Below are positions 1 through 64,000 of a stretch of 64,000 bases of DNA, in pieces; the stretch's first letter is position 1; each line of letters opens with the position of its first letter. The notes beneath the pieces were generated by a model, which saw only the letters and a program-made list of their open reading frames with translations, made no database searches and had not been told where the DNA came from. The translations under genes and the position numbers were made by a program. Source of the DNA: Chryseobacterium scophthalmum (GTDB lineage Bacteria; Bacteroidota; Bacteroidia; Flavobacteriales; Weeksellaceae). The DNA is taken from contig NZ_FSRQ01000002.1 in the NCBI RefSeq assembly GCF_900143185.1, positions 62,001-126,000 of the forward strand, in the 5' to 3' direction.

Positions 1-483
1 TTTATAGAAAACTTCGCCTTCACCAATTAAAACTAAAGCCAAATGTGCCAATTGCACCAAATCACCACTTGCTCCAACACCTCCGTGTTCAAAAATAAGC
101 GGTGTAATATCTCTGTTAATTAATTCTTTAAGTAAATTCACAACAGATTCATGAACTCCGGAATTTCCAAGTGATAAAGTATTCAGTCTTGCCAACATAC
201 TAGCTTTCACTTCATCTGCAGGAAGCGGATTTCCAATCCCTGAAGAATGACTTCTGATTAAATTATATTGAAGTTGATGAGTATCTTCATCACTGATTTT
301 AAACTGAGCCATCGGTCCGAAACCCGTATTCACTCCATAAATTACTTTATTTTTTGAAAATTCTTTCAGAAAAGAAAAGCTCTCATTCACCCTCTGGAGA
401 AGTGATTGATCTAATTCTATGCTTTCATTTTCGATAATAATTCTCTGAAAATCTCTCAGTTCTAAAAAGTTATTTATTTTCAT
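1..483 (-). CDS. Aromatic amino acid ammonia-lyase, probable tyrosine ammonia-lyase (N-terminal part, cut by window edge)
   Basis: The first 161 residues of a HAL/TAL/PAL family lyase are present; the gene runs off the left edge. The Ala-Ser-Gly triad that cyclises into the MIO electrophile is at residues 138-140 (GVGASGDLVQL), and the conserved active-site Tyr stretch YGVNTGFGP starts at residue 49. The segment LQYNLIRSHSSG (about 71-82) is, as I remember it, also found in the Flavobacterium johnsoniae tyrosine ammonia-lyase. Such enzymes deaminate tyrosine to 4-coumarate, the starter of the flexirubin aryl polyene. The Ser-His pair at 78-79 is also typical of histidine ammonia-lyases, so substrate is inferred from context: a divergent halogenase-family flavoprotein and an acyl-CoA-ligase-like gene lie next to it. 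The start ATG at 483 is the only one fitting the family N-terminus. Confidence 0.88.
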   Translation of the reverse strand, partial: MKINNFLELRDFQRIIIENESIELDQSLLQRVNESFSFLKEFSKNKVIYGVNTGFGPMAQFKISDEDTHQLQYNLIRSHSSGIGNPLPADEVKASMLARLNTLSLGNSGVHESVVNLLKELINRDITPLIFEHGGVGASGDLVQLAHLALVLIGEGEVFYK

Positions 484-507
484 CAATTAAAAGTAATGGT
501 ATATAAT

Positions 508-540
508 TTTGTAAGATATAATTAATTGTCACTAATTTTG
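508..540 (+). promoter_or_regulatory. Bacteroidota-type promoter for the flavoprotein gene
   Basis: A TTTG at 508-511 and a TAATTTTG at 533-540 are separated by 21 bases, matching the Bacteroidota sigma-A consensus TTTG-N(17-23)-TAnnTTTG. Transcription would start near 546, about 23 bases before the ATG at 569. Confidence 0.55.
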
Positions 541-568
541 CGCAAAGATAAAAAGTTTTATTAAACAA

Positions 569-1813
569 ATGGACAAAGAAATTGTTGATGTTTTAGTAAT
601 TGGAGCTGGACCTTCCGGATGCGTATCTTCTGCTTATTTGAAGAAGAATAACATCAATGTGAAAGTAGTTGAAAAAACAAAATTCCCAAGACTTGTTGTT
701 GGCGAAAGCCTTATTCCCAGAGTGATGGATCATTTTGATGAAGCCGGATTGTTTCCTGCGTTAGATAAAATGGGCTTTGAAAAAAAATTGGGAGCTCGTT
801 TTATGCGAGGAAATGAAGTCTGTATTTTTGACTTCAGCAACAAATTCGGAGAAGGATGGGATTGGACTTGGCAAGTTCCGAGAGCTGATTTTGACAATAC
901 TCTGGCTCAGGAAGTCATCAACAAAGGAATTGATCTTGAATTTGAAACAGAAGTTATCGGCATTGAATTTAACGGAACAGATTCTGTCACAACCGTTAAA
1001 ACTAAAGACGGAAAAACTAAAGAAATCCACGCAAAATTCGTAATTGATTCCAGTGGTTACGGAAGAGTTTTACCGAGACTTTTAGACTTAGAAAAACCAT
1101 CAAAATTGTCTCCACACTCTGCAATTTTTGCTCACGTTGAAGATATCAACAGAGAAGAAGGCGTAGAAGGAACTTTGATTTCTTTTGACATTATTGAAAC
1201 AGAAGTCTGGCTTTGGGTAATTCCTTTTTCCAATGGAAATACGAGCATAGGAATTGTTGGCCCGACTGATTATATCGAAAAATTATCTAAAAATGGAGAC
1301 CCTACAGAAGCTTTAAGAAAAGCAATTTCACTTTCTGATTATTATGTAAAACGTTTTGGTGATGTAGAATTTCTTTTTGAACCAAGACATTTGAAAGATT
1401 ATTCTTGCTCGGTAAAAAGTCTTTACGGTGACGGATTTGCTTTAACAGGAAATGCTTCAGAATTTCTAGATCCTGTTTTTTCTTCGGGAATGGCTTTTGC
1501 AACCGAAGGCGGAATGACAGCTGCAAAACTGGCCATAAGACAATTAAACGGAGAAAAAGTTGATTGGCAAAAAGAATTTGCAGACTATATTTTGTACGGC
1601 GTTGATGTTTTCACAACATATGTAAAAGAGTGGTACACCGGAAATCTTCAGGAATTATTCTTCCACCAACCGGAAAACCCTGATGTTAAGAGAAAAATCT
1701 GCGCAGTTTTGGCAGGATATGTTTGGGATAAAAAAAATACATTTGTGAGAATACATGATACTGCAATTGTGAATCTTGCAAATTTCATTAAAGCAGAAAA
1801 GCAACAAGCATAA
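569..1813 (+). CDS. FAD-dependent oxidoreductase of the flavin-dependent halogenase family (flexirubin-type locus)
   Basis: This 414-residue protein has an N-terminal FAD-binding dinucleotide fold (VIGAGPSGC, residues 10-18) and GESLIPR at 45-51. It carries WLWVIP at 214-219, which fits the WxWxIP signature of flavin-dependent halogenases, and the second flavin motif EFLDPVFSSG in the C-terminal half. Lysines at 72-73 lie where halogenases place their catalytic lysine. Homologues in flavobacteria sit in flexirubin clusters, where the aryl head group is modified. Whether this one halogenates, hydroxylates or reduces cannot be settled here. It is divergent from the ammonia-lyase gene and ends in a shared terminator with the next, convergent gene. 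Family is firm, reaction is inferred. Confidence 0.85.
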   Translation: MDKEIVDVLVIGAGPSGCVSSAYLKKNNINVKVVEKTKFPRLVVGESLIPRVMDHFDEAGLFPALDKMGFEKKLGARFMRGNEVCIFDFSNKFGEGWDWTWQVPRADFDNTLAQEVINKGIDLEFETEVIGIEFNGTDSVTTVKTKDGKTKEIHAKFVIDSSGYGRVLPRLLDLEKPSKLSPHSAIFAHVEDINREEGVEGTLISFDIIETEVWLWVIPFSNGNTSIGIVGPTDYIEKLSKNGDPTEALRKAISLSDYYVKRFGDVEFLFEPRHLKDYSCSVKSLYGDGFALTGNASEFLDPVFSSGMAFATEGGMTAAKLAIRQLNGEKVDWQKEFADYILYGVDVFTTYVKEWYTGNLQELFFHQPENPDVKRKICAVLAGYVWDKKNTFVRIHDTAIVNLANFIKAEKQQA

Positions 1814-1846
1814 AAAAGCGGTCTGAATATTTTCAGACCGCTTTTT
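1812..1846. terminator. Bidirectional intrinsic terminator
   Basis: A perfect 10-bp stem (GCGGTCTGAA at 1818-1827 with its complement at 1832-1841) and a 4-base loop are flanked by six A on the left and five T on the right, so it can stop both convergent genes. Confidence 0.9.
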
Positions 1847-1849
1847 ATT

Positions 1850-2446
1850 TTATTTTAAAGCTTTTTTCAATTCTTTCCCAAACTCTTTTCCTGTTTTTTC
1901 GTAAGCTGCAGTGATTCTCCCATATTCCATGCTGTAATCGACCTTACTTCCGATTCCTTCAATTTTATCGCCTATAAATTTTGCTAAAACTTTTGAAGGA
2001 TTTTCAGTTTCTACGATTGTAATTTCTGCAGTTAATTTTCCAGGCTGCATTACAAAACCGCTCCATCCTGCATACATCCATTTTGGCTGGATAATCAAAG
2101 TATATTTTGTTTCAACGTTTTGAGCAAATTTAATTTTCTTTGATTTATTTAAACCTTCAATAAATTTTTCCGTCCAAATGTTTTCTACATGTTGTTCCCA
2201 AGTGTCAATCCACTTTTTCCATGCTTCTTCACCCTTTTTAGCTACAGTTTCTTTGTGTCTTCTTTCTATATATTCAGTTTCTGTAAAATTATCAACCTGA
2301 AAAAGCGGGCTTCCATAATTACGCTCAACATTAACTTCTGTTTCTCCTTTTAGAAAACTCAAATTTCCCGATTCGATGGTCAATTTATTTTGAGCGAAAA
2401 TTGTCGTTGTGATTACAGCGAACAGAAATAGAAATATTTTTTTCAT
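1850..2446 (-). CDS. Conserved exported protein of unknown function
   Basis: The 198-residue product begins with a clear signal peptide (about 19 residues, hydrophobic core then IFAQ), so it is likely exported to the periplasm or outer membrane. The mature part is lysine-rich, with a Trp-rich stretch around residues 80-100 (AWKKWIDTWEQH) and a beta-rich region (TLIIQPKWMYAGWSG). I do not recognise a family. It lies between two pigment-locus genes, convergent with the flavoprotein and downstream of the ligase-like gene, but nothing in the sequence ties it to pigment synthesis. The end of the gene nearly touches the shared terminator. Confidence 0.75.
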   Translation of the reverse strand: MKKIFLFLFAVITTTIFAQNKLTIESGNLSFLKGETEVNVERNYGSPLFQVDNFTETEYIERRHKETVAKKGEEAWKKWIDTWEQHVENIWTEKFIEGLNKSKKIKFAQNVETKYTLIIQPKWMYAGWSGFVMQPGKLTAEITIVETENPSKVLAKFIGDKIEGIGSKVDYSMEYGRITAAYEKTGKEFGKELKKALK

Positions 2447-2541
2447 AGTATAAAATTAAGACTGCAAATATAATATCAGAAAAGTAATTTAGTTTTAACT
2501 GAACGATAATATTTCTAACTTATTTGAATAAAATTTAAAAT

Positions 2542-3855
2542 TTATCTTAAATCTATAAATGTAATCGGTTTTCTACTATTTGGATTGAAAACGGTTTTAT
2601 ACAAAACATCAAAATCTAGCATTTCAATTTTCGGGCTAACTCTTAATTTTGCACGGAAATGATCTCTCACTTCTCCTTCAAAACTTTCCTCTTCTCTTTC
2701 TGTACTTAGCTTAATGATAATTTCATCTAAACCAATTTCATTCGATTGAATAACAATTTGATAACACAATATTCCTTCAAAATCATTCAGAATATCATTC
2801 ATTGCAGGCGGATACAAAGTTGTTCCTTTATATTTGATCATTTGCTGTTTTCTTCCGACAACTGGTCCTAATCTCATCGTATTTCTACCACATTTACATG
2901 GTTCATAATGAGCTTTAACTAAATCTCCCGTTTTAAATCTCAACAAAGGAAGTGCTTCAACACCTAATGTTGTAATGGTCAATTCTCCGCTTTCTCCATC
3001 TTTTACTGGATTTCCTTCATCATCAAGAATTTCGGTAATAATTAATTCAGGATGTTGATGACCACCAACTTGATTTTCACATTCGGTAAATGCAGTGCTC
3101 ATTTCAGTAGAAGCATAAGTGGAATACAATTGAATATTCCATTTCTCCTTAATTTTTTGCGAAAGAATATTATCTGTAAAATCTTGATTTTTGATGCTTT
3201 CACCAATGCAAACCGCACCAAAAACGCTGGAATTTTTATAATCAATTCCGTGTTTTTCGGCATAATCAATCATTTTCAACAGAAATGATGGAACGGTTAT
3301 CAAATATTTTGGTTTATACCTAAAAATAGAGTCCCACTGAAGTTCTGGAATTCCAGGTCCCATTCTGACAACACTTGCACCCATTTTTCTTAAACCTAAA
3401 AAATAAGCAAGTCCGGCCATGAATCTTTTATCAATCGTCGTAATCATCTGTACAACATCTCCTTTCTGAATCCCTGCGCAAGCGAAAGAAATTGCTTCGT
3501 TGTAAGCTAATCTTTCAAGATCGTTATCGGATAAACCAAAAGTTACGGGATCTCCTAAAGTTCCTGAAGTCGTACTGTAATCAACAATTTGATTCTGGGG
3601 AATACAGAAAAAATCATCATTATTTTGCTGAATATCGTTTTTCGAGGTCGTTGGAATTTTCTGTAAATCTTCCAAAGTCTGAATATCAGAAATTTGAATA
3701 TTGTTTTCTTTAAATAATTTCTGGTAAAAAGGCGAATTGGCTTCAAGATATTGTAAAAGCTCCTGAAGTTTTTCTTCCTGAAATATTTTTATATCCTGAA
3801 TGTCTGCTTTCTCGATGAATGGGAAAAGTTCCAATAGTTTAAATTTAGAAGACAA
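2542..3855 (-). CDS. Phenylacetate-CoA-ligase-like AMP-forming acyl ligase (flexirubin-type locus)
   Basis: The 437-residue protein is an adenylate-forming enzyme of the PaaK-like branch. The phosphate-binding loop is STTSGTLGDPVTFG (about residues 95-108), the A5-type motif is YSTYASTEM (about 244-252), and LLRFKTGDL marks the region before the hinge. A CxCGR segment (EPCKCGRNT) follows, as in PaaK-type ligases. Such enzymes activate an aromatic or fatty acid as an acyl-adenylate and pass it to CoA or a carrier protein. In flexirubin clusters a ligase of this kind is expected to load 4-coumarate or another starter, which is inference here. It reads away from ileS and towards the pigment genes to its left. 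Confidence 0.82.
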   Translation of the reverse strand: MSSKFKLLELFPFIEKADIQDIKIFQEEKLQELLQYLEANSPFYQKLFKENNIQISDIQTLEDLQKIPTTSKNDIQQNNDDFFCIPQNQIVDYSTTSGTLGDPVTFGLSDNDLERLAYNEAISFACAGIQKGDVVQMITTIDKRFMAGLAYFLGLRKMGASVVRMGPGIPELQWDSIFRYKPKYLITVPSFLLKMIDYAEKHGIDYKNSSVFGAVCIGESIKNQDFTDNILSQKIKEKWNIQLYSTYASTEMSTAFTECENQVGGHQHPELIITEILDDEGNPVKDGESGELTITTLGVEALPLLRFKTGDLVKAHYEPCKCGRNTMRLGPVVGRKQQMIKYKGTTLYPPAMNDILNDFEGILCYQIVIQSNEIGLDEIIIKLSTEREEESFEGEVRDHFRAKLRVSPKIEMLDFDVLYKTVFNPNSRKPITFIDLR

Positions 3856-3955
3856 ATTTATTTAATTAAAATGAAAAGATTAAAGCAAAGCCAAATGAAA
3901 ATTTTTCTTGCTCAGATGATTCATATGATTGAGAATAAAATTACGATGGAAATAT

Positions 3956-4086
3956 TGAACCATTAAGATTTCTATTAAGAAGTTAAGAATATTAAGTCTC
4001 TTCTCTCTTCCAGCAGAATGCTTTTCAAAAAATCTATTGATTTTTCTTAAAAAAGCTTAACTTCTTAAATCTCCTTAATGGTTCAG
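3956..4086. repeat. Long inverted repeat, REP/MITE-like element
   Basis: The 407 bases between the ligase gene and ileS hold two arms of about 31 bases in opposite orientation (3956-3987 and 4056-4086), each containing TGAACCATTAAG and TTAAGAAGTTAAG separated by a few variable bases. About 68 AT-rich bases lie between the arms. There is no ORF inside. It looks like a non-autonomous palindromic element. The rest of the gap is AT-rich, with a TAAATTTG box at 4220-4227 that may be the ileS -7 element. Confidence 0.65.
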
Positions 4087-4262
4087 TTTTAATTTTTTTA
4101 TAAAAAAATGTGCGATCTGTCGGACATTTAATTTTAACGTCAAATACACATCCTTTTATTCAAACTTTTCAATAGACGGAATCAAAATAAAACATATATT
4201 ATAAACCGACAAAATTCACTAAATTTGCCAACTTGATTAATCAACGAAATTGAGAAATTACA

Positions 4263-7200
4263 ATGAGCCAATTTAAAGAATATAAAAACCTCAACCTTAT
4301 AGATGTAGCCGAGAATGTTTCGGAATTCTGGAAAGCAAACGACACTTTTGCAAAAAGCGTGGAAACACGTCAGGGAAATCCTGAGTTTGTGTTTTACGAA
4401 GGTCCGCCTTCAGCCAACGGAATGCCCGGAATTCACCACGTTATGGCAAGAGCGTTGAAAGATATTTTCTGTCGTTACCAAACGCAGAACGGGAAACAGG
4501 TTTTCCGTAAAGCAGGTTGGGACACACACGGACTTCCTGTGGAATTAGGAGTTGAAAAAGAACTCGGAATCACTAAAGAAGATATTGGCAAAAAAATTTC
4601 GATTGAAGATTACAACAAAGCTTGTCGTGAAGCGGTAATGCGTTACACTGATGTCTGGAATCACCTTACCGAAAAAATCGGATATTGGGTAGATCTTGAA
4701 GATCCGTACATCACTTACAAGTCAAAATATATGGAGACTGTTTGGTGGTTGTTGAAGCAATTATACAGCAAAGAATTGTTGTATAAAGGTTACACGATTC
4801 AACCTTATTCTCCGAAAGCAGGAACCGGACTTTCTTCTCACGAGTTGAATCAGCCGGGAACTTACCGTGATGTTACCGACACAACAATTGTTGCCCAATT
4901 TAAAGTTAAAAAAGATTCATCAGAATTATTCAACGATGTTGATGGAGATGTAAACGTTTTAGCTTGGACGACAACTCCTTGGACCTTGCCTTCAAACACG
5001 GCTTTGGCGGTAGGAAGAGATATTGAATATGTTGTCGTAAAAACTTTCAACCAATATACTTTTGAGCCTGTAACAGTTGTTTTGGCGAGAGTTTTATTGG
5101 AGAAGAATTTCGGTAAAAAATTCGTGGAAGGAACTGATGAAGATTTGGCAAACTATAGTTCAGACAGCAAAACAATTCCTTTTAAAGTTTTAAAAGAATT
5201 TACCGGTGAAAAGCTTGCAGGAACTCAATACGAGCAATTAATCCCTTGGTTTACACCGGATGAAACTCCTGAAAAAGCATTCAGAGTAATTATCGGAGAT
5301 TTTGTAACGACGGAAGACGGTACAGGTATCGTACACATCGCTCCTACTTTTGGTGCAGATGATGCAAGAGTAGCGAAAGATGCAGGAATTCCGCCAATGT
5401 TGGTAAAAGATGAGAATGATAACTTGGTTCCGTTGGTTGACTTACAAGGTAAATTCATCAAAGGAAATGATGTTCCAAAAACTTTCTCAGGAAAATATAT
5501 TAAAAACGAATATTACGATGAAGGAACTGCACCTGAAAAATCTTGGGATGTAGAATTGGCGATTTTGTTGAAAACAGAAAACAAAGCCTTCAAAGTAGAA
5601 AAATATGTTCACAGTTATCCACACTGTTGGAGAACCGATAAACCAGTTTTATATTATCCTTTGGATTCTTGGTTTGTAAAAATGACGGCTGTAAAAAACC
5701 GTTTGGTAGAATTAAACGAAACCATCAACTGGAAACCAAAAGCTACCGGAGAAGGTCGTTTTGCCAATTGGTTGGAAAACGTAAACGACTGGAATCTTTC
5801 CCGCTCAAGATATTGGGGAATTCCGTTGCCGATCTGGAGAACTGAAGATTTAAAAGAAGAAAAAATCATCGGTTCTGTAGAAGAATTATATAACGAAATC
5901 GAAAAATCTGTTGCTGCAGGATTAATGAAAGAAAATCCTTTCAAAGGTTTTGAGATTGGAAATATGTCTGAAGAAAACTATTCTTTGGTTGATCTGCACA
6001 AAAATGTAGTTGACAAAGTAGTTTTGGTTTCAGATTCAGGAAAAGCAATGAACCGTGAAAGCGACCTAATCGATGTTTGGTTTGATTCAGGTTCTATGCC
6101 TTATGCACAGTTGCATTATCCTTTTGAAAATAAAGAATTAATTGATAACAATAAGGCTTTCCCAGCAGATTTCATCGCAGAAGGTGTTGACCAGACTCGT
6201 GGTTGGTTCTATACGCTTCATGCAATCGGAACGGCGGTTTTTGATTCAGTTGCTTATAAAAATGTAATGAGTAACGGGCTTGTTTTGGATAAAAACGGTC
6301 AGAAAATGTCAAAACGTTTAGGAAATGCAGTTGATCCATTTGAAACTCTTGCAGTTTATGGACCAGATGCAACGCGTTGGTACATGATTTCAAACGCAAA
6401 TCCTTGGGAAAATCTGAAATTTGACATCGAAGGAATTGACGAAGTGAGAAGAAAATTCTTCGGAACACTTTACAACACGTATTCATTCTTCGCTTTATAT
6501 GCAAATGTTGACGGATTCAAATTCGCTGAACCCTCGGTTCAGAACAGACCAGAAATCGACCGTTGGATTTTATCTGAATTAAATCTTTTAATTAAAGAAG
6601 TAAAAGCATTTTACGAAGATTACGAGCCAACAAGAGTTGCAAGAGCGATCAGTAATTTTGTAAATGATAATTTGAGTAACTGGTACGTAAGATTGTGCAG
6701 AAGACGTTTCTGGAAAGGAGATTATTCTGATGACAAAATCTCTGCTTACCAAACTTTATATACTTGTCTGGAAACTGTTGCCAAATTATCTGCACCAATT
6801 GCTCCGTTCTTTATGGATCAGTTGTATCAGGATTTGAACAAAGTAACAGGAAAAGAAAGCGTAGAATCTGTGCATTTAACAGACTTCCCGGTTGCTGATG
6901 AAAGTTTGATCGATCAGGATTTGGTTGAAAAAACCCATTTAGCACAAAACATTACGAGCATGGTTTTCTCATTGAGAAAAAAGGAAAACGTAAAAGTTCG
7001 TCAACCGTTACAAAAAGTGTTGATTCCTGTGTTGGATAAGAAAACTGAAGATCAGATTTTAGCCGTTGCAGAATTAATTAAACAAGAAGTTAACGTTAAA
7101 GAATTGCAATTGATCAATGCTGAAGAAGCATCCCATTTAATTGTAAAACAAATCAAACCGAACTTCAAAACTTTAGGTTCCAGACTTGGAAAAGACATGA

Positions 7201-7652
7201 AAGTGGTTGGTAATGAAATTACTAATCTTTCTGCCGAACAAATCTCATCTTTAGAAAAAGAAGGAAGCATCGAAATTCAAGGATATGAAATCACATTGAA
7301 TGATGTAGAAATTTCAACAAAAGATATTCCGGGATGGACGGTAACTTCAGACGGGAAAACAACTGTGGCACTAGATTTGAAGATGACTGATGAGTTAAAA
7401 TCTGAAGGTATCGCAAGAGAATTTATCAACAGGATCCAAAATCTCAGAAAAGAGAAAGATTTTGAATTAACAGACAGAATAAGCATCGTTTTGGAAGAAA
7501 ACACTCCGTTTTTGGAGCAGATTAAACAAAATGAAGAATATATTTCATCTGAGGTCTTGTCAAATAAAATAGAAATTGTATCTTCACTTTCAAATTTTAA
7601 CGAAATCGACATCGATGAGATTAAATTTAAAGTGAATGTTGAAAAAAATTAA
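4263..7652 (+). CDS. ileS: Isoleucyl-tRNA synthetase, eukaryote-like type 2
   Basis: This class I synthetase of 1129 residues charges tRNA-Ile. The HIGH-like signature is PSANGMPGIHH, with GIHH at 56-59, and the KMSKS-like loop is KMSKRLGN beginning at residue 681. The CP1 editing domain has TTPWTLPSN (about 240) and GTGIVHIAPTFGADD (about 350). KMSKR instead of KMSKS, GIHH and the length above 1100 residues are traits of the IleRS2 branch, which is known for low sensitivity to mupirocin; that property is inferred here. A long C-terminal anticodon-binding region follows. It stands alone behind the inverted repeat, with the DksA-like gene 59 bases downstream. Confidence 0.97.
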   Translation: MSQFKEYKNLNLIDVAENVSEFWKANDTFAKSVETRQGNPEFVFYEGPPSANGMPGIHHVMARALKDIFCRYQTQNGKQVFRKAGWDTHGLPVELGVEKELGITKEDIGKKISIEDYNKACREAVMRYTDVWNHLTEKIGYWVDLEDPYITYKSKYMETVWWLLKQLYSKELLYKGYTIQPYSPKAGTGLSSHELNQPGTYRDVTDTTIVAQFKVKKDSSELFNDVDGDVNVLAWTTTPWTLPSNTALAVGRDIEYVVVKTFNQYTFEPVTVVLARVLLEKNFGKKFVEGTDEDLANYSSDSKTIPFKVLKEFTGEKLAGTQYEQLIPWFTPDETPEKAFRVIIGDFVTTEDGTGIVHIAPTFGADDARVAKDAGIPPMLVKDENDNLVPLVDLQGKFIKGNDVPKTFSGKYIKNEYYDEGTAPEKSWDVELAILLKTENKAFKVEKYVHSYPHCWRTDKPVLYYPLDSWFVKMTAVKNRLVELNETINWKPKATGEGRFANWLENVNDWNLSRSRYWGIPLPIWRTEDLKEEKIIGSVEELYNEIEKSVAAGLMKENPFKGFEIGNMSEENYSLVDLHKNVVDKVVLVSDSGKAMNRESDLIDVWFDSGSMPYAQLHYPFENKELIDNNKAFPADFIAEGVDQTRGWFYTLHAIGTAVFDSVAYKNVMSNGLVLDKNGQKMSKRLGNAVDPFETLAVYGPDATRWYMISNANPWENLKFDIEGIDEVRRKFFGTLYNTYSFFALYANVDGFKFAEPSVQNRPEIDRWILSELNLLIKEVKAFYEDYEPTRVARAISNFVNDNLSNWYVRLCRRRFWKGDYSDDKISAYQTLYTCLETVAKLSAPIAPFFMDQLYQDLNKVTGKESVESVHLTDFPVADESLIDQDLVEKTHLAQNITSMVFSLRKKENVKVRQPLQKVLIPVLDKKTEDQILAVAELIKQEVNVKELQLINAEEASHLIVKQIKPNFKTLGSRLGKDMKVVGNEITNLSAEQISSLEKEGSIEIQGYEITLNDVEISTKDIPGWTVTSDGKTTVALDLKMTDELKSEGIAREFINRIQNLRKEKDFELTDRISIVLEENTPFLEQIKQNEEYISSEVLSNKIEIVSSLSNFNEIDIDEIKFKVNVEKN

Positions 7653-7711
7653 TATATAACTATTGTTTTTTCAATTTCCAAATCATAAATTTATTAAAAA
7701 AGAAAAAGACA

Positions 7712-8092
7712 ATGCAAGACGAAAGAGTAAAATACAATGACTCTGATTTACAAGAGTTTAAAAAAATAATCAAAGAAAAGATTGAGAAAGCAGAGAAAGA
7801 TTTACAGCTAATCAGAGAAAGCTTTATCAATGATCAAAATAACGGAACTGATGATACATCGCCTACTTTCAAAGCTTTTGAAGAAGGTGCAGAAACGCTG
7901 AGCAAAGAGCAAAACTCTATTTTGGCAGGAAGACAGGAAAAGTTTGTAAGAGATCTTAAAAATGCTTTGATAAGAATTGAAAACAAAACTTACGGCGTTT
8001 GCAGAGTTACGGGAAAACTAATTCCAAAGGAAAGACTTTTGGCCGTACCACATGCTACTTTGAGTATTGAAGCTAAAAATATGAAGAGATAA
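7712..8092 (+). CDS. DksA/TraR-like protein with a degenerate zinc finger
   Basis: The 126-residue protein has a charged N-terminal helix (residues 8-45) and a C-terminal segment with the DksA/TraR framework YGVCRVTGKLIPKERLLAVP (about 93-112). DksA-type proteins bind in the secondary channel of RNA polymerase and modulate transcription with ppGpp. Only the first of the four zinc-binding cysteines remains; the second is Thr and the distal CxxC is replaced by TLSIEAK. Loss of these ligands is, from memory, usual in flavobacterial members, so it is not a mutation of this strain. It follows ileS by 59 bases and is followed by a terminator-like hairpin. Confidence 0.88.
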   Translation: MQDERVKYNDSDLQEFKKIIKEKIEKAEKDLQLIRESFINDQNNGTDDTSPTFKAFEEGAETLSKEQNSILAGRQEKFVRDLKNALIRIENKTYGVCRVTGKLIPKERLLAVPHATLSIEAKNMKR

Positions 8093-8119
8093 TTATTTTT
8101 ATCTTATTTTTGTAAATAA

Positions 8120-8168
8120 TTAATTGGGTTTATATAATGTTTTACAGCATTGTATAAACCTAATTTTT
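8120..8168 (+). terminator. Terminator-like hairpin after the DksA-like gene
   Basis: Arms of about 17 bases (AATTGGGTTTATATAATG with a near-complement ending CCTAATT) enclose an 8-base loop and are followed by a short T run. There are two or three mismatches or wobbles. Confidence 0.6.
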
Positions 8169-8178
8169 AATTATATCT

Positions 8179-8424
8179 ATGAGTGAATTTTTGATTTTAG
8201 GAATTATCCTCGTTGTTGTTTTATGGTTTTTTAATAAAGATCGAATCAAAAACCGATTCTATCCCGATAAGCCTAAAAACCTGACAATCGATCAGCAATT
8301 TAACTCAGACAAACGAGAAAGAGAAAAAGAAATCGACAGACTTCTCAGTAAAATGGGCAAGAACGGAATTAACGATCTGTCTGCAAAAGACAGAAAAAGA
8401 CTCGACGAACTTTCTAAACATTAA
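8179..8424 (+). CDS. Small membrane-anchored protein with a DUF6576-like C-terminus
   Basis: The 81-residue protein has one N-terminal transmembrane helix (residues 4-19, LILGIILVVVLWFF) and then a basic, highly charged cytoplasmic tail. The C-terminal part, REKEIDRLLSKMGKNGINDL followed by SAKDRKRLDELSK, resembles the short helical domain found at the end of Bacteroidota rhomboid proteases (DUF6576, from memory). No catalytic residues are visible. It starts about 10 bases after the hairpin that ends the DksA-like transcript and leads into the DUF2683-like gene and lspA. Function unknown. Confidence 0.72.
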   Translation: MSEFLILGIILVVVLWFFNKDRIKNRFYPDKPKNLTIDQQFNSDKREREKEIDRLLSKMGKNGINDLSAKDRKRLDELSKH

Positions 8425-8464
8425 GTCTTTGATTATCCTAAGACTGACAAAAAAATAAATTAAA

Positions 8465-8659
8465 ATGGAAGCATTAATTGTACACCCAAAAAACCAAATG
8501 GAGCTGAATGCGCTAAAAAGCGTGATGAAAGATATGGGAATTCGATATGAAAAATTTCATACCAGAGGTGCAAAAACACAAAAATTTGAACCAAAAACTC
8601 CTGTAAAAAAGGATAAACCTGTAAGAGATTTTAAAGACAATCCAAAGAAAGACAAGTAA
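8465..8659 (+). CDS. Small DUF2683-like protein
   Basis: The 64-residue product begins MEALIVHPKNQMELNALKSV, which I recognise as the opening of DUF2683-like small proteins (short beta strand then helix, sometimes listed with antitoxins). The second half is very basic and rich in Lys and Pro (KTPVKKDKPVRDFKDNPKKD), suggesting nucleic-acid contact or disorder. Its TAA stop overlaps the ATG of lspA by one base, so the two are translationally coupled. No toxin-like partner gene is adjacent, so a toxin-antitoxin role is not supported. Confidence 0.72.
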   Translation: MEALIVHPKNQMELNALKSVMKDMGIRYEKFHTRGAKTQKFEPKTPVKKDKPVRDFKDNPKKDK

Positions 8660-9297
8660 TGAAGAAAATAGCATTAATAACTTTTCTTATTTTATTAATA
8701 GATCAGGCTTCAAAAATTTATATCAAAACAAATTTTAACCTGAATGACAGCATTCCTGTTTTTCCGGGTTTTAAACTGACATTTGTAGAAAATCCGGGCA
8801 TGGCTTATGGTTTTCATTTTGGTGGAATGTTTGGTAAATATTTTTTAGTGATTGTTCGTATTTTCCTGATTGGCGGAATGATCTACCTTTTCAACAAGTG
8901 GCTTAAAAGAGGCGAATCTAATTATCTGATTATCCCAATGTCAATTATTTTTGCCGGAGCTATTGGAAATCTTATTGACGGAATGTTTTATGGTTTAATT
9001 TTCGACAGCGGAATGGTTTACGATGAAAATGTAAATCAGTGGATTGGTTATGGCGGAGTTTCTAAGCTGGTTCCTTTCGGAGAAGGTTATTCTACTTTTA
9101 TGAAAGGCTGTGTTGTTGATATGCTTCACTTTCCTTTGGTTGATTGGTATGTTCCTGAAAGTTGGCCTTTAATTGGTGGAAAACATCTTGAGTTTTTTAA
9201 ATATATCTTTAACGTTGCCGATTCTGCTATTACTATTGGAGCTGCATTGCTTTTAATTTTCAGAAAAAAAGCTTTTCCAAACGGACTTGAGTTCTAA
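8659..9297 (+). CDS. lspA: Lipoprotein signal peptidase (signal peptidase II)
   Basis: The 212-residue inner-membrane aspartyl protease cleaves the signal peptide of diacylglyceryl-modified prolipoproteins. Conserved family blocks are visible: LLIDQASKIYIK (about residues 12-23), VENPGMAYG (about 44-52), GAIGNLIDGMFYG (about 95-107), and the two catalytic aspartates in GCVVDMLHFPL and FNVADSAIT. At 212 residues it is longer than the E. coli enzyme (164); an insertion of about 35 residues between the GNLID block and the first catalytic Asp is usual in Bacteroidota. Several lipoproteins of this window (the Ig-like protein and the serine hydrolase) are its predicted substrates. Confidence 0.95.
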   Translation: MKKIALITFLILLIDQASKIYIKTNFNLNDSIPVFPGFKLTFVENPGMAYGFHFGGMFGKYFLVIVRIFLIGGMIYLFNKWLKRGESNYLIIPMSIIFAGAIGNLIDGMFYGLIFDSGMVYDENVNQWIGYGGVSKLVPFGEGYSTFMKGCVVDMLHFPLVDWYVPESWPLIGGKHLEFFKYIFNVADSAITIGAALLLIFRKKAFPNGLEF

Positions 9298-9402
9298 AAT
9301 ATTTAATATGTAGATTTTTATTGTCTTTTAAAGGACATATTTAATCCCATAATGTTTATCGGTTTTTATGTTGCCAACTCATTGGGATTTCATACTTTTA
9401 TG

Positions 9403-9417
9403 AAACCTTCAAGGTTT
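9403..9417. repeat. Short perfect palindrome upstream of the sanA-like gene
   Basis: AAACCTT, one C, AAGGTTT form a 15-base palindrome ending 8 bases before the ATG at 9426. It could be a repeat remnant or fold near the start codon; there is no proof of either. Confidence 0.4.
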
Positions 9418-9425
9418 AAAAATGT

Positions 9426-10069
9426 ATGAAAAGAATTATAAAAAATATAATCAAAATTTTCCTGCTCCTTTTTGTGGCAGGAATTATTTTTATCATTTGG
9501 TCAAATTTTACCATTAATAATCAGTCAGAAGATTACGTAACGTCTAATATTTCAACTTTACCAAATGAAAAAACAGGACTTCTTTTAGGAACAAGTAAAA
9601 CTTTATCCAACGGAGCACCCAATGCTTATTTCTTCAATCGAATTGAGGCAGCTGCGCAATTATATAAATCAGGAAAAATTCAGAATATCATCGTGAGTGG
9701 TGATAATTCTAAGAAAGATTACAACGAGCCGGAAGAAATGAAAAACGAGCTTATCAAAGCCGGAGTTCCTGCTGATAAAATTTTCGAAGATTTTGCAGGT
9801 TTCAGAACTTTAGATTCTGTGCTTCGTGCAAAAGAGATTTTCGGACAAAATTCTTACATCATTATTTCACAAAGGTTTCACAACGAAAGAGCGGTTTATC
9901 TTGCAAGAAAAACAATATTGAAGCTTGGGGTTACAATGCAGCAGACGTAAATAAATATGCTGGTTTAAAAACCAATGCGAGAGAAAAACTGGCAAGAGCA
10001 AAAGTTTTCTGGGACTTTATGTTTGGTGTAGAGCCGAAGTTTGGTGGGGAGAAGGTTTTGATTCCTTGA
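9426..10069 (+). pseudogene. SanA/YdcF-family membrane protein, frameshifted
   Basis: The first frame (9426-9950) gives 174 residues: one N-terminal transmembrane helix (about 7-25), then the SanA/YdcF (DUF218) domain with GLLLGTSK, NRIEAAAQLYKSGKI, IIVSGDN and IIISQRFHNERAVYLAR. The expected continuation, starting EAWGYNAADVNKYAGLKTNA and ending GGEKVLIP, is in another frame from about 9914 to the TGA at 10069. Adding one A to the A5 run at 9908-9912 restores a 214-residue protein of normal length. SanA in E. coli affects envelope barrier function and vancomycin exclusion at high temperature. A real inactivating mutation, slippage at the A-run or a sequencing error are all possible. Confidence 0.82.
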
Positions 10070-10085
10070 TTTTAATAATTTAATA

Positions 10086-10796
10086 ATGAGCGTCTTCACC
10101 TATCATTTAGTAAAAACAAATTACTTTTCTGCACTTAGAATCCTTTTGTTTCCACCAAAGCCGAGAAACATTTCGGGTTTGATTCACGCAGAAGTTATGA
10201 CAGCGATGACATTAGGCTCTCCTATTCTTTCACCATCCAGGATGTTGATCAGACAAATCGCAATATTTGCTCAATGGGAAAAGGAAAGTGATATCGACAA
10301 TTTTTTAACCAAAAATAATTTAGGAAAAATTCTTGCAAAAGGTTGGCATACGAGATTAACTTTCATGAGAAAATGGGGGAAATTCAATAAATTTGAAATT
10401 CCTGATGAAACAATAGAATTTGAAAATCCAGATTCTCCGGTCGTTGCAGTAACCATTGCCAGAATGAAATTTTTAGAAATTCCAAGATTTATTCATTGGG
10501 GAAGGCCGGTTGAAAAATTGGTACGCGACCATCCAGCAACAACTTTATCTTTAGCTTCTATAAAATTTCCAAATACCGTTTCTACCTTTTCAATTTGGAA
10601 AACGCAGAAAGAAATGACGGATATGGTTCACGGACATAGCAAAGTTCCAAAACCTGAAAGGCACGCCAATGCTATGAAAGAAAGAGAGCGAAAAGATTTT
10701 CATTTCGAATTTACAACCTTGCGTTTCAAACCTATTTCTGAATTTGGTGAATGGAATGGTCGACGCAACATTATTCCAAATCTCAAAAACAATTAA
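10086..10796 (+). CDS. Spheroidene monooxygenase (CrtA)-like protein
   Basis: The 236-residue protein resembles CrtA, the haem-dependent oxygenase that adds keto groups to acyclic carotenoids in purple bacteria. Family-like features are the central PVVAVTIARMKFLEIPRFIHW and the C-terminal block STFSIWKTQKEMTDMVHGHS, followed by HANAMKERERKDFHFEF and RFKPI. His residues in the C-terminal block are candidate haem or metal ligands. No carotenoid gene lies nearby, so the true substrate is unknown and the family name may mislead. It is followed at one base by an unknown gene, suggesting a two-gene unit with it. Confidence 0.7.
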   Translation: MSVFTYHLVKTNYFSALRILLFPPKPRNISGLIHAEVMTAMTLGSPILSPSRMLIRQIAIFAQWEKESDIDNFLTKNNLGKILAKGWHTRLTFMRKWGKFNKFEIPDETIEFENPDSPVVAVTIARMKFLEIPRFIHWGRPVEKLVRDHPATTLSLASIKFPNTVSTFSIWKTQKEMTDMVHGHSKVPKPERHANAMKERERKDFHFEFTTLRFKPISEFGEWNGRRNIIPNLKNN

Positions 10797-10797
10797 A

Positions 10798-11658
10798 ATG
10801 CGGTTCGCTTATCCTATGCAGAAATTTCAGGATTGGGTGACTCAACAATGGGTTATTCTGCGTGGAAGAAAAATTAAGGCAGAAGACTTTCCTTGGTTGA
10901 TGGGTCCATTTGGGAATTTGGACGCAATTGGAAAAGATTTCATCCATCAATTTGCGAAAAAAGAAAACTTAATTATACAAATAAATTCAAATACTAAAGG
11001 CATAATTCCCTCGATGCTAAAGCTTAATTTATCCGAAACAGAATTCTCAAATTTATCAAAAAATGTCATTGCCTTTTATGAAAAAACAGAAAATTACAAC
11101 TTAGATTTTTCTGTAAAATGGCATCCATTTTTTAAATTTTTTGGAATTCTGGTTAATAAATTATTCAGCAATAGAATTAACCAATTGAATATTCCTATCA
11201 AAAATATTGCTGATTCAGAAACTTTAAAAAGCGAAATAATTAATCTCATTGATCCAAAATCGAATGAAATAAAATACACTTTTTGGTTTCGTTCCATTGA
11301 ATCTAGTGGACAAGTTATTTATTCCGGGGTTTACGGAATCAGTAATTTGCCTTCTGGAAAAACCTGTGTAAAAGCTGTTTTTCCTCTGCCTAATGGAAAT
11401 GCAACGGTTTTCATGATTCCAACTGTTGGAGAAAATGGCGAATTGATTTTAGATTCTTCAGGAAAAAAATTTGGCGATGCTGGATTTTATTTTTTACTGA
11501 AAGATTCGAGAGGTGAATATTGGTCGAAATTTATCCGTTCTTTCCGTGATCGATTGATTATAGATTCAGAAAACGACTTAATATCAGCGGAACAAACTCT
11601 AACTCTTTGGCATATAAAGGTTCTCACATTTTATTATAAAATTAAATTGAAGAAATAA
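10798..11658 (+). CDS. Conserved protein of unknown function, partner of the CrtA-like gene
   Basis: I chose the ATG at 10798, one base after the upstream stop, giving 286 residues; an in-frame ATG at 10744 would overlap the CrtA-like gene by 53 bases. The protein has no signal peptide. Visible features are an N-terminal FAYPMQKFQDWVTQQWVILR, an aromatic hydrophobic stretch WHPFFKFFGILVNKLF (about 103-118), and a beta-rich C-terminal half (KYTFWFRSIESSGQVIYSGV, PLPNGNATVFMIP, GDAGFYFLLKD) ending in a basic hydrophobic tail. I do not recognise a family. Tight spacing implies cotranscription with the CrtA-like gene. Confidence 0.75.
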   Translation: MRFAYPMQKFQDWVTQQWVILRGRKIKAEDFPWLMGPFGNLDAIGKDFIHQFAKKENLIIQINSNTKGIIPSMLKLNLSETEFSNLSKNVIAFYEKTENYNLDFSVKWHPFFKFFGILVNKLFSNRINQLNIPIKNIADSETLKSEIINLIDPKSNEIKYTFWFRSIESSGQVIYSGVYGISNLPSGKTCVKAVFPLPNGNATVFMIPTVGENGELILDSSGKKFGDAGFYFLLKDSRGEYWSKFIRSFRDRLIIDSENDLISAEQTLTLWHIKVLTFYYKIKLKK

Positions 11659-11737
11659 TTTAATACAATTTTGCAGCATTTTTTGAACAAGATAGATTCT
11701 AAATTTTCCCTATTTTTGTAGAAATAATTTTAAACAA

Positions 11738-12706
11738 ATGTCAAGAATTCTTACCGGCATACAAGCCACCGGAACACCGCACCTTGGAAACCTTTTGGGT
11801 GCAATTATTCCTGCAGTAGAGCTTTCTAAACAAGCAGGAAACGAATCATTTTTATTCATTGCGAATCTACATTCGTTGACGCAGATTAAAGATGCAAAAG
11901 AACTTAAAAACAACACCTACGAAATTGCTGCGGCTTGGCTTGCTTGCGGACTTGATACCGAAAAAACATTTTTTTACAGACAGAGCGACATCCCTGGAAC
12001 CTGTGAACTTTCTTGGCATTTATCATGTTTTTTTCCTTATCAGAGATTGACTTTAGCACATTCTTTTAAAGATAAAGCAGACCGTTTACAGGATGTAAAT
12101 GCAGGTTTGTTTACCTATCCTATTTTGATGGCTGCAGATATTTTATTATACGACGCAGAAATTGTTCCTGTAGGAAAAGATCAGCTTCAACATTTGGAAA
12201 TTGCACGTGATGTTGCTTCAAGATTCAATAATCAAATGGGTGAAGTTTTGGTTTTACCTCAAGCCGAGTTGCAGGAAGACACCAAATATGTTCCCGGAAT
12301 TGACGGTCATAAAATGTCTAAATCAAGAGGAAACATCATCAATATTTTCTTACCTGAAAAACAATTAAAAAAGCAGGTAATGAGCATCGAAAGTGATTCT
12401 AAATCTCTTGAAGAACCGAAAGATCCTTCTACAGACAAAACTTTTGCGATTTACGAATTGATTGCAACACCTCAACAAACTGAAGAATTAAGAGCAAAAT
12501 ATTTAGCCGGAAATTTCGGTTACGGTCATGCTAAAAAAGAGCTTTTAGATTTAATTCTAACAAGATTTGAAAAAGAAAGAGAATTATTTTCATACTATAT
12601 GAACAATCTTGAAGAGCTTGAAGCAAAACTACAGGAAGGAGCAGCAAAAACAAGAGTAATTGCTACTGAAACTATTAAAAGAGTAAGAGAAAGTTTGGGA
12701 ATTTAA
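11738..12706 (+). CDS. trpS: Tryptophanyl-tRNA synthetase
   Basis: The 322-residue class I synthetase charges tRNA-Trp and acts as a dimer. The HIGH-like motif is TGIQATGTPHLGNLLG (residues 5-20) and the KMSKS loop is GHKMSKSRGN (about 189-198). The GKDQLQH segment (about 146-152) matches the tryptophan/adenylate pocket. Length is normal for bacterial TrpRS. It is monocistronic: an AT-rich leader precedes it and a strong hairpin separates it from the convergent nucleotidase gene. A TATTTTTG box at 11711-11718 could be its -7 element, although no well-spaced TTTG was seen. Confidence 0.97.
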   Translation: MSRILTGIQATGTPHLGNLLGAIIPAVELSKQAGNESFLFIANLHSLTQIKDAKELKNNTYEIAAAWLACGLDTEKTFFYRQSDIPGTCELSWHLSCFFPYQRLTLAHSFKDKADRLQDVNAGLFTYPILMAADILLYDAEIVPVGKDQLQHLEIARDVASRFNNQMGEVLVLPQAELQEDTKYVPGIDGHKMSKSRGNIINIFLPEKQLKKQVMSIESDSKSLEEPKDPSTDKTFAIYELIATPQQTEELRAKYLAGNFGYGHAKKELLDLILTRFEKERELFSYYMNNLEELEAKLQEGAAKTRVIATETIKRVRESLGI

Positions 12707-12728
12707 TTCTGAATTTTCTGATTGATAA

Positions 12729-12762
12729 AGTTTCGGCGGTACCTTTGGTGCCACCGAAACTA
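12729..12762. terminator. Terminator hairpin between convergent genes
   Basis: AGTTTCGG-C-GGTACC pairs with GGTGCC-A-CCGAAACT around a TTT loop, a long stable stem with one internal mismatch and one wobble, followed by ATTTT. It lies between trpS and the convergent nucleotidase. Confidence 0.8.
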
Positions 12763-12776
12763 TTTTAAATAGGTCT

Positions 12777-13472
12777 TTACAAATATTCTTTAATTTGCAA
12801 AAGATGCTTTATCACCTTCAGATTTTCAACTTCTTTATTTTCATTTAAAACATCAAAGAAAATAACATCCATACCGAAATTCTGAGCACCAATAACATCC
12901 GCGATCCAATCATCTCCAATCAGAATACTTTCTTCTTTTTTAGCTTCAGAAAGTCCTAGAGAATACTCAAAAATAGCAGGATTGGGTTTTCTTACTCCAA
13001 CAGAATCTGCGCTTGTAATTGTCTGAAAATAGTGATCAATTCCTGAAAGAATACATTTTCTCTCCGTCATTTCCTGAAAACCGTTTGATATAATATGAAG
13101 CGTATAGTTTTTAGCTTTTAAATAATCTAAAATATATTCTGCGCTTTCAACCAAATGGTTATAATTAAGAATTTTATCTAGGAAATGTTCCTCAAAAAAC
13201 ATCGACAATTCTAAATCATCAATTCCAAAATGTTTGAAAGTATCATAAAAACGATGCTTTCTAAGATATTCTTTATCAATTTCGCCGTCTCTGATCTGTT
13301 CCCAAAGTTTTTCGTTGATCTCATGATATACAGAATGAAATTCTTCAAAATCAATGTTGTATTTTAAAGTAATTTCTTCTTTATCGAAAAGATCTTTGAT
13401 GGTTAGGTAAGCGTTTCTGCGGTGATCCCAAAGCGTATTGTCTAGGTCAAAAAAAATGTGCTGAATTTTCAT
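12777..13472 (-). CDS. YjjG-type HAD nucleotidase
   Basis: The 231-residue haloacid dehalogenase-superfamily phosphatase has motif I FFDLDNTLWD (about residues 6-15), motif II IISNGF (about 111-116), the motif III lysine in GVRKPNPAIF, and motif IV LIGDDWIADVIGA. It is most like the YjjG group, which dephosphorylates non-canonical pyrimidine nucleotides and keeps them out of DNA. The start at 13472 (MKIQHIFFD) is preferred over a start three codons earlier (MCC-), because it places the first strand normally. A TAATTTTG box sits only a few bases upstream, so the transcript may have almost no leader. Confidence 0.86.
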   Translation of the reverse strand: MKIQHIFFDLDNTLWDHRRNAYLTIKDLFDKEEITLKYNIDFEEFHSVYHEINEKLWEQIRDGEIDKEYLRKHRFYDTFKHFGIDDLELSMFFEEHFLDKILNYNHLVESAEYILDYLKAKNYTLHIISNGFQEMTERKCILSGIDHYFQTITSADSVGVRKPNPAIFEYSLGLSEAKKEESILIGDDWIADVIGAQNFGMDVIFFDVLNENKEVENLKVIKHLLQIKEYL

Positions 13473-13493
13473 ACAGCACAAAATTAATGATTT

Positions 13494-13628
13494 TTAATTT
13501 TTTGAAAGATGGTAATGATTTTTTTTAATCTTTACTACTTCAAGATTTTTTGAGAAATTAAGCAAAAAATCAATAGTTTGTTTTTTGGGTTTCAAACTTT
13601 TCATTTTTAAAGAATCGTTATTTTTCAT
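13494..13628 (-). CDS. Small basic conserved-looking protein next to the ECF sigma gene
   Basis: This 44-residue ORF reads MKNNDSLKMKSLKPKKQTID, then a hydrophobic FLLNFSKNLEVVKI and a short tail KKNHYHLSKN. It lies 45 bases downstream of the sigma factor stop and is oriented with it. From memory, similar 40-residue ORFs with a KP-K-TI-FLL-(Y/F)SK core are common in flavobacterial genomes near sigma-70 genes, but I cannot check this. It is too short for confident prediction by composition. Function unknown. Confidence 0.55.
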   Translation of the reverse strand: MKNNDSLKMKSLKPKKQTIDFLLNFSKNLEVVKIKKNHYHLSKN

Positions 13629-13673
13629 AGGCAAAAATTACTTTTTCTTTAAAACGTGAAAAATATTGAATTA

Positions 13674-14261
13674 TTATCTCGTCAAGACAATATTATTTTC
13701 TTCCATTATTTTTCTTAGGTTGATTAGTGCATACCGAACACGCCCCAAAGTCGTATTAATACTCATATCTGTATGGTCTGCAATTTCTTTAAAACTCAAT
13801 CCGTCAAAAAACCTGAGTTTTATCACCTCTTGTTGGTTTTCTGGTAAAAACTGTAACATTTTAAGCAAATCTTCTTGAATCTGAAGACTTACCAATTGAT
13901 CTTCAATATTTTCTGAAGGCTCTCTAATTAAATCGAAAATAGAAAACTCATCATTTTCAAAAGTAGTTTCTGAAACTTTTACATTTTTTGCTTTTGCACG
14001 AAAATAATCGATAATAAGGTTTTGTGCGATTCTTTTTGCCCAAAGAATAAACTTCCCCTCCTCATTGTAACGACCTTCTTTCAGCATTACAATAATCTTG
14101 ATAAAAGTATCCTGGAAAATATCATTTGCCAAATCCTGATCATTTATTTTATACAAAATAAACGTAAACAATTCTCTTTGATGGCGATGTATTAAGGTTG
14201 ACAATGCTTCTTCGTCTCCTTTTTGGTACAGAGAAATTAATAGACTATCTGTTGATTTCAT
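13674..14261 (-). CDS. ECF-type RNA polymerase sigma factor
   Basis: The 195-residue protein has sigma region 2 (ALSTLIHRHQRELFTFILYK, then DQDLANDIFQDTFIKI and KFILWAKRIAQNLIIDYFR) and sigma region 4 (LPENQQEVIKLRFFDGLSFK, EIADHTDMSINTTLGRVRYA), the two-domain plan of extracytoplasmic-function sigma factors. I prefer the start at 14261 (MKSTDSL); an in-frame ATG four codons earlier at 14273 is possible. No anti-sigma factor with a transmembrane helix is encoded next to it; the only linked gene is the 44-residue ORF. Its target promoters cannot be told from here. Confidence 0.92.
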   Translation of the reverse strand: MKSTDSLLISLYQKGDEEALSTLIHRHQRELFTFILYKINDQDLANDIFQDTFIKIIVMLKEGRYNEEGKFILWAKRIAQNLIIDYFRAKAKNVKVSETTFENDEFSIFDLIREPSENIEDQLVSLQIQEDLLKMLQFLPENQQEVIKLRFFDGLSFKEIADHTDMSINTTLGRVRYALINLRKIMEENNIVLTR

Positions 14262-14445
14262 AACTCTTCTCATTATTTTCCGCCGACAAACAATTTCCTG
14301 ACTAGGATCAAGTTAATTTTCAGTTTGCCAAAACAGTATTAGAGTAGAGTATTATCTATAAGCATTCAATTATGCTGTAAATATAAATAAAATTTTAATA
14401 ACTGTTAACTAATTATTAAATATTCTGAAGAATTATTTAAAAAAT

Positions 14446-14934
14446 CTACTTTAACATATCATGTAAGAAGGATGTTGGAATATTTAGTGTGAAATTTACA
14501 TTTACTCCTTTTAATTCTTTACCATTTAAACCAGAATTCCCAACAGGAAAAGCATAACCACCTGTTAAATCTAAGATTCCAAAAAGAGTAACCCCAATCT
14601 TTGGAGCCACATATTTATTCGTTCCCTCAACTCCGGCAAGAAAATAATAAGAATGATAGAAATCTACATTTCTCTCAAAATTAAACAAAATGTCTGCCTG
14701 TAATTTAGGCATTATCGCAAAGTCAGAATTCGCAGATCCCATTAAAGCAGAAGCTCCCAAACGATAAATAACATCGTCATTTTTAAGAAACATCAGTTTC
14801 CCTCCTACTTCACCGAAGCTTTGGTTTTGGTAAACGTATCCCACATTAATCATTTTGTGCACCGTGTACTGCGCTTTTACAAAAGTGCTTACGAAAAATA
14901 GAAAAAGTATAGAGATTGCAAATCGCATATTCAT
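14446..14934 (-). CDS. Exported protein, probable small outer-membrane beta-barrel
   Basis: The 162-residue product has a signal peptide (MRFAISILFLFFVSTFVKAQ), an alternating beta pattern rich in Gly, Phe and Tyr (INVGYVYQNQSFGEVGGKLM, YYFLAGVEGTNKYVAPKIGV) and a predicted final strand NVNFTLNIP. This suggests a small outer-membrane barrel or surface protein. I do not recognise a family. It lies downstream of metK in the same direction but behind the metK terminator, and upstream of nothing close (184 bases to the sigma gene), so it is probably its own unit. Confidence 0.7.
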   Translation of the reverse strand: MNMRFAISILFLFFVSTFVKAQYTVHKMINVGYVYQNQSFGEVGGKLMFLKNDDVIYRLGASALMGSANSDFAIMPKLQADILFNFERNVDFYHSYYFLAGVEGTNKYVAPKIGVTLFGILDLTGGYAFPVGNSGLNGKELKGVNVNFTLNIPTSFLHDMLK

Positions 14935-14956
14935 TGTGAAATATTTAAGTGTAAAA

Positions 14957-14997
14957 ATAAAAAAAACTGCTTTAGCATTTTAATGTTAAAGCAGTTT
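14957..14997 (-). terminator. metK terminator
   Basis: On the minus strand AAACTGCTTTAACATT pairs with AATGCTAAAGCAGTTT (one mismatch), followed by a run of T. It lies 19 bases beyond the metK stop. Confidence 0.88.
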
Positions 14998-15015
14998 CTA
15001 TACCGAAAAGAAGAA

Positions 15016-16296
15016 TTAAATTCCGAAAGCAGATTTAATTTCTTCTACTTTGTCTAATTTCTCCCATGTGAAGAACTCTAAACCTGTAAGAGTCAACTCA
15101 TTTTTATGTCCTTTATTAAAGGTTTTATCAGCAACGAAATGCTCTCTTCCCATGTGTCCGTAAGAAGCGGTTTCTTGGTAGATAGGATTTCTTAATTTTA
15201 AATTTTGCTCGATAGCGTAAGGTCTCAAATCGAAAATTGTAGATACTTTTTTAGCAATTTCTCCATCATTCAAACCTACTTTTGAAGTTCCGTATGTATT
15301 GATGTACAATCCGCAAGGTTCAGCAACACCAATTGCATAAGAAACCTGCACCAAAACTTCGTCAGCAACACCTGCAGCAACTAAGTTTTTAGCAATGTGT
15401 CTTGTAGCATAAGCAGCACTTCTGTCTACTTTTGAAGGATCTTTCCCAGAGAAAGCACCACCTCCGTGAGCTCCTTTTCCACCGTAAGTATCAACGATAA
15501 TCTTTCTTCCTGTAAGACCTGTATCTCCGTGAGGACCTCCGATTACGAATTTCCCTGTAGGATTGATGTGATATTTGATCTGATCATTAAATAAAGCTTT
15601 GATTTCTTCAGTCTGCTGAGCAACAACTCTAGGAATCAAAATTGTTTTAATATCTTCTCTGATTTTGTTTAACATTTCTTCTTCAGCACCGAAGTCGTCA
15701 TGTTGAGTAGAAACCACGATAGAATCAATTCTTACCGGTTTGTGGTCATCAGAATATTCAATTGTTACCTGAGATTTTGCATCTGGACGAAGATATTTGA
15801 TTTCAGAATCTTCTCTTCTGATTGCAGAAAGTTCTTTAAGAATAGTATGCGCCAAATCTAAAGCTAAAGGCATATAGTTTGCCGTTTCATTGGTAGCATA
15901 TCCAAACATCATTCCCTGATCTCCTGCTCCTTGAGCGTTTGCTTTTGTTTCGAAAGTTTCGTCAGCAACTACTCTGTCAACACCTTGGTTGATATCCGGT
16001 GACTGTTCGTGAATCGCAGAAATTACTCCACAAGAATCACCATTAAACATATATTCACCTTTTGTATAACCAATTCCGTTGATTACTTCTCTTGCAATAG
16101 TTTGAACATCTAAATAAGCATCAGATTTTACTTCTCCTGCCAAAACAACCTGTCCTGTTGTAACCAAAGTTTCACAAGCTACTTTTGAAGTTTTGTCGTA
16201 TGCTAAAAAGTTATCGATAAGTGCATCAGAAATCTGATCGGCAATTTTATCCGGATGTCCTTCTGAAACAGATTCAGATGTAAATAAATAAGACAT
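15016..16296 (-). CDS. metK: S-adenosylmethionine synthetase
   Basis: The 426-residue enzyme makes S-adenosylmethionine from methionine and ATP. Signature blocks are all present: [15 protein letters not shown] (about 9-23), the methionine-loop region [12 protein letters not shown], and the glycine-rich [20 protein letters not shown], which is the phosphate-binding P-loop-like signature. It is slightly longer than the E. coli protein (384), as is common in Bacteroidota. The gene has a 135-base leader with a SAM-II aptamer, so the product of the enzyme represses its own synthesis. It is followed by a strong terminator. Confidence 0.98.
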
Positions 16297-16355
16297 ATTA
16301 TTCTTTGTATTTTTTAAGATTAAAAAAAGTGAAGAAAAAATGAATAATTGCCCGG

Positions 16356-16388
16356 AAATGCTAAAAAAGAATTACTGTTTTAGCATTT
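16356..16388 (-). promoter_or_regulatory. Alternative hairpin in the metK leader
   Basis: In the RNA, AAATGCTAAAA (16388-16378) pairs perfectly over 11 bases with TTTTAGCATTT (16366-16356) around an 11-base loop. The 5' arm is the 3' strand of the SAM-II pseudoknot, so hairpin and ligand-bound aptamer cannot coexist. There is no T run after it, so it is not a plain terminator. Confidence 0.7.
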
Positions 16389-16427
16389 TTTTAGAGAGGT
16401 TGCAATCAGGTCAAATTTTTCCTCGTT
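16375..16427 (-). ncRNA. SAM-II riboswitch upstream of metK
   Basis: The RNA has a P1 stem GAGG (16424-16421) with CCTC, an intervening loop containing TTTGACCTGATTGCAA, then TCTAAAAAAATGCTAAAACAG. It matches the SAM-II class: a small H-type pseudoknot with the conserved TTGCA before P1 closes and GCTAAAA near the 3' end. The second helix can form: CTG and GC of the loop pair with CAG and GC of the 3' segment, with U-A in between. The predicted transcription start (about 16434) is just before the aptamer. SAM-II senses S-adenosylmethionine and normally lowers expression when it is bound. Confidence 0.87.
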
Positions 16428-16439
16428 AATAAACGTCTG

Positions 16440-16470
16440 CAAAGTTAAGTACTATTTTTTAATACTCAAA
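16440..16470 (-). promoter_or_regulatory. metK promoter
   Basis: On the minus strand TTTG (16470-16467), a 19-base spacer and TAACTTTG (16447-16440) match the Bacteroidota consensus exactly. The predicted start lies just ahead of the SAM-II aptamer. Confidence 0.8.
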
Positions 16471-16528
16471 AACTTTTGTCGATTATTATATTTTTATTGA
16501 AACATGCTTTAAACGTCCCTCAATTCTG

Positions 16529-17479
16529 TTACTGAGGCTTAATGCTTACAAAATCTTTTGGTGCATTATTGAAATTAAGCTTCGTTTCTAAAGAAGATTT
16601 TATAAAAGAACTCAACTCATCAATGATTTTTTGCTTGAAAGTCGGCTTATAATAAATGATTTTAATTTCTCTGTAAGGGAAAGGTTTTTTAAATCTGTAA
16701 ACCTTGCCTTTTTGTTCTTCTGAAAGTTGATTTAAAGCTAGCTCAGGCAAAATACTGATCCCTCCCACTTTATCAACCATGTGTACCAAAGTCTGAATAT
16801 TGGATGCTAAGAAATCTAAATTTTTAGGCTTCAAAGTGTTTTCTTTTAAGTGGCAAATGTTTTCAAACTGATTTCTCAGACAGTTACCTTCTTCCAAAAG
16901 CCAAACTTTTTCTACATTCAGTTCTTCAGGAACGATAAATGTATTTTTCTTGTTTGCCTCAGTATCTGAACTGTAAATCATCAATTCTTCATTAAATAAG
17001 AAGTCCTGATAAAATTCGTTGGCATTATCATAAGGCGTAGAAATAATTCCGGCATCCAATTCACCTGCTTTTAAAGCTTTAATGATGTTATCCGTCGTCA
17101 TTTCCTTTACATTCATCTGAATTTTAGGATTATCCTGCAAAAAATGGAAAATTTCTGTTGGCAGAATGAACGAAGAAACGGTTGGAATTATTCCCAGATT
17201 AATGGTTCCTCCCAAAATATTATTTAATAAATTAGCCTTGTTTTTAAGCTCATTTACAGCCTCGATGATTACTTTAGCCTGGTCTATTATTTGCAGTCCT
17301 ACGTCGGTGGTTCTGATTGGATGAGTTGTTCTGTCAAAAACCTTTACATCCAGCTCATCTTCAAACTTCTGTATCATTGCACTTAATGTTGGCTGAGTAA
17401 TAAAACACGCTTGAGCGGCTTTACCAAAATGCTTATACTTATCTACAGCGATAAGATATTCCAATTGCTGAATGTTCAT
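16529..17479 (-). CDS. oxyR: OxyR-like LysR-family peroxide regulator
   Basis: The 316-residue protein has an N-terminal winged helix-turn-helix (AAQACFITQPTLSAMIQKFE, residues 21-40) and a LysR effector domain. Two cysteines at 200 and 209 (GNCLRNQFENIC) are at the spacing and position of the redox pair C199/C208 of E. coli OxyR, which forms a disulfide with peroxide and switches on catalase genes. It is divergent from katA across 107 bases, the classic oxyR-kat arrangement, so it very probably controls katA and itself from that gap. The pairing of cysteines plus context makes an OxyR assignment strong; binding sites were not identified. Confidence 0.92.
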   Translation of the reverse strand: MNIQQLEYLIAVDKYKHFGKAAQACFITQPTLSAMIQKFEDELDVKVFDRTTHPIRTTDVGLQIIDQAKVIIEAVNELKNKANLLNNILGGTINLGIIPTVSSFILPTEIFHFLQDNPKIQMNVKEMTTDNIIKALKAGELDAGIISTPYDNANEFYQDFLFNEELMIYSSDTEANKKNTFIVPEELNVEKVWLLEEGNCLRNQFENICHLKENTLKPKNLDFLASNIQTLVHMVDKVGGISILPELALNQLSEEQKGKVYRFKKPFPYREIKIIYYKPTFKQKIIDELSSFIKSSLETKLNFNNAPKDFVSIKPQ

Positions 17480-17514
17480 TTGATTAATATTATCTATGAC
17501 AAAGATATAACGTT

Positions 17515-17549
17515 TTTGGCAGAAGCCATTAAAAATTCAACTAAATTTG
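17515..17549 (+). promoter_or_regulatory. Probable katA promoter
   Basis: TTTG at 17515-17518 and TAAATTTG at 17542-17549, 23 bases apart, lie upstream of katA within the oxyR-katA gap. The long spacer would suit an activated promoter. Confidence 0.45.
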
Positions 17550-17586
17550 ATTCTGAAAAATGGAATGAATCTCAAATCATAACTAT

Positions 17587-19074
17587 ATGGATAATAAAAA
17601 ATTAACAACAAGCAGCGGAGCACCTTATTATGAACACCAGGATTCTCAAACAGTCGGAGCGCGTGGTCCGGTATTGTTACAAGATTTTATCTTACAGGAA
17701 AACCTTGCTCATTTTGTGAGAGAAAGAATTCCTGAAAGAATTGTTCATGCGAAAGGAAGCGGGGCTTACGGAAAATTTACAGTCACTCATGACATCTCAA
17801 AATATACAAAGGCTAAATTATTTTCTCAGGTAGGAAATTCATGTAAAATGTTTGCCCGTTTCTCTACCGTGGGTGGCGAAAAAGGAAGTGCAGATACGGC
17901 AAGAGACCCGAGAGGATTTGCTTTAAAATTTTACACAGAAGACGGAAATTGGGACTTAGTAGGAAATAATACGCCTGTTTTCTTTATTAAAGACGCTAAA
18001 AAATTTCCGGATTTTATACATACTCAAAAAAGAGTTCCAAAAACCAACCTGAAAAGCGCAACCATGATGTGGGACTTCTGGAGTTTAAATCCCGAATCGC
18101 TGCACCAGGTTCTTATTCTAATGTCTGATAGAGGTACACCTTATGGTTTTAGACACATGCACGGTTTTGGCTCTCATACTTTTTCGATGATTAACAGTGA
18201 AAATGAAAGAGTTTGGGTGAAGTTCCATTTTAAAACAAAACAGGGAATTAAAAACTTTACCGACGACGAGGCAACAAAAATGGCAGGAGAAAATCCTGAT
18301 TTTGCACAGGAAGACCTTTGTAATGCAATCGAAAACGGTGATTTCCCAAAATGGACAATGTACATGCAGGTAATGACCGAAGAACAGGCAAAAGAATTCA
18401 GATGGAATCCTTTCGACATCACTAAAGTTTGGTTTCAGGGAGATTTTCCTTTAATTGAAATTGGTGAAATGGAACTGAATGAAATTCCAGCAAATTATTT
18501 CGCTCATGTAGAACAGTCTACTTTCTCACCAAGCAATTTGATTAACGGAATCAGTTTTTCTCCAGACAAAATGCTTCAGGGAAGATTATTTTCTTACCCG
18601 GATGCACATCGATACAGAGTAGGTGTAAATTCTCATCAGCTTGAAGTAAACAGATGTCCGTTTGCAGTCAACAATTACCAAAGAGACGGCTTTATGGCAG
18701 ATTCAAGTGAATATCAGGATAAGCCAAACTATCATCCAAATAGTTTTGATGACATCCAACCAGATTCGTCTTATAAAAATTTCGAATATGAGCTAGACAG
18801 CAATCATGTTGCTAATTTCAACAGAAATGAAAATGACGACGATCACTACACTCAACCAGGACTTTTATATACAAAAGCAATGAATCAGGAGGACAGAGAA
18901 CACCTGGTAAACAACATCATAGGAAGCATGAAAGGAATTGACGGACCAAAAAAAGACGAGATTATCAACCGTCAAATATGTCATTTTTTCAGGGCAAATG
19001 TTGAGCTTGGCATGAAAGTGGCATCCAGTCTAAGTGTCAATATAGACGCCAACATGATGAATCATTTTAAGTAA
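17587..19074 (+). CDS. katA: Monofunctional haem catalase
   Basis: The 495-residue clade-3-sized catalase breaks hydrogen peroxide into water and oxygen. The catalytic histidine is H54 in RIVHAKGSGAYGKF; the distal Asn and following FFIKDAKKFPDFIH segment is present; the proximal haem ligand is Tyr337 in RLFSYPDAHRYRVG. Length is typical of small-subunit catalases, with no C-terminal flavodoxin-like domain. There is no signal peptide, so it is cytoplasmic. It is divergent from the OxyR-like gene and ends in a strong terminator, so it is monocistronic and probably peroxide-induced. Confidence 0.97.
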   Translation: MDNKKLTTSSGAPYYEHQDSQTVGARGPVLLQDFILQENLAHFVRERIPERIVHAKGSGAYGKFTVTHDISKYTKAKLFSQVGNSCKMFARFSTVGGEKGSADTARDPRGFALKFYTEDGNWDLVGNNTPVFFIKDAKKFPDFIHTQKRVPKTNLKSATMMWDFWSLNPESLHQVLILMSDRGTPYGFRHMHGFGSHTFSMINSENERVWVKFHFKTKQGIKNFTDDEATKMAGENPDFAQEDLCNAIENGDFPKWTMYMQVMTEEQAKEFRWNPFDITKVWFQGDFPLIEIGEMELNEIPANYFAHVEQSTFSPSNLINGISFSPDKMLQGRLFSYPDAHRYRVGVNSHQLEVNRCPFAVNNYQRDGFMADSSEYQDKPNYHPNSFDDIQPDSSYKNFEYELDSNHVANFNRNENDDDHYTQPGLLYTKAMNQEDREHLVNNIIGSMKGIDGPKKDEIINRQICHFFRANVELGMKVASSLSVNIDANMMNHFK

Positions 19075-19095
19075 ACTATTAAATAATAAACACTT

Positions 19096-19127
19096 AAAAG
19101 GGAAAAAAGTTAATTTTTTCCCTTTTT
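19096..19127 (+). terminator. katA terminator
   Basis: AAAAGGGAAAAAA pairs with TTTTTTCCCTTTT around a 5-base loop, ending in a T run, 22 bases after the katA stop. Confidence 0.88.
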
Positions 19128-19175
19128 ATTTGTAAAAAATTTTTAATTTGCAGGTTCTTAAAGATTAAGAGAATA

Positions 19176-19943
19176 ATGACTTACGAAAATATACTGCTAA
19201 AGAAAGAAGAAAAAACGGCTGTAATTACAATCAACAGACCTGAAAGTTTAAATGCATTGAATGCACAAACTATAAAAGAAATCAGTGCTGCATTGGATCA
19301 ATTACAATCTGATAATGAGGTAAGAGTAATTATTTTAACCGGAAGCGGAGAAAAATCGTTCGTTGCTGGTGCAGATATAAAAGAATTTAGTAACTTTAAT
19401 CAGGAAAAAGCAGAAGAATTAGCCAGAAACGGACAAAATATTCTTTTTGACAAGATAGAAAATCTGTCTAAACCGGTAATTGCAGCAGTAAATGGCTTCG
19501 CTTTAGGTGGAGGTTTAGAATTGGCAATGGCTTGCCACATCAGATATGCATCTGAAAATGCTAAACTGGGACTTCCTGAAGTAACTTTAGGTCTTATTCC
19601 GGGGTATGGAGGAACCCAAAGACTTCCAAAATTAGTAGGAAAAGGGATTGCGAATGAAATGATTTTCTCAGCAAAAATGATTCCTGCGCAAAAAGCAAAA
19701 GAAATTGGTTTGGTAAATGAAGTTTTCCCAATAGGTGAACTTCTTTCTAAAACAGAAGAATTGGCAAAAACAATTGCTAATAATTCTCCAATGGCAATTT
19801 CACGCGCTATTAAAGCAACCAATTTGTCTGATACCGATAAAGGTTTTGAAACCGAAATTAAATTTTTCGGCGAGCTTTTTGACTTAGAAGACAAAAAAGA
19901 AGGAGTTTCAGCTTTTATTGAAAAAAGAAAGCCTAACTTCTAA
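19176..19943 (+). CDS. Enoyl-CoA hydratase/isomerase family protein (crotonase)
   Basis: The 255-residue protein is a crotonase-fold enzyme. The oxyanion-hole segments are SFVAGADIKEF (about 64-74) and ALGGGLELAMACH (about 110-122). Both catalytic glutamates of true hydratases are present, in GGGLELAMACH and in LGLPEVTLGLIPGYGGTQRL, supporting hydration of 2-enoyl-CoA in beta-oxidation or butanoyl-CoA metabolism rather than an isomerase. No other beta-oxidation gene is adjacent. The next gene, a dCMP deaminase, starts 32 bases on, so these probably share a transcript that runs on to xerD and the NUDIX gene. Confidence 0.92.
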   Translation: MTYENILLKKEEKTAVITINRPESLNALNAQTIKEISAALDQLQSDNEVRVIILTGSGEKSFVAGADIKEFSNFNQEKAEELARNGQNILFDKIENLSKPVIAAVNGFALGGGLELAMACHIRYASENAKLGLPEVTLGLIPGYGGTQRLPKLVGKGIANEMIFSAKMIPAQKAKEIGLVNEVFPIGELLSKTEELAKTIANNSPMAISRAIKATNLSDTDKGFETEIKFFGELFDLEDKKEGVSAFIEKRKPNF

Positions 19944-19975
19944 TATACCAACACAAATTATTTCGAAAACAACCG

Positions 19976-20407
19976 ATGCAGAAGTATAATAAGTTTGACA
20001 AAGCTTATCTAAAAATGGCTCAGGAATGGGCAAAACTTTCCTACTGTGAAAGAAAACAAGTAGGAGCTCTTATTGTAAAAGATAGGATGATTATTTCAGA
20101 TGGATACAATGGTACTCCGTCAGGATCTGAGAACTGCTGTGAAGACGAAACCGGGAAAACCCATTGGTACGTTTTACACGCAGAAGCAAATGCAATTTTG
20201 AAATTGGCAGGTTCTACACAATCTGCCCGAGGTGCAACTTTGTACCTTACTTTATCTCCCTGTAAAGAATGCAGCAAGCTAATTTTACAGGCAGGAATTT
20301 CAAAACTGGTCTACATTAATGCTTACTCAGATGATGAGGGAATTGCTTTTTTAAAAGAACACCAAATTGAAATAATACAGGTTTCAGAAAATGAGTTAAA
20401 AATTTAA
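19976..20407 (+). CDS. dCMP deaminase family protein
   Basis: The 143-residue zinc-dependent cytidine/deoxycytidylate deaminase has the zinc and catalytic motif HAEANAIL (about residues 59-66) and PCKECSKLI (about 93-101). An additional Cys/His-rich stretch with SENCCEDETGKTHW lies between, as in dCMP deaminases and ComEB-like proteins. It would supply dUMP for thymidylate synthesis. Position between a crotonase and xerD gives no functional link; the close spacing suggests shared transcription only. Confidence 0.9.
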   Translation: MQKYNKFDKAYLKMAQEWAKLSYCERKQVGALIVKDRMIISDGYNGTPSGSENCCEDETGKTHWYVLHAEANAILKLAGSTQSARGATLYLTLSPCKECSKLILQAGISKLVYINAYSDDEGIAFLKEHQIEIIQVSENELKI

Positions 20408-20422
20408 AAAAAACACAACACG

Positions 20423-21334
20423 ATGACTTGGGATGAAAAAATTAAAGATTTTGAAATCTTTCTACGTTTTGAAAGAAATTTTTCAGAAAACACACTCGAC
20501 GCTTATATCCGCGACATTAAAAAACTTAAAGATTACGCAGTAGGAGACCTCGAAAATACAGGTCCTGAAAAGATTACGTATGATAATCTTCAGGAATATA
20601 TTTTCAAACTATCTAAACAGAAGTTCAGCGAACGATCACAAGCAAGATGGATATCCTCCATTAAAGCTTTCTTCAGATATTTACTGGAAGACGAAATTCG
20701 TCATGATAATCCGTCAACATTGTTGGAAGGTCCTAAGTTAGGTTTATATTTACCCGATACATTAAGCCTTGCCGATATTGAAAAAATCATCGAAGCTATT
20801 GAAAGAGGTTCAGATTTAGGTAAAAGAAATCACTGCATTATTGAAGTACTTTATGGATGCGGACTTAGAGTTTCTGAATTGATTGATGTTAAAATTTCTA
20901 ATATCAATTTTAAAGAAAACTACATTAAAGTTATCGGAAAGGGTAACAAAACACGCTTCGTACCTTTAGCTCAATACACTGCAAAATTTTTGAAAGAATA
21001 CATCACTGAAGTACGTTCTAAAAGTAAAGTGAACAAAAAGCATGAAGACACTCTTTTTCTTAACAGTAGAGGAACTTCAATGTCTCGCGTGATTGTATTT
21101 ATTATTATTAAAGAATTAACAGATAAAGCGGGAGTAAGTAAGAAAATCTCTCCGCACACATTCAGACATTCGTTTGCTACGCATTTGTTGCAAAACGGAG
21201 CTGATTTGCGTTATATTCAGGAAATGTTGGGACATTCAAGCATTACAACAACCGGAATTTATACTCATTTAAAAACAGAAGAACTTCGGGATGTGATACT
21301 AAATTATCACCCGAGAAACTCTAATATTGCTTAA
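20423..21334 (+). CDS. xerD: Site-specific tyrosine recombinase XerD-like
   Basis: The 303-residue recombinase has an N-terminal SAM-like core-binding domain (residues 7-90) and a C-terminal catalytic domain with the full set of active residues: Arg in YGCGLRVSEL, Lys in GKGNKTRFVP, HTFRH, GHSSI and the nucleophile Tyr in TTTGIYTH. It is of chromosomal XerC/XerD type, which resolves chromosome dimers at dif with FtsK; no attachment site, integrase-like N-terminal extension or mobile cargo is next to it, so this is not an element integrase. No dif-like site was identified in the window. The stop overlaps the NUDIX start by one base. Confidence 0.92.
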   Translation: MTWDEKIKDFEIFLRFERNFSENTLDAYIRDIKKLKDYAVGDLENTGPEKITYDNLQEYIFKLSKQKFSERSQARWISSIKAFFRYLLEDEIRHDNPSTLLEGPKLGLYLPDTLSLADIEKIIEAIERGSDLGKRNHCIIEVLYGCGLRVSELIDVKISNINFKENYIKVIGKGNKTRFVPLAQYTAKFLKEYITEVRSKSKVNKKHEDTLFLNSRGTSMSRVIVFIIIKELTDKAGVSKKISPHTFRHSFATHLLQNGADLRYIQEMLGHSSITTTGIYTHLKTEELRDVILNYHPRNSNIA

Positions 21335-21852
21335 TGAAAATATTAAAATTTTGTCCGAATTGCGGAAATGAAACCCTCAATTGGGACGGAGAAAAAAAAT
21401 GGAGCTGCGCTGAGTGCAGCTTCACTTTGTATAATAATGTTGCAGGAGCTGTTGCTGTAGTAATTCGCTGTGGAAATGAAATCTATTTAACCCGAAGAAA
21501 TCAGGAGCCTAAGAAAGGAAAACTGGATTTAGCCGGAGGATTTGTAGACCCGAGAGAAAGCGCAGAAAACACTTGCAAAAGGGAACTTTTTGAGGAACTT
21601 CAGCTTGAAATTGATATTAAAAATCTAAAATATCTAACGAGTCTTCCCAATGTATATCAATACAAAGAAATTGATTATAATACAATTGATTTGTTTTATG
21701 AATATCGTGTTTCTGAGAAGTTTGCAGTGAATATAGAATTGTCTGAGATTTCAGAAACCCAATGGATTCCAATTTCTGAAATTAACCTTGACGATATTGC
21801 TTTTGATTCTCAGAAGAAATTCTTTGAACAGTATTTAAAAGATTTTAATTAG
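21334..21852 (+). CDS. Zinc-ribbon NUDIX hydrolase
   Basis: The 172-residue protein has an N-terminal zinc ribbon of two CxxC pairs (CPNCGNE and CAECSF, residues 7-29) followed by the NUDIX fold. The Nudix box is GGFVDPRESAENTCKRELFE, then ELQL, at about 68-91, with all metal-binding glutamates. This architecture is like that of small NudC-related or ADP-sugar pyrophosphatase proteins; the exact substrate cannot be told. It is translationally coupled to xerD by a TAATG overlap and convergent with the haem-binding protein gene, only 9 bases away. Confidence 0.88.
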   Translation: MKILKFCPNCGNETLNWDGEKKWSCAECSFTLYNNVAGAVAVVIRCGNEIYLTRRNQEPKKGKLDLAGGFVDPRESAENTCKRELFEELQLEIDIKNLKYLTSLPNVYQYKEIDYNTIDLFYEYRVSEKFAVNIELSEISETQWIPISEINLDDIAFDSQKKFFEQYLKDFN

Positions 21853-21861
21853 AAGTATTTT

Positions 21862-22320
21862 CTAGTATTTTTTAGAATCTAAAATTCCTTTAAAATAATT
21901 ATTTAAAAGCAATCTTTCTTCTTTAGAAAGGTTGGCTTCCGGGTGATAAACAATATAAGCAGGCATCGGCATTACTTTGCTTTCAATAGTCTGCATAGAG
22001 TGCTTAAGCATATTCTGCTTTAAATCTTTATTGTAACTTCCCCAAACGGAAAAATTAAGATGCTCTCTACCATCATTGACATGGCTTTTCACCGACCAGG
22101 AAAACGGAGCTATATAAGCATATTTAGGATAAACCGTTTCATCGGAATGACAATCGTAGCAAGCATTTTTCAATAATGCAGCAACTTTTGGCGGCGTATT
22201 TTCAACCTTAACAAAATTTTTGTTTTGATCTACAGGCTTATTTACTTTATCAACCGGGATAAATTGGATGATTGCAAAACCTACCAAACACCAAAAAATT
22301 ATCTTCTTAAACTTCTGCAT
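21862..22320 (-). CDS. Haem-binding domain protein (cytochrome c-like)
   Basis: The 152-residue protein has an N-terminal hydrophobic anchor (IIFWCLVGFAIIQFIP, about residues 6-21) and one CxxCH haem-attachment motif in KNACYDCHSDETVYP (about 52-66), followed by AYIAPFSWSVKSHVNDGREH. This is the pattern of the Haem_bd family of short membrane-attached c-type cytochromes in Bacteroidota. MPMPAYIVYHPEA near the end contains methionines and a His that may give a second axial ligand. It begins in a TAATG overlap with the upstream lipoprotein gene, so the two are coupled. Confidence 0.85.
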   Translation of the reverse strand: MQKFKKIIFWCLVGFAIIQFIPVDKVNKPVDQNKNFVKVENTPPKVAALLKNACYDCHSDETVYPKYAYIAPFSWSVKSHVNDGREHLNFSVWGSYNKDLKQNMLKHSMQTIESKVMPMPAYIVYHPEANLSKEERLLLNNYFKGILDSKKY

Positions 22321-24095
22321 TATCTTCTTAATTCAAGATTTCTATTCGTTCCTCTAGTTCCAGAATTGTTATTCTGAATTGAAGAATTATTTGTTGGGTT
22401 TGTTGTCGATTTATTCTCGTTAGACTGAGCTTTTGTAGCACTTGTAACTGTTCCGAATTTACTGATATCAAGTACTTTTGTATCTTTTAGATCCCAGGTT
22501 TCTCTTGAAGTCCATAAAGGTCGAATAACCGCAGTCTTATAGTAAGTATAAGAATCTTCTGCAAAAGTAGACGTTTCAAAATCTGCAGGATCCCAATATC
22601 CGTTTTCATTATTATCAACCAAGATCCGGATAATATATTCTGCCGGTTTCAATACATCAAATGTAACCGTATTTCCGCTTGTATATACTTGATAAATTGC
22701 TTTTTCTGAAGAATCTAAAAGTTGGAGCCAATATTTTTTAGTCGGAGCATTTTCCAATGTAATTGACAGATTTCCATAATTTTCAATCTTATCAATTTCA
22801 AAATCGAAACGTTTCGACTCAGAATTTTTTTCATAATAAGAAGAAATTGTCGTTTTTGGAATCGTCAACTGATATTTCTTTCCGGAAATGAAATCTGATG
22901 TTATTAAAATCTGATAAGGATTGGTCTCTGATATTTTTGCAGTAAACGGTTGTACCGTTGTACTGTCAATCTTTAAAGTCCATTTTTCCGGATTAATTTT
23001 GTCGATAAGGTAAGTGGATGAAATTTTGAAAGCAGTTTTCGGAGGCAATAAAGCCCCACCATTTTCGCTAATAACATCCATCACATTCTTCTTATTGTAT
23101 TTATAAAAAGAAACAACAGTATCCTGCTTTGTTCCAGTGTCGTAGCTGAACTCCAATTTTTCGTTCACAGTTTGCCCAACATCACTTTTTACCGCATCAA
23201 ACCAAATCTTCACAGAATCTGATTTTGGCTTATGCGTCACTTTGATGTCTTTTAATTTTTCGCTTACCGAAAGTACTTTTACCTCTTCAGGATTCCCTTC
23301 AAAAGTCATCAAAATTCCTCCCGGCATTTCTTTTAACTCAGGGTTTTTAAACGGCTTTTTAGACGGAAATAATTTTAGATTTAATCCGGAAATAGATTTT
23401 TCAACAACAACAGTGTCTTTTTGAAATGCTATTTTTTCTTTTCCAGGATTGTAAATTGAGTTTTCGTTGTCGTCATCAAAAGCAATAATCTTGTATTTTC
23501 CTTTGGCAAGATAATTTAGTTCATAATATCCGTCATCATCTACTTTGGTGATGTAATATGGCTTCTGTTTATAATCCATACTGTCTTTCAGCTGATAAAG
23601 ACCAACCACCATTTTGTTATCAGAGCTGCTTTTCTTTTTTAAAGCTAATGCATCTGTCACCACTCCACTGATGTATAAATCATCAAGCTTTTCGCCTGTA
23701 GAAAAAGCAAAATTATAATATCTCAAGACATTACCTTCGCTGTTATCAACGATTGCATTTCCAAAATTGAAATTATAAGTTGTGTTTGCCTGTAAAGTAT
23801 CTGTCCATTGAATCACCATATATTTATTGGCAATATTCGAAGGGAGAATTCTTTTGATATTCTTTATAGGTGGCGAAATATTAAGATTTTTATTAATATC
23901 CTTTAAAGTAATATATTCATTAAAATCAATACGTAATTCTTTGATATCTCTTCTCACATTGACTCTTGCGGAATCTATATTTGAACCTATAGCTTCAGGA
24001 GCCAAAGTATCTTTAAGACCTCCGATTGGTGAGCCTACTCTTGCACAAGACTGTACAAGAATTCCGATGATGAATAAAAGAAGAAATCTTTTCAT
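22320..24095 (-). CDS. Ig-like-domain lipoprotein
   Basis: Starting at 24095 (MKRFLLL) gives 591 residues; an upstream in-frame ATG at 24131 would add 12 residues and hide the lipoprotein signal. The lipobox is LVQSC with the modified Cys at about residue 17. The N-terminal region (RIDFNEYITLKDINKNLNIS, then PPIKNI and TTYNFNFGNAIVDNSEGN) is a bacterial Ig-like domain widespread in Bacteroidota lipoproteins; further beta-sandwich repeats follow and the tail is a low-complexity Ser/Asn/Thr stretch. It is probably anchored in the outer membrane. Function unknown. It lies between a serine hydrolase lipoprotein and the haem-binding protein in one run. Confidence 0.82.
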   Translation of the reverse strand: MKRFLLLFIIGILVQSCARVGSPIGGLKDTLAPEAIGSNIDSARVNVRRDIKELRIDFNEYITLKDINKNLNISPPIKNIKRILPSNIANKYMVIQWTDTLQANTTYNFNFGNAIVDNSEGNVLRYYNFAFSTGEKLDDLYISGVVTDALALKKKSSSDNKMVVGLYQLKDSMDYKQKPYYITKVDDDGYYELNYLAKGKYKIIAFDDDNENSIYNPGKEKIAFQKDTVVVEKSISGLNLKLFPSKKPFKNPELKEMPGGILMTFEGNPEEVKVLSVSEKLKDIKVTHKPKSDSVKIWFDAVKSDVGQTVNEKLEFSYDTGTKQDTVVSFYKYNKKNVMDVISENGGALLPPKTAFKISSTYLIDKINPEKWTLKIDSTTVQPFTAKISETNPYQILITSDFISGKKYQLTIPKTTISSYYEKNSESKRFDFEIDKIENYGNLSITLENAPTKKYWLQLLDSSEKAIYQVYTSGNTVTFDVLKPAEYIIRILVDNNENGYWDPADFETSTFAEDSYTYYKTAVIRPLWTSRETWDLKDTKVLDISKFGTVTSATKAQSNENKSTTNPTNNSSIQNNNSGTRGTNRNLELRR

Positions 24096-24120
24096 GAAAT
24101 TATTTGAGCAAAAATAAACA

Positions 24121-25383
24121 TTATTCTCCAAAAACCTCAGTTCCTGTTTTCAAAGTATCCTGGTTATCATTCATAATGCTGTGAAGCTTATCTTTCTGAG
24201 GTGGAAAATCTTCGAAAAGACCCGACAAAGCCAAAGCCGAGTAAACTCTTCCCGAATATTTGTTTCCTATAGCAATAATGGTCACTTTTGATTTTAAAAG
24301 ATGGGCAAAAACAGAATTTGTCCCGTGCCACCAACCGTTGTGGTAGGTTAGTTTTTCTCCGTTATCAAAAATTTTCATTCTAAAACCCAATCCGTAATTA
24401 TTTTGACCTGCTTTTTCATTGCTGTAAGGCGCAAAAACCATTTGCATCAATTCCGGCTTTAAAAAATCTTTTGAAAACATTGCTTTTGAAAAATTAAAAA
24501 GATCTCTTGGTGTAGTATAAACATTTTTATCACCATAAATAAGGTCTAATCGGTCTAAAGGATACAGCTTATTTCCACCAAAATAAAATGACTGGGATGC
24601 TGTAGGAATATCTTTTTCCTGAAAAATATACGTATTCGTCATTTTCAGCGGAGTGAAAACCATTTCCTTCATTGCTTGTGGAAAAGGAGTTTTCGTAATT
24701 TTCTCAATCAGCAAAGCCAAAAGAGCAAAATTGGTATTGCAATACATAAATCCTGTATCGGTATCTCTCGCCAATTCAGGTTTGTATTTGATGATCATAT
24801 TCAAAACATCCTGATTGGTAATATAAGTTTTAGAAAGTTCTGCAGGAGCAGGTTGAATTTTAGTAATAAAATATTCGTATTTCGGCAGTCCGCTTCTTTG
24901 GTCTAATAAAGTCTGAACCGTCACATTAGGATAAGGAAATGCAGGGAAAAACTGTGTTAAATGGTCTGTCAATTTTATTTTTCCAGCTTCAATTAACTTC
25001 ATCATTGCCATTGCCGTCAATGTTTTTGAAACTGAAGCAACATGCAATGCCGTATTTTGATTTATAGGATTTTGATTTCCTTCTCGTGCAAAACCTCTGT
25101 AATTTTCATATAAAATCTGATCTCCTTGTGCGACCAAGAAACTTCCACTTAAATTACCTCTTTCCCAAACCTTTTTATAATACTGGTCGATATAATTTAC
25201 GGCATAATCTTTATCAACAAGATTGAAATCTCCTGAAGCAAAAACCTTAGTTAAATCTACATTTCCATAGTTGGGAAGATTGGTTGTAGATTCTGCTGTT
25301 GCAGAATTATTTTCAGATTTGTTTTTACAGGAAAATAGAAATAAAAATATGGTGGTAACTAGTACGAGGTTAAGCTTCTTCAT
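24121..25383 (-). CDS. Serine hydrolase lipoprotein, beta-lactamase/class C family
   Basis: With the start at 25383 (MKKLNLV) the product has 420 residues; the upstream ATG at 25446 adds 21 residues before the signal and is unlikely. Lipobox LFLFSC puts the lipidated Cys at 19. The catalytic SxxK is S117-V-S-K120 (HVASVSKTLT), the Tyr motif is YCNTN, and a HNGWWHGTN block corresponds to the third motif (KTG/HxG) of the family. Members are penicillin-binding-like carboxypeptidases, esterases or beta-lactamases; this one is not a recognisable AmpC. It is anchored in the envelope and likely acts on peptides or esters in the periplasm. Confidence 0.88.
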   Translation of the reverse strand: MKKLNLVLVTTIFLFLFSCKNKSENNSATAESTTNLPNYGNVDLTKVFASGDFNLVDKDYAVNYIDQYYKKVWERGNLSGSFLVAQGDQILYENYRGFAREGNQNPINQNTALHVASVSKTLTAMAMMKLIEAGKIKLTDHLTQFFPAFPYPNVTVQTLLDQRSGLPKYEYFITKIQPAPAELSKTYITNQDVLNMIIKYKPELARDTDTGFMYCNTNFALLALLIEKITKTPFPQAMKEMVFTPLKMTNTYIFQEKDIPTASQSFYFGGNKLYPLDRLDLIYGDKNVYTTPRDLFNFSKAMFSKDFLKPELMQMVFAPYSNEKAGQNNYGLGFRMKIFDNGEKLTYHNGWWHGTNSVFAHLLKSKVTIIAIGNKYSGRVYSALALSGLFEDFPPQKDKLHSIMNDNQDTLKTGTEVFGE

Positions 25384-25510
25384 GGGTTCAAAAAATGAAC
25401 GGCAATTTAATAAAACTCCATTCAAATATGAAAAGGCGATTGTCAATTATGAATTATTTAACATAAAAATTCACACCTTAAATGAGTAATCTAATTCGTT
25501 GATTTTTGAA

Positions 25511-26440
25511 CTAGCAAAACGATGCAATAATTTTATCTACAATTACTTGTGCCAACTTTTCTTTGCTTTGATGCGTCCAGCCTGCAATATGAGGCGTTAC
25601 GATTACTTTTTCTGAGTCTAAAAGATATTGCAAATCTTCATTTTCCGATTCTAAATTTTCAAAAGAAGCTTTTTCGTATTCTAAAACATCCAGACATGCA
25701 CCTTTTACTTTTCCGGATTTTAGAGCTTCAACTAAATATTTCGTCTCTACATTCTTTCCTCTTGCGGTATTCACGAAATAGAAATCGTTTTTCATTTTAT
25801 TAATAAACGCTGAATCAATTAAATAATGAGTTTCTTCCGTCATAGGAATATGCAAACTTAAAACCTCTGCTTTTTCTTTTAATTCTTCCAAAGAAACCTG
25901 CGTTGCAAACTCGTCTGAAAGATCAGAAAGAATATCATGGAAAATCACTTTACATCCAAAACCTGAAAGTCTTTTTGCAGTAGCTTTTCCCATGTTTCCG
26001 TAACCTATAAGACCAACCGTTTTTCCAAGCAATTCATCACCACGGTTTTCTTCACGCAACCAAATTCCTTTTTTCACTTCATTTGAAGCAATGAAAAGAC
26101 GATTCATTAAAATCAGCAACATTCCAACTACATGTTCAGCAACGGAATCTCTGTTTCCTTCCGGAGAATTAATTAATTGAATCCCTAATTTTTCAGCAAC
26201 AGGAATATCAATATTTTCCATTCCTGCTCCTACTCTTGCAATGAATTTCAAATTGCTTGCTTTTTCTAAAAAGTTTTGATCTAAAGGAATTCTGCTTCTA
26301 ATAATTACCCCATCGTAATTTTGAATTTTACCACAAACCTCATCATATGAAGACGTAAAATCTTCTTCCAAAATAAAGTTCTTCGCTAAAAGCTGTTCGG
26401 TAATAAGAGGGTGATTTTTATCTAATAATAAGATTCTCAT
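25511..26440 (-). CDS. D-2-hydroxyacid dehydrogenase, NAD-dependent
   Basis: The 309-residue enzyme has the family fold: N- and C-terminal substrate-domain parts flank a Rossmann domain with GLIGYGNMGKATAKRL (about 143-158). Catalytic Arg and Glu are in the NTARG and DVLEYE blocks, and the His is in TPHIAGWTHQS (about 278-288). The segment RVGAGMENIDI near residue 70 is typical of 3-phosphoglycerate dehydrogenase-like members. It lacks the C-terminal ACT domain and so may be a short SerA or a general 2-ketoacid reductase. The gene stands between the thioesterase and a serine hydrolase with no obvious serine-pathway neighbours. Confidence 0.88.
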   Translation of the reverse strand: MRILLLDKNHPLITEQLLAKNFILEEDFTSSYDEVCGKIQNYDGVIIRSRIPLDQNFLEKASNLKFIARVGAGMENIDIPVAEKLGIQLINSPEGNRDSVAEHVVGMLLILMNRLFIASNEVKKGIWLREENRGDELLGKTVGLIGYGNMGKATAKRLSGFGCKVIFHDILSDLSDEFATQVSLEELKEKAEVLSLHIPMTEETHYLIDSAFINKMKNDFYFVNTARGKNVETKYLVEALKSGKVKGACLDVLEYEKASFENLESENEDLQYLLDSEKVIVTPHIAGWTHQSKEKLAQVIVDKIIASFC

Positions 26441-26464
26441 TTTTGTAACTTACATTTAAAAATA

Positions 26465-26487
26465 AACGGAAGAAAAATTCTTCCGTT
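26465..26487 (-). terminator. Terminator after the thioesterase gene
   Basis: AACGGAAGAA pairs perfectly with TTCTTCCGTT around AAA or TTT and is followed on the minus strand by TATTTTT. It lies just after the thioesterase stop. Confidence 0.8.
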
Positions 26488-26492
26488 GTAAA

Positions 26493-27020
26493 TTATTGTT
26501 CAATTTCTCCTGAAAATAGCTTTTTCAATTCTACAGAATCTGTTGGCTTCATTCTTCCCGAAAGAATCAGCGATAATTCTTTTCTTCTTAAAGCTGCTGC
26601 AAATCTTTCTTTTTCAAGCTCGGTCTCCGGCTCCATCTGAGGAATTGGGATTGGACGATTAAACTCATCAACCGCAACGAAAGTATAAATTCCTTTATTT
26701 GTTTGAATTTTTTTCTGGTTGATTGGATCATCTAACCAAACATCCACATAAATTTCCATCGAAGTTCCGAATGCACGTGAAACCTTAGATTCCATCACAA
26801 CGATTCCTCCTTCCGGAATCGGATGATCGAAAGAAACATGGTTTACAGAAGCTGTTACTACTCTTCTTTCGCAATGTCTGGTTGCAGAAATTGATGCGCA
26901 ACGATCCATTCTTGCCAACAATTCACCTCCAAAAAGGTTTCTCAGTTGGTTGGTATCATTGGGAAGTACGATATTCGTCATTACCGTCAGAGATTCTGAC
27001 GCCTTTTTTATTTTTGCCAT
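26493..27020 (-). CDS. Acyl-CoA thioesterase, hotdog fold
   Basis: The 175-residue protein is a single hotdog domain of the cytosolic acyl-CoA hydrolase (YciA/Acot12-like) type. Visible blocks are NLFGGELLARMDRCASISAT (about 27-46), with the active-site Asp, HVSFDHPIPEGG and VVMESKVSRAFGTSMEIYVD. It hydrolyses acyl-CoA to free acid and CoA in the cytoplasm; the chain-length preference is not visible. It begins 6 bases after the stop of the HU-like membrane protein gene, so the two are probably cotranscribed. Confidence 0.9.
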   Translation of the reverse strand: MAKIKKASESLTVMTNIVLPNDTNQLRNLFGGELLARMDRCASISATRHCERRVVTASVNHVSFDHPIPEGGIVVMESKVSRAFGTSMEIYVDVWLDDPINQKKIQTNKGIYTFVAVDEFNRPIPIPQMEPETELEKERFAAALRRKELSLILSGRMKPTDSVELKKLFSGEIEQ

Positions 27021-27026
27021 TTTGAT

Positions 27027-27770
27027 TTACTTTTTTTTGGAATTGGGTTTCCAAGTTTTTGCAGCCTGCTTTATTGAATCTTTTTTAAGAGAATCCGCTT
27101 TAAAAGCTTTTACAGAATCTTCTCTTTTTATCTCTGCCGAATCTATTTTTACCGGCATTTTCTTTTCAATTCTCTTTGTTTTGGTCTGTACCGAAACATC
27201 ATCAAAAGATTTTTTTCCGAAGATAAGTTCCTGTTGAGTATATCCTAAATATAATATTCCTAAAACCGGAATAATAAAAAGGAAAATCCAAAGAATTGAT
27301 TTATTAAATTTATAATCTTTCTCAGGGTTTATCGGGCTTTCGAAAGAGTCACCTTCATTGATATCGGAGAAACGAATTTCTTCCAAACCATAAAAATCAG
27401 GATGATCAGATTCTAAACGATTTCCTTTGAAATGAAGTTCTCTGTCTTCAAGAAAAATAGTTCCGAGATTCTGGATCTCCAAAGTATGCTCTGCCTGAAG
27501 TTTTTTCTTCCAAAAATCAGTCTGGATCTGCAATTCATTTTCAGCCGCTTCTTTTGAAATTGATTTTTTATTGCTGATAAAATCTACCAAATCATCAGAT
27601 GAAACCTGATAATCAGAATGGAATGCAATTTTTGAAGAAGGAGGAAGAATACTTCCGTTGTCTGAGTTGATGACCGCTTTAGAATTTTCCAGAGAAAATA
27701 CACCAAACTTTGGAACGGTAACGGTTCCAAATTGTTTCAAATAGTCTAAAATGTAAGCTGAAATATTCAT
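27027..27770 (-). CDS. HU/CCDC81-like membrane protein
   Basis: The 247-residue protein begins with an HU-like domain pair of the prokaryotic CCDC81 type (ISAYILDYLKQFGTVTVPKF, then PPSSKIAFHSDYQVSSDDLV and ELQIQTDFWKKKLQ) in its first 125 residues. A transmembrane helix follows at about 172-190 (SILWIFLFIIPVLGILYLGY). The C-terminal 50 residues are a Lys/Asp-rich linker. In other Bacteroidota this domain pair is joined to a periplasmic SPOR domain that binds peptidoglycan; here the C-terminus stops without one. Role in cell envelope or division is inferred. It is followed closely by the thioesterase gene. Confidence 0.8.
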   Translation of the reverse strand: MNISAYILDYLKQFGTVTVPKFGVFSLENSKAVINSDNGSILPPSSKIAFHSDYQVSSDDLVDFISNKKSISKEAAENELQIQTDFWKKKLQAEHTLEIQNLGTIFLEDRELHFKGNRLESDHPDFYGLEEIRFSDINEGDSFESPINPEKDYKFNKSILWIFLFIIPVLGILYLGYTQQELIFGKKSFDDVSVQTKTKRIEKKMPVKIDSAEIKREDSVKAFKADSLKKDSIKQAAKTWKPNSKKK

Positions 27771-27854
27771 TTGGTGGCAAATTTATGACTTTTTCGTGAC
27801 TTTTTGGAAGATTTATTTGTAATGTATAACAAGCAATAATTTTAAAAAATTAAA

Positions 27855-27884
27855 ACTAAAAAAGACTGCCGAAACAGTCTTTAA
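27855..27884 (-). terminator. Terminator of the TPP-controlled receptor gene
   Basis: AAAGACTG pairs with CAGTCTTT around a 6-base loop, with T-rich flanks on the minus strand, 57 bases after the receptor stop. Confidence 0.8.
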
Positions 27885-27941
27885 AAAATTTAATCTGAAC
27901 TAACTTGAAATATATTGATATGAAATGGTGTCGAATTTTAA

Positions 27942-30074
27942 TTATTGAATTTTCCAGCTGATCCCAAACATAAAATTGGTTCCTGCCTGAGAAAAATAAA
28001 CCGGACCATTGTAAACATACCCGTTGTTTACATATTTCTGATTAAAAATATTATTCACCAAAAGTTTTAAAGCAACCTCATGTTTTGCAATTTTAAAGTC
28101 ATATTGCGCATTAAAATCTGTAAGCAGATAATCGTCAAGTTGTAAACTCTGAGTTTCTGTATTATCCAAATATTGCTTTCCAACAAACTGATTCATCAAA
28201 GCAAAGTGGAAATTCTTAGTTGGATTGTATTTCAGGCTAATATTGGCAATTAAATTAGGTGAAAATGAAATTTCAGTGTTCCCTAGCTCGGTAATTTCTT
28301 TTTTATTTTTAATTCTGAAATCCAGATTTCTGTTTTGACTCACACTTACATTTGCTGAGATTTCCCATTGTTTTGAAAGTTTTGCCAAAGCTCCAATTTC
28401 TACACCTCTTCTGTAACTTTTCCCGGAATTGGTTCTGATAAACTCTCCAATATTACTGATCTGACCGTTTAAAACCAACTGATTCAGATAATACATATAA
28501 TAAAGGTTGGCTGTAAAAGCTACTTTACCAAACTGCTTTTCAATTCCTGCTTCAAAATCATGCAGTTTTTCTGATTTCACATCATTGTTTGATATTAAAT
28601 CATCACGATTGGGCTCGCGTTGCGCATGAGCATAAGAGAAGAAAACTTTTCCGTTTCCTAGTTTATAATTAACTCCCGCTTTTGGATTAAAAAACAGCCA
28701 GTTTTTATCAAGATTAGCACCTTCTCCATCGCCTTCCATTAATATTTTAGTATCGTAATCGATATTTCTCAGCTGAAGATCTCCGAAGAATTCAAAATCA
28801 TTTACTTTGATTAATGCTTTAGCAAAAGCTGCAACTTCAGTTTTCACCGAACGATTGCGATAATATTCATATTCATCAATATTTGGAAAATACACTCCGG
28901 TAACATTCCCATAATGTCTTCCGTAATACTGATTTCCTACCAATCCGAAATTCAAATCTAGATTTTCAAATTTCCCGTATAAAGTAGAAACCAAACCATA
29001 GAAATCGTTGTTCAACCATTTTTTTCTGATAAAATCAGTTTGATTTACCGGAGAACCGTTTAATTCAAACACTGGAAGATTGTAATTGGAGTAATGCGTT
29101 GCATCTTCATCTTCTTCGTTTACTCTTACGTAATTTTCATAAAACCCTCTTCCTTTTGTGTAATGAAGAGTTGTTTCAAGATTCCAACGCTCGTTGATGT
29201 TTTGTTCCCATAAAAACTGATAATGATTTTGTCTGTAATTATCAGTTTCGTTATCATAAAATTTCTCTTCGCCCGTAAAAAGATCTGTGTATTGACCGGA
29301 ATAATTCAGTCGAGGGTTTGTTTCCCAGGTTTGTCTATCAATTCCGTTCCAGGCTTGATACGTTTTTTCTTTACCTCCAAAAGCCATCAAGCGAAGTTTT
29401 GTTTTCCCTTCCTCAAATAAAGCTGTGAAATTGTAAGAATTTAAATCTGAAAAAGCCCTGTCGATATATCCATCAGAATGAATATATGAATATCTTCCCA
29501 TCACAGAAAGTCGGTCTTTCCAGAATTTACCAGAACCTACCTCAGCCGAATATTTGTACGTATTAAATGATCCGTAGCTATCATCTGTTTTAAAATAAAA
29601 TTTTTCTTCAGGCTCTTTAGAAATCACATTAATACTTGCTCCAAAAGCCGAAACTCCATTATTAGATGTTCCCACACCTCTTTGAATCACAATTTGTGAA
29701 GCCGAGCTCGTAAGATCCGGAACATTGACGAAGAAAGTTCCTTGGCTTTCAGAATCGTTGAACGGAACGCCATTCATCATCACATTAATCCCTCTTCCTG
29801 CAACTCCACGAATTCTGAATCCTGTGTAACCCACCCCATTTCCGGCATCGGAAGTAGAAATAATTGAAGTTTGATTTTTTAAGAGAATAGGAAGATCCTG
29901 CCCAAGATTTCTTCCGTCAAGATCTTTCTGAACATTAATGATCTCTTTGGCAACAGGAAGTCTTTTGGTAAAGTTAACAGCTTCAATTTCTCTGATTTTC
30001 AGAGAATCATTATTTAGAGTTTGTGCAAAACTCAGGGAACTTGCGGTAAGTCCTAAAAAAAACAATCCTTTCAT
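27942..30074 (-). CDS. TonB-dependent outer-membrane receptor, probable thiamine or thiamine-precursor transporter
   Basis: With the start at 30074 (MKGLFFL) the product has 710 residues and a clear signal peptide ending SLSFAQ; the upstream ATG at 30131 is inside the leader RNA. The plug domain covers about residues 45-160 (TGFRIRGVAGRGINVMMNGV, NVPDLTSSASQIVIQRGVGT), followed by a 22-strand-type barrel and a final strand NFMFGISWKIQ. There is no N-terminal carboxypeptidase-like domain, unlike SusC proteins. A TPP riboswitch in its leader implies repression by thiamine pyrophosphate, and TPP-controlled receptors of this type were predicted to import thiamine or a precursor. No transporter permease is adjacent. 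Confidence 0.88.
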   Translation of the reverse strand: MKGLFFLGLTASSLSFAQTLNNDSLKIREIEAVNFTKRLPVAKEIINVQKDLDGRNLGQDLPILLKNQTSIISTSDAGNGVGYTGFRIRGVAGRGINVMMNGVPFNDSESQGTFFVNVPDLTSSASQIVIQRGVGTSNNGVSAFGASINVISKEPEEKFYFKTDDSYGSFNTYKYSAEVGSGKFWKDRLSVMGRYSYIHSDGYIDRAFSDLNSYNFTALFEEGKTKLRLMAFGGKEKTYQAWNGIDRQTWETNPRLNYSGQYTDLFTGEEKFYDNETDNYRQNHYQFLWEQNINERWNLETTLHYTKGRGFYENYVRVNEEDEDATHYSNYNLPVFELNGSPVNQTDFIRKKWLNNDFYGLVSTLYGKFENLDLNFGLVGNQYYGRHYGNVTGVYFPNIDEYEYYRNRSVKTEVAAFAKALIKVNDFEFFGDLQLRNIDYDTKILMEGDGEGANLDKNWLFFNPKAGVNYKLGNGKVFFSYAHAQREPNRDDLISNNDVKSEKLHDFEAGIEKQFGKVAFTANLYYMYYLNQLVLNGQISNIGEFIRTNSGKSYRRGVEIGALAKLSKQWEISANVSVSQNRNLDFRIKNKKEITELGNTEISFSPNLIANISLKYNPTKNFHFALMNQFVGKQYLDNTETQSLQLDDYLLTDFNAQYDFKIAKHEVALKLLVNNIFNQKYVNNGYVYNGPVYFSQAGTNFMFGISWKIQ

Positions 30075-30100
30075 TCTTATAAATTTTAAAAATTTAATGG

Positions 30101-30111
30101 AATAAAAGGGG
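30101..30111 (-). promoter_or_regulatory. Candidate anti-aptamer segment in the receptor leader
   Basis: The RNA segment CCCCTTTTATT, 27 bases ahead of the start codon, is complementary (one bulged base) to AATAAAGGGG at the 5' side of the TPP aptamer (30273-30264). It could form a switch by competing with aptamer folding. No experiment supports this yet. Confidence 0.4.
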
Positions 30112-30199
30112 CGATTAAAGTAATGTAACAATTTACTAATTTAACAGTCTAACAATGAAATTGGTAAATTTCTACACTGTTATATTGGTACATTTTCAA

Positions 30200-30280
30200 A
30201 TTTCCCTAAACAGCATTACCCGTTCCAGGTTCATTGGGTATAATCTCAGCCCGCTTTGGAGCACCCCTTTATTTCAGCGG
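30200..30280 (-). ncRNA. TPP riboswitch (THI element) upstream of the TonB-dependent receptor
   Basis: On the minus strand the conserved THI-box blocks appear in order: GGGGTGCTCC, GCGGGCTGAGA, TTATACCC, GAACCTGGAAC, GGGTAATGC and TTTAGGGA. P2 and P3 can form, and the AAAT/ATTT ends can form a short P1. A TAATTTTG promoter box at 30288-30281 puts the transcript start immediately before the aptamer. Binding of thiamine pyrophosphate is expected to turn off the downstream receptor. Confidence 0.95.
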
Positions 30281-30346
30281 CAAAATTACTAAAAATATGC
30301 GAATTAAAAATATTTTGAAATTGAGATTCAGATTTAACTATAAAAC

Positions 30347-31114
30347 TTAGTAAGATCGGTTGTAGGAATCTATATAATAATAGTTTTTATCATCCTTTGT
30401 GACTTCAAACATTTTGCCCAATTTCCAGCTGTAATTCCTTTTTATATCTGAATATTCAAACGGAATGATAATCTTATTATTGATATCAATCACACCAAAT
30501 TTATCATTATACGTTGCCACGATCATCGGATTTGCCAAATCATTACCTTCCAAAATATAGAGATATTGATAATTTGGATAAATAGTAAACTGACTGCGGT
30601 CTGATGGATTTTTAAACTTCGAATCTTCAATGATTCCGTATTTTTTGTTTAAAATATAGGCATGAAATAATGCTTTTTTCAATTCCAAACTACATTTTCC
30701 TAAATCAGCATCTTTATATTGATAAACTTTTTTGCCTGATCTATTAATTCTGAAAGTAATTTTATCTTTTTCTACAGTGGCAAAATCTCCACCTCCAAAC
30801 TTTCTGATTTTCTCGTTGGGAGAGTTTAAAAGGTTGCAATCTTCACCAAAAAACATCACCAGATCATACTCCGGCTGAATTACAAATTTTCCTTTTTGAT
30901 TAACAAAGCCCGATTTTCCATTCTTTTTTTGCGGAATCAACAATGGAACTTCTTCATTAACCACAGGAAGTTTCGACACGTCATTTTTTACAATATTTGA
31001 CTTTACTGCATTTTTAGTTCTATTTAAATTATTCTTTTTAAGAGTTTTAGATTGAGAAAAAGCAAAAACAGAACACGTTATTAAAAAACCCAACTTCAAT
31101 TTCCTTAGAATCAT
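30347..31114 (-). CDS. Exported WG-repeat protein
   Basis: With a start at 31114 (MILRKLK; the ATG at 31135 adds seven residues) the product has 255 residues. A signal peptide (GFLITCSVFAFSQ) is followed by a basic linker and then three WG/KWG-type repeats: KSGFVNQKGKFVIQPEYD (about 69-86), KKYGIIED, and DKFGVIDINNKIIIPFEYSD near the end. WG repeats form beta-propeller-like or leucine-rich-like solenoids in secreted or surface proteins of Bacteroidota. Function unknown. It stands 72 bases beyond the predicted start of the TPP-receptor transcript and has its own direction-matched unit. Confidence 0.78.
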   Translation of the reverse strand: MILRKLKLGFLITCSVFAFSQSKTLKKNNLNRTKNAVKSNIVKNDVSKLPVVNEEVPLLIPQKKNGKSGFVNQKGKFVIQPEYDLVMFFGEDCNLLNSPNEKIRKFGGGDFATVEKDKITFRINRSGKKVYQYKDADLGKCSLELKKALFHAYILNKKYGIIEDSKFKNPSDRSQFTIYPNYQYLYILEGNDLANPMIVATYNDKFGVIDINNKIIIPFEYSDIKRNYSWKLGKMFEVTKDDKNYYYIDSYNRSY

Positions 31115-31463
31115 CTTATGTTTATTTTGTACCAAAAATAGAAAATATAAAATTCATATTTATAAAGAATCTAAATAATTTCAACCTTACAAAATAGTAA
31201 AATTTCGTAAATTTGGAAACATTTTCAAGTGTTTAACAACGGAAAACTAAATTTTGAAGGTTTTTTTGATAAATCTAAAAAAATAACATCAGTTCTTATC
31301 TGTTAAATTTTATTTCAGAAAAGATTTTCAATAAACAGCTTCAATTCCGATAACAAACTTAGAAAGATTTACGAATAAATCGTAAAACAATTGAAAGTGA
31401 TGCGTATTAGGAATTTTATTAAATCCCAAAGGCGCGTTTAAAAATGAAAAGACTTCTAGAATT

Positions 31464-34244
31464 ATGAATATTTATCAGGATTACATCCAAGAAATCGAAG
31501 AAAGAAAAAACCAGGGACTCCACCCAAAACCAATTGACGGCGCAGATCTATTAAGCGCAATTATTGAGCAGATTAAAGATACAGCAAACGAATACAGAGC
31601 TGATTCTCTTAAATTTTTTATTTATAACACTTTACCGGGTACAACAAGTGCTGCAGGAGTAAAGGCTAAGTTTTTAAAAGAAATTATTCTTGGCGAATCT
31701 GTGGTTGAAGAAATTACTCCAGCTTACGCTTTTGAATTATTATCTCATATGAAAGGCGGACCTTCTATCGAAGTTCTTCTTGATTTAGCTTTAGGAAACG
31801 ATGAAGCAACTGCAAAACCTGCTGCTGAAGTTCTTAAAACTCAGGTTTACTTATATGATGCTGATACAGCACGTTTAAAAGATGCTTTCGAATCTGGTAA
31901 TGTAATCGCTAAAGATATTTTGGAAAGCTACGCCAAAGCTGAATTTTTCACTAAACTTCCTGAAGTTGCAGAAGAAATTAAAGTAGTGACTTTCATCGCT
32001 GGTGAAGGTGATATTTCTACAGATTTATTGTCTCCTGGAAATCAGGCTCATTCTCGTTCAGACAGAGAACTTCACGGTAAATGTATGATCACACCTGAAG
32101 CGCAGGACGAAATCAAAATGCTTCAAGCTCAACATCCTGATGCAAGTGTAATGCTTATCGCAGAAAAAGGAACAATGGGAGTTGGTTCTTCTCGTATGTC
32201 TGGTGTAAACAACGTTGCACTTTGGACCGGGAAACAAGCAAGTCCTTATGTACCTTTCGTAAACATCGCTCCGATTGTAGCGGGAACAAATTGTATTTCT
32301 CCAATTTTCTTAACGACTGTTGATGTAACCGGAGGTATCGGAATTGACCTACAAAACTGGGTGAAAAAAGTTGACGAAAACGGAAACCCTGTTCGTAATG
32401 AAAATGGTGATATTGTTTTAGAAGAAAAATATTCTGTTGCTACAGGAACTGTTCTTACAATCAATACCAAAGAAAAAAAATTATACAATGGAGATGTTGA
32501 ATTGAAAGACATTTCAAAATCATTTACTCCTCAAAAATTAGAATTTATCAAAGCTGGTGGTTCTTACGCCATCGTTTTTGGTAAAAAAATTCAAACTTTT
32601 GCTGCAAAAACTTTAGGAATTACAGCTCCTACAGTTTTCGCTCCTTCTAAAGAAATTTCAATTGAAGGGCAAGGATTGACTGCTGTTGAGAAAATCTTCA
32701 ACAGAAATGCAGTGGGTGTTACTGAAGGTAAATTATTACATGCTGGTTCAGACGTTCGTGTAGAAGTAAACATTGTTGGTTCTCAGGACACGACAGGTTT
32801 GATGACTTCTCAGGAATTAGAATCTATGGCTGCAACCGTGATCTCTCCAATCGTAGACGGAGCTTACCAATCAGGTTGTCACACTGCTTCAGTTTGGGAT
32901 AAAAAAGCGCAGGCTAATATTCCTAAATTAATGAAATTCATGAACGATTTTGGGGTTATCACAGCTCGTGATCCGAAAGGTGAATATCACGCAATGACAG
33001 ACGTTATTCACAAAGTTCTTAACGATATTACAGTTGACGAATGGGCAATCATCATCGGAGGTGACTCTCACACAAGAATGTCTAAAGGTGTTGCTTTCGG
33101 AGCTGACTCTGGAACCGTAGCTCTTGCTTTAGCAACAGGTGAAGCATCAATGCCAATTCCTGAATCTGTGAAAGTGACTTTCAAAGGAGATATGAAAGAG
33201 CATATGGATTTCCGTGATGTGGTTCACGCAACTCAGGCTCAGATGCTGAAGCAATTTGACGGAGAAAACGTTTTCCAAGGTAGAATTATCGAAGTTCACA
33301 TCGGAACTCTTCCGGCCGACCAAGCGTTTACATTCACTGACTGGACTGCAGAAATGAAAGCGAAAGCTTCTATCTGTATTTCTGAAGACGATACTTTGAT
33401 CGAATCATTGGAAATTGCGAAAAGCAGGATCCAGATCATGATCAACAAAGGAATGGATAACCATAACCACGTTCTTCAAGGTCTAATTAACAAAGCAAAC
33501 AAGAGAATCGAGGAAATCAGAACGGGCGACAAACCTGCTTTGACTCCGGATGCTAATGCAAAATATTACGCAGAAGTAGTTGTTGACCTAGACATTATTG
33601 TTGAGCCAATGATCGCTGATCCTGATGTAAACAATGACGACGTTTCTAAAAGATATACTCACGATACCATCAGAGACCTTACTTTCTACGGTGGTGAGAA
33701 AAAAGTTGACCTTGGTTTCGTAGGTTCTTGTATGGTTCACAAAGGTGATTTGAAGATCGTTTCTCAAATGTTGAGAAATCTTGAACAGAAAAATGGTAAA
33801 GTAGAATTCAACGCACCATTGGTTGTTGCTGCTCCTACTTATAATATCATTGACGAACTAAAAGCTGAAGGTGACTGGGAATTATTAGAAAAATATTCAG
33901 GTTTTGAATTTAATGATAATGCTCCGAAAGGCGAAGCTCGTACTCAGTATGAAAATATGATGTACCTAGAGCGTCCAGGTTGTAACCTTTGTATGGGTAA
34001 CCAGGAGAAAGCTGAAAAAGGAGATACTGTTTTGGCAACTTCTACAAGACTTTTCCAAGGAAGAGTGGTTGAAGATTCTGAACGTAAAAAAGGTGAATCT
34101 TTATTAGCATCAACTCCGGTTGTTGTATTGTCTGCGATTATTGGAAGAATTCCAAATATTGACGAATACAAAGCTGCTGTTGAAGGTATCGATTTAACGA
34201 CTTTCGTTCCATCTATCAAAGAATTGGTTACCGTTGGTCACTAA
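31464..34244 (+). CDS. acnB: Aconitate hydratase B (2-methylisocitrate dehydratase type)
   Basis: The 926-residue enzyme converts citrate to isocitrate in the TCA cycle and may act on 2-methylisocitrate. The AcnB architecture is visible: an N-terminal HEAT-like region (residues 1-160), a swivel domain before the core, and the catalytic core with GGDSHTRMSKGVAFGADSG and the iron-sulfur ligands, including the CNLCMG pair at about 838. Compared with E. coli AcnB (865 residues) it is longer, as seen in Bacteroidota. The 328-base region before it is AT-rich with a TAAATTTG box at 31208-31215; I see no other feature there. It is followed by a terminator and then acnA. Confidence 0.96.
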   Translation: MNIYQDYIQEIEERKNQGLHPKPIDGADLLSAIIEQIKDTANEYRADSLKFFIYNTLPGTTSAAGVKAKFLKEIILGESVVEEITPAYAFELLSHMKGGPSIEVLLDLALGNDEATAKPAAEVLKTQVYLYDADTARLKDAFESGNVIAKDILESYAKAEFFTKLPEVAEEIKVVTFIAGEGDISTDLLSPGNQAHSRSDRELHGKCMITPEAQDEIKMLQAQHPDASVMLIAEKGTMGVGSSRMSGVNNVALWTGKQASPYVPFVNIAPIVAGTNCISPIFLTTVDVTGGIGIDLQNWVKKVDENGNPVRNENGDIVLEEKYSVATGTVLTINTKEKKLYNGDVELKDISKSFTPQKLEFIKAGGSYAIVFGKKIQTFAAKTLGITAPTVFAPSKEISIEGQGLTAVEKIFNRNAVGVTEGKLLHAGSDVRVEVNIVGSQDTTGLMTSQELESMAATVISPIVDGAYQSGCHTASVWDKKAQANIPKLMKFMNDFGVITARDPKGEYHAMTDVIHKVLNDITVDEWAIIIGGDSHTRMSKGVAFGADSGTVALALATGEASMPIPESVKVTFKGDMKEHMDFRDVVHATQAQMLKQFDGENVFQGRIIEVHIGTLPADQAFTFTDWTAEMKAKASICISEDDTLIESLEIAKSRIQIMINKGMDNHNHVLQGLINKANKRIEEIRTGDKPALTPDANAKYYAEVVVDLDIIVEPMIADPDVNNDDVSKRYTHDTIRDLTFYGGEKKVDLGFVGSCMVHKGDLKIVSQMLRNLEQKNGKVEFNAPLVVAAPTYNIIDELKAEGDWELLEKYSGFEFNDNAPKGEARTQYENMMYLERPGCNLCMGNQEKAEKGDTVLATSTRLFQGRVVEDSERKKGESLLASTPVVVLSAIIGRIPNIDEYKAAVEGIDLTTFVPSIKELVTVGH

Positions 34245-34278
34245 TTTTTAAATTAAAGTCGCAAGACTTTTTAAATAT

Positions 34279-34316
34279 AAAATGGAAGATTTCTTTTTGA
34301 AGTCTTCCATTTTTTT
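34279..34316 (+). terminator. acnB terminator
   Basis: AAAATGGAAGA pairs with TCTTCCATTTT, with TTC/GAA above it, and a T run follows. It stands in the 304-base acnB-acnA gap; the rest of the gap shows no other clear feature. Confidence 0.82.
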
Positions 34317-34548
34317 GTTTAGAATCTTTCCATTTAAGAGCAACTGGAATTATTTTAACCTATGTCAATGATTCAAAATTTATTTTTCCTTAACTTCATA
34401 GGTATAAAAAATAGTAGTTATTCATCTAATTAATCCTATTTTATGAATGGTAGGAATAGTATTTGATGAACCTTTATTGAAAAAATTTCCGGCCTTAGTT
34501 TTAATTAAAATCCCGGAAAACTATTAGAAAAGAAAAATTAAAATAGAT

Positions 34549-36816
34549 ATGACTTTCGACATTGACATGATCAAAAAAGTGTACGAACGTTATCCTGAAA
34601 GAATTGCTGCTGCAAGACAAATTACAGGAAAACCACTCACACTTTCAGAAAAAATCCTTTACACCCATTTATGGGAAGGAAACGCAACACAAGAATATGA
34701 AAGAGGAAATTCTTATGTAGATTTCGCTCCAGATAGAGTTGCAATGCAGGATGCCACTGCGCAAATGGCACTTTTACAATTTATGCAGGCTGGGAAAGCC
34801 AAAGTAGCAGTTCCTTCAACTGCTCATGCGGATCACCTTATTCAGGCAAGAGTGGGTGCAGAAGCAGATTTACAGGAAGGAATTAATAAAAACTCTGAAG
34901 TTTTCAATTTCTTAAGCTCGGTTTGTGATAAATATGGAATTGGTTTTTGGAAACCGGGAGCTGGAATTATCCACCAAGTTGTTCTTGAAAACTATGCATT
35001 TCCGGGAGGAATGATGATCGGAACCGACTCTCATACGGTAAATGCAGGAGGTTTAGGAATGGTTGCCATCGGAGTTGGTGGAGCTGATGCGGTAGACGTA
35101 ATGGCTGGAATGGCTTGGGAATTAAAAATGCCAAAATTGATCGGTGTTAAATTAACCGGAAAAATGTCTGGTTGGACTTCCGCAAAAGACGTTATTCTAA
35201 AAGTGGCAGGAATTCTTACCGTAAAAGGAGGAACAGGATGCATCGTAGAATATTTTGGAGAAGGAGCAGAATCTCTTTCAGCAACAGGTAAAGGAACAAT
35301 CTGTAACATGGGTGCTGAAATAGGAGCTACAACTTCTACGTTTGGATATGATGATTCAATGAGAAGATATTTGGCTGCAACCGGAAGACAGGATGTTGTA
35401 GATGCCGCTGATAAAATCGCTGAACATTTAACAGGTGATGCTGAAGTGTATGCAAACCCTGAACAATATTTCGATCAATTAATAGAAATCAATCTTTCTG
35501 AATTAGCTCCTCATTTGAACGGACCTTTCACTCCAGATTTAGCGACTCCTGTTTCTGAGTTCAGAGCTAAAGCTGAAGCAAACGGATGGCCTCTTGAAGT
35601 AGAATGGGCATTGATCGGTTCTTGTACCAACTCTTCGTATGAAGATCTATCGAGAGCAGCTTCTATTGTAGAAGATGCAGTTGCAAAAGGGGTAAAACCT
35701 AAAGCTATTTTAGGAATTAATCCTGGTTCTGAGCAGGTGAAATTTACTGCAGAAAGAGACGGCTTCTTAGATTCTTTCAGAAAATTTGAAAATGCAAGAA
35801 TCTTTACCAATGCTTGCGGACCTTGTATCGGGCAATGGGACAGAGAAGGTGCTGAAAAAGGAGAGAAAAACTCGATTATTCACTCTTTCAACAGAAACTT
35901 TGCAAAAAGAGCCGACGGAAACCCAAATACACATGCTTTCGTAGCTTCTCCAGAAATGGTTGCTGCAGTGGCGATCTCCGGAAGATTAGATTTCAATCCG
36001 ATTACAGATACTCTAACCAATGAAGCTGGTGAACAGATTAAACTGGATGAACCGAAAGGTTTTGAATTGCCTGCAAAAGGTTTTGCTGTTGATGATAATG
36101 GATATCAAGCTCCATCTGCAGACGGATCTAGTGTTCAGGTCAATGTAAGTCCAACTTCAGACAGACTTCAATTATTGGAAGAGTTCCCAGCTTGGGATGG
36201 TAAAAATATTACCGGAGCAAAAGTTTTAATTAAAGCTTTCGGAAAATGTACCACCGACCATATTTCTATGGCAGGACCGTGGTTGAAATATAGAGGTCAC
36301 CTTGATAATATTTCAAACAACATGTTGATTGGAGCAGTCAATGCTTATAACATGGAAACCAATCATGTTAAGAATGAACTGACAGGTGAATACGGAGAAG
36401 TTCCGGCTGTACAAAGAGCTTACAAAGCTGCAGGCGTTCCGACTATTGTTGTAGGAGATCAAAACTACGGTGAAGGTTCTTCTAGAGAGCACGCTGCAAT
36501 GGAACCTAGACATCTTGGTGTGAAAGCCGTTTTGGTAAAATCATTTGCAAGAATTCATGAAACGAACCTTAAAAAACAAGGAATGTTAGGAATTACATTT
36601 GCCAATGAATCTGATTATGATAAAATTTTAGAAGACGACACCGTTAACTTCTTAGATCTTGATCAGTTCGCTCCAGGAAAACAATTGACTTTAGAATTTG
36701 TACATGCTGATGGAACGAAAGATATCATTTTAGCAAACCATACGTACAACGATCAGCAGATCGATTGGTTTAAAGCGGGTTCTGCGTTGAATTTAATTAA
36801 GCAACAGGAAAACTAA
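34549..36816 (+). CDS. acnA: Aconitate hydratase A (mitochondrial type)
   Basis: The 755-residue enzyme is of the mitochondrial-like aconitase type. Key blocks are [20 protein letters not shown] (about residues 162-181), the cluster ligands in [11 protein letters not shown] (about 355-365) and [11 protein letters not shown] (about 422-432), and the phosphate/substrate block [10 protein letters not shown] near 644 in the swivel domain. It lacks the N-terminal HEAT domain of AcnB. The pair acnB-acnA in tandem, separated by a terminator, indicates separate transcription of two isozymes, maybe one for oxidative stress. It ends in a perfect palindromic terminator shared with the convergent response regulator. 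Confidence 0.96.
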
Positions 36817-36836
36817 AATTCAGTTTTTAATTATAC

Positions 36837-36869
36837 AGAAAAAGCAACTTCAATTGAAGTTGCTTTTTT
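36837..36869. terminator. Bidirectional terminator
   Basis: A perfect palindrome (AAAAAGCAACTTC AATT GAAGTTGCTTTTT) with A and T runs on its two sides lies between the convergent acnA and response-regulator genes. Confidence 0.92.
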
Positions 36870-37551
36870 ATTTCAGCTTTTCCAAAAGATTAGATTTATA
36901 CATTTCTCCCACTGAAATTTCGTGTTCCGAAATCAAAATTACTTTTTTTGAATTTAGACTTTTCACTTTATCTAAATTTAAAATAAAAGATTTGTGAATT
37001 CTTGTAAAGTTTGCCGGAAGCTGATTTTCCAGAGATTTCAAAGTATCTAAAACAATGTATTCCTGAGTTTCTGTTTTGATGTTGACGTAATCTTTAATGC
37101 TTTCCACATAAAGAATTTCATCAAAATTAATGCGATGCTGCTGACCGGAAGATTTCACGAAAAAATGTCCGGTTTCATTAGCTTCAGTTACAGGAAAACG
37201 TTCCTGAGCCTTCATAACGCTTTTGCTAAAACGGTCAAAAGAAATCGGTTTTAAAAGATAATCAACAACATTGTGCTCATATCCTTCTAAAGCATATTCT
37301 GAATAAGCCGTAGTTAAAATATACTTCATTTTATCGCCGACGATTTTCATGAAATTAATCCCCGTTAATTCCGGCATTTGAATATCTAAAAAGACAAGAT
37401 CTGCATCGCTCTTCTGAATAAATTCTAAAGCTTCAATAGGATTTTCAGTAGAAAAAACAAGCTCAAGAAATGGAATTTTCTCTACATAACTTCCGAGGAG
37501 TGATACTGCGAGCGGTTCGTCATCAACAATAATGCATTTAATTTTCTTCAT
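36868..37551 (-). CDS. LytTR-type response regulator
   Basis: The 227-residue protein has a receiver domain with acidic pocket D10/D11 and phosphoacceptor D56 (LVFLDIQMP), conserved Thr in TTAYSEY and Lys in LLKPISFDRF. The C-terminal LytTR DNA-binding domain covers about residues 127-225 (FVKSSGQQHRINFDEILYVE and LPANFTRIHKSFILNLDKVK). LytTR regulators bind repeats upstream of targets; no target can be named here. The start overlaps the upstream kinase gene by 14 bases, so both are made from one transcript, and the small exported protein gene is also linked. Confidence 0.94.
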   Translation of the reverse strand: MKKIKCIIVDDEPLAVSLLGSYVEKIPFLELVFSTENPIEALEFIQKSDADLVFLDIQMPELTGINFMKIVGDKMKYILTTAYSEYALEGYEHNVVDYLLKPISFDRFSKSVMKAQERFPVTEANETGHFFVKSSGQQHRINFDEILYVESIKDYVNIKTETQEYIVLDTLKSLENQLPANFTRIHKSFILNLDKVKSLNSKKVILISEHEISVGEMYKSNLLEKLK

Positions 37552-38566
37552 TCTTCAAATCGATCTTTAAATCTACGGTAAAATTGGTTTCCGTTTCAAT
37601 CATATTCAGCTCGTATTTTTTAGGATACAAAATTTCGAGTCTTTTTCTTACATTTTCGATCCCGATTCCGGAAACAGAGTCTTTCATTTTCTCTTTTTTA
37701 AAGTTTAAAAGATAAAAATGCAGAATTTTATTGTTATCTGAAATTTTCATATCAAAACCTTTGTTTCTGAAATCCCCGTGTTTAAAAGCATTTTCAACGA
37801 ATGGAACTAAAAGCATCGGCGAAATATTCAGTTTTGGATGAATCAGTTTTTTCTCAACATTTAATAATTCAGGATTTTTAATTCTCAGTTTTTCTAAAGC
37901 AATTAAACTGTCTAGATAACCAATTTCTTTATCTAAAGTAATAAAATCTTTCTCAAGATCTTTAGTGCTGTATCTTAATAATTGTCCCAATTCTTCAATG
38001 GCAGGCAAAGCTTTATCTGAATTTTGATAGACCAAAGAATAAATATTATTTAAAGTATTAAAAATAAAATGCGGATTGATCTGGGTTTTTAAAGCTTGAA
38101 GTTGTGAGTTTTTATGTTCTTCAATCAACCTACGCTTTTCTTTTTCAGTTTTCAATGCGTTATTTAATAACCAAATTAAAGTAGCAACAAAAATAGTCGT
38201 ATAACCAAAGAAAACGTTATCATAAAAATAATACACTAGAGTTGTCTTCTCATGATAATTTCTGAAACCAAATAAAATAGGAAATAACATCTCTTCAATA
38301 GAATACCTTAACAAACCGAAAAATAAAAATATGCTGATAATTCCACCAATGATAGCATACATTTTCTGCTTCTTATATACCCAAGGCATTAAAATAAAAT
38401 AATTAGCATAAAAAGTTAATAGATTTACGAGTAGAAAAGAATAACCTAAAATATAGCTTTGAATTTCTCCACTGGATCCGTCCGGTAAAAAAATAAATCT
38501 AAATTGGTAATAAATAAAAAATAGCCAATACAAAAGATGTAGAAGTAGGATCTGTTTTGTTTTCAT
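37538..38566 (-). CDS. LytS-like membrane sensor histidine kinase
   Basis: The 342-residue kinase has four predicted N-terminal membrane helices (about residues 5-26, 38-60, 70-92, 112-136), a coiled linker and a His-kinase domain of the PF06580 type: phosphoacceptor His166 in KTQINPHFIFNTLNN, and the N-box MLLVPFVENAFKHGDFRN. There is a GIGIENVRKRLEILYP glycine box. The sensing part is the membrane region, with no large extracytoplasmic domain. It is coupled to the LytTR regulator by overlap and to the small exported protein gene upstream by an ATGA overlap. Confidence 0.92.
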   Translation of the reverse strand: MKTKQILLLHLLYWLFFIYYQFRFIFLPDGSSGEIQSYILGYSFLLVNLLTFYANYFILMPWVYKKQKMYAIIGGIISIFLFFGLLRYSIEEMLFPILFGFRNYHEKTTLVYYFYDNVFFGYTTIFVATLIWLLNNALKTEKEKRRLIEEHKNSQLQALKTQINPHFIFNTLNNIYSLVYQNSDKALPAIEELGQLLRYSTKDLEKDFITLDKEIGYLDSLIALEKLRIKNPELLNVEKKLIHPKLNISPMLLVPFVENAFKHGDFRNKGFDMKISDNNKILHFYLLNFKKEKMKDSVSGIGIENVRKRLEILYPKKYELNMIETETNFTVDLKIDLKNEEN

Positions 38567-38910
38567 CTTAATTCTTTATTGTTAATTATAATTGGTTGAG
38601 AAGAGTAATAATGCAAATATATCGAAACCGGAACTGCATTTCGGTTCTCTAATTTCAACATGCTTTTTTTAGGTAATCTATATTTAAATTCAGACTTACC
38701 CAAAATTTCAGAAGGTATTTTCAGCTCAGAAACTAAAACTACTTTTTCCTTTGAAAGATTTTTTATTTCTATCGTTGCAGGCACTTTTACTTTATTAATA
38801 GTAATGCTTTCGTTCGGAGCTATTGTGATTGTTTTCCAAACATCTACCCTGTGATCGCCTACATTGGGTTGCATAAAAGCTAAGCTTAAAAGAAGTATTA
38901 TATTTTTCAT
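38563..38910 (-). CDS. Small exported protein linked to the LytS/LytR pair
   Basis: The 115-residue product has a short hydrophobic N-terminus (MKNIILLLSLAFMQP) that may be a signal peptide. The rest is a beta-rich domain with SITINKVKVPATIEIKNLSK and LHYYSSQPIIINNKE. I do not recognise a family. The ATGA overlap with the kinase gene means coupled translation, so it may be a periplasmic partner or input protein of the kinase; this is inference from order only. Confidence 0.68.
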   Translation of the reverse strand: MKNIILLLSLAFMQPNVGDHRVDVWKTITIAPNESITINKVKVPATIEIKNLSKEKVVLVSELKIPSEILGKSEFKYRLPKKSMLKLENRNAVPVSIYLHYYSSQPIIINNKELR

Positions 38911-39079
38911 TCACCAAAAATAATTACAATAGCAAAGTAAGACCTTCCAAAATCTACAAACGGCTCTTTTTTTCCGATGAAAGTATTTTAAACCGGCATA
39001 TTTCGTACTTGGTCGAAACGCTGTTTTATCAAATCGTTGTGAGATATAAATTTGTCAAAAATATTTAAAACAAATTATT

Positions 39080-39928
39080 ATGAAAACATCAATATTGATC
39101 GTATTAATGACAATGTCAACATTCTTATTCGGGCAGAAAAAACCTTCAGAATATTTTCCTGATCCTAAAACAAAAGTTTTGGTTGTTGGTTCATTTCATT
39201 TTGATTATCCCAATCAAGACGCTCATAAAACAGAAAAAAGTGATCAGGTAGACGTGTTAGAGCCTAAAACTGCTGCTGAAGTAACAGAACTTATTAATTA
39301 CATCAAAAAATTCAAGCCTACAAAAATTGCTATTGAAGCTTGGCCAAATTGGAAAGCCAATGAAAAATTGCAAGAATATAAAGAAGGAAAACACAGGGAT
39401 CAAAGGGATGAGCGTTATCAACTTGCAATGCGCCTTGCAACAGAACTTAAGATCAGTGAATTGTACAGTATTGATGCCAATTCTGTGTTGGATGAATTTA
39501 TAGAAAAATTCGAAAAAACAGATTCAGTGTATTTTAAAAATATGCTTAAAGATTATGATTTTTTAAATGACGACCGCATCTCTCAACAGTATAATACTTT
39601 CATTAAGAATACTGCGCGAAAAAACTTTAAATCTATTCTTGATATGTTTAAATATATGAACAGCAAAGAATATCATCAATATGAATACGGAGCATATTTA
39701 ACAGGAGATTTTAAATTGAGAGAACACGACGGCGCAGATCTGCTTGCTTTATACTGGTACAACAGAAATCTTAGAATGTTCAGAAAAATACAGGAGATTC
39801 CTAAAAATGTAGAAGACAGAATTTTGGTGATTGCAGGAAACGGTCATGCTACAGTTTTCAGACAGCTTTTCACTATTTCTCCAGAATATGATTACGTTGA
39901 ATTTTCATCCTTAGACTCAAAAAAATAA
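39080..39928 (+). CDS. DUF5694-like exported protein
   Basis: The 282-residue product has a signal peptide (MKTSILIVLMTMSTFLFGQ) and then a domain I associate with DUF5694: LVVGSFHFDYPNQDAH (about 34-49), a glutamate in PTKIAIEAWPNW (about 82-93), and VIAGNGHATVFRQLF near the end. The GSFHF, E and GxGH elements resemble those of TraB/PrgY/GumN and Tiki proteases, which suggests a metal-binding hydrolase or haem-binding role, but activity is not known. It lies 36 bases before a large outer-membrane beta-barrel gene in the same direction and may be cotranscribed with it. Confidence 0.75.
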   Translation: MKTSILIVLMTMSTFLFGQKKPSEYFPDPKTKVLVVGSFHFDYPNQDAHKTEKSDQVDVLEPKTAAEVTELINYIKKFKPTKIAIEAWPNWKANEKLQEYKEGKHRDQRDERYQLAMRLATELKISELYSIDANSVLDEFIEKFEKTDSVYFKNMLKDYDFLNDDRISQQYNTFIKNTARKNFKSILDMFKYMNSKEYHQYEYGAYLTGDFKLREHDGADLLALYWYNRNLRMFRKIQEIPKNVEDRILVIAGNGHATVFRQLFTISPEYDYVEFSSLDSKK

Positions 39929-39964
39929 TCTCCTTACCTCATCAATTTAAACCATCCATTTCTC

Positions 39965-42091
39965 ATGAAAAAGACATTCGTTATTGCAGCATCTTTCTTA
40001 TACATCTTTTCTTTTGCCCAAAAACAAGATAGTTTACAACTGAAAACTATAGAATCTGTTACCATTAATGGCAAGAAAAAACTTCTTCTCGAAAGGAAAG
40101 CTGATCGTCTTATTTTTAATGTTGAAGCTTCTGTAGCTTCTCAGGGAATGGATGGTTCGGAAACATTGGCCAATGTTCCGATGTTGAAAGTAGATGATAA
40201 TCTGGGAAGTATTTCTATTGCGGGAAAGAGCAGTGTCAATGTAATGGTCAATGGAAGAATGCTGAATCTTTCAGGAACGAATCTTATCAATTATCTGAAA
40301 ACGATACGCTCGGAAAATATTGCCAAAATAGAAGTGATCACTACTCCACCCACAAAATATGAAGCTCAGGGAAACAGTGGATTGATCAATATTATTCTTA
40401 AAAAAAATCCAAACTTAGGCTGGAGCGGATCAGTGAATACAGGATTGAACCAAAGAACCTACTCAGGAGGAAATTCAACAGGATCATTAAATTATCAGAC
40501 CGAAAAACTAAGCTTATCTTTAAAAACAAGCTATGCAGACGGAGCAAAGCGTTCAGAAGAAAACTACAGTATTTTAGGTGCTTCTCAAAATTACAGCCGC
40601 TCTGTAAGAAAAGATATGTGGAAAGAATTGACGCCTAATCTAAATCTTTCGTACAAGCTCAATAAAAACTCCGAAATCGGAATGGAATACATCTATGCTC
40701 ATCAGAAATCTGGGATGCATATTGTAAACGAAACACGAAATGTAGACACCGATTTATCTGTAGAAAACCTTTTAACAAAGACTTATCATCGCGAAAAAAC
40801 ACCAACCCATACATTAAGTGCTTATTATGATCTTAAATTAGATTCGTTGGGGAAAAAATTGAGTTTTGCAGGAAACTTTTTTAAAAATAATTCTGATACA
40901 GACGTTAACTTTTCAACATTGAAATTGAGTGATAATTCAATACAATATGTCAATACAAGATCAATTGTTGAGCCACAGGTTTTTTCTTTGCAAGGAGACC
41001 TGGAACTCCCGTTTTCTTTTGGTACCATTGAAACCGGACTTAAGTTTAATCAGTTTAAAAATGCTACCGATCTGCAATATTTTAACATCATCAACAATCA
41101 GTATATTCCGGATCTACAAAGAGCCAATTTATTTGAATATAAGGAAGAAAATTATGCTGCTTATTTTAGTTATGCCAAAAGTTTTGGGGAACACTGGGAA
41201 ACCAAAGCAGGGCTTCGTTATGAAAACACTCAGGCACAAAGCTTTACTCCGTCAACTAACTTAGAAAACAAATACAATTACGGACAGTGGTTTCCATCGG
41301 CTTTTGTTTCTTACAAACAAGAAAAAAATGTCTTCAGTCTTTCTTATTCAAGAAGAATCAACCGCCCAAGTATGAGCAATCTTAATCCTTTCAGATGGTA
41401 TGAAAACCCATATTCATATTCATCAGGAAATCCTTTGCTTAAGCCATCTTACATTAATAATCTTGAATTGGGATATACTTACAACAGCAAATTTTCTGCA
41501 AGCATTTATTATTTGAAACTTAAAAATGGTTTCGGGCAAGTCTCTTACTTAGATGGTCTTACACAGATCGGGACTTATCTTAATCATTATGACAATAATT
41601 TTTACGGTGCTAATGCTTCTTACACCGACAAATTGTTCAAATTTTGGGAAACAAGCCTTTCATTAAACGGGTCACTTACAGATTCTAAAATATTTAATAT
41701 TGAAGCTGAAGCTAAGAATGGGTATTCAGTCAATTATTCGATCAATAATACCTTTACAATCAATAAAAACAAAACAGTTTTCTTTTTTCTAAATTACAGT
41801 CAGGATCTGCCTTATAAAAATGTAAACTCTTATTTTCATAATTTTTCTAACCTGACCTCAGGAATAAAAGTTTCATTGATGGAAAAACAGTTACAGATCA
41901 ATGCTACTGTAACCAATATTTTTGCTCAGAAATATCGTGGTGATATGTATTTCAAAGACAACAGCCAACATTTCAATAATTATTGGGATGGTAGAAGTTT
42001 CCGTTTAAACGTAAATTACACATTAGGAAACAACAAAAAGAAACGAAGTACAAAAAGCATCAGTTTTGAAGAAAAAGACAGAGCGCAATAA
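39965..42091 (+). CDS. TonB-receptor-like outer-membrane beta-barrel protein (first of two)
   Basis: The 708-residue protein has a signal peptide (MKKTFVIAASFLYIFSFAQ), a plug-like domain (about residues 30-150; DNLGSISIAGKSSVNVMVNG, ENIAKIEVITTPPTKYEAQG) and a large barrel with repeated aromatic strands. It fits the outer-membrane beta-barrel family (OMP_b-brl_3) found in flavobacteria. There is no CarboxypepD_reg domain and no SusD partner, so it is not a polysaccharide-utilisation pair. Substrate unknown. It is followed 55 bases later by another protein of the same length and type but of different sequence. Confidence 0.85.
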   Translation: MKKTFVIAASFLYIFSFAQKQDSLQLKTIESVTINGKKKLLLERKADRLIFNVEASVASQGMDGSETLANVPMLKVDDNLGSISIAGKSSVNVMVNGRMLNLSGTNLINYLKTIRSENIAKIEVITTPPTKYEAQGNSGLINIILKKNPNLGWSGSVNTGLNQRTYSGGNSTGSLNYQTEKLSLSLKTSYADGAKRSEENYSILGASQNYSRSVRKDMWKELTPNLNLSYKLNKNSEIGMEYIYAHQKSGMHIVNETRNVDTDLSVENLLTKTYHREKTPTHTLSAYYDLKLDSLGKKLSFAGNFFKNNSDTDVNFSTLKLSDNSIQYVNTRSIVEPQVFSLQGDLELPFSFGTIETGLKFNQFKNATDLQYFNIINNQYIPDLQRANLFEYKEENYAAYFSYAKSFGEHWETKAGLRYENTQAQSFTPSTNLENKYNYGQWFPSAFVSYKQEKNVFSLSYSRRINRPSMSNLNPFRWYENPYSYSSGNPLLKPSYINNLELGYTYNSKFSASIYYLKLKNGFGQVSYLDGLTQIGTYLNHYDNNFYGANASYTDKLFKFWETSLSLNGSLTDSKIFNIEAEAKNGYSVNYSINNTFTINKNKTVFFFLNYSQDLPYKNVNSYFHNFSNLTSGIKVSLMEKQLQINATVTNIFAQKYRGDMYFKDNSQHFNNYWDGRSFRLNVNYTLGNNKKKRSTKSISFEEKDRAQ

Positions 42092-42146
42092 AATTTTGTA
42101 ACAAATTTATTTTTTTGTCGTCTAACTGAGTAGATTTAACTCACAT

Positions 42147-44273
42147 ATGAAGAAAATACTACTTACTCTCTCAATTTTAGCTTCAACTTTATGTTTTTCC
42201 CAAGAAACTAAAGACAACAAAGAAACCAAAGAAAAAGAAATTGAAGGTGTTGTTATTACCAAAACTAAAAAAGCCGTTGAGCAGAAAGCCGACCGTACAA
42301 TCTTTGATTTTTCTGAGCAACCAAGCTTAAATTCAGGCTCTTTGATGGAAGGTGTAAAAAAACTTCCAGGATTAGTTGTTTCTGATATGGTGGGAATGAT
42401 GTATCAGGGAAAACCTTTGGATGTTTATATGGACGGAAGACCGCTGAACATTTCAAGCAACGAACTGAACGCTTTTTTGGAAGGAATGCCCGCAAATTCT
42501 GTTGAAAGAATCGAAATTATTACACAACCCGGTGCAGAATTCCCTGCAACTTCTGGAGGTGCTATTTTAAATATTATTACAAGCAAATCAGCAAAAAATT
42601 ATCTGACTGCAGTTTACAACGGAGGTTATCGTTTTTCAAGCTACGACAAATACAGAAGCAGATTCAATAATTCAATCGCTTTAAACTCAAGAAACAAATG
42701 GTTTGGATGGCAGGTCAATTTAGGTCAATACTACCGTGAAAGTTTATCGCTTTCTGAATTGGATGGGCTTACCAGAAACCACTCTAATTCTCTGGGAAGA
42801 ACCTATTATATGAATTCTGCTTTCACTTTCGAGCTTGGAAAAGACAGATTATTGTTGAACTACGACATCAATCACAATAATGGAGGTGCAGATATTACTA
42901 GTGATAATTTTTTAACTGATACCTCAACATCTAATTATACAAATAATAATGGTTTAAGACAAGAAGTTGCTGCAACCTATCAGAAAAAATTTGAGGATAA
43001 AAATAAGAAACTTGATTTTAAAGCAGTTTACACCAATAGCGATTCAGAATTTAATCAATTTGGAAATCAATCATTAAATAACTCTTCTTTATTTAATCTA
43101 TATAATTTCAGAGTAGATTATTCTCAACCTCTGAAAATTTTAGATGAAGGAAAGGTAAGTTTTGGTGGATTGTATGATCAACAAAATTTTGAAACAAAAA
43201 GCGGAAATCTCATTAATCTTGATTATACAAGACAAACAACTTCTGCTTACGTAGAATTTCAGGCAACTTTGAAAAAGTTTGATTTCATTGCGGGAGCAAG
43301 AGCCGAAAATTATGACATCACAGGAATTACACGATTCTATGATGACAACAATAATTTAAAGGAAAGTAATTTAAATCCGTTCAAAAAGTTTAAAGTCTTT
43401 CCAAACGCAAGTGTGCAGTATAATTTAATGAAACAGCTTTTCCTTAATGTCAACTACAACAAAAAAATCAGCCTGCCAAGCGTTTCGCTACTAAACCCGA
43501 ATAACATAACGCTTAGTACTGATAACCTTACATCAAGCGGAAATCCTGATCTACAGCCAACAATTTATGACAATGCAGAAATCAAAATCAGCGCATTTGA
43601 TTATGCATATATTGGATACAACACAAGTTGGGTAAAAAATCAGATTGTACAGAAAGTTTCGCGAGAAAATAATTTAATCAGAAACGAACAGGTACAGGTA
43701 AACAGCATCAGAACACATAACTTTAATTTTGGAATGCCTATTCCGTTTATGTTATTTACAACTCCTTTTAGCGAACTGATGAAATTCAATGTGAATCCTG
43801 ATAAAATGAATTTATTATACGTTTATACCGGTTATCAGTTTCAGGAAATGCCCGATGTAAAAACAAAAGGGTTCTGGATCTTCAGCGTAATGGGACAATT
43901 TATTCTACCAAAAGACATCAGACTTCAGGCAAATTATAACGTAATACCAAAAGGAGGAAATTTTTATTATTTCCAAATTGACAAACCTTTAAACAATGCT
44001 TTCGATCTTACAATATCAAGAAAGTTTATGAATGATCGCCTAAATCTTTCATTGTACGCAAGAGATGTATTTAATCAAAACAAGAGTGTAATTGTTGCCG
44101 TTTCTCCGGAAAGGAATGTATTTACATCTAATAAATACGACAGCAGAAGTTTCGGAATCACCGTAAATTATAAAATCCCTACCAAAAACAAACTGGCAAA
44201 AGAAGATCCGAATATGATCAAAACGACCAATCAAGGCGACAGCAATGGTGGAATTTTGCAGCAAGGACAATAA
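42147..44273 (+). CDS. TonB-receptor-like outer-membrane beta-barrel protein (second of two)
   Basis: The 708-residue protein has a signal peptide (ILASTLCFSQ end) followed by an acidic-basic linker (KETKDNKETKEKEIEGVVIT) and a plug-like domain (DMVGMMYQGKPLDVYMDGRP, VERIEIITQPGAEFPATSGG). The barrel ends with YDSRSFGITVNYKIP and then a 20-residue polar tail. It belongs to the same broad outer-membrane beta-barrel family as its neighbour but differs in most positions. A TonB box was not clear. It may be one unit with its neighbour or, given the 55-base gap, have its own promoter. Substrate unknown. Confidence 0.83.
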   Translation: MKKILLTLSILASTLCFSQETKDNKETKEKEIEGVVITKTKKAVEQKADRTIFDFSEQPSLNSGSLMEGVKKLPGLVVSDMVGMMYQGKPLDVYMDGRPLNISSNELNAFLEGMPANSVERIEIITQPGAEFPATSGGAILNIITSKSAKNYLTAVYNGGYRFSSYDKYRSRFNNSIALNSRNKWFGWQVNLGQYYRESLSLSELDGLTRNHSNSLGRTYYMNSAFTFELGKDRLLLNYDINHNNGGADITSDNFLTDTSTSNYTNNNGLRQEVAATYQKKFEDKNKKLDFKAVYTNSDSEFNQFGNQSLNNSSLFNLYNFRVDYSQPLKILDEGKVSFGGLYDQQNFETKSGNLINLDYTRQTTSAYVEFQATLKKFDFIAGARAENYDITGITRFYDDNNNLKESNLNPFKKFKVFPNASVQYNLMKQLFLNVNYNKKISLPSVSLLNPNNITLSTDNLTSSGNPDLQPTIYDNAEIKISAFDYAYIGYNTSWVKNQIVQKVSRENNLIRNEQVQVNSIRTHNFNFGMPIPFMLFTTPFSELMKFNVNPDKMNLLYVYTGYQFQEMPDVKTKGFWIFSVMGQFILPKDIRLQANYNVIPKGGNFYYFQIDKPLNNAFDLTISRKFMNDRLNLSLYARDVFNQNKSVIVAVSPERNVFTSNKYDSRSFGITVNYKIPTKNKLAKEDPNMIKTTNQGDSNGGILQQGQ

Positions 44274-44326
44274 TTGATAAAATAAACATTTATCCAAAAT
44301 CTCAACCATTATATATTTCAATAGAA

Positions 44327-44349
44327 ATGGGCTTTTTGCCCGTTTTTTT
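44327..44349 (+). terminator. Terminator after the outer-membrane protein genes
   Basis: ATGGGC pairs with GCCCGT (one G-U) around five T and is followed by a T run. Confidence 0.7.
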
Positions 44350-44420
44350 ATGTCTAATTTTCAGCAAGTTTTCCAAAAAAATAGCAGGACATCATTCATT
44401 TTTTAAATTGATCATATGAA

Positions 44421-44475
44421 AACCACCCCGTCAAAAATTCTTTGAATTTTCGCCACCCCTCCAAAGGAGGGGAAT
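44421..44475. repeat. REP-like palindromic repeat
   Basis: A stem CCCCTCC / GGAGGGG (44456-44472) with AAA loop stands at the end of a CACCCCGTC... segment between the outer-membrane gene and thiF. I remember similar strings as dispersed repeats in flavobacterial genomes, but cannot count copies here. Confidence 0.5.
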
Positions 44476-44496
44476 TTTAGCTTGTGCACTCTAGGT

Positions 44497-45207
44497 TTAG
44501 AAGTCAATTGTCTGAAATCTCCAGGTTAGAGTATCGATTAATGTGATTTGATTTAAATTTAATGGTAAATCGGTTATTATTTTTAAAGCTAAATTCGACA
44601 TCATACTTCCTACAATTCCTGGTAATGCGCCTAAAACTCCGAGACTGTCACAATCCGGAAGATTTTCATCAAAAGGGGGTTCCGGAAAAATATTTCTTAA
44701 ATTTTTGCTTCCATTATAATTGAAGATAGCAACTTGTCCGGAAAAACCGAGAATGCTTCCGTAAACTAAAGGCTTTTTAAGCTTTACACAAATATCATTA
44801 ACTAAATATCTCGTTTTAAAATTATCAGAACCGTCAACAATAATATCAAATTGTGAAATCATTTCTTCAGCATTAGAATCATTAATCTTATTTTCAATTC
44901 CGATAAAATTGACTCGATGATTAAGGTTTTTCACAAAGTCTTCTGCACTTTTCACTTTTGATTTTCCTACAAAATGTTCATTATGAATAATCTGTCGGTT
45001 TAAATTGTGCAATTCAACCTCATCAAAATCTACAACTCCCAAAGCTCCAACTCCCGCCGCAGCCAAATATTGAATGACAGGACTTCCCAAACCTCCTGCC
45101 CCAATTACCAAAACTTTAGCGTTCATTATTTTTCGCTGACCTTCCAAACCGATTTCTTCAATAAAGATCTGTCGGCTGTATCTTGAGAAAATGTCTTCGT
45201 TTTTCAT
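44497..45207 (-). CDS. thiF: ThiF/MoeB-family adenylyltransferase
   Basis: With the start at 45207 (MKNEDIFSRYSRQ) the product has 236 residues; the in-frame ATG at 45291 would extend it through the repeat. It is an E1-like adenylyltransferase that activates the C-terminus of ThiS with ATP. Visible: RYSRQ near residue 10, VLVIGAGGLGSPVIQYLAAA, DFDEVELHNLNRQ and DNFKTRYLVND. The CxxC pairs that bind zinc in E. coli ThiF/MoeB are not seen; only isolated cysteines remain (PDCDSLGVLG). No rhodanese domain is fused. It is the last gene of the thi operon, after a 181-base gap holding a repeat. Confidence 0.9.
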   Translation of the reverse strand: MKNEDIFSRYSRQIFIEEIGLEGQRKIMNAKVLVIGAGGLGSPVIQYLAAAGVGALGVVDFDEVELHNLNRQIIHNEHFVGKSKVKSAEDFVKNLNHRVNFIGIENKINDSNAEEMISQFDIIVDGSDNFKTRYLVNDICVKLKKPLVYGSILGFSGQVAIFNYNGSKNLRNIFPEPPFDENLPDCDSLGVLGALPGIVGSMMSNLALKIITDLPLNLNQITLIDTLTWRFQTIDF

Positions 45208-45267
45208 TTTTTTGATTTTATTTACATCAGATTGTTCGAGTTTTTTTGTAATGGAATGGATAAAAAT

Positions 45268-45336
45268 GTATCGAGAACTTTCATTAAGCATAACTTCTCG
45301 ATACGATTTTTTGCAAAAATCTACTCGAAGTGACGT
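45268..45336. repeat. REP-like palindromic repeat inside the thi operon
   Basis: The thiH-thiF gap holds a perfect inverted repeat GTATCGAGAA (45268-45277) / TTCTCGATAC (45295-45304) followed by a second hairpin GATTTTT / AAAAATC and the string CTACTCGAAGT. It separates thiF from the rest of the operon. Confidence 0.6.
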
Positions 45337-45388
45337 TCTTATATTTCTGATAGAGTTTTTATTTTTAGATCGTTTAAAATTTCAACCT

Positions 45389-46507
45389 TTAAACTCCGCT
45401 ATACACAGAATCCCAATCTTTCATTATTGGGTCGTAGCCTGCATTTTTAATAATATTTTTAATTTCCTCCATGCTTCTTTCGTCACTGGTTTCAAATTGT
45501 TCCAAAGATTCTTTGTCCACCGCATAACCACCCGGATTGGTTTTCGAAGCTGCACTCATTGCTGTTGCGCCTAAAGAAATGATATTATTTCTAAATTTTT
45601 CGCTCTCTCTTGTTGAAATAGAGATTTCCAAATCTTCATTCCAGATTCGGTAAGCACAGATCAATTGGAGTAGATCTTTATCAGACATAATAAAATTGGG
45701 TTCAATAATTCCTTCCGCTGGTCGAAGTCTTGGAAATGAAACCGAATATCTACTTTTCCAATATTGTTTTTGAAGATAATCAATGTGAAGTGCGTTGAAA
45801 AAACTGTCAATACGCCAATCTTCCAAACCAAGCAAAACGCCTAAACCCATTTTATGAATTCCGGCTTTACCAATTCTGTCAGGCGTTTCCAGGCGAAAAT
45901 TAAAGTTTGATTTTTTTCCTTTTGGATGATATTCTTTATAAACTTCCTGATGATAGGTTTCCTGATAGACCAAAACAGCATTCACACCTGCATCATGAAG
46001 CTGTTGATATTCTTCTTCTGACAAAGGTTGAACTTCAATCGAAATATTAGCAAAATGTGGCTTCAACTGACGAACAGCATTCAGAAAATAATTAATTCCA
46101 ACTGTTTTATTTGCTTCTCCGCTTACCAGCAAAACGTGATTGACACCCATTGATCTTAAAACGGTAGCTTCGATCATTAATTCAGTATCAGAAAGGGTTT
46201 TCCTTCTAATTGAATTATCTAAACTGAAACCGCAGTACGTACAAATATTCTGACATTCATTACTCAGGTACAACGGCGCATACAACTGAATGGTTTTCCC
46301 GAACCGCTTCTGAGTAAGTTGCTGCGTCATTTTCGCCATTAATTCTAACTTTTGAGCAGCAACCGGTGAAAGAAAGTTCAGAAAATCCTCTATCGTTCTA
46401 TTCTTTTTTTGAAGACTATTTTCCACATCAGATAACGTTACTTTTTCAAGCTTTGCTTTTACCTCATCCCATTGGTATTTTTCAAAAAAATCTTTAAAAC
46501 TTTTCAT
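45389..46507 (-). CDS. thiH: 2-iminoacetate synthase ThiH, radical SAM
   Basis: The 372-residue radical-SAM enzyme cleaves tyrosine to 2-iminoacetate (dehydroglycine) and p-cresol for thiazole formation. The cluster motif CxxxCxxC is C85, C89, C92 in NECQNICTYCGF. Conserved family segments include MGVNHVLLVSGEANKTVG, YQETYHQEVYKEYHPKGKKS and GLGVLLGLEDWR, and the substrate-binding C-terminal region. Aerobic organisms with ThiO use glycine instead; presence of ThiH indicates the oxygen-sensitive tyrosine route. It follows thiG with two small hairpins between. Confidence 0.96.
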   Translation of the reverse strand: MKSFKDFFEKYQWDEVKAKLEKVTLSDVENSLQKKNRTIEDFLNFLSPVAAQKLELMAKMTQQLTQKRFGKTIQLYAPLYLSNECQNICTYCGFSLDNSIRRKTLSDTELMIEATVLRSMGVNHVLLVSGEANKTVGINYFLNAVRQLKPHFANISIEVQPLSEEEYQQLHDAGVNAVLVYQETYHQEVYKEYHPKGKKSNFNFRLETPDRIGKAGIHKMGLGVLLGLEDWRIDSFFNALHIDYLQKQYWKSRYSVSFPRLRPAEGIIEPNFIMSDKDLLQLICAYRIWNEDLEISISTRESEKFRNNIISLGATAMSAASKTNPGGYAVDKESLEQFETSDERSMEEIKNIIKNAGYDPIMKDWDSVYSGV

Positions 46508-46550
46508 AATATTCGGTTTAATCCAAATGACGCGTTGTCTACTATTTATT

Positions 46551-46594
46551 GATAGGATTTTATCCTATCCTTTATTAAATCGTCCTTTCAGGAC
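46551..46594. repeat. Two tandem hairpins between thiG and thiH
   Basis: GATAGGA/TCCTATC (46551-46569, 5-base loop) and GTCCT/AGGAC (46582-46594, TTC loop) lie in the 103-base gap between thiG and thiH. They may stabilise or process the mRNA, or be remnants of intergenic repeats. Confidence 0.5.
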
Positions 46595-46610
46595 TCTTTT
46601 ATTCATTACT

Positions 46611-47387
46611 TTAATCAAACAAAAAAGAAGTCAGTGGACTTGATGCTTCTGCATGGTTTCCGATAGCTCCCAAACCAGATTCAAAAGCTCTTCTTCCCGC
46701 AATTACGCCTTCTTTAAAAGCCAATGCCATATTTACAGGATTTCTTGCAACAGCAATTGCAGTATTTACCAAAACCGCATCAGCTCCCATTTCCATTGCT
46801 TTGGCGGCATCAGAAGGCGCTCCAATTCCGGCATCAACAACAACAGGAACATTACTTTGAGCAATAATTATTTCTAAAAAATCTAAAGTTCTTAAACCTT
46901 TATTCGTTCCAATCGGCGCTCCCAAAGGCATTACAACGGCTGTTCCTACATCTTCCAGACGTTTGCACAAAACCGGATCAGCATGAATATAAGGCATAAC
47001 AATAAATCCTAATTTTGCCAATTCTTCTGTTGCATACAACGTTTCAATCGGATCGGGTAATAAATATTTTGGATCAGGATGAATTTCCAATTTCACCCAA
47101 TTGGTTTCCAAAGCTTCTCTTGCCAATTGCGCTGCCAAAACCGCCTCTTTCACCGTTCTTGCTCCTGAAGTATTCGGTAAAAGGTGAGATTTTGTAGGTT
47201 TTAGAGCATTTAACAAATCATCTTCTGAAGATTGCGAATCGATTCTTTTTAAAGCCATTGTTACCAATTCACTTCCGGAAGCGATGATGGAGTCCGTCAT
47301 TTCTGAAAGATTTCCGAATTTTCCGGTTCCTAAAAACAATCTCGATCCGAAAGTTCTGTCTGCTATAATTAATGGTTGATTGTTCAT
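46611..47387 (-). CDS. thiG: Thiazole synthase
   Basis: The 258-residue TIM-barrel enzyme condenses deoxyxylulose phosphate, 2-iminoacetate and ThiS thiocarboxylate into the thiazole phosphate. The Schiff-base lysine is most likely K99 in [18 protein letters not shown], by comparison with the Bacillus enzyme (K96). The phosphate-binding segment [20 protein letters not shown] and the [11 protein letters not shown] block are intact. Length is normal. The start overlaps the thiE stop in ATGA, so translation is coupled. It forms a complex with ThiS encoded at the head of the operon. Confidence 0.97.
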
Positions 47388-47998
47388 TGCATTGCTATTT
47401 TAAATTCGTTGATAGTAGATGGTTGATTGGTGATTTGCCCCGAAACGGCGACTCCATAAATTCCTATTTGTTGTAAGAGGTCGATGTCTTTCAAAACCAC
47501 TCCGCCAATTGCGAATATTTTTGGAATTTCTAATCCTTTTTCTTTTAAATCCTGGATTATTTTTTTATATCCTTCAAAGCCTAAAATCGGACTTAACTGC
47601 TCTTTAGTTGAAGTAAATCGAAGTGGTCCCAAACCGATGTAATCACATGATTCATTCATTCTTTGCAAAACATCAGAAATAGAATTTGCCGTTCCACCGA
47701 TAATTTTATTTTCTCCTAAAATCTGTCTTGCAATATCAATCGAAGTATCTTTTAAACCTAAATGAACACCGTCTGCATCGATATCTTTTGCAATCTGAAC
47801 ATGGTCATTGATGATACAAACTGATTGGTATTCTGAACACAGCAGTTTTGAATTTTCACAAAGCTTAATAAACTCATTTTCGGGAGCATTTTTCCAACGA
47901 ATCTGAATCCATTTTATGCCGTTGTCTAAGGCCTTTTTTATATTTAATTCCTGTTCGGATTTTGTAAAACCTTGAGAAATATATTGTAGTTTTTCCAT
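47384..47998 (-). CDS. thiE: Thiamine phosphate synthase
   Basis: The 204-residue TIM-barrel protein (start at 47998; an in-frame ATG at 48016 would add six residues) joins HMP pyrophosphate and thiazole phosphate to thiamine phosphate. Motifs match Thi[11 protein letters not shown] (about 31-40), [31 protein letters not shown], and [16 protein letters not shown], which are the pyrophosphate and pyrimidine binding segments. The first gene before it in the operon is a second ThiE-like protein, so this one is likely the true synthase. It is translationally coupled to thiG. Confidence 0.93.
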
Positions 47999-48017
47999 TT
48001 TTAAATTTGAATACATC

Positions 48018-50625
<2,608 letters not shown>

Positions 50626-50628
<3 letters not shown>

Positions 50629-50658
50629 TCCTAAATTTTTAAATACACTTTAGGAATG
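50626..50658 (-). promoter_or_regulatory. Start-codon-sequestering hairpin of thiS
   Basis: In the RNA CATTCCTAAA (50658-50649) pairs perfectly over 10 bases with TTTAGGAATG (50635-50626), whose last bases are the ATG of thiS. It is a clear translational expression platform. A second hairpin (50684-50667, TGTACA arms) stands between it and the aptamer. Confidence 0.75.
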
Positions 50659-50697
50659 CCCATCATTGTACAATAGAATGTACAGCAAAGTCATCTC

Positions 50698-50781
50698 ACT
50701 TTTTCCTACGCTAGTATGATCTAGAAATCAGGTTCAAAGGGTAAAGTCTCAGCCTGTTTTGTCAACAGACACCCCTAAAGT
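50698..50781 (-). ncRNA. TPP riboswitch (THI element) upstream of thiS
   Basis: The minus strand shows ACTTTAGGGGTGTCTG, AGGCTGAGA, TTTACCC, TTGAACCTGAT and a 3' TAGCGTAGGA, the THI-box blocks. P1 can form between ACTTT (50781-50777) and AAAGT (50702-50698). In the J3-4 region GATCATACTAG departs from the common GGTAATACC. The aptamer starts just at the predicted transcription start. It controls the seven-gene thi operon. Confidence 0.94.
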
Positions 50782-50787
50782 TGGGAG

Positions 50788-50818
50788 CGAAGTTAGACAT
50801 TTTTTTAAAATGGGCAAA
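50788..50818 (-). promoter_or_regulatory. thi operon promoter
   Basis: TTTG (50818-50815), a 19-base spacer and TAACTTCG (50795-50788, one mismatch to TAnnTTTG) precede the TPP aptamer by about 6 bases, which fits a transcript starting at the aptamer. Confidence 0.65.
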
Positions 50819-50830
50819 ATTTTTTGAAGG

Positions 50831-50920
50831 AGATGGAAGTTGGAGGATAGAAGCTGGAAGTTTTAAATGTTTGAAAATATTGTTTTTTATATCTCGCTGA
50901 TTTTGCAGATTACGCAGATG
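50831..50920. repeat. Short repeat-like strings in the thiS-rluA gap
   Basis: ATGGAAGTTGG / GAAGCTGGAAG (50831-50863) is a short degenerate direct repeat, and ATCTCGCTGATTTTGCAGAT with TACGCAGATG (50891-50920) is another imperfect direct repeat of GCAGAT. Such strings are, as I recall, common debris between flavobacterial genes. No ORF is found in the 50629-51212 gap. Confidence 0.35.
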
Positions 50921-51012
50921 TTTTTTTATTTTATACTGGAAAGATTCTAGTTGAAATTCTTATAAAATGATAATATTTGTGTTTGGTTTTCAAATACTTA
51001 AATAAATGACTT

Positions 51013-51113
51013 CCCCTCTAGCCGCGATTGCAACGGCATCCTTTTGGGTTGCGGCGAAGCGAAGCGGAGCCGTAACCCAAAAGATATAGTGGAAAGCGGG
51101 AAAAAGCTCCTAA
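51013..51113. repeat. GC-rich palindromic repeat, REP-like
   Basis: An imperfect inverted repeat (51038-51055 against 51069-51085, containing CTTTTGGGTT and AACCCAAAAG) has the GC-rich GCGGCGAAGCGAAGCGGAGC in its loop. It stands out in an AT-rich gap; flanking TAGCCGCGATTG and GATATAGTGGAAAGCGGG recall a widespread Chryseobacterium intergenic element. Confidence 0.6.
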
Positions 51114-51154
51114 AAAGTAGAAAAATAAAACTGAATTTTAGATTTGAAGAAAAT

Positions 51155-51191
51155 AAAAATGGAAACCAGATTATCTCTAATTTCCATTTTA
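51155..51191 (-). terminator. Possible terminator of the rluA-like gene
   Basis: AAAATGGAAA pairs with TTTCCATTTT across a 15-base loop, 22 bases after the rluA-like stop on the minus strand. It is low in GC and only moderately convincing. Confidence 0.5.
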
Positions 51192-51212
51192 TAACTTATT
51201 TCTAATTTAATA

Positions 51213-51890
51213 TTATTCTTCACACGCTCTCCAGATCGCGTCATTCTGCGGAACGGGAGCAACGATTGTCATCTCCTCCTTTGTAACAGGATGTATAAAC
51301 TGAAGTTTTCTGGCGTGAAGATTAATTCCTCCATCCGGATTTGAACGAGGCGCACCGTATTTTAAATCACCTTTAATAGGAACTCCGGTTTTTGATAACT
51401 GTGCTCTGATTTGATGATGTCTTCCGGTTTCCAGATCAATTTCTAAAAGAAGATAATTATCCAGAGTTTTAATAACATTGTAGGTAAGAATTGCTTCTTT
51501 TGCACCCTCGGTAACTTTCGTAAAAACGATTGCTTTATTATTCTTTTCGTTTTTCTGAAGATAATGAACCAATCTTTGGCTTTGAGGAATCATTTCTTTA
51601 GCAACAACTGCCCAATACGTTTTCTGAATTTCACGGTTTTTAACCATTTGAGTCAATCGTGAAAGCGCTTTTGAAGTTTTAGCATAAATCACTAAACCAG
51701 AAGTTGGCCGGTCGATACGATGTACCAAACCCAGAAAAACATTTCCGGGTTTATTATCTCTTTTTTTGATGAAATCTTTAATGGAATCGAGTAAAGGTTC
51801 GTCACCGGTTTTATCACCCTGAACGAGTTGCCCTACTTTTTTATTGATAACTAAAAGGTGATTATCCTCAAAAACAATCTGCTCTTCCAT
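51213..51890 (-). CDS. RluA-family pseudouridine synthase
   Basis: The 225-residue protein isomerises uridine in rRNA or tRNA. The catalytic motif is GLVHRIDRPTSGLVIYAK (about residues 54-71), with the catalytic Asp in HRIDRPTSG, the RluA hallmark. Other blocks are TGRHHQIRAQLSKTGVPIKG and GGINLHARKLQFIHPVTKEE. It has no S4 domain at the N-terminus and so is of the short RluA/TruC-like kind; the modified position cannot be told. It follows the small membrane protein gene by 6 bases and is last in a panB-led run. Confidence 0.92.
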   Translation of the reverse strand: MEEQIVFEDNHLLVINKKVGQLVQGDKTGDEPLLDSIKDFIKKRDNKPGNVFLGLVHRIDRPTSGLVIYAKTSKALSRLTQMVKNREIQKTYWAVVAKEMIPQSQRLVHYLQKNEKNNKAIVFTKVTEGAKEAILTYNVIKTLDNYLLLEIDLETGRHHQIRAQLSKTGVPIKGDLKYGAPRSNPDGGINLHARKLQFIHPVTKEEMTIVAPVPQNDAIWRACEE

Positions 51891-51896
51891 ACTACC

Positions 51897-52220
51897 TTAA
51901 CGATTCTGTGATCTGCTCACAAAAGAAATAACCACTCCACCTAAAAGACCAATCGTTTTTATGATGTTAAGACTTGAATCCATCGGTAAAAATGCTCCGA
52001 TGATGCACAAACCTGCCGCAGCGTACATTGGGTACATAAACTTAGTATGCATCAACATTCTTCCCTGAACGATAAAACTGATTCCAATTAAAATATAAAA
52101 TAATCTTGCTGAAAGAAGATAGTTAATATTATCCGGGAAAATTCTAAACCAACCTGCAGCTAAACAAATGATTGCTAAAATTGATAAAATTCCTTGTGTT
52201 GCCTGTAAATTACTTTTCAT
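51897..52220 (-). CDS. Small integral membrane protein
   Basis: The 107-residue protein has four predicted membrane helices (about 7-24, 37-49, 62-79 and 85-103; GILSILAIICLAAGW, ARLFYILIGISFIV, MYPMYAAAGLCIIG, TIGLLGGVVISFVS). No catalytic or binding motif is visible and I do not recognise a family. Its start overlaps the panB stop by one base (TAATG) and it is followed closely by the pseudouridine synthase gene, so all three are cotranscribed. Function unknown. Confidence 0.75.
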   Translation of the reverse strand: MKSNLQATQGILSILAIICLAAGWFRIFPDNINYLLSARLFYILIGISFIVQGRMLMHTKFMYPMYAAAGLCIIGAFLPMDSSLNIIKTIGLLGGVVISFVSRSQNR

Positions 52221-53035
52221 TAATAGCTCTCATTTTGGTTAGGGAAATCAGCACTTTTCACGTCTTTCACATATTGGGAAACTGCTCCTGTAATTTCTGT
52301 ATATAGATCTAGATATCTTCTTAAAAATTTTGGAGAGAAACCTTTGTTCATTCCCACCATATCATGATATACCAAAACCTGTCCGTCACAATGAGGTCCG
52401 GCTCCAATTCCGATCGTTGGAATTGAGATACTTTCCGTCACTCTTTTAGCCAGATCCGCAGGAATTTTTTCAAGAACAACTCCAAAACATCCTAATTCTT
52501 CAAGCAATTTTGCATCGTTGATTAATTTTTCAGCTTCAGCCTCTTCTTTAGCTCTTACTTTATAAGTTCCAAACTGGTAAATAGACTGTGGCGTTAATCC
52601 CAAATGTCCCATAATAGGAATTCCGGCATTGATGATTTTTTTAATTGATTTTGAAATTTCTTTTCCACCCTCAATTTTAATCGCATGAGCTCCTCCTTCT
52701 TTCATCATTCTAACTGCAGATTCCAGTGCGATATCAGGATTACTTTGGTAAGTTCCGAAAGGAAGATCTGCAATTACCAATGCTCTTTCTACCCCTCTCA
52801 CCACACTTTGAGTGTGATAAATCATCTGATCTAATGTAATAGGAAGTGTTGTTTCAAAACCCGCCATTACATTCGCCGCAGAATCTCCGATAAGAATGGT
52901 ATCAACACCACCGGCGTCAACCATTTTTGCCGTTGTAAAATCGTAAGCGGTAAGCATTGTTATTTTCTCCTTGTCGAATTTCATTTTTCGCAAGGTTTCT
53001 GTAGTAACTCTTTTAATTTCAGAATGAACAGACAT
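52220..53035 (-). CDS. panB: 3-methyl-2-oxobutanoate hydroxymethyltransferase
   Basis: The 271-residue TIM-barrel enzyme makes ketopantoate for pantothenate and CoA synthesis. Visible motifs are MLTAYDFTTAKMVDAGGVDT (about 28-47), GDSAANVMAGFETT, DLPFGTYQSNPD, GHLGLTPQSIYQFGTYKVRA and the substrate-binding PTIGIGAGPHCDGQVLVYHD. All belong to PanB. It comes first in an operon with the small membrane protein and the pseudouridine synthase; the upstream Crp-like gene ends in a terminator 22 bases ahead. Confidence 0.96.
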   Translation of the reverse strand: MSVHSEIKRVTTETLRKMKFDKEKITMLTAYDFTTAKMVDAGGVDTILIGDSAANVMAGFETTLPITLDQMIYHTQSVVRGVERALVIADLPFGTYQSNPDIALESAVRMMKEGGAHAIKIEGGKEISKSIKKIINAGIPIMGHLGLTPQSIYQFGTYKVRAKEEAEAEKLINDAKLLEELGCFGVVLEKIPADLAKRVTESISIPTIGIGAGPHCDGQVLVYHDMVGMNKGFSPKFLRRYLDLYTEITGAVSQYVKDVKSADFPNQNESY

Positions 53036-53056
53036 AATGTATATGATTGTTTAAAG

Positions 53057-53081
53057 TTAAAAAGTCGGCTTTCGCCGACTT
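53057..53081 (-). terminator. Terminator of the Crp-family gene
   Basis: AAGTCGGC pairs with GCCGACTT around a 4-base loop and is followed on the minus strand by TTTAA. It lies 14 bases beyond the gene's stop. Confidence 0.8.
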
Positions 53082-53094
53082 ATATATTTGGATT

Positions 53095-53808
53095 TTACAA
53101 AACTACGTGTCCTAGTTTCATTAATTTATCGTGGTTGAGAATTTTGATGTTTCTACCGTCTACTTCGATGAGACTGTCACCTTTAAATTCGGAAATCAGT
53201 CGGATAGCACTTTCGGTAGCTGTTCCGATAATGTTGGCGATTTCTTCTCTAGTTAAAGAAATTTTGATAAAACCTTCAGGATCTGTCCCTAATTTTTGTT
53301 CTAAAAGAATAAGAATCTCTGCCAATCTTTCTCTTACTGTTTTTTGAGCCAAGAAAGTAATCGTGTTGGAAGACTCCCCCAATTCGTAAGATATTTTCTG
53401 AAGCATCACAAAAGATAACTGTGGATCTACTTCTAATAAGTCCATAAAAATATCTGCAGGTAAGAATGTGCATTCAACATCAGTCATTGCTTCTGCCTTT
53501 GCCTGAAAATTTTCTCCACACAACAATGCACGATATCCTATAATATCACCTTCTTTTATAAATCTAAGAATTTGATCTTTACCAAAAGATCCCGATTTTG
53601 ACAATTTAGCAGCCCCTTTTTCTATTACGTAAACCCCTTTCGGAGTTTCGCCATCGTCAAAGACGATATCGTGTTTTTGAAAAACGAGTTTCTTTTTTGC
53701 GTTGATATATCTTTCATAATCAGTATTGGAAAGTCTTTCTTTAAAGGATTTATCATTAAAAACCCTCGCGAATCTTTCTTCAATAGCAATCTGTTGTTCC
53801 TGCGACAT
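53095..53808 (-). CDS. Crp/Fnr-family transcription regulator without an iron-sulfur cluster motif
   Basis: The 237-residue protein (start at 53808; the ATG at 53841 is nearly at the transcription start) has a cyclic-nucleotide-like sensor domain (about 50-130; KGVYVIEKGAAKLSKSG, IIGYRALLCGEN) and a winged helix-turn-helix (LTREEIANIIGTATESAIRL, about 175-194). The cysteines that hold a 4Fe-4S cluster in FNR are missing, so oxygen sensing by FNR chemistry is unlikely. It is divergent from the ccoI gene across 84 bases and could regulate the cbb3 cluster; that is inference from position. Confidence 0.9.
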   Translation of the reverse strand: MSQEQQIAIEERFARVFNDKSFKERLSNTDYERYINAKKKLVFQKHDIVFDDGETPKGVYVIEKGAAKLSKSGSFGKDQILRFIKEGDIIGYRALLCGENFQAKAEAMTDVECTFLPADIFMDLLEVDPQLSFVMLQKISYELGESSNTITFLAQKTVRERLAEILILLEQKLGTDPEGFIKISLTREEIANIIGTATESAIRLISEFKGDSLIEVDGRNIKILNHDKLMKLGHVVL

Positions 53809-53827
53809 TGTAATATGACATTTATCA

Positions 53828-53859
53828 CAAAAATAGAACATTTAAACTCTATAAACAAA
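53828..53859 (-). promoter_or_regulatory. Promoter of the Crp-family gene
   Basis: TTTG (53859-53856), a 20-base spacer and TATTTTTG (53835-53828) match the Bacteroidota consensus. The leader would be about 13 bases. The opposite strand has a TAATTTTG box at 53871-53878, probably the ccoI -7 element. Confidence 0.65.
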
Positions 53860-53892
53860 AAAAAATGTTATAATTTTGTAAGTCAATAATTT

Positions 53893-56274
53893 ATGAAGGT
53901 GAGCGAGAACTGTTTTCATTGCGGACAAGGGATAGAAAAAGAAAGAATTTCTTTTGACGAAAAAATTTTCTGTTGTACCGGCTGCAAATCTGTTTATGAA
54001 ATTTTAAATACCAATAATCTCAGTAATTTTTACGAGCTAAATAAAAAAGCGGGCATCAGACCTGAAGAAAATTCTTCTCAATTTGATTACCTCGACACCA
54101 AAGAAATTTTTGACAGAGTTACAGATTTTTCTGAAGGCAATACAAGTCTTGTCACGTTCAGAATTCCGGTAATCCACTGTTCTTCTTGCATTTGGCTATT
54201 AGAAAGCCTTCATACTTTACATAAAAACATTCATTATTCTCAGGTAAACTTCACAAGAAAGACGTTACAGGTTTCTTTCAATCATAACGAATTAAAATTA
54301 AGCGAATTAGCTAAATTTTTAACCAATCTTGGGTACAAACCCGCAATCAATCTTGAAACAGCCGAAAAAAACGAAGACAATTTAGACAAATCTTTATTGG
54401 TAAAACTTGCGATTGCAGGATTTGCTTTCGGTAACGGAATGTTTTTGGCCTTCCCGGAATATATCGGCGGCGAAGATTACTGGATGGAGCATTACAAAGG
54501 TTTATTCCGAGTCTTAATGTTTTTGCTTTCCGTTCCGGTTGTATTTTATTCTGCATCTGATTATTACAAATCTGCTTGGTATGGTTTAAAAAACAAAATC
54601 GTCAATATCGACGTTCCTATTGTTTTGGGAATTTTTGTGCTGTTCGGAAGAAGTATCTATGAAATCGCTACCGATTACGGTCCGGGATATTTTGATACTT
54701 TGTGCGGACTTCTGTTTTTCATGCTTTTAGGAAAAATCTTCCAGAAAAGAACGTACAGTTCGCTTTCTTATGACAGAGATTATAAATCATTTTACCCGAT
54801 TGCAGTAACTAAAGTTGATTTTAATGGAAAGCAGGAGAACATTTTGCTTTCAGAAATTAAAATTGGTGACAGAATTTTAGTAAGAAACCACGAAATCATT
54901 CCTGTAGACGCCATTTTGATTAGCGGAAACGGAAATATCGACAATAGTTTTATCACAGGAGAAAGTGAAAGTATTTCTAAAAATCCGGGGGATAAAATCT
55001 TTGCCGGAGGAAAGCAGATCGGTTCATCTTTGGAGCTTGAAGTTATTAAAAACGTTGACCAAAGTTATCTTACCCAACTCTGGAATAAAGAAGCTTTCAA
55101 AAAACACGAGACCGGACTTGATACTTTAATCAACGACATCAGTAAATATTTCACCTTTATTATTTTAGGAATTGCGCTTGTTGCCGGAATTTATTGGTAC
55201 TTCATTGATTTGGAAACCATGTTCCAGGTTATCTCTGCCGTTTTAATTATTGCCTGTCCTTGTGCTTTGGCATTGTCTTCTCCGTTTACTTTCGGTCACA
55301 TTATGAGAATTTTAGGCCGAAATAAATTTTACGTAAAAGATACTTTAACGATTGAAAAAATTGCAAAAGTCGATACTTTAGTTTTCGATAAAACCGGAAC
55401 AATTACTCACAGAAAAAAATCAAACATCAGATACGAAGGTTCTGAAATTCAGGAATTTGATTTATTAAATATTAAAAGTTTAGTTAAAAACTCAAATCAT
55501 CCGCTTTCCAAATCTTTGTATGAATTTCTGGAAGTAAAAGATGATTATTTCCCTGTTGATAATTTTGAAGAAATCTCAGGAAAAGGCTACGAAGCAAGTG
55601 TACGAGGAAATATTTATAAAATAGGTTCTGCAAAATACAATAATCAGGAGTCTAAAAATCTTGAAACTGCAGTTTACATCAGCAAAAACAATGAGTTTAT
55701 CGGAAAATTTATTTTTAAAAATGAATACCGAGAAAACCTTAGAAATCTTTTCACAAAACTGATCAATTATAAGATTTTCATTCTGAGCGGAGACAATTCT
55801 TCTGAAGAAAATCAGCTTAAAGAAATCATCCCCAATTACAGCTCGATGGCGTTTAACCAAAACCCAGAAGACAAACTGAATTACATCAAGGATCTTCAGG
55901 ATAAAGGCTTAAAAGTAATTATGCTTGGTGACGGTTTAAATGATGCCGGAGCTTTAAAACAAAGTAACGTAGGAATCGCAATTTCTGACGACAGCAACAG
56001 CTTTACACCATCTTCGGATGTCATTATGAATGGAGAAAAAGTATCACAACTTGATAATTATTTAAACGTTTGTAAAGGTTCGATCACCATTGTAAAACTG
56101 ACCTTCCTGATTAGTTTTTTATACAATGTTGTTGGTTTAACCTTTGCTGTAACCGGAAATATGAGTCCGCTATTTGCAGCTTTAATTATGCCTGCAAGTT
56201 CGATTACCGTCATTTCTTTCACAACGATTTCTACCTGGATTCTTGGGAGAAAATATTTCAAAAAACAGCCTTAA
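53893..56274 (+). CDS. ccoI: Heavy-metal P-type ATPase for cbb3 oxidase assembly (CcoI/FixI type)
   Basis: The 793-residue copper-type P1B-ATPase supplies copper for maturation of cbb3 oxidase. It has an N-terminal cysteine-rich domain (CFHCGQG, about 7-13, and CCTGC, about 27-31), a metal-binding domain with HCSSCIWLLE (about 95-104), eight membrane helices, the transmembrane metal motif CPC at about 453-456, the phosphorylation motif DKTGT at about 499 and GDGLNDAGAL at about 678. The CPC motif and gene order before ccoS-ccoNO match FixI/CcoI. It begins the cluster and is divergent from the Crp-family gene. Confidence 0.95.
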   Translation: MKVSENCFHCGQGIEKERISFDEKIFCCTGCKSVYEILNTNNLSNFYELNKKAGIRPEENSSQFDYLDTKEIFDRVTDFSEGNTSLVTFRIPVIHCSSCIWLLESLHTLHKNIHYSQVNFTRKTLQVSFNHNELKLSELAKFLTNLGYKPAINLETAEKNEDNLDKSLLVKLAIAGFAFGNGMFLAFPEYIGGEDYWMEHYKGLFRVLMFLLSVPVVFYSASDYYKSAWYGLKNKIVNIDVPIVLGIFVLFGRSIYEIATDYGPGYFDTLCGLLFFMLLGKIFQKRTYSSLSYDRDYKSFYPIAVTKVDFNGKQENILLSEIKIGDRILVRNHEIIPVDAILISGNGNIDNSFITGESESISKNPGDKIFAGGKQIGSSLELEVIKNVDQSYLTQLWNKEAFKKHETGLDTLINDISKYFTFIILGIALVAGIYWYFIDLETMFQVISAVLIIACPCALALSSPFTFGHIMRILGRNKFYVKDTLTIEKIAKVDTLVFDKTGTITHRKKSNIRYEGSEIQEFDLLNIKSLVKNSNHPLSKSLYEFLEVKDDYFPVDNFEEISGKGYEASVRGNIYKIGSAKYNNQESKNLETAVYISKNNEFIGKFIFKNEYRENLRNLFTKLINYKIFILSGDNSSEENQLKEIIPNYSSMAFNQNPEDKLNYIKDLQDKGLKVIMLGDGLNDAGALKQSNVGIAISDDSNSFTPSSDVIMNGEKVSQLDNYLNVCKGSITIVKLTFLISFLYNVVGLTFAVTGNMSPLFAALIMPASSITVISFTTISTWILGRKYFKKQP

Positions 56275-56383
56275 AACCCCTTATTTAGACTGATTTTAAA
56301 TTAGCCAAACCTAGTATTTCGTGATAATTGTCATTATTTTTCACTAATTTTGAACCCCGAAAATAGGTTAATTTTGTTGTCAG

Positions 56384-56605
56384 ATGGATATTCTATATTT
56401 AATGATCTTATGCAGCGTTTCTTTGGCTGTAGTTTTTCTGGTCGTATTTATAGTTTTCGCCAGAAAAGGGCAGTTTGAAGATGACGAATCTCCAGCTGTG
56501 AGAATACTTTTTGACTCCGATGAAATAAAGGAAAAAGAAGACACTGGCAACAACAACGATAAGAAAAAAGGAGATAATAATAAATTTGAAGAAAAAAGTG
56601 AATAG
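56384..56605 (+). CDS. ccoS: cbb3 oxidase maturation protein CcoS
   Basis: The 73-residue protein has one N-terminal membrane helix (about 4-26, LYLMILCSVSLAVVFLVVF) and a short acidic cytoplasmic tail (FEDDESPAVRILFDSDE), the CcoS/FixS pattern. CcoS is needed for cofactor insertion into cbb3 oxidase. It lies between the copper ATPase and the fused oxidase subunits, 5 bases before ccoNO. Two TAATTTTG boxes at 56345-56352 and 56369-56376 suggest a promoter before it; -33 spacing is not ideal, so their use is uncertain. Length and charged end match family members. Confidence 0.9.
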   Translation: MDILYLMILCSVSLAVVFLVVFIVFARKGQFEDDESPAVRILFDSDEIKEKEDTGNNNDKKKGDNNKFEEKSE

Positions 56606-56610
56606 TTAAT

Positions 56611-58869
56611 ATGGAGACACAAAAGTTTAGTTATGACAACAGTATTGTTCGTGCATTCCTTTACGCGACCATAGTTTTTGGAATTATAGGTTTCGTGTTT
56701 GGACTTACGGCAGCATTGATGCTTTTCTATCCTGAGCTTCCTGAGTTTTTGTTTGGAACTGACGATACAACAATCAACAGTCTTGCATCAGGAAACATAC
56801 AAGGGTTAATTAATACCAACGGTGCGTTAGGGTTTGGTAGAATAAGAATGCTACACACCAACACGGTAATCTTTGCATTCGTATGTAATATCGTTTATGT
56901 AGGGGTTTACTACTCTACCCAAAGATTATTAAAAACAAGAATGTACAGCGATACTTTATCGTGGATTCATTTCTGGACATGGCAATTTATGATTGTTGCT
57001 ACGTTTATCACATTCTTTATGGGGATCAACACTTCAAAAGAATATGCTGAGCACGAGTGGCCAATCGATATACTAATCGCAGTTTCGTGGATCATTTTCG
57101 GAGCGAACATGATTTTAACGATTGCAAAAAGAAGAGTAAGACATCTTTACGTAGCTATTTGGTTCTATCTTGGAACTTGGGTTGCTGTAGCGATGCTTCA
57201 CATATTCAACAACTTAGAAGTACCTTTAACGTTCTCTGGCTGGAAATCTTATTCAGCGTATGCAGGAGCAAAAGATGCCATCGTACAATGGTGGTATGGT
57301 CATAATGCGGTAGCATTCGTATTGACGACTCCGGTTTTAGGTTTAATGTATTATTTCTTACCTAAAGCGGCTGACAGACCTGTATTTTCATACAAACTAT
57401 CAATCATTCACTTTTGGTCATTGATTTTCGTATATATCTGGGCTGGTCCTCATCACCTTCAGTATACAGCTTTACCGGCATGGGCACAAGCAGTGGGAAC
57501 TGGATTCTCAATTATGCTTATCGCTCCATCTTGGGGAGGAATGCTGAATGGTCTTCTTACATTAAGAGGAGCTTGGGATAAAGTAAGAGAAAATCCTATC
57601 TTGAAATTCTTCGTAGTTGCAGTTACTTGTTATGGTATGGCAACATTTGAAGGACCTCTTTTGGCAACAAAAAACATCAATAAAATTGGTCACTTTACAG
57701 ACTGGGTTATCGGTCACGTACATTTAGGAGCATTAGGATGGAATGGTTTCATGGCATTCGGTGTTATCTATTATTTGGTACCGATCATGTGGAGAACCAA
57801 AATGTGGTCTGTAAAATTAGCTAACTGGCATTTCTGGTTGGGTACTTTAGGGATTATTTTCTACGCAGTACCAATGTATATCGCAGGATTTACTCAAGGT
57901 TTGATGTGGAAACAATTCAACCCGGACGGAACTTTATTGTGGAAAAACTGGTTAGATACTGTTACTGCAATTATTCCTTACTTTAAAATGAGATTCTTAG
58001 GTGGTTTATTCTATCTTTCAGGAGGTCTTTTAATGGTAGTGAACGTTTACATGACAATCAAAAAAGGATCTTTCCAAAAAGAAGTTCCTGCAGAAGCACC
58101 TGCTTTGGCTAACATCAGCAACAGACGTAAAGAAGGAGAAGGTCTTCACCTTTGGTTAGAAAGAATGCCAATCTTGATGACAGTTTTAGCATTACTTACT
58201 ATCTCTATAGGAAGTATGGTAGAAATTATTCCTACTTTATCATTAAAGAAAAGTGTACCTACAATTTCTGCGGTGAAACCTTATTCACCATTAGAATTAG
58301 AAGGTAGAGATTTATATATTCGTGAAGGTTGTAACGCTTGTCACTCACAAATGGTAAGACCATTCAGAGACGAGATTGTAAGATTTAACGGTAAAAACGG
58401 ACAGTACTCTAAAGCTGGAGAATTTGTTTACGACAGACCTTTCCTTTGGGGATCTAAAAGAACTGGACCAGATTTACATAGAGAAGGTGGTAAAAACCCA
58501 AGTTCTTGGCACTACAAGCATATGTATAACCCAAGACAAACGTCTGCAGGTTCTATTATGCCACGTTACCCATGGTTGATTTCAAATAATCTTGACCGTT
58601 CTCAAATGGTAGACAAAATCAAGTTCATGAAAAATACCTACGATGTACCTTATACAAAAGCTCAGATTGATACTGCAGATAAATGGGCAGACAATCAGGC
58701 AGCGAAAATTGTAAAAGATATCTTCGTAGAAGCGGCTGACGTTAAAAAAGTGTACGAGAACAAACCTAAAGGAGAATTAGAGAAAAAAGAGATTATCGCT
58801 CTTATCGCTTATCTTCAGAGATTGGGTACTGATATTAAAACGACAGAAATAAAAACAGCTAGTAACTAA
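56611..58869 (+). CDS. ccoN: cbb3-type cytochrome c oxidase, fused subunits I and II (CcoN-CcoO)
   Basis: The 752-residue protein joins the haem-copper subunit CcoN (residues 1 to about 510; histidines in WWYGHNAVAF, GPHHLQYT and VIGHVHLGALGWN) to CcoO, a mono-haem cytochrome (residues about 550-752; CNACHSQMVRPF at about 573-577 with CxxCH). A linker of about 30 residues lies between. The fusion is typical of Bacteroidota cbb3 oxidases. It is the terminal oxidase catalysing reduction of oxygen with high affinity, coupled to proton translocation, in the inner membrane. The gene may be called ccoNO. Confidence 0.97.
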   Translation: METQKFSYDNSIVRAFLYATIVFGIIGFVFGLTAALMLFYPELPEFLFGTDDTTINSLASGNIQGLINTNGALGFGRIRMLHTNTVIFAFVCNIVYVGVYYSTQRLLKTRMYSDTLSWIHFWTWQFMIVATFITFFMGINTSKEYAEHEWPIDILIAVSWIIFGANMILTIAKRRVRHLYVAIWFYLGTWVAVAMLHIFNNLEVPLTFSGWKSYSAYAGAKDAIVQWWYGHNAVAFVLTTPVLGLMYYFLPKAADRPVFSYKLSIIHFWSLIFVYIWAGPHHLQYTALPAWAQAVGTGFSIMLIAPSWGGMLNGLLTLRGAWDKVRENPILKFFVVAVTCYGMATFEGPLLATKNINKIGHFTDWVIGHVHLGALGWNGFMAFGVIYYLVPIMWRTKMWSVKLANWHFWLGTLGIIFYAVPMYIAGFTQGLMWKQFNPDGTLLWKNWLDTVTAIIPYFKMRFLGGLFYLSGGLLMVVNVYMTIKKGSFQKEVPAEAPALANISNRRKEGEGLHLWLERMPILMTVLALLTISIGSMVEIIPTLSLKKSVPTISAVKPYSPLELEGRDLYIREGCNACHSQMVRPFRDEIVRFNGKNGQYSKAGEFVYDRPFLWGSKRTGPDLHREGGKNPSSWHYKHMYNPRQTSAGSIMPRYPWLISNNLDRSQMVDKIKFMKNTYDVPYTKAQIDTADKWADNQAAKIVKDIFVEAADVKKVYENKPKGELEKKEIIALIAYLQRLGTDIKTTEIKTASN

Positions 58870-58887
58870 TAAAATTAAAAGCTTACG

Positions 58888-59085
58888 ATGATTCCTCAAA
58901 ACTTTAAAGATATATTATCCAATACTGAAAATGCAGGTTTGTATCAAACATTGGCTCTGATTTTCTTTATGTTGTTTTTCGTTGCTTTGATAATCTATGT
59001 TTTTAGCAGGCCTAAAAAATATTACAAAGAAGAAGAGCACGCTCCGCTTGGGGATGACGAAGATGATTTTAATTTAAAAAATTAA
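58888..59085 (+). CDS. ccoQ: Small cbb3 oxidase subunit (CcoQ/CcoP-associated)
   Basis: The 65-residue protein has a single membrane helix (about 18-39, QTLALIFFMLFFVALIIYVF) and an acidic tail. Its place between ccoNO and ccoP and its size match the small CcoQ-type subunit, which stabilises the oxidase. Sequence identity of such proteins is low, so the symbol rests mainly on position. The short gaps of 18 bases before and 10 after show that it is part of the cluster. The tail, rich in Glu and Asp (HAPLGDDEDDFNLKN), would be in the cytoplasm. Confidence 0.82.
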   Translation: MIPQNFKDILSNTENAGLYQTLALIFFMLFFVALIIYVFSRPKKYYKEEEHAPLGDDEDDFNLKN

Positions 59086-59095
59086 ACTATTTATT

Positions 59096-59974
59096 ATGAG
59101 ACAAAGAACACCGGTTGTTGTAAACATTTTAATAATAACAGTATTATTAGTAATATTTTATTATTTATTTGTTCAGAGCTACTCGTTTTTAGCTTCACCA
59201 TATTTCTGGGGAACTGTTGTGATCAGTGCTATTTTAGCATACATTCACAGCGCTATCGGAGATTTGATTGAGAACAATAAATTTAAAAAATTAACGGCTG
59301 AAGAAAAGTCTGCTTACTTAGCTGAAAAGAAAATTCCTTTCTTGAGAAGACAGTATGATGCAGCTTTCAAAAAGCAATCAGATACTCACGAAAAAGATAT
59401 TTTGATCGACCACGGTTTCGACGGAATTATGGAATTAGACAATCAATTACCAAAATGGTGGTTAGGTTTATTCTATTTCGGAACTGTATTCTGTATCGTT
59501 TATATCTGTGCTTATGCTTTTACCGATTTTGCTCATCCTATCAGCGAATATGATAAAGAGTATAAGGAACAAGAAGCTGCAATTGCAATATATCTTGCAG
59601 ATCAACCACCAGTAACAATAGAATCAGCAGTTTTCTCTGAAGACAATATTGCAGCAGGTGAAGAAGTTTTCAAAACCAACTGTGTATCTTGTCACTCAGA
59701 CGGTGGTAAAGGAGGTATCGGTCCTAACTTGACAGATAATTTCTGGCACAACCAACCTGAGAAAACATTATTCAAAAACGTATTCCACGTAGTTGAAAAT
59801 GGAGTTACAGGAACTGCAATGCAGGCTTGGGGAAAAAATGGAGTTTTAACCGGTACAGACATTCAGAATGTTGCCGCTTACGTTTACTCTATCAACCAGC
59901 TTAAAAAACCAATTACACCTGCAGAAGGCGGCGCACCACCATATGGTGATGAAGCTCATTGGGAAAAACAGTAA
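59096..59974 (+). CDS. ccoP: cbb3 oxidase cytochrome c subunit CcoP, mono-haem
   Basis: The 292-residue protein has two N-terminal membrane helices (about 9-30 and 36-53) and another at about 124-144 (WWLGLFYFGTVFCIVYICAY), then a periplasmic cytochrome c domain with one haem motif CVSCH (about 196-200) and TAMQAWG with the Met ligand near 242. Proteobacterial CcoP has two haems; the single-haem form is usual in Bacteroidota. It transfers electrons from cytochrome c to CcoN. A terminator-like hairpin separates it from ccoG. Confidence 0.93.
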   Translation: MRQRTPVVVNILIITVLLVIFYYLFVQSYSFLASPYFWGTVVISAILAYIHSAIGDLIENNKFKKLTAEEKSAYLAEKKIPFLRRQYDAAFKKQSDTHEKDILIDHGFDGIMELDNQLPKWWLGLFYFGTVFCIVYICAYAFTDFAHPISEYDKEYKEQEAAIAIYLADQPPVTIESAVFSEDNIAAGEEVFKTNCVSCHSDGGKGGIGPNLTDNFWHNQPEKTLFKNVFHVVENGVTGTAMQAWGKNGVLTGTDIQNVAAYVYSINQLKKPITPAEGGAPPYGDEAHWEKQ

Positions 59975-59997
59975 TTAAAAAAAATAGAAAGTATATG

Positions 59998-60046
59998 AAA
60001 AACATAATTTGTTATTAGATAAAAATAGTAACGAATTATGTTTTTT
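59998..60046 (+). terminator. Terminator-like hairpin between ccoP and ccoG
   Basis: Arms AAAAACATAATTTGTTA and TAACGAATTATGTTTTT pair with one mismatch or bulge across a 14-base loop and a T run follows. It could end the oxidase transcript or allow partial read-through into the assembly genes. Confidence 0.6.
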
Positions 60047-60069
60047 CGTTTTTTAAAACCTAGTAAAAA

Positions 60070-61524
60070 ATGTCAAAAATAGATGAAGACATCGCTCGCG
60101 GTGGACAAGGACAGGTCTTAGACCCTGAAACCTATAGAGATTCTATAGGCACAATGGAACAATCCGGTAAAAGAAAGTGGGTTTTTCCTAAAAAACCAAA
60201 AGGTAAATACACCAACTACAGAAATCTGGTAAGCTATATTTTACTGGTTGTGTATTTTGCCGTTCCATTTATAAAAATCAATGGAAACCCTTTCTTTTTG
60301 TTTAACGTTATCGATAGAGAATTCTTTATTGCAGGACAGCCTTTTTATCCGCAAGATTTTTTCATCCTTACATTAGGCGCTATTGCATCTCTTATTTTCA
60401 TTATTATTTTTACGATTGCATTCGGAAGAATTTTCTGCGGGTGGATTTGCCCTCAGACAATTTTTATGGAATCTGTCTTTCGTAAAATAGAATATCTGAT
60501 CGAAGGAGACCGAAATAAGCAAATGAAGCTTGACAGACAGGAGTGGAATACAGAAAAGATCTGGAAAAGAAGTTTAAAGTGGTCGGTTTACGTTGTTATT
60601 TCTTTAATCATTACCCATTTTATGTTTATGTACATTGTGGGATATGAGGAAGTATTTAACATTGTTTCTGAAGGGCCATTTGCCAATCCTACCAACTTTA
60701 TCGTAATGATTTTATTTACGGCAGCTTTTTACTTTGTATTCGCATGGTTTAGAGAGCAAGTTTGTACATTGGTTTGTCCGTACGGAAGATTACAGGGCGT
60801 TTTAATTGATAAAGAAACCATCAACGTATTTTACGATTTTAAAAGAGGTGAAAACCGTTCTAAATGGAGAAAAGGTGAAGACCGAAAAGCCGCAGGAAAA
60901 GGCGATTGTATAGACTGTTATCAGTGTGTTGTAGTTTGTCCTACCGGAATTGACATCAGAGACGGGCAACAGCTAGAATGTGTAAACTGTACTGCCTGTA
61001 TCGATGCTTGTGACGAAGTAATGGAAAAAGTAGGCTTACCGAAAGGTTTGGTACGTTATGCATCCGAAAAAGAAATAGAAACCGGAGCTCCGTATAAATT
61101 TACCGGAAGAATGAAAGGTTTCGCTGTCGTTTTGGTTTTATTGGTTGGATTCTTAGGATACTTACTTTCAAGCCGTGGCGAGATGGAAGCAAAATTCATT
61201 AAACCGGCAGGAAGTACATTCTTTGTAAGAGAAGGAAAAATCATCAATACGTATAACTATACTTTCTTAAATAAAACAAACGACAAAAAGATTGTTACCA
61301 TTAAAGTAATAGAACCTGCGCATGCAGAAGTGGGTTACAGCGCATCAAGCAAAATTACTGTAGAACGTGACAAGATTTCTAAAGGTACCATCAACATCAG
61401 TTTCCCGGAAGCAGAAATGAATTTGTCTAAACAAAACATCACCATCGGCGTTTATGATATGAAAGGAAAGTTGATCGATTCTTATCAGACGTACTTCGAA
61501 GGACCTTTTAAATTACAGTTTTAA
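60070..61524 (+). CDS. ccoG: cbb3 oxidase accessory protein CcoG (RdxA/FixG), ferredoxin-like
   Basis: The 484-residue membrane protein has several helices (about 48-66, 92-115, 168-190, 208-228 and 348-366) and two iron-sulfur binding groups: CGWICPQTIF and CTLVCPYGRLQ in the membrane part, then CIDCYQCVVVCPTGID with CVNCTACIDACDEV in the cytoplasmic part. CcoG reduces copper for the assembly of the Cu-B centre of cbb3 oxidase. A C-terminal Ig-like domain (NTYNYTFLNKTNDKKIVTIK) is in the periplasm, as usual. It is the first gene after the hairpin and is followed 11 bases on by ccoH. Confidence 0.95.
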   Translation: MSKIDEDIARGGQGQVLDPETYRDSIGTMEQSGKRKWVFPKKPKGKYTNYRNLVSYILLVVYFAVPFIKINGNPFFLFNVIDREFFIAGQPFYPQDFFILTLGAIASLIFIIIFTIAFGRIFCGWICPQTIFMESVFRKIEYLIEGDRNKQMKLDRQEWNTEKIWKRSLKWSVYVVISLIITHFMFMYIVGYEEVFNIVSEGPFANPTNFIVMILFTAAFYFVFAWFREQVCTLVCPYGRLQGVLIDKETINVFYDFKRGENRSKWRKGEDRKAAGKGDCIDCYQCVVVCPTGIDIRDGQQLECVNCTACIDACDEVMEKVGLPKGLVRYASEKEIETGAPYKFTGRMKGFAVVLVLLVGFLGYLLSSRGEMEAKFIKPAGSTFFVREGKIINTYNYTFLNKTNDKKIVTIKVIEPAHAEVGYSASSKITVERDKISKGTINISFPEAEMNLSKQNITIGVYDMKGKLIDSYQTYFEGPFKLQF

Positions 61525-61535
61525 AATTTTAAATT

Positions 61536-61988
61536 ATGAAAAATTTCACTTGGGGACACGGCATTTTTTTAGCTTTAGCCTCTTTCATTATATTTATTTT
61601 ATCAATGGTTTTTCTTTTTCCAAACGGACAGAAAAACTCTGAAATGGTGACCGACAAATATTACGAAGAAGAACTTCTTTACCAGTCTGTAATTGATGCT
61701 AAAAAGCGTGCAGATGAGCTTGCAGAAAAGCCAGCTTATTCTCAATCCCCTGAAGGAATTAAATTAACCTTCCCGAAAGATATCAACAATTCAAATACTG
61801 TGGTAAGTTTTGTTTTAAACAGATCTGATGATCAGAATTTAGACGTTAAAAAAACGGTAAAACTAGATGTGAGCAACTCTTTTGTTATTCCTTCATCAGT
61901 TTTAAAAAACGGAAATTATACCTTAAGACTCCATTGGATAAAAGATAAAATCGACTACAGACTCGATTATGACGTGATATGGAAATAG
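61536..61988 (+). CDS. ccoH: cbb3 oxidase assembly protein CcoH (FixH)
   Basis: The 150-residue protein has a membrane helix near the N-terminus (about 10-29, IFLALASFIIFILSMVFLF) and a periplasmic beta-rich domain. The segment NSEMVTDKYYEEELLYQSVI is the typical FixH start after the helix, and the end WIKDKIDYRLDYDVIWK fits the family. CcoH forms contacts with CcoN during assembly. Its end overlaps the SafE-like gene by 10 bases, so the two are coupled. Confidence 0.9.
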   Translation: MKNFTWGHGIFLALASFIIFILSMVFLFPNGQKNSEMVTDKYYEEELLYQSVIDAKKRADELAEKPAYSQSPEGIKLTFPKDINNSNTVVSFVLNRSDDQNLDVKKTVKLDVSNSFVIPSSVLKNGNYTLRLHWIKDKIDYRLDYDVIWK

Positions 61989-62740
61989 CATTGATTATAT
62001 CTGCAATTGGTTTAGGCTTCGCATCCGGTTTTCACTGTATCGGAATGTGTGGTCCCATTGCGTTATCAATGGGTCTGACCAAAAAGCAAGCTACTAATTA
62101 CTATCTTCAAAATCTTACCTATCAATTTGGAAGAATTGCAACTTACGCTTTTTTAGGCGCAATTTTAGGAATTGTAGGTCAGGGATTTGAGATGGCAGGT
62201 TTTCAGCAATATCTTACGATTGGAGTAGGAATTTTGTTGATTATCATGGCATTATTTTCATTTGGCGGAAAAGATTTTGCTTCAAAAATTCCTTTTATTT
62301 CTAAATTCCTTTTTAAAGTTAAATCAAACCTCGGGAAACTGCTTCAGAGAGCAGATTATCGCTCAAGATTCACCACAGGTATTCTGAACGGATTTTTACC
62401 TTGTGGAATGGTCTATATGGCTCTTACAGCAAGTCTTGCAAGTGGCGGAATTTGGCAGGGCGCTTCTTTTATGGCATTATTTGGATTGGGAACACTTCCA
62501 TTTATGTTTACCGTTGTTTTGGTAGGAAATCTGATGAATCAGGCATTTAGAATTAAAGTGCTAAAATTCGTTCCAGCTGTAATGATCATCCTTGGTGGAT
62601 TGTTTATACTAAGAGGTCTTGAACTTGGGATCCCCTACATTTCTCCACCATCGGAAGCAATGAAGGTTTCTCCTGAACATGATGTGAATTGTCACAACAC
62701 AGAACCGAATCATAAGCATAATCCGGCAACCTGTCATTAA
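61979..62740 (+). CDS. SafE/TauE-like membrane protein of the cbb3 cluster with a His/Cys tail
   Basis: The 253-residue protein has six predicted membrane helices in two bundles. Typical family blocks are GFHCIGMCGPIALSMGL (about 17-33) and GFLPCGMVYMALTASLASGG, each with Cys or Met residues. Its C-terminal 20 residues hold five His and two Cys, which is a likely metal-binding tail. In cbb3 clusters such proteins (the DsbD-like or SafE-like branch) are thought to take part in copper or disulfide handling during oxidase assembly. It is not obviously a sulfite exporter despite the family name. It overlaps ccoH by 10 bases. Confidence 0.85.
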   Translation: MEIALIISAIGLGFASGFHCIGMCGPIALSMGLTKKQATNYYLQNLTYQFGRIATYAFLGAILGIVGQGFEMAGFQQYLTIGVGILLIIMALFSFGGKDFASKIPFISKFLFKVKSNLGKLLQRADYRSRFTTGILNGFLPCGMVYMALTASLASGGIWQGASFMALFGLGTLPFMFTVVLVGNLMNQAFRIKVLKFVPAVMIILGGLFILRGLELGIPYISPPSEAMKVSPEHDVNCHNTEPNHKHNPATCH

Positions 62741-62752
62741 TCAATCCTATTT

Positions 62753-63769
62753 ATGAAGCTTAAAATTAGTTTTCTGTTTATCATTCTGTCTCAATTTTTT
62801 ATCTCTCAACAGGGAAAAATAATTAATAATCAATCAACAGCTTTCAAACTTTTAGATAAGGAAGATCCTATAGAATTTATTGTTTATGACACTCAATTAA
62901 ATCATAAAAAACCAGTCTTCCTATGGTGTCAAGGTTCACTTCCCTACCCGATTTATGTCAATTCAAAAGAAGAAGGACTTTGGATTATTGGTGGTGGAAT
63001 TACCAATTTTGATGTAGAAAATATTGTGAAAAATTACAATTTAGTAATCATTTCAATGCCTAAAACACCTTTAATAGCTGATGAAAAAGATATTAACGAA
63101 TCTTATTGGTATTACGGAAATTCTAAAAATGAAAATCAACCTACTTTAGACTTTCAAAAAGCAGATTATTTAGAAAACTATGTAAACCGTGCGCAGAAAG
63201 TTCTTAAATTTTTAAATAAACAAAAATGGGTAGACCGTTCAAAATTAATTGTTGCAGGTTCTTCTCAAGGTTCAAAAGTTGCTACCAAAGTGGCAGCTAC
63301 GAATAAAAATGTATCCAAGTTAGGTTTATTTTCAGCAAATCCGTTTGGCAGAATTGATCAGAATATCAGAGAATACCGAAAAGAAGCTGAGCAAAAACAA
63401 ATTTCATGGGAAGAAGCCGATAAAGGGATTGAAGAAGAATATCAAATGTTCAGAGATGCACACAATCCCAAAAAGTTAGCACAAAGACCGGAACTTCTTG
63501 CGTGGAAATCCTTCTCAGTCCCATTATTGGATGATTGGTTGCAATTCAAAAAACCAATTTATTTAGCGTATGGAACTCATGATATTGCAAGTGATTTGAA
63601 TGACCTAGTTCCAATTTATTTCATCAGAGAAAACAATAATAATCTGACATTCAAAAGATATTTAAATCTTGAACATAATTTCTTTGAAGTAGAAAATGGA
63701 AAAGTCAATCATCAAAAACCACATTGGGAAGAAGTGATGAATGATTTTGTGGAATGGACGTTGAAATAA
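62753..63769 (+). CDS. Exported alpha/beta-hydrolase
   Basis: The 338-residue protein has an N-terminal signal peptide (ISFLFIILSQFFISQQ) and an alpha/beta-hydrolase fold with the nucleophile Ser171 in VAGSSQGSK. The acid is probably the Asp in YGTHDIASDL and the base His in NLEHNFFEV. Family members are esterases, peptidases or acylhydrolases, and the substrate cannot be told. It starts 12 bases after the SafE-like gene but is not likely to be functionally tied to the oxidase. Confidence 0.8.
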   Translation: MKLKISFLFIILSQFFISQQGKIINNQSTAFKLLDKEDPIEFIVYDTQLNHKKPVFLWCQGSLPYPIYVNSKEEGLWIIGGGITNFDVENIVKNYNLVIISMPKTPLIADEKDINESYWYYGNSKNENQPTLDFQKADYLENYVNRAQKVLKFLNKQKWVDRSKLIVAGSSQGSKVATKVAATNKNVSKLGLFSANPFGRIDQNIREYRKEAEQKQISWEEADKGIEEEYQMFRDAHNPKKLAQRPELLAWKSFSVPLLDDWLQFKKPIYLAYGTHDIASDLNDLVPIYFIRENNNNLTFKRYLNLEHNFFEVENGKVNHQKPHWEEVMNDFVEWTLK

Positions 63770-63804
63770 AAAGGTAAAAATTATTACTTATATCTTAATT
63801 TTGA

Positions 63805-64000
63805 TCATTTATTATTTGATAGTTGATAAACTTCTGGTATTATATATGTAGTTTTAATTTGAATATTTTCACACTTATTCTCTTCATACCATTTCAACCA
63901 CTCTATTTTATCTTTTTTAAATACACCAATGGGATAAGTTCTGGAATAATTCATAATATGCTCCACCGATACTGGTGCATAATTATAAATGAAAATAACT
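63805..64000 (-). CDS. C-terminal end of an unknown protein (cut by window edge)
   Basis: A minus-strand frame is open from the right edge for 64 codons down to TGA at 63805-63807; the gene starts beyond the window. The readable end includes NYAPVSVEHIMNYSRTYPIG, VFKKDKIEWLKWYEENKCEN and IPEVYQLSNNK. It is Lys/Asn/Tyr-rich, has no clear membrane segment and fits no family I recognise. It converges with the hydrolase gene, with 35 bases between the stops. Confidence 0.55.
   Translation of the reverse strand, partial: VIFIYNYAPVSVEHIMNYSRTYPIGVFKKDKIEWLKWYEENKCENIQIKTTYIIPEVYQLSNNK

Follow-up and report, generated by a model that had tools for sequence, protein, structure and literature searches.

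SAM-II riboswitches are already known from Bacteroidetes (PMC2864571, PMC2258182). The closest described relative of the element considered here is the RNA modelled as RF01726, which was found in Bacteroidetes and in marine sequences and for which the cited portions of the description give no expression platform, details being left to an additional file (Weinberg et al. 2010, PMC2864571). The SAM-II platforms set out in the parts of the literature drawn on here hide a Shine-Dalgarno sequence or form a terminator (PMC9373788, PMC9481103, PMC2258182). For example, in Sinorhizobium meliloti, where SAM-II aptamers are associated with metA and metZ, downstream mRNA drops at high SAM and metA translation is controlled at a distance, the metA aptamer containing or adjoining a Shine-Dalgarno sequence and metZ having a predicted terminator, as given in the relevant sections of PMC9373788. 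The SAM-II aptamer from the Sargasso Sea metagenome forms a SAM-dependent pseudoknot that itself hides the Shine-Dalgarno sequence and is probably translational in its action (PMC9373788). SAM-V, reported from marine alphaproteobacteria and Bacteroidetes, likewise forms a SAM-II-like pseudoknot and acts on translation, but its stem lengths differ and it forms a class of its own, and no anti-aptamer strand is described for it in the portions of text cited (PMC6061858, PMC2704228).

In the Bacteroidetes model Flavobacterium johnsoniae, which does without Shine-Dalgarno sequences, initiation needs adenines at -3, -6, -12, and -13 as well as low structure near the start (PMC6847099). Because Bacteroidota have no Shine-Dalgarno sequences, a textbook translational riboswitch finds nothing to mask in them. 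No SAM-II expression platform in Bacteroidota was found in the open-access PMC literature, which is not proof of its being unpublished, and a Bacteroides transcriptome paper names TPP riboswitches, with no SAM-II seen in the available part of its text (PMC7366714).

The window analyzed here, a stretch of 64,000 nucleotides from Chryseobacterium scophthalmum, encodes metK (methionine adenosyltransferase) on its minus strand at 15016-16296 (TIGR01034, 506.9 bits against a cut-off of 309.4), and on that strand the order is promoter, leader, metK. Relatives by MetK sequence include a MAG named Chryseobacterium and Planobacterium oryzisoli at 81% identity, in a listing from which the nearest genomes may be missing. 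The SAM-II-like element that a sequence-only reading had placed ahead of metK is confirmed by a cmscan search of the whole window, in which RF01726 (SAM-II, long loop) matched 16370-16430 on the minus strand with 69.8 bits (E 2e-11) against a gathering score of 44, over model positions 1-60 of 60. The same covariance model, the same phylum, a full-length match, and a location ahead of metK and downstream of a promoter identify the RNA above metK as a genuine SAM-II "long loop" aptamer that presumably binds SAM; it scores as SAM-II rather than SAM-V. On the minus strand the aptamer comprises GAGG (16424-16421), CCTC (16399-16396), and, at the 3' end of its core, GCTAAAACAG (16384-16375), the GCTAAAA of which also forms part of the 5' arm of a hairpin discussed below. 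For the P2 pseudoknot, a predicted pairing of loop and 3' strand, the conserved letters match, and the structure line of the scan displays no pseudoknot pairs. Its 5' half (16396-16424), consisting of P1 and the loop and including GATTGC, is the portion that duplex and swap tests indicate to be contacted by an anti-aptamer strand. Unlike the S. meliloti elements, the window's leader has no Shine-Dalgarno sequence, the distance from the aptamer end to the metK start has a median of 73 nt (150 leaders), and a separate strand is proposed as relay; the geometry of the Sargasso Sea RNA is unavailable here.

The Bacteroidota-type promoter read from the sequence, TTTG-N19-TAACTTTG (16440-16470, minus strand; TTTG at 16470-16467 and TAACTTTG at 16447-16440), is borne out by box counts in relatives. 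In 148/150 leaders a TAnnTTTG box lies within the 60 nt preceding the aptamer, against 3.7% expected from mononucleotide-shuffled upstream regions; the median spacing between the end of the box and P1 is 15 nt, and the complete TTTG-N17-21-TAnnTTTG arrangement is present in 94/150. Since the flavobacterial promoter box sits at -12 to -5 in the cited portion of PMC9723704, transcription would be expected to start near 16435, against the earlier estimate of about 16434. At the other end of the leader, the start region of metK (16294-16308, minus strand) is A-rich, and A occurs at -3, -6, -12, and -13 in 117, 115, 106, and 111 of the 150 leaders, respectively. Just upstream of metK lies an OxyR-like LysR regulator (17479-16529, minus strand; 206 bits, under the equivalog cut-off of 329), from which a catalase-like gene (17587-19074, plus strand; 469 bits, under the cut-off of the HPII model) diverges. 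Elsewhere in the window, on opposite strands and with about 230 nt between them, are a TPP riboswitch (RF00059, 50786-50686, minus strand, 64.5 bits) and a Flavo-1 RNA (RF01705, 51016-51107, plus strand, 61.7 bits).

SAM-II matches were found in 185/197 genomes of the family. Samples of the order and of the whole phylum gave matches in 172/246 genomes (169 of them above the cut-off) and in 45/296 genomes (41 above it), respectively, these being overlapping draws to which stricter filters were applied. The window's own genome has one match, and a second SAM-II element in it was sought and not found. In one genus of the same family (g32), a match was absent from 9/9 searched genomes, while 29/33 genera of that search have one. 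Nine order-level relatives (L089, L090, L092-L097, and L099) carry insertions of about 30-50 nt inside the aptamer, between the 3' strand of P1 and GCTAAA, and these insertions could form extra hairpins.

The leader between aptamer and start is unalignable across genera, and pairing was therefore tested directly. From 159 fetched leader loci and the window, 8 loci that were not parsed by the pattern were left out and duplicates were removed, giving 150 distinct leaders from 45 genera, one of them identical to that of the window. Sampling was not random: L001-L099 are the best-scoring matches and L100-L159 were hand-picked to favor new genera, with genus labels taken from the search tables. Duplexes were compared with 200 dinucleotide shuffles per leader. 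In the swap test, pairing with a leader's own partner was compared with pairing with the leaders of other genera after row- and column-centering, with at most 3 leaders per genus (71/150 leaders); accessibility was modelled for these 71 and the window's leader, 72 in all, with 25 shuffles each. A second set with named species comprised 80 loci, with the aptamer parsed in 46, of which 24 were outside the Flavobacteriales list; it may overlap in species with the unnamed set.

At minimum energy, the leader of the window is predicted to fold into a long rod in which GAGGAAAAA pairs with TTTTTCTTC and TGATTGC pairs with GCAATTA, with an 11-bp hairpin at its tip; the whole leader folds with a z of -2.51, and 2/200 shuffles fold as well. 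Because this rod occupies the P1 and loop of SAM-II, it cannot coexist with the aptamer. The strand responsible, GGGCAATTATTCATTTTTTCTTC (16331-16353, minus strand), was delimited from the minimum-energy fold and the comparative tests. Duplexes between the aptamer 5' half and the leader are stronger than in shuffles, with a genus-mean z of -2.22, negative values in 44/45 genera, and p<0.05 in 91/150 leaders. Swapping gave a Z of -8.9 for the aptamer 5' half with its own leader (45 genera) and -6.5 for the 23 genera of the family. The swap test serves as a covariation test because the aptamers differ in their loops, the 150 leaders having 50 different 5' halves between them. In the named set, anti-aptamer pairing had a mean z of -1.77, with 40/46 negative and a swap Z of -6.5. 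The remaining 13 pairings in each swap series were mostly null. Three other nominal passes occurred in the 45-genus series: cds2 x C with a Z of -4.1, apt x up2 with -3.2, and J x C with -2.8. When the test was confined to the family, only cds2 x C among them stayed below p 0.05 (Z -1.8). Coding and upstream swap controls had |Z| of 1.2 or less in the whole named set, and two coding windows in its Flavobacteriales subset had the opposite sign (Z +1.8 and +1.9). The predicted anti-aptamer pairing thus exists and covaries genus by genus, well supported by comparison, and comparative and folding tests indicate that it and the aptamer are mutually exclusive. The competing fold of the sequence-only reading therefore holds in that an aptamer-excluding pairing is broadly supported, but the broadly shared partners are the strand at 16353-16331 and the aptamer 5' half.

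The strand would matter for translation if, once released, it paired near the metK start. Pairing of the leader stretch with positions -18 to +3 exceeded shuffles slightly (genus-mean z -0.66, 32/45 genera negative, p 0.002; 23/150 leaders individually at p<0.05), and the swap test gave a Z of -6.6 over all genera and -5.2 in the family. In sliding windows, start pairing peaked at -12 to +5 (Z -6.8 in the family; Z -3.9, p 0.0007 in other families); the family signal was gone from +6 onward, where windows of leader with coding sequence were not significant. Windows toward the promoter were null, and a single nominal window, +36 to +53 (Z -2.7), occurred in other families. Examples of start complements come from genus g24 (TTCCTTTT and AAAAGGAA), from genus g41 (TTTCTTTTGT and ACAAAAGAAA), and from leaders of the genus to which the window belongs (ATTATTCTT and AAGAATAAT). 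In a thermodynamic model of the window, the unpaired fraction over -15 to +3 falls from 0.60 in the free leader to 0.33 when the aptamer is withdrawn, against 0.49 to 0.42 in 25 shuffles (p 0.08). The drop went beyond that of shuffles in 28/45 genera (Wilcoxon p 0.0003) and in 17/23 of the family, and was not above shuffles in 17/45 genera (72 leaders modelled). In the named set, start pairing against shuffles had a mean z of -0.16 with 21/46 negative, and the start swap test was weak (Z -2.1, p 0.018). When the 51 leaders of the window's genus, which have 12 start types, were swapped among themselves, the own residual was +0.66 (p 0.99), that is, no preference for a leader's own start. Start pairing is thus supported at the level of the clade and not within the window's own genus, and the translational control anticipated from the sequence, which swaps support across genera, was weak in the named set and failed within that genus. 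The freed strand likely acts through the start region.

In the predicted fold of the window with the aptamer withdrawn (modelled to +60), the only leader pairing near the start is that of TTCTT (16336-16332) with AAGAA (16305-16301), and GGCAATTATTC (16352-16342) and the AUG pair with the early coding region. The partner of GGCAATTATTC is 16252-16240, metK codons 15-19, a pairing with weak comparative support. Pairing of leader with coding sequence was considered as an OFF state and set aside: the cds2 signal of the 45 genera falls to the value given above in the family and is absent in the named set.

Taken together, we infer, with a probability of roughly 0.6, that a SAM-II riboswitch represses translation of metK by way of a strand with two alternative partners, SAM binding, folding order, and repression all belonging to the estimate. 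Transcription would start about 11 nt before the P1 stem, and the aptamer, being transcribed first, could fold immediately, the anti-aptamer strand emerging about 20-45 nt later. When SAM is scarce, the pyrimidine-rich strand at 16353-16331 would invade the aptamer 5' half and form the long rod with the GCTAAAA/TTTTAGC hairpin at its tip, the A-rich start would stay open, and MetK would be made. When SAM is plentiful, the aptamer would fold around it first and the rod would be blocked, and the freed U-rich leader would then pair with the start codon and the bases immediately before it and lower initiation.

A narrower possibility is that competition with the aptamer comes from the GCTAAAA/TTTTAGC hairpin by itself, its loop contacting the start region. 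In the window this hairpin, recognized from sequence, minimum-energy fold, and conservation of its core, is a perfect inverted repeat of 11 bp, AAATGCTAAAA and TTTTAGCATTT (16356-16388, minus strand; arms 16388-16378 and 16366-16356), that shares GCTAAAA with the aptamer, and a run of 11 was reached by 0/60 shuffles of the window's leader stretch. Its loop and 3' arm contain ATTCTTT (16372-16366), a candidate anti-start element that is the exact complement of AAAGAAT (16306-16300); in the genus, 29/51 leaders have such complements of at least 7, where mononucleotide shuffles predict 6.7%. A TTTAG core near the aptamer is present in 76/150 leaders against 10% expected in shuffles (45% when weighted by genus, 21/45 genera). 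Where the aptamer has GCTAAAG rather than GCTAAAA, the base preceding TTTAG tends to be C rather than T (A-T 53, A-C 7, G-C 12, G-T 3, and G-A 1 leaders), so that one pair covaries from A-T to G-C (Fisher test over the first four combinations, genus-level p 0.024); in the named set the same pair (A-T 1, G-C 7, G-T 5) is too one-sided for a covariation test. The segment of J and GCTAAAACAG also pairs with the leader beyond shuffles (genus-mean z -0.83, 34/45 genera negative), and in the named set the TGCTAAA strand likewise exceeds shuffles, with a mean z of -0.65. Against the hairpin as a switch in its own right stands its rarity among the 51 distinct leaders of the genus, where 11 bp are reached in 2/51 and at least 7 bp in 8/51, TTTAG is missing from the first 30 nt after the aptamer in 33/51, and the genus-mean z is 0.01. 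Moreover, the loop complement occurs in only 3/59 leaders of the rest of the family, and the swap of TGCTAAAACAG with the leader gave a Z of -1.3, a test of little power as the strand is nearly invariant. We regard this explanation as improbable, and the 11-bp stem as a conserved core was ruled out by the count of 2/51. What the sequence-only reading had proposed here is therefore retained in part: the hairpin is perfect, appears in the minimum-energy fold, and belongs to a supported aptamer-excluding fold, of which, however, it forms just the tip; the relatives show one covarying pair, involving the base that precedes TTTAG; and the loop complement, exact as it is, is specific to the genus.

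Other explanations keep the anti-aptamer switch but move its output to the level of RNA. The freed pyrimidine-rich leader might serve Rho as a loading site, or be a place of cleavage, with SAM thereby causing premature termination instead of masking the start, and the failure of start pairing within the window's genus and its weakness in the named set, together with a leader stretch that is U/C-rich by eye, would fit such a role. In the family, covariation is greatest around the start codon and does not continue into the coding sequence that follows, a pattern which use of Rho would not require, and we consider this route unlikely. Alternatively, the long rod could be a terminator-like stem ahead of the T run at 16328-16322, with termination in the free state and relief by SAM; in the window the rod does stop two bases before the seven T. 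A SAM synthase switched on by its own product would run against the usual logic, the outer rod is A-T rich, and a run of at least 6 T occurs anywhere between aptamer and ATG in only 80/150 leaders. A consensus scan for intrinsic terminators, though covering loops of 3-8 only, found none after the aptamer, an absence that speaks against termination at the rod and is compatible with Rho or cleavage. Termination at the rod is accordingly rated highly improbable, and repression of metK translation through the start region is the reading preferred here.

It is conceivable, at somewhat less than even odds, that the metK SAM-II riboswitches of Bacteroidota share one platform, in which a fast-evolving leader strand is complementary to the A-rich start region as well as to the aptamer 5' half, the sequence of the strand being re-invented while both pairings are kept. 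As this leader shows, an expression platform that defies alignment between genera is nevertheless recognizable by testing whether pairing to the aptamer and to the start is stronger within a leader than across genera. For a large group of bacteria, the metK leader offers a concrete and testable answer and indicates which bases to change. If true, the shared platform would be a riboswitch that regulates translation where there is no Shine-Dalgarno sequence to hide.
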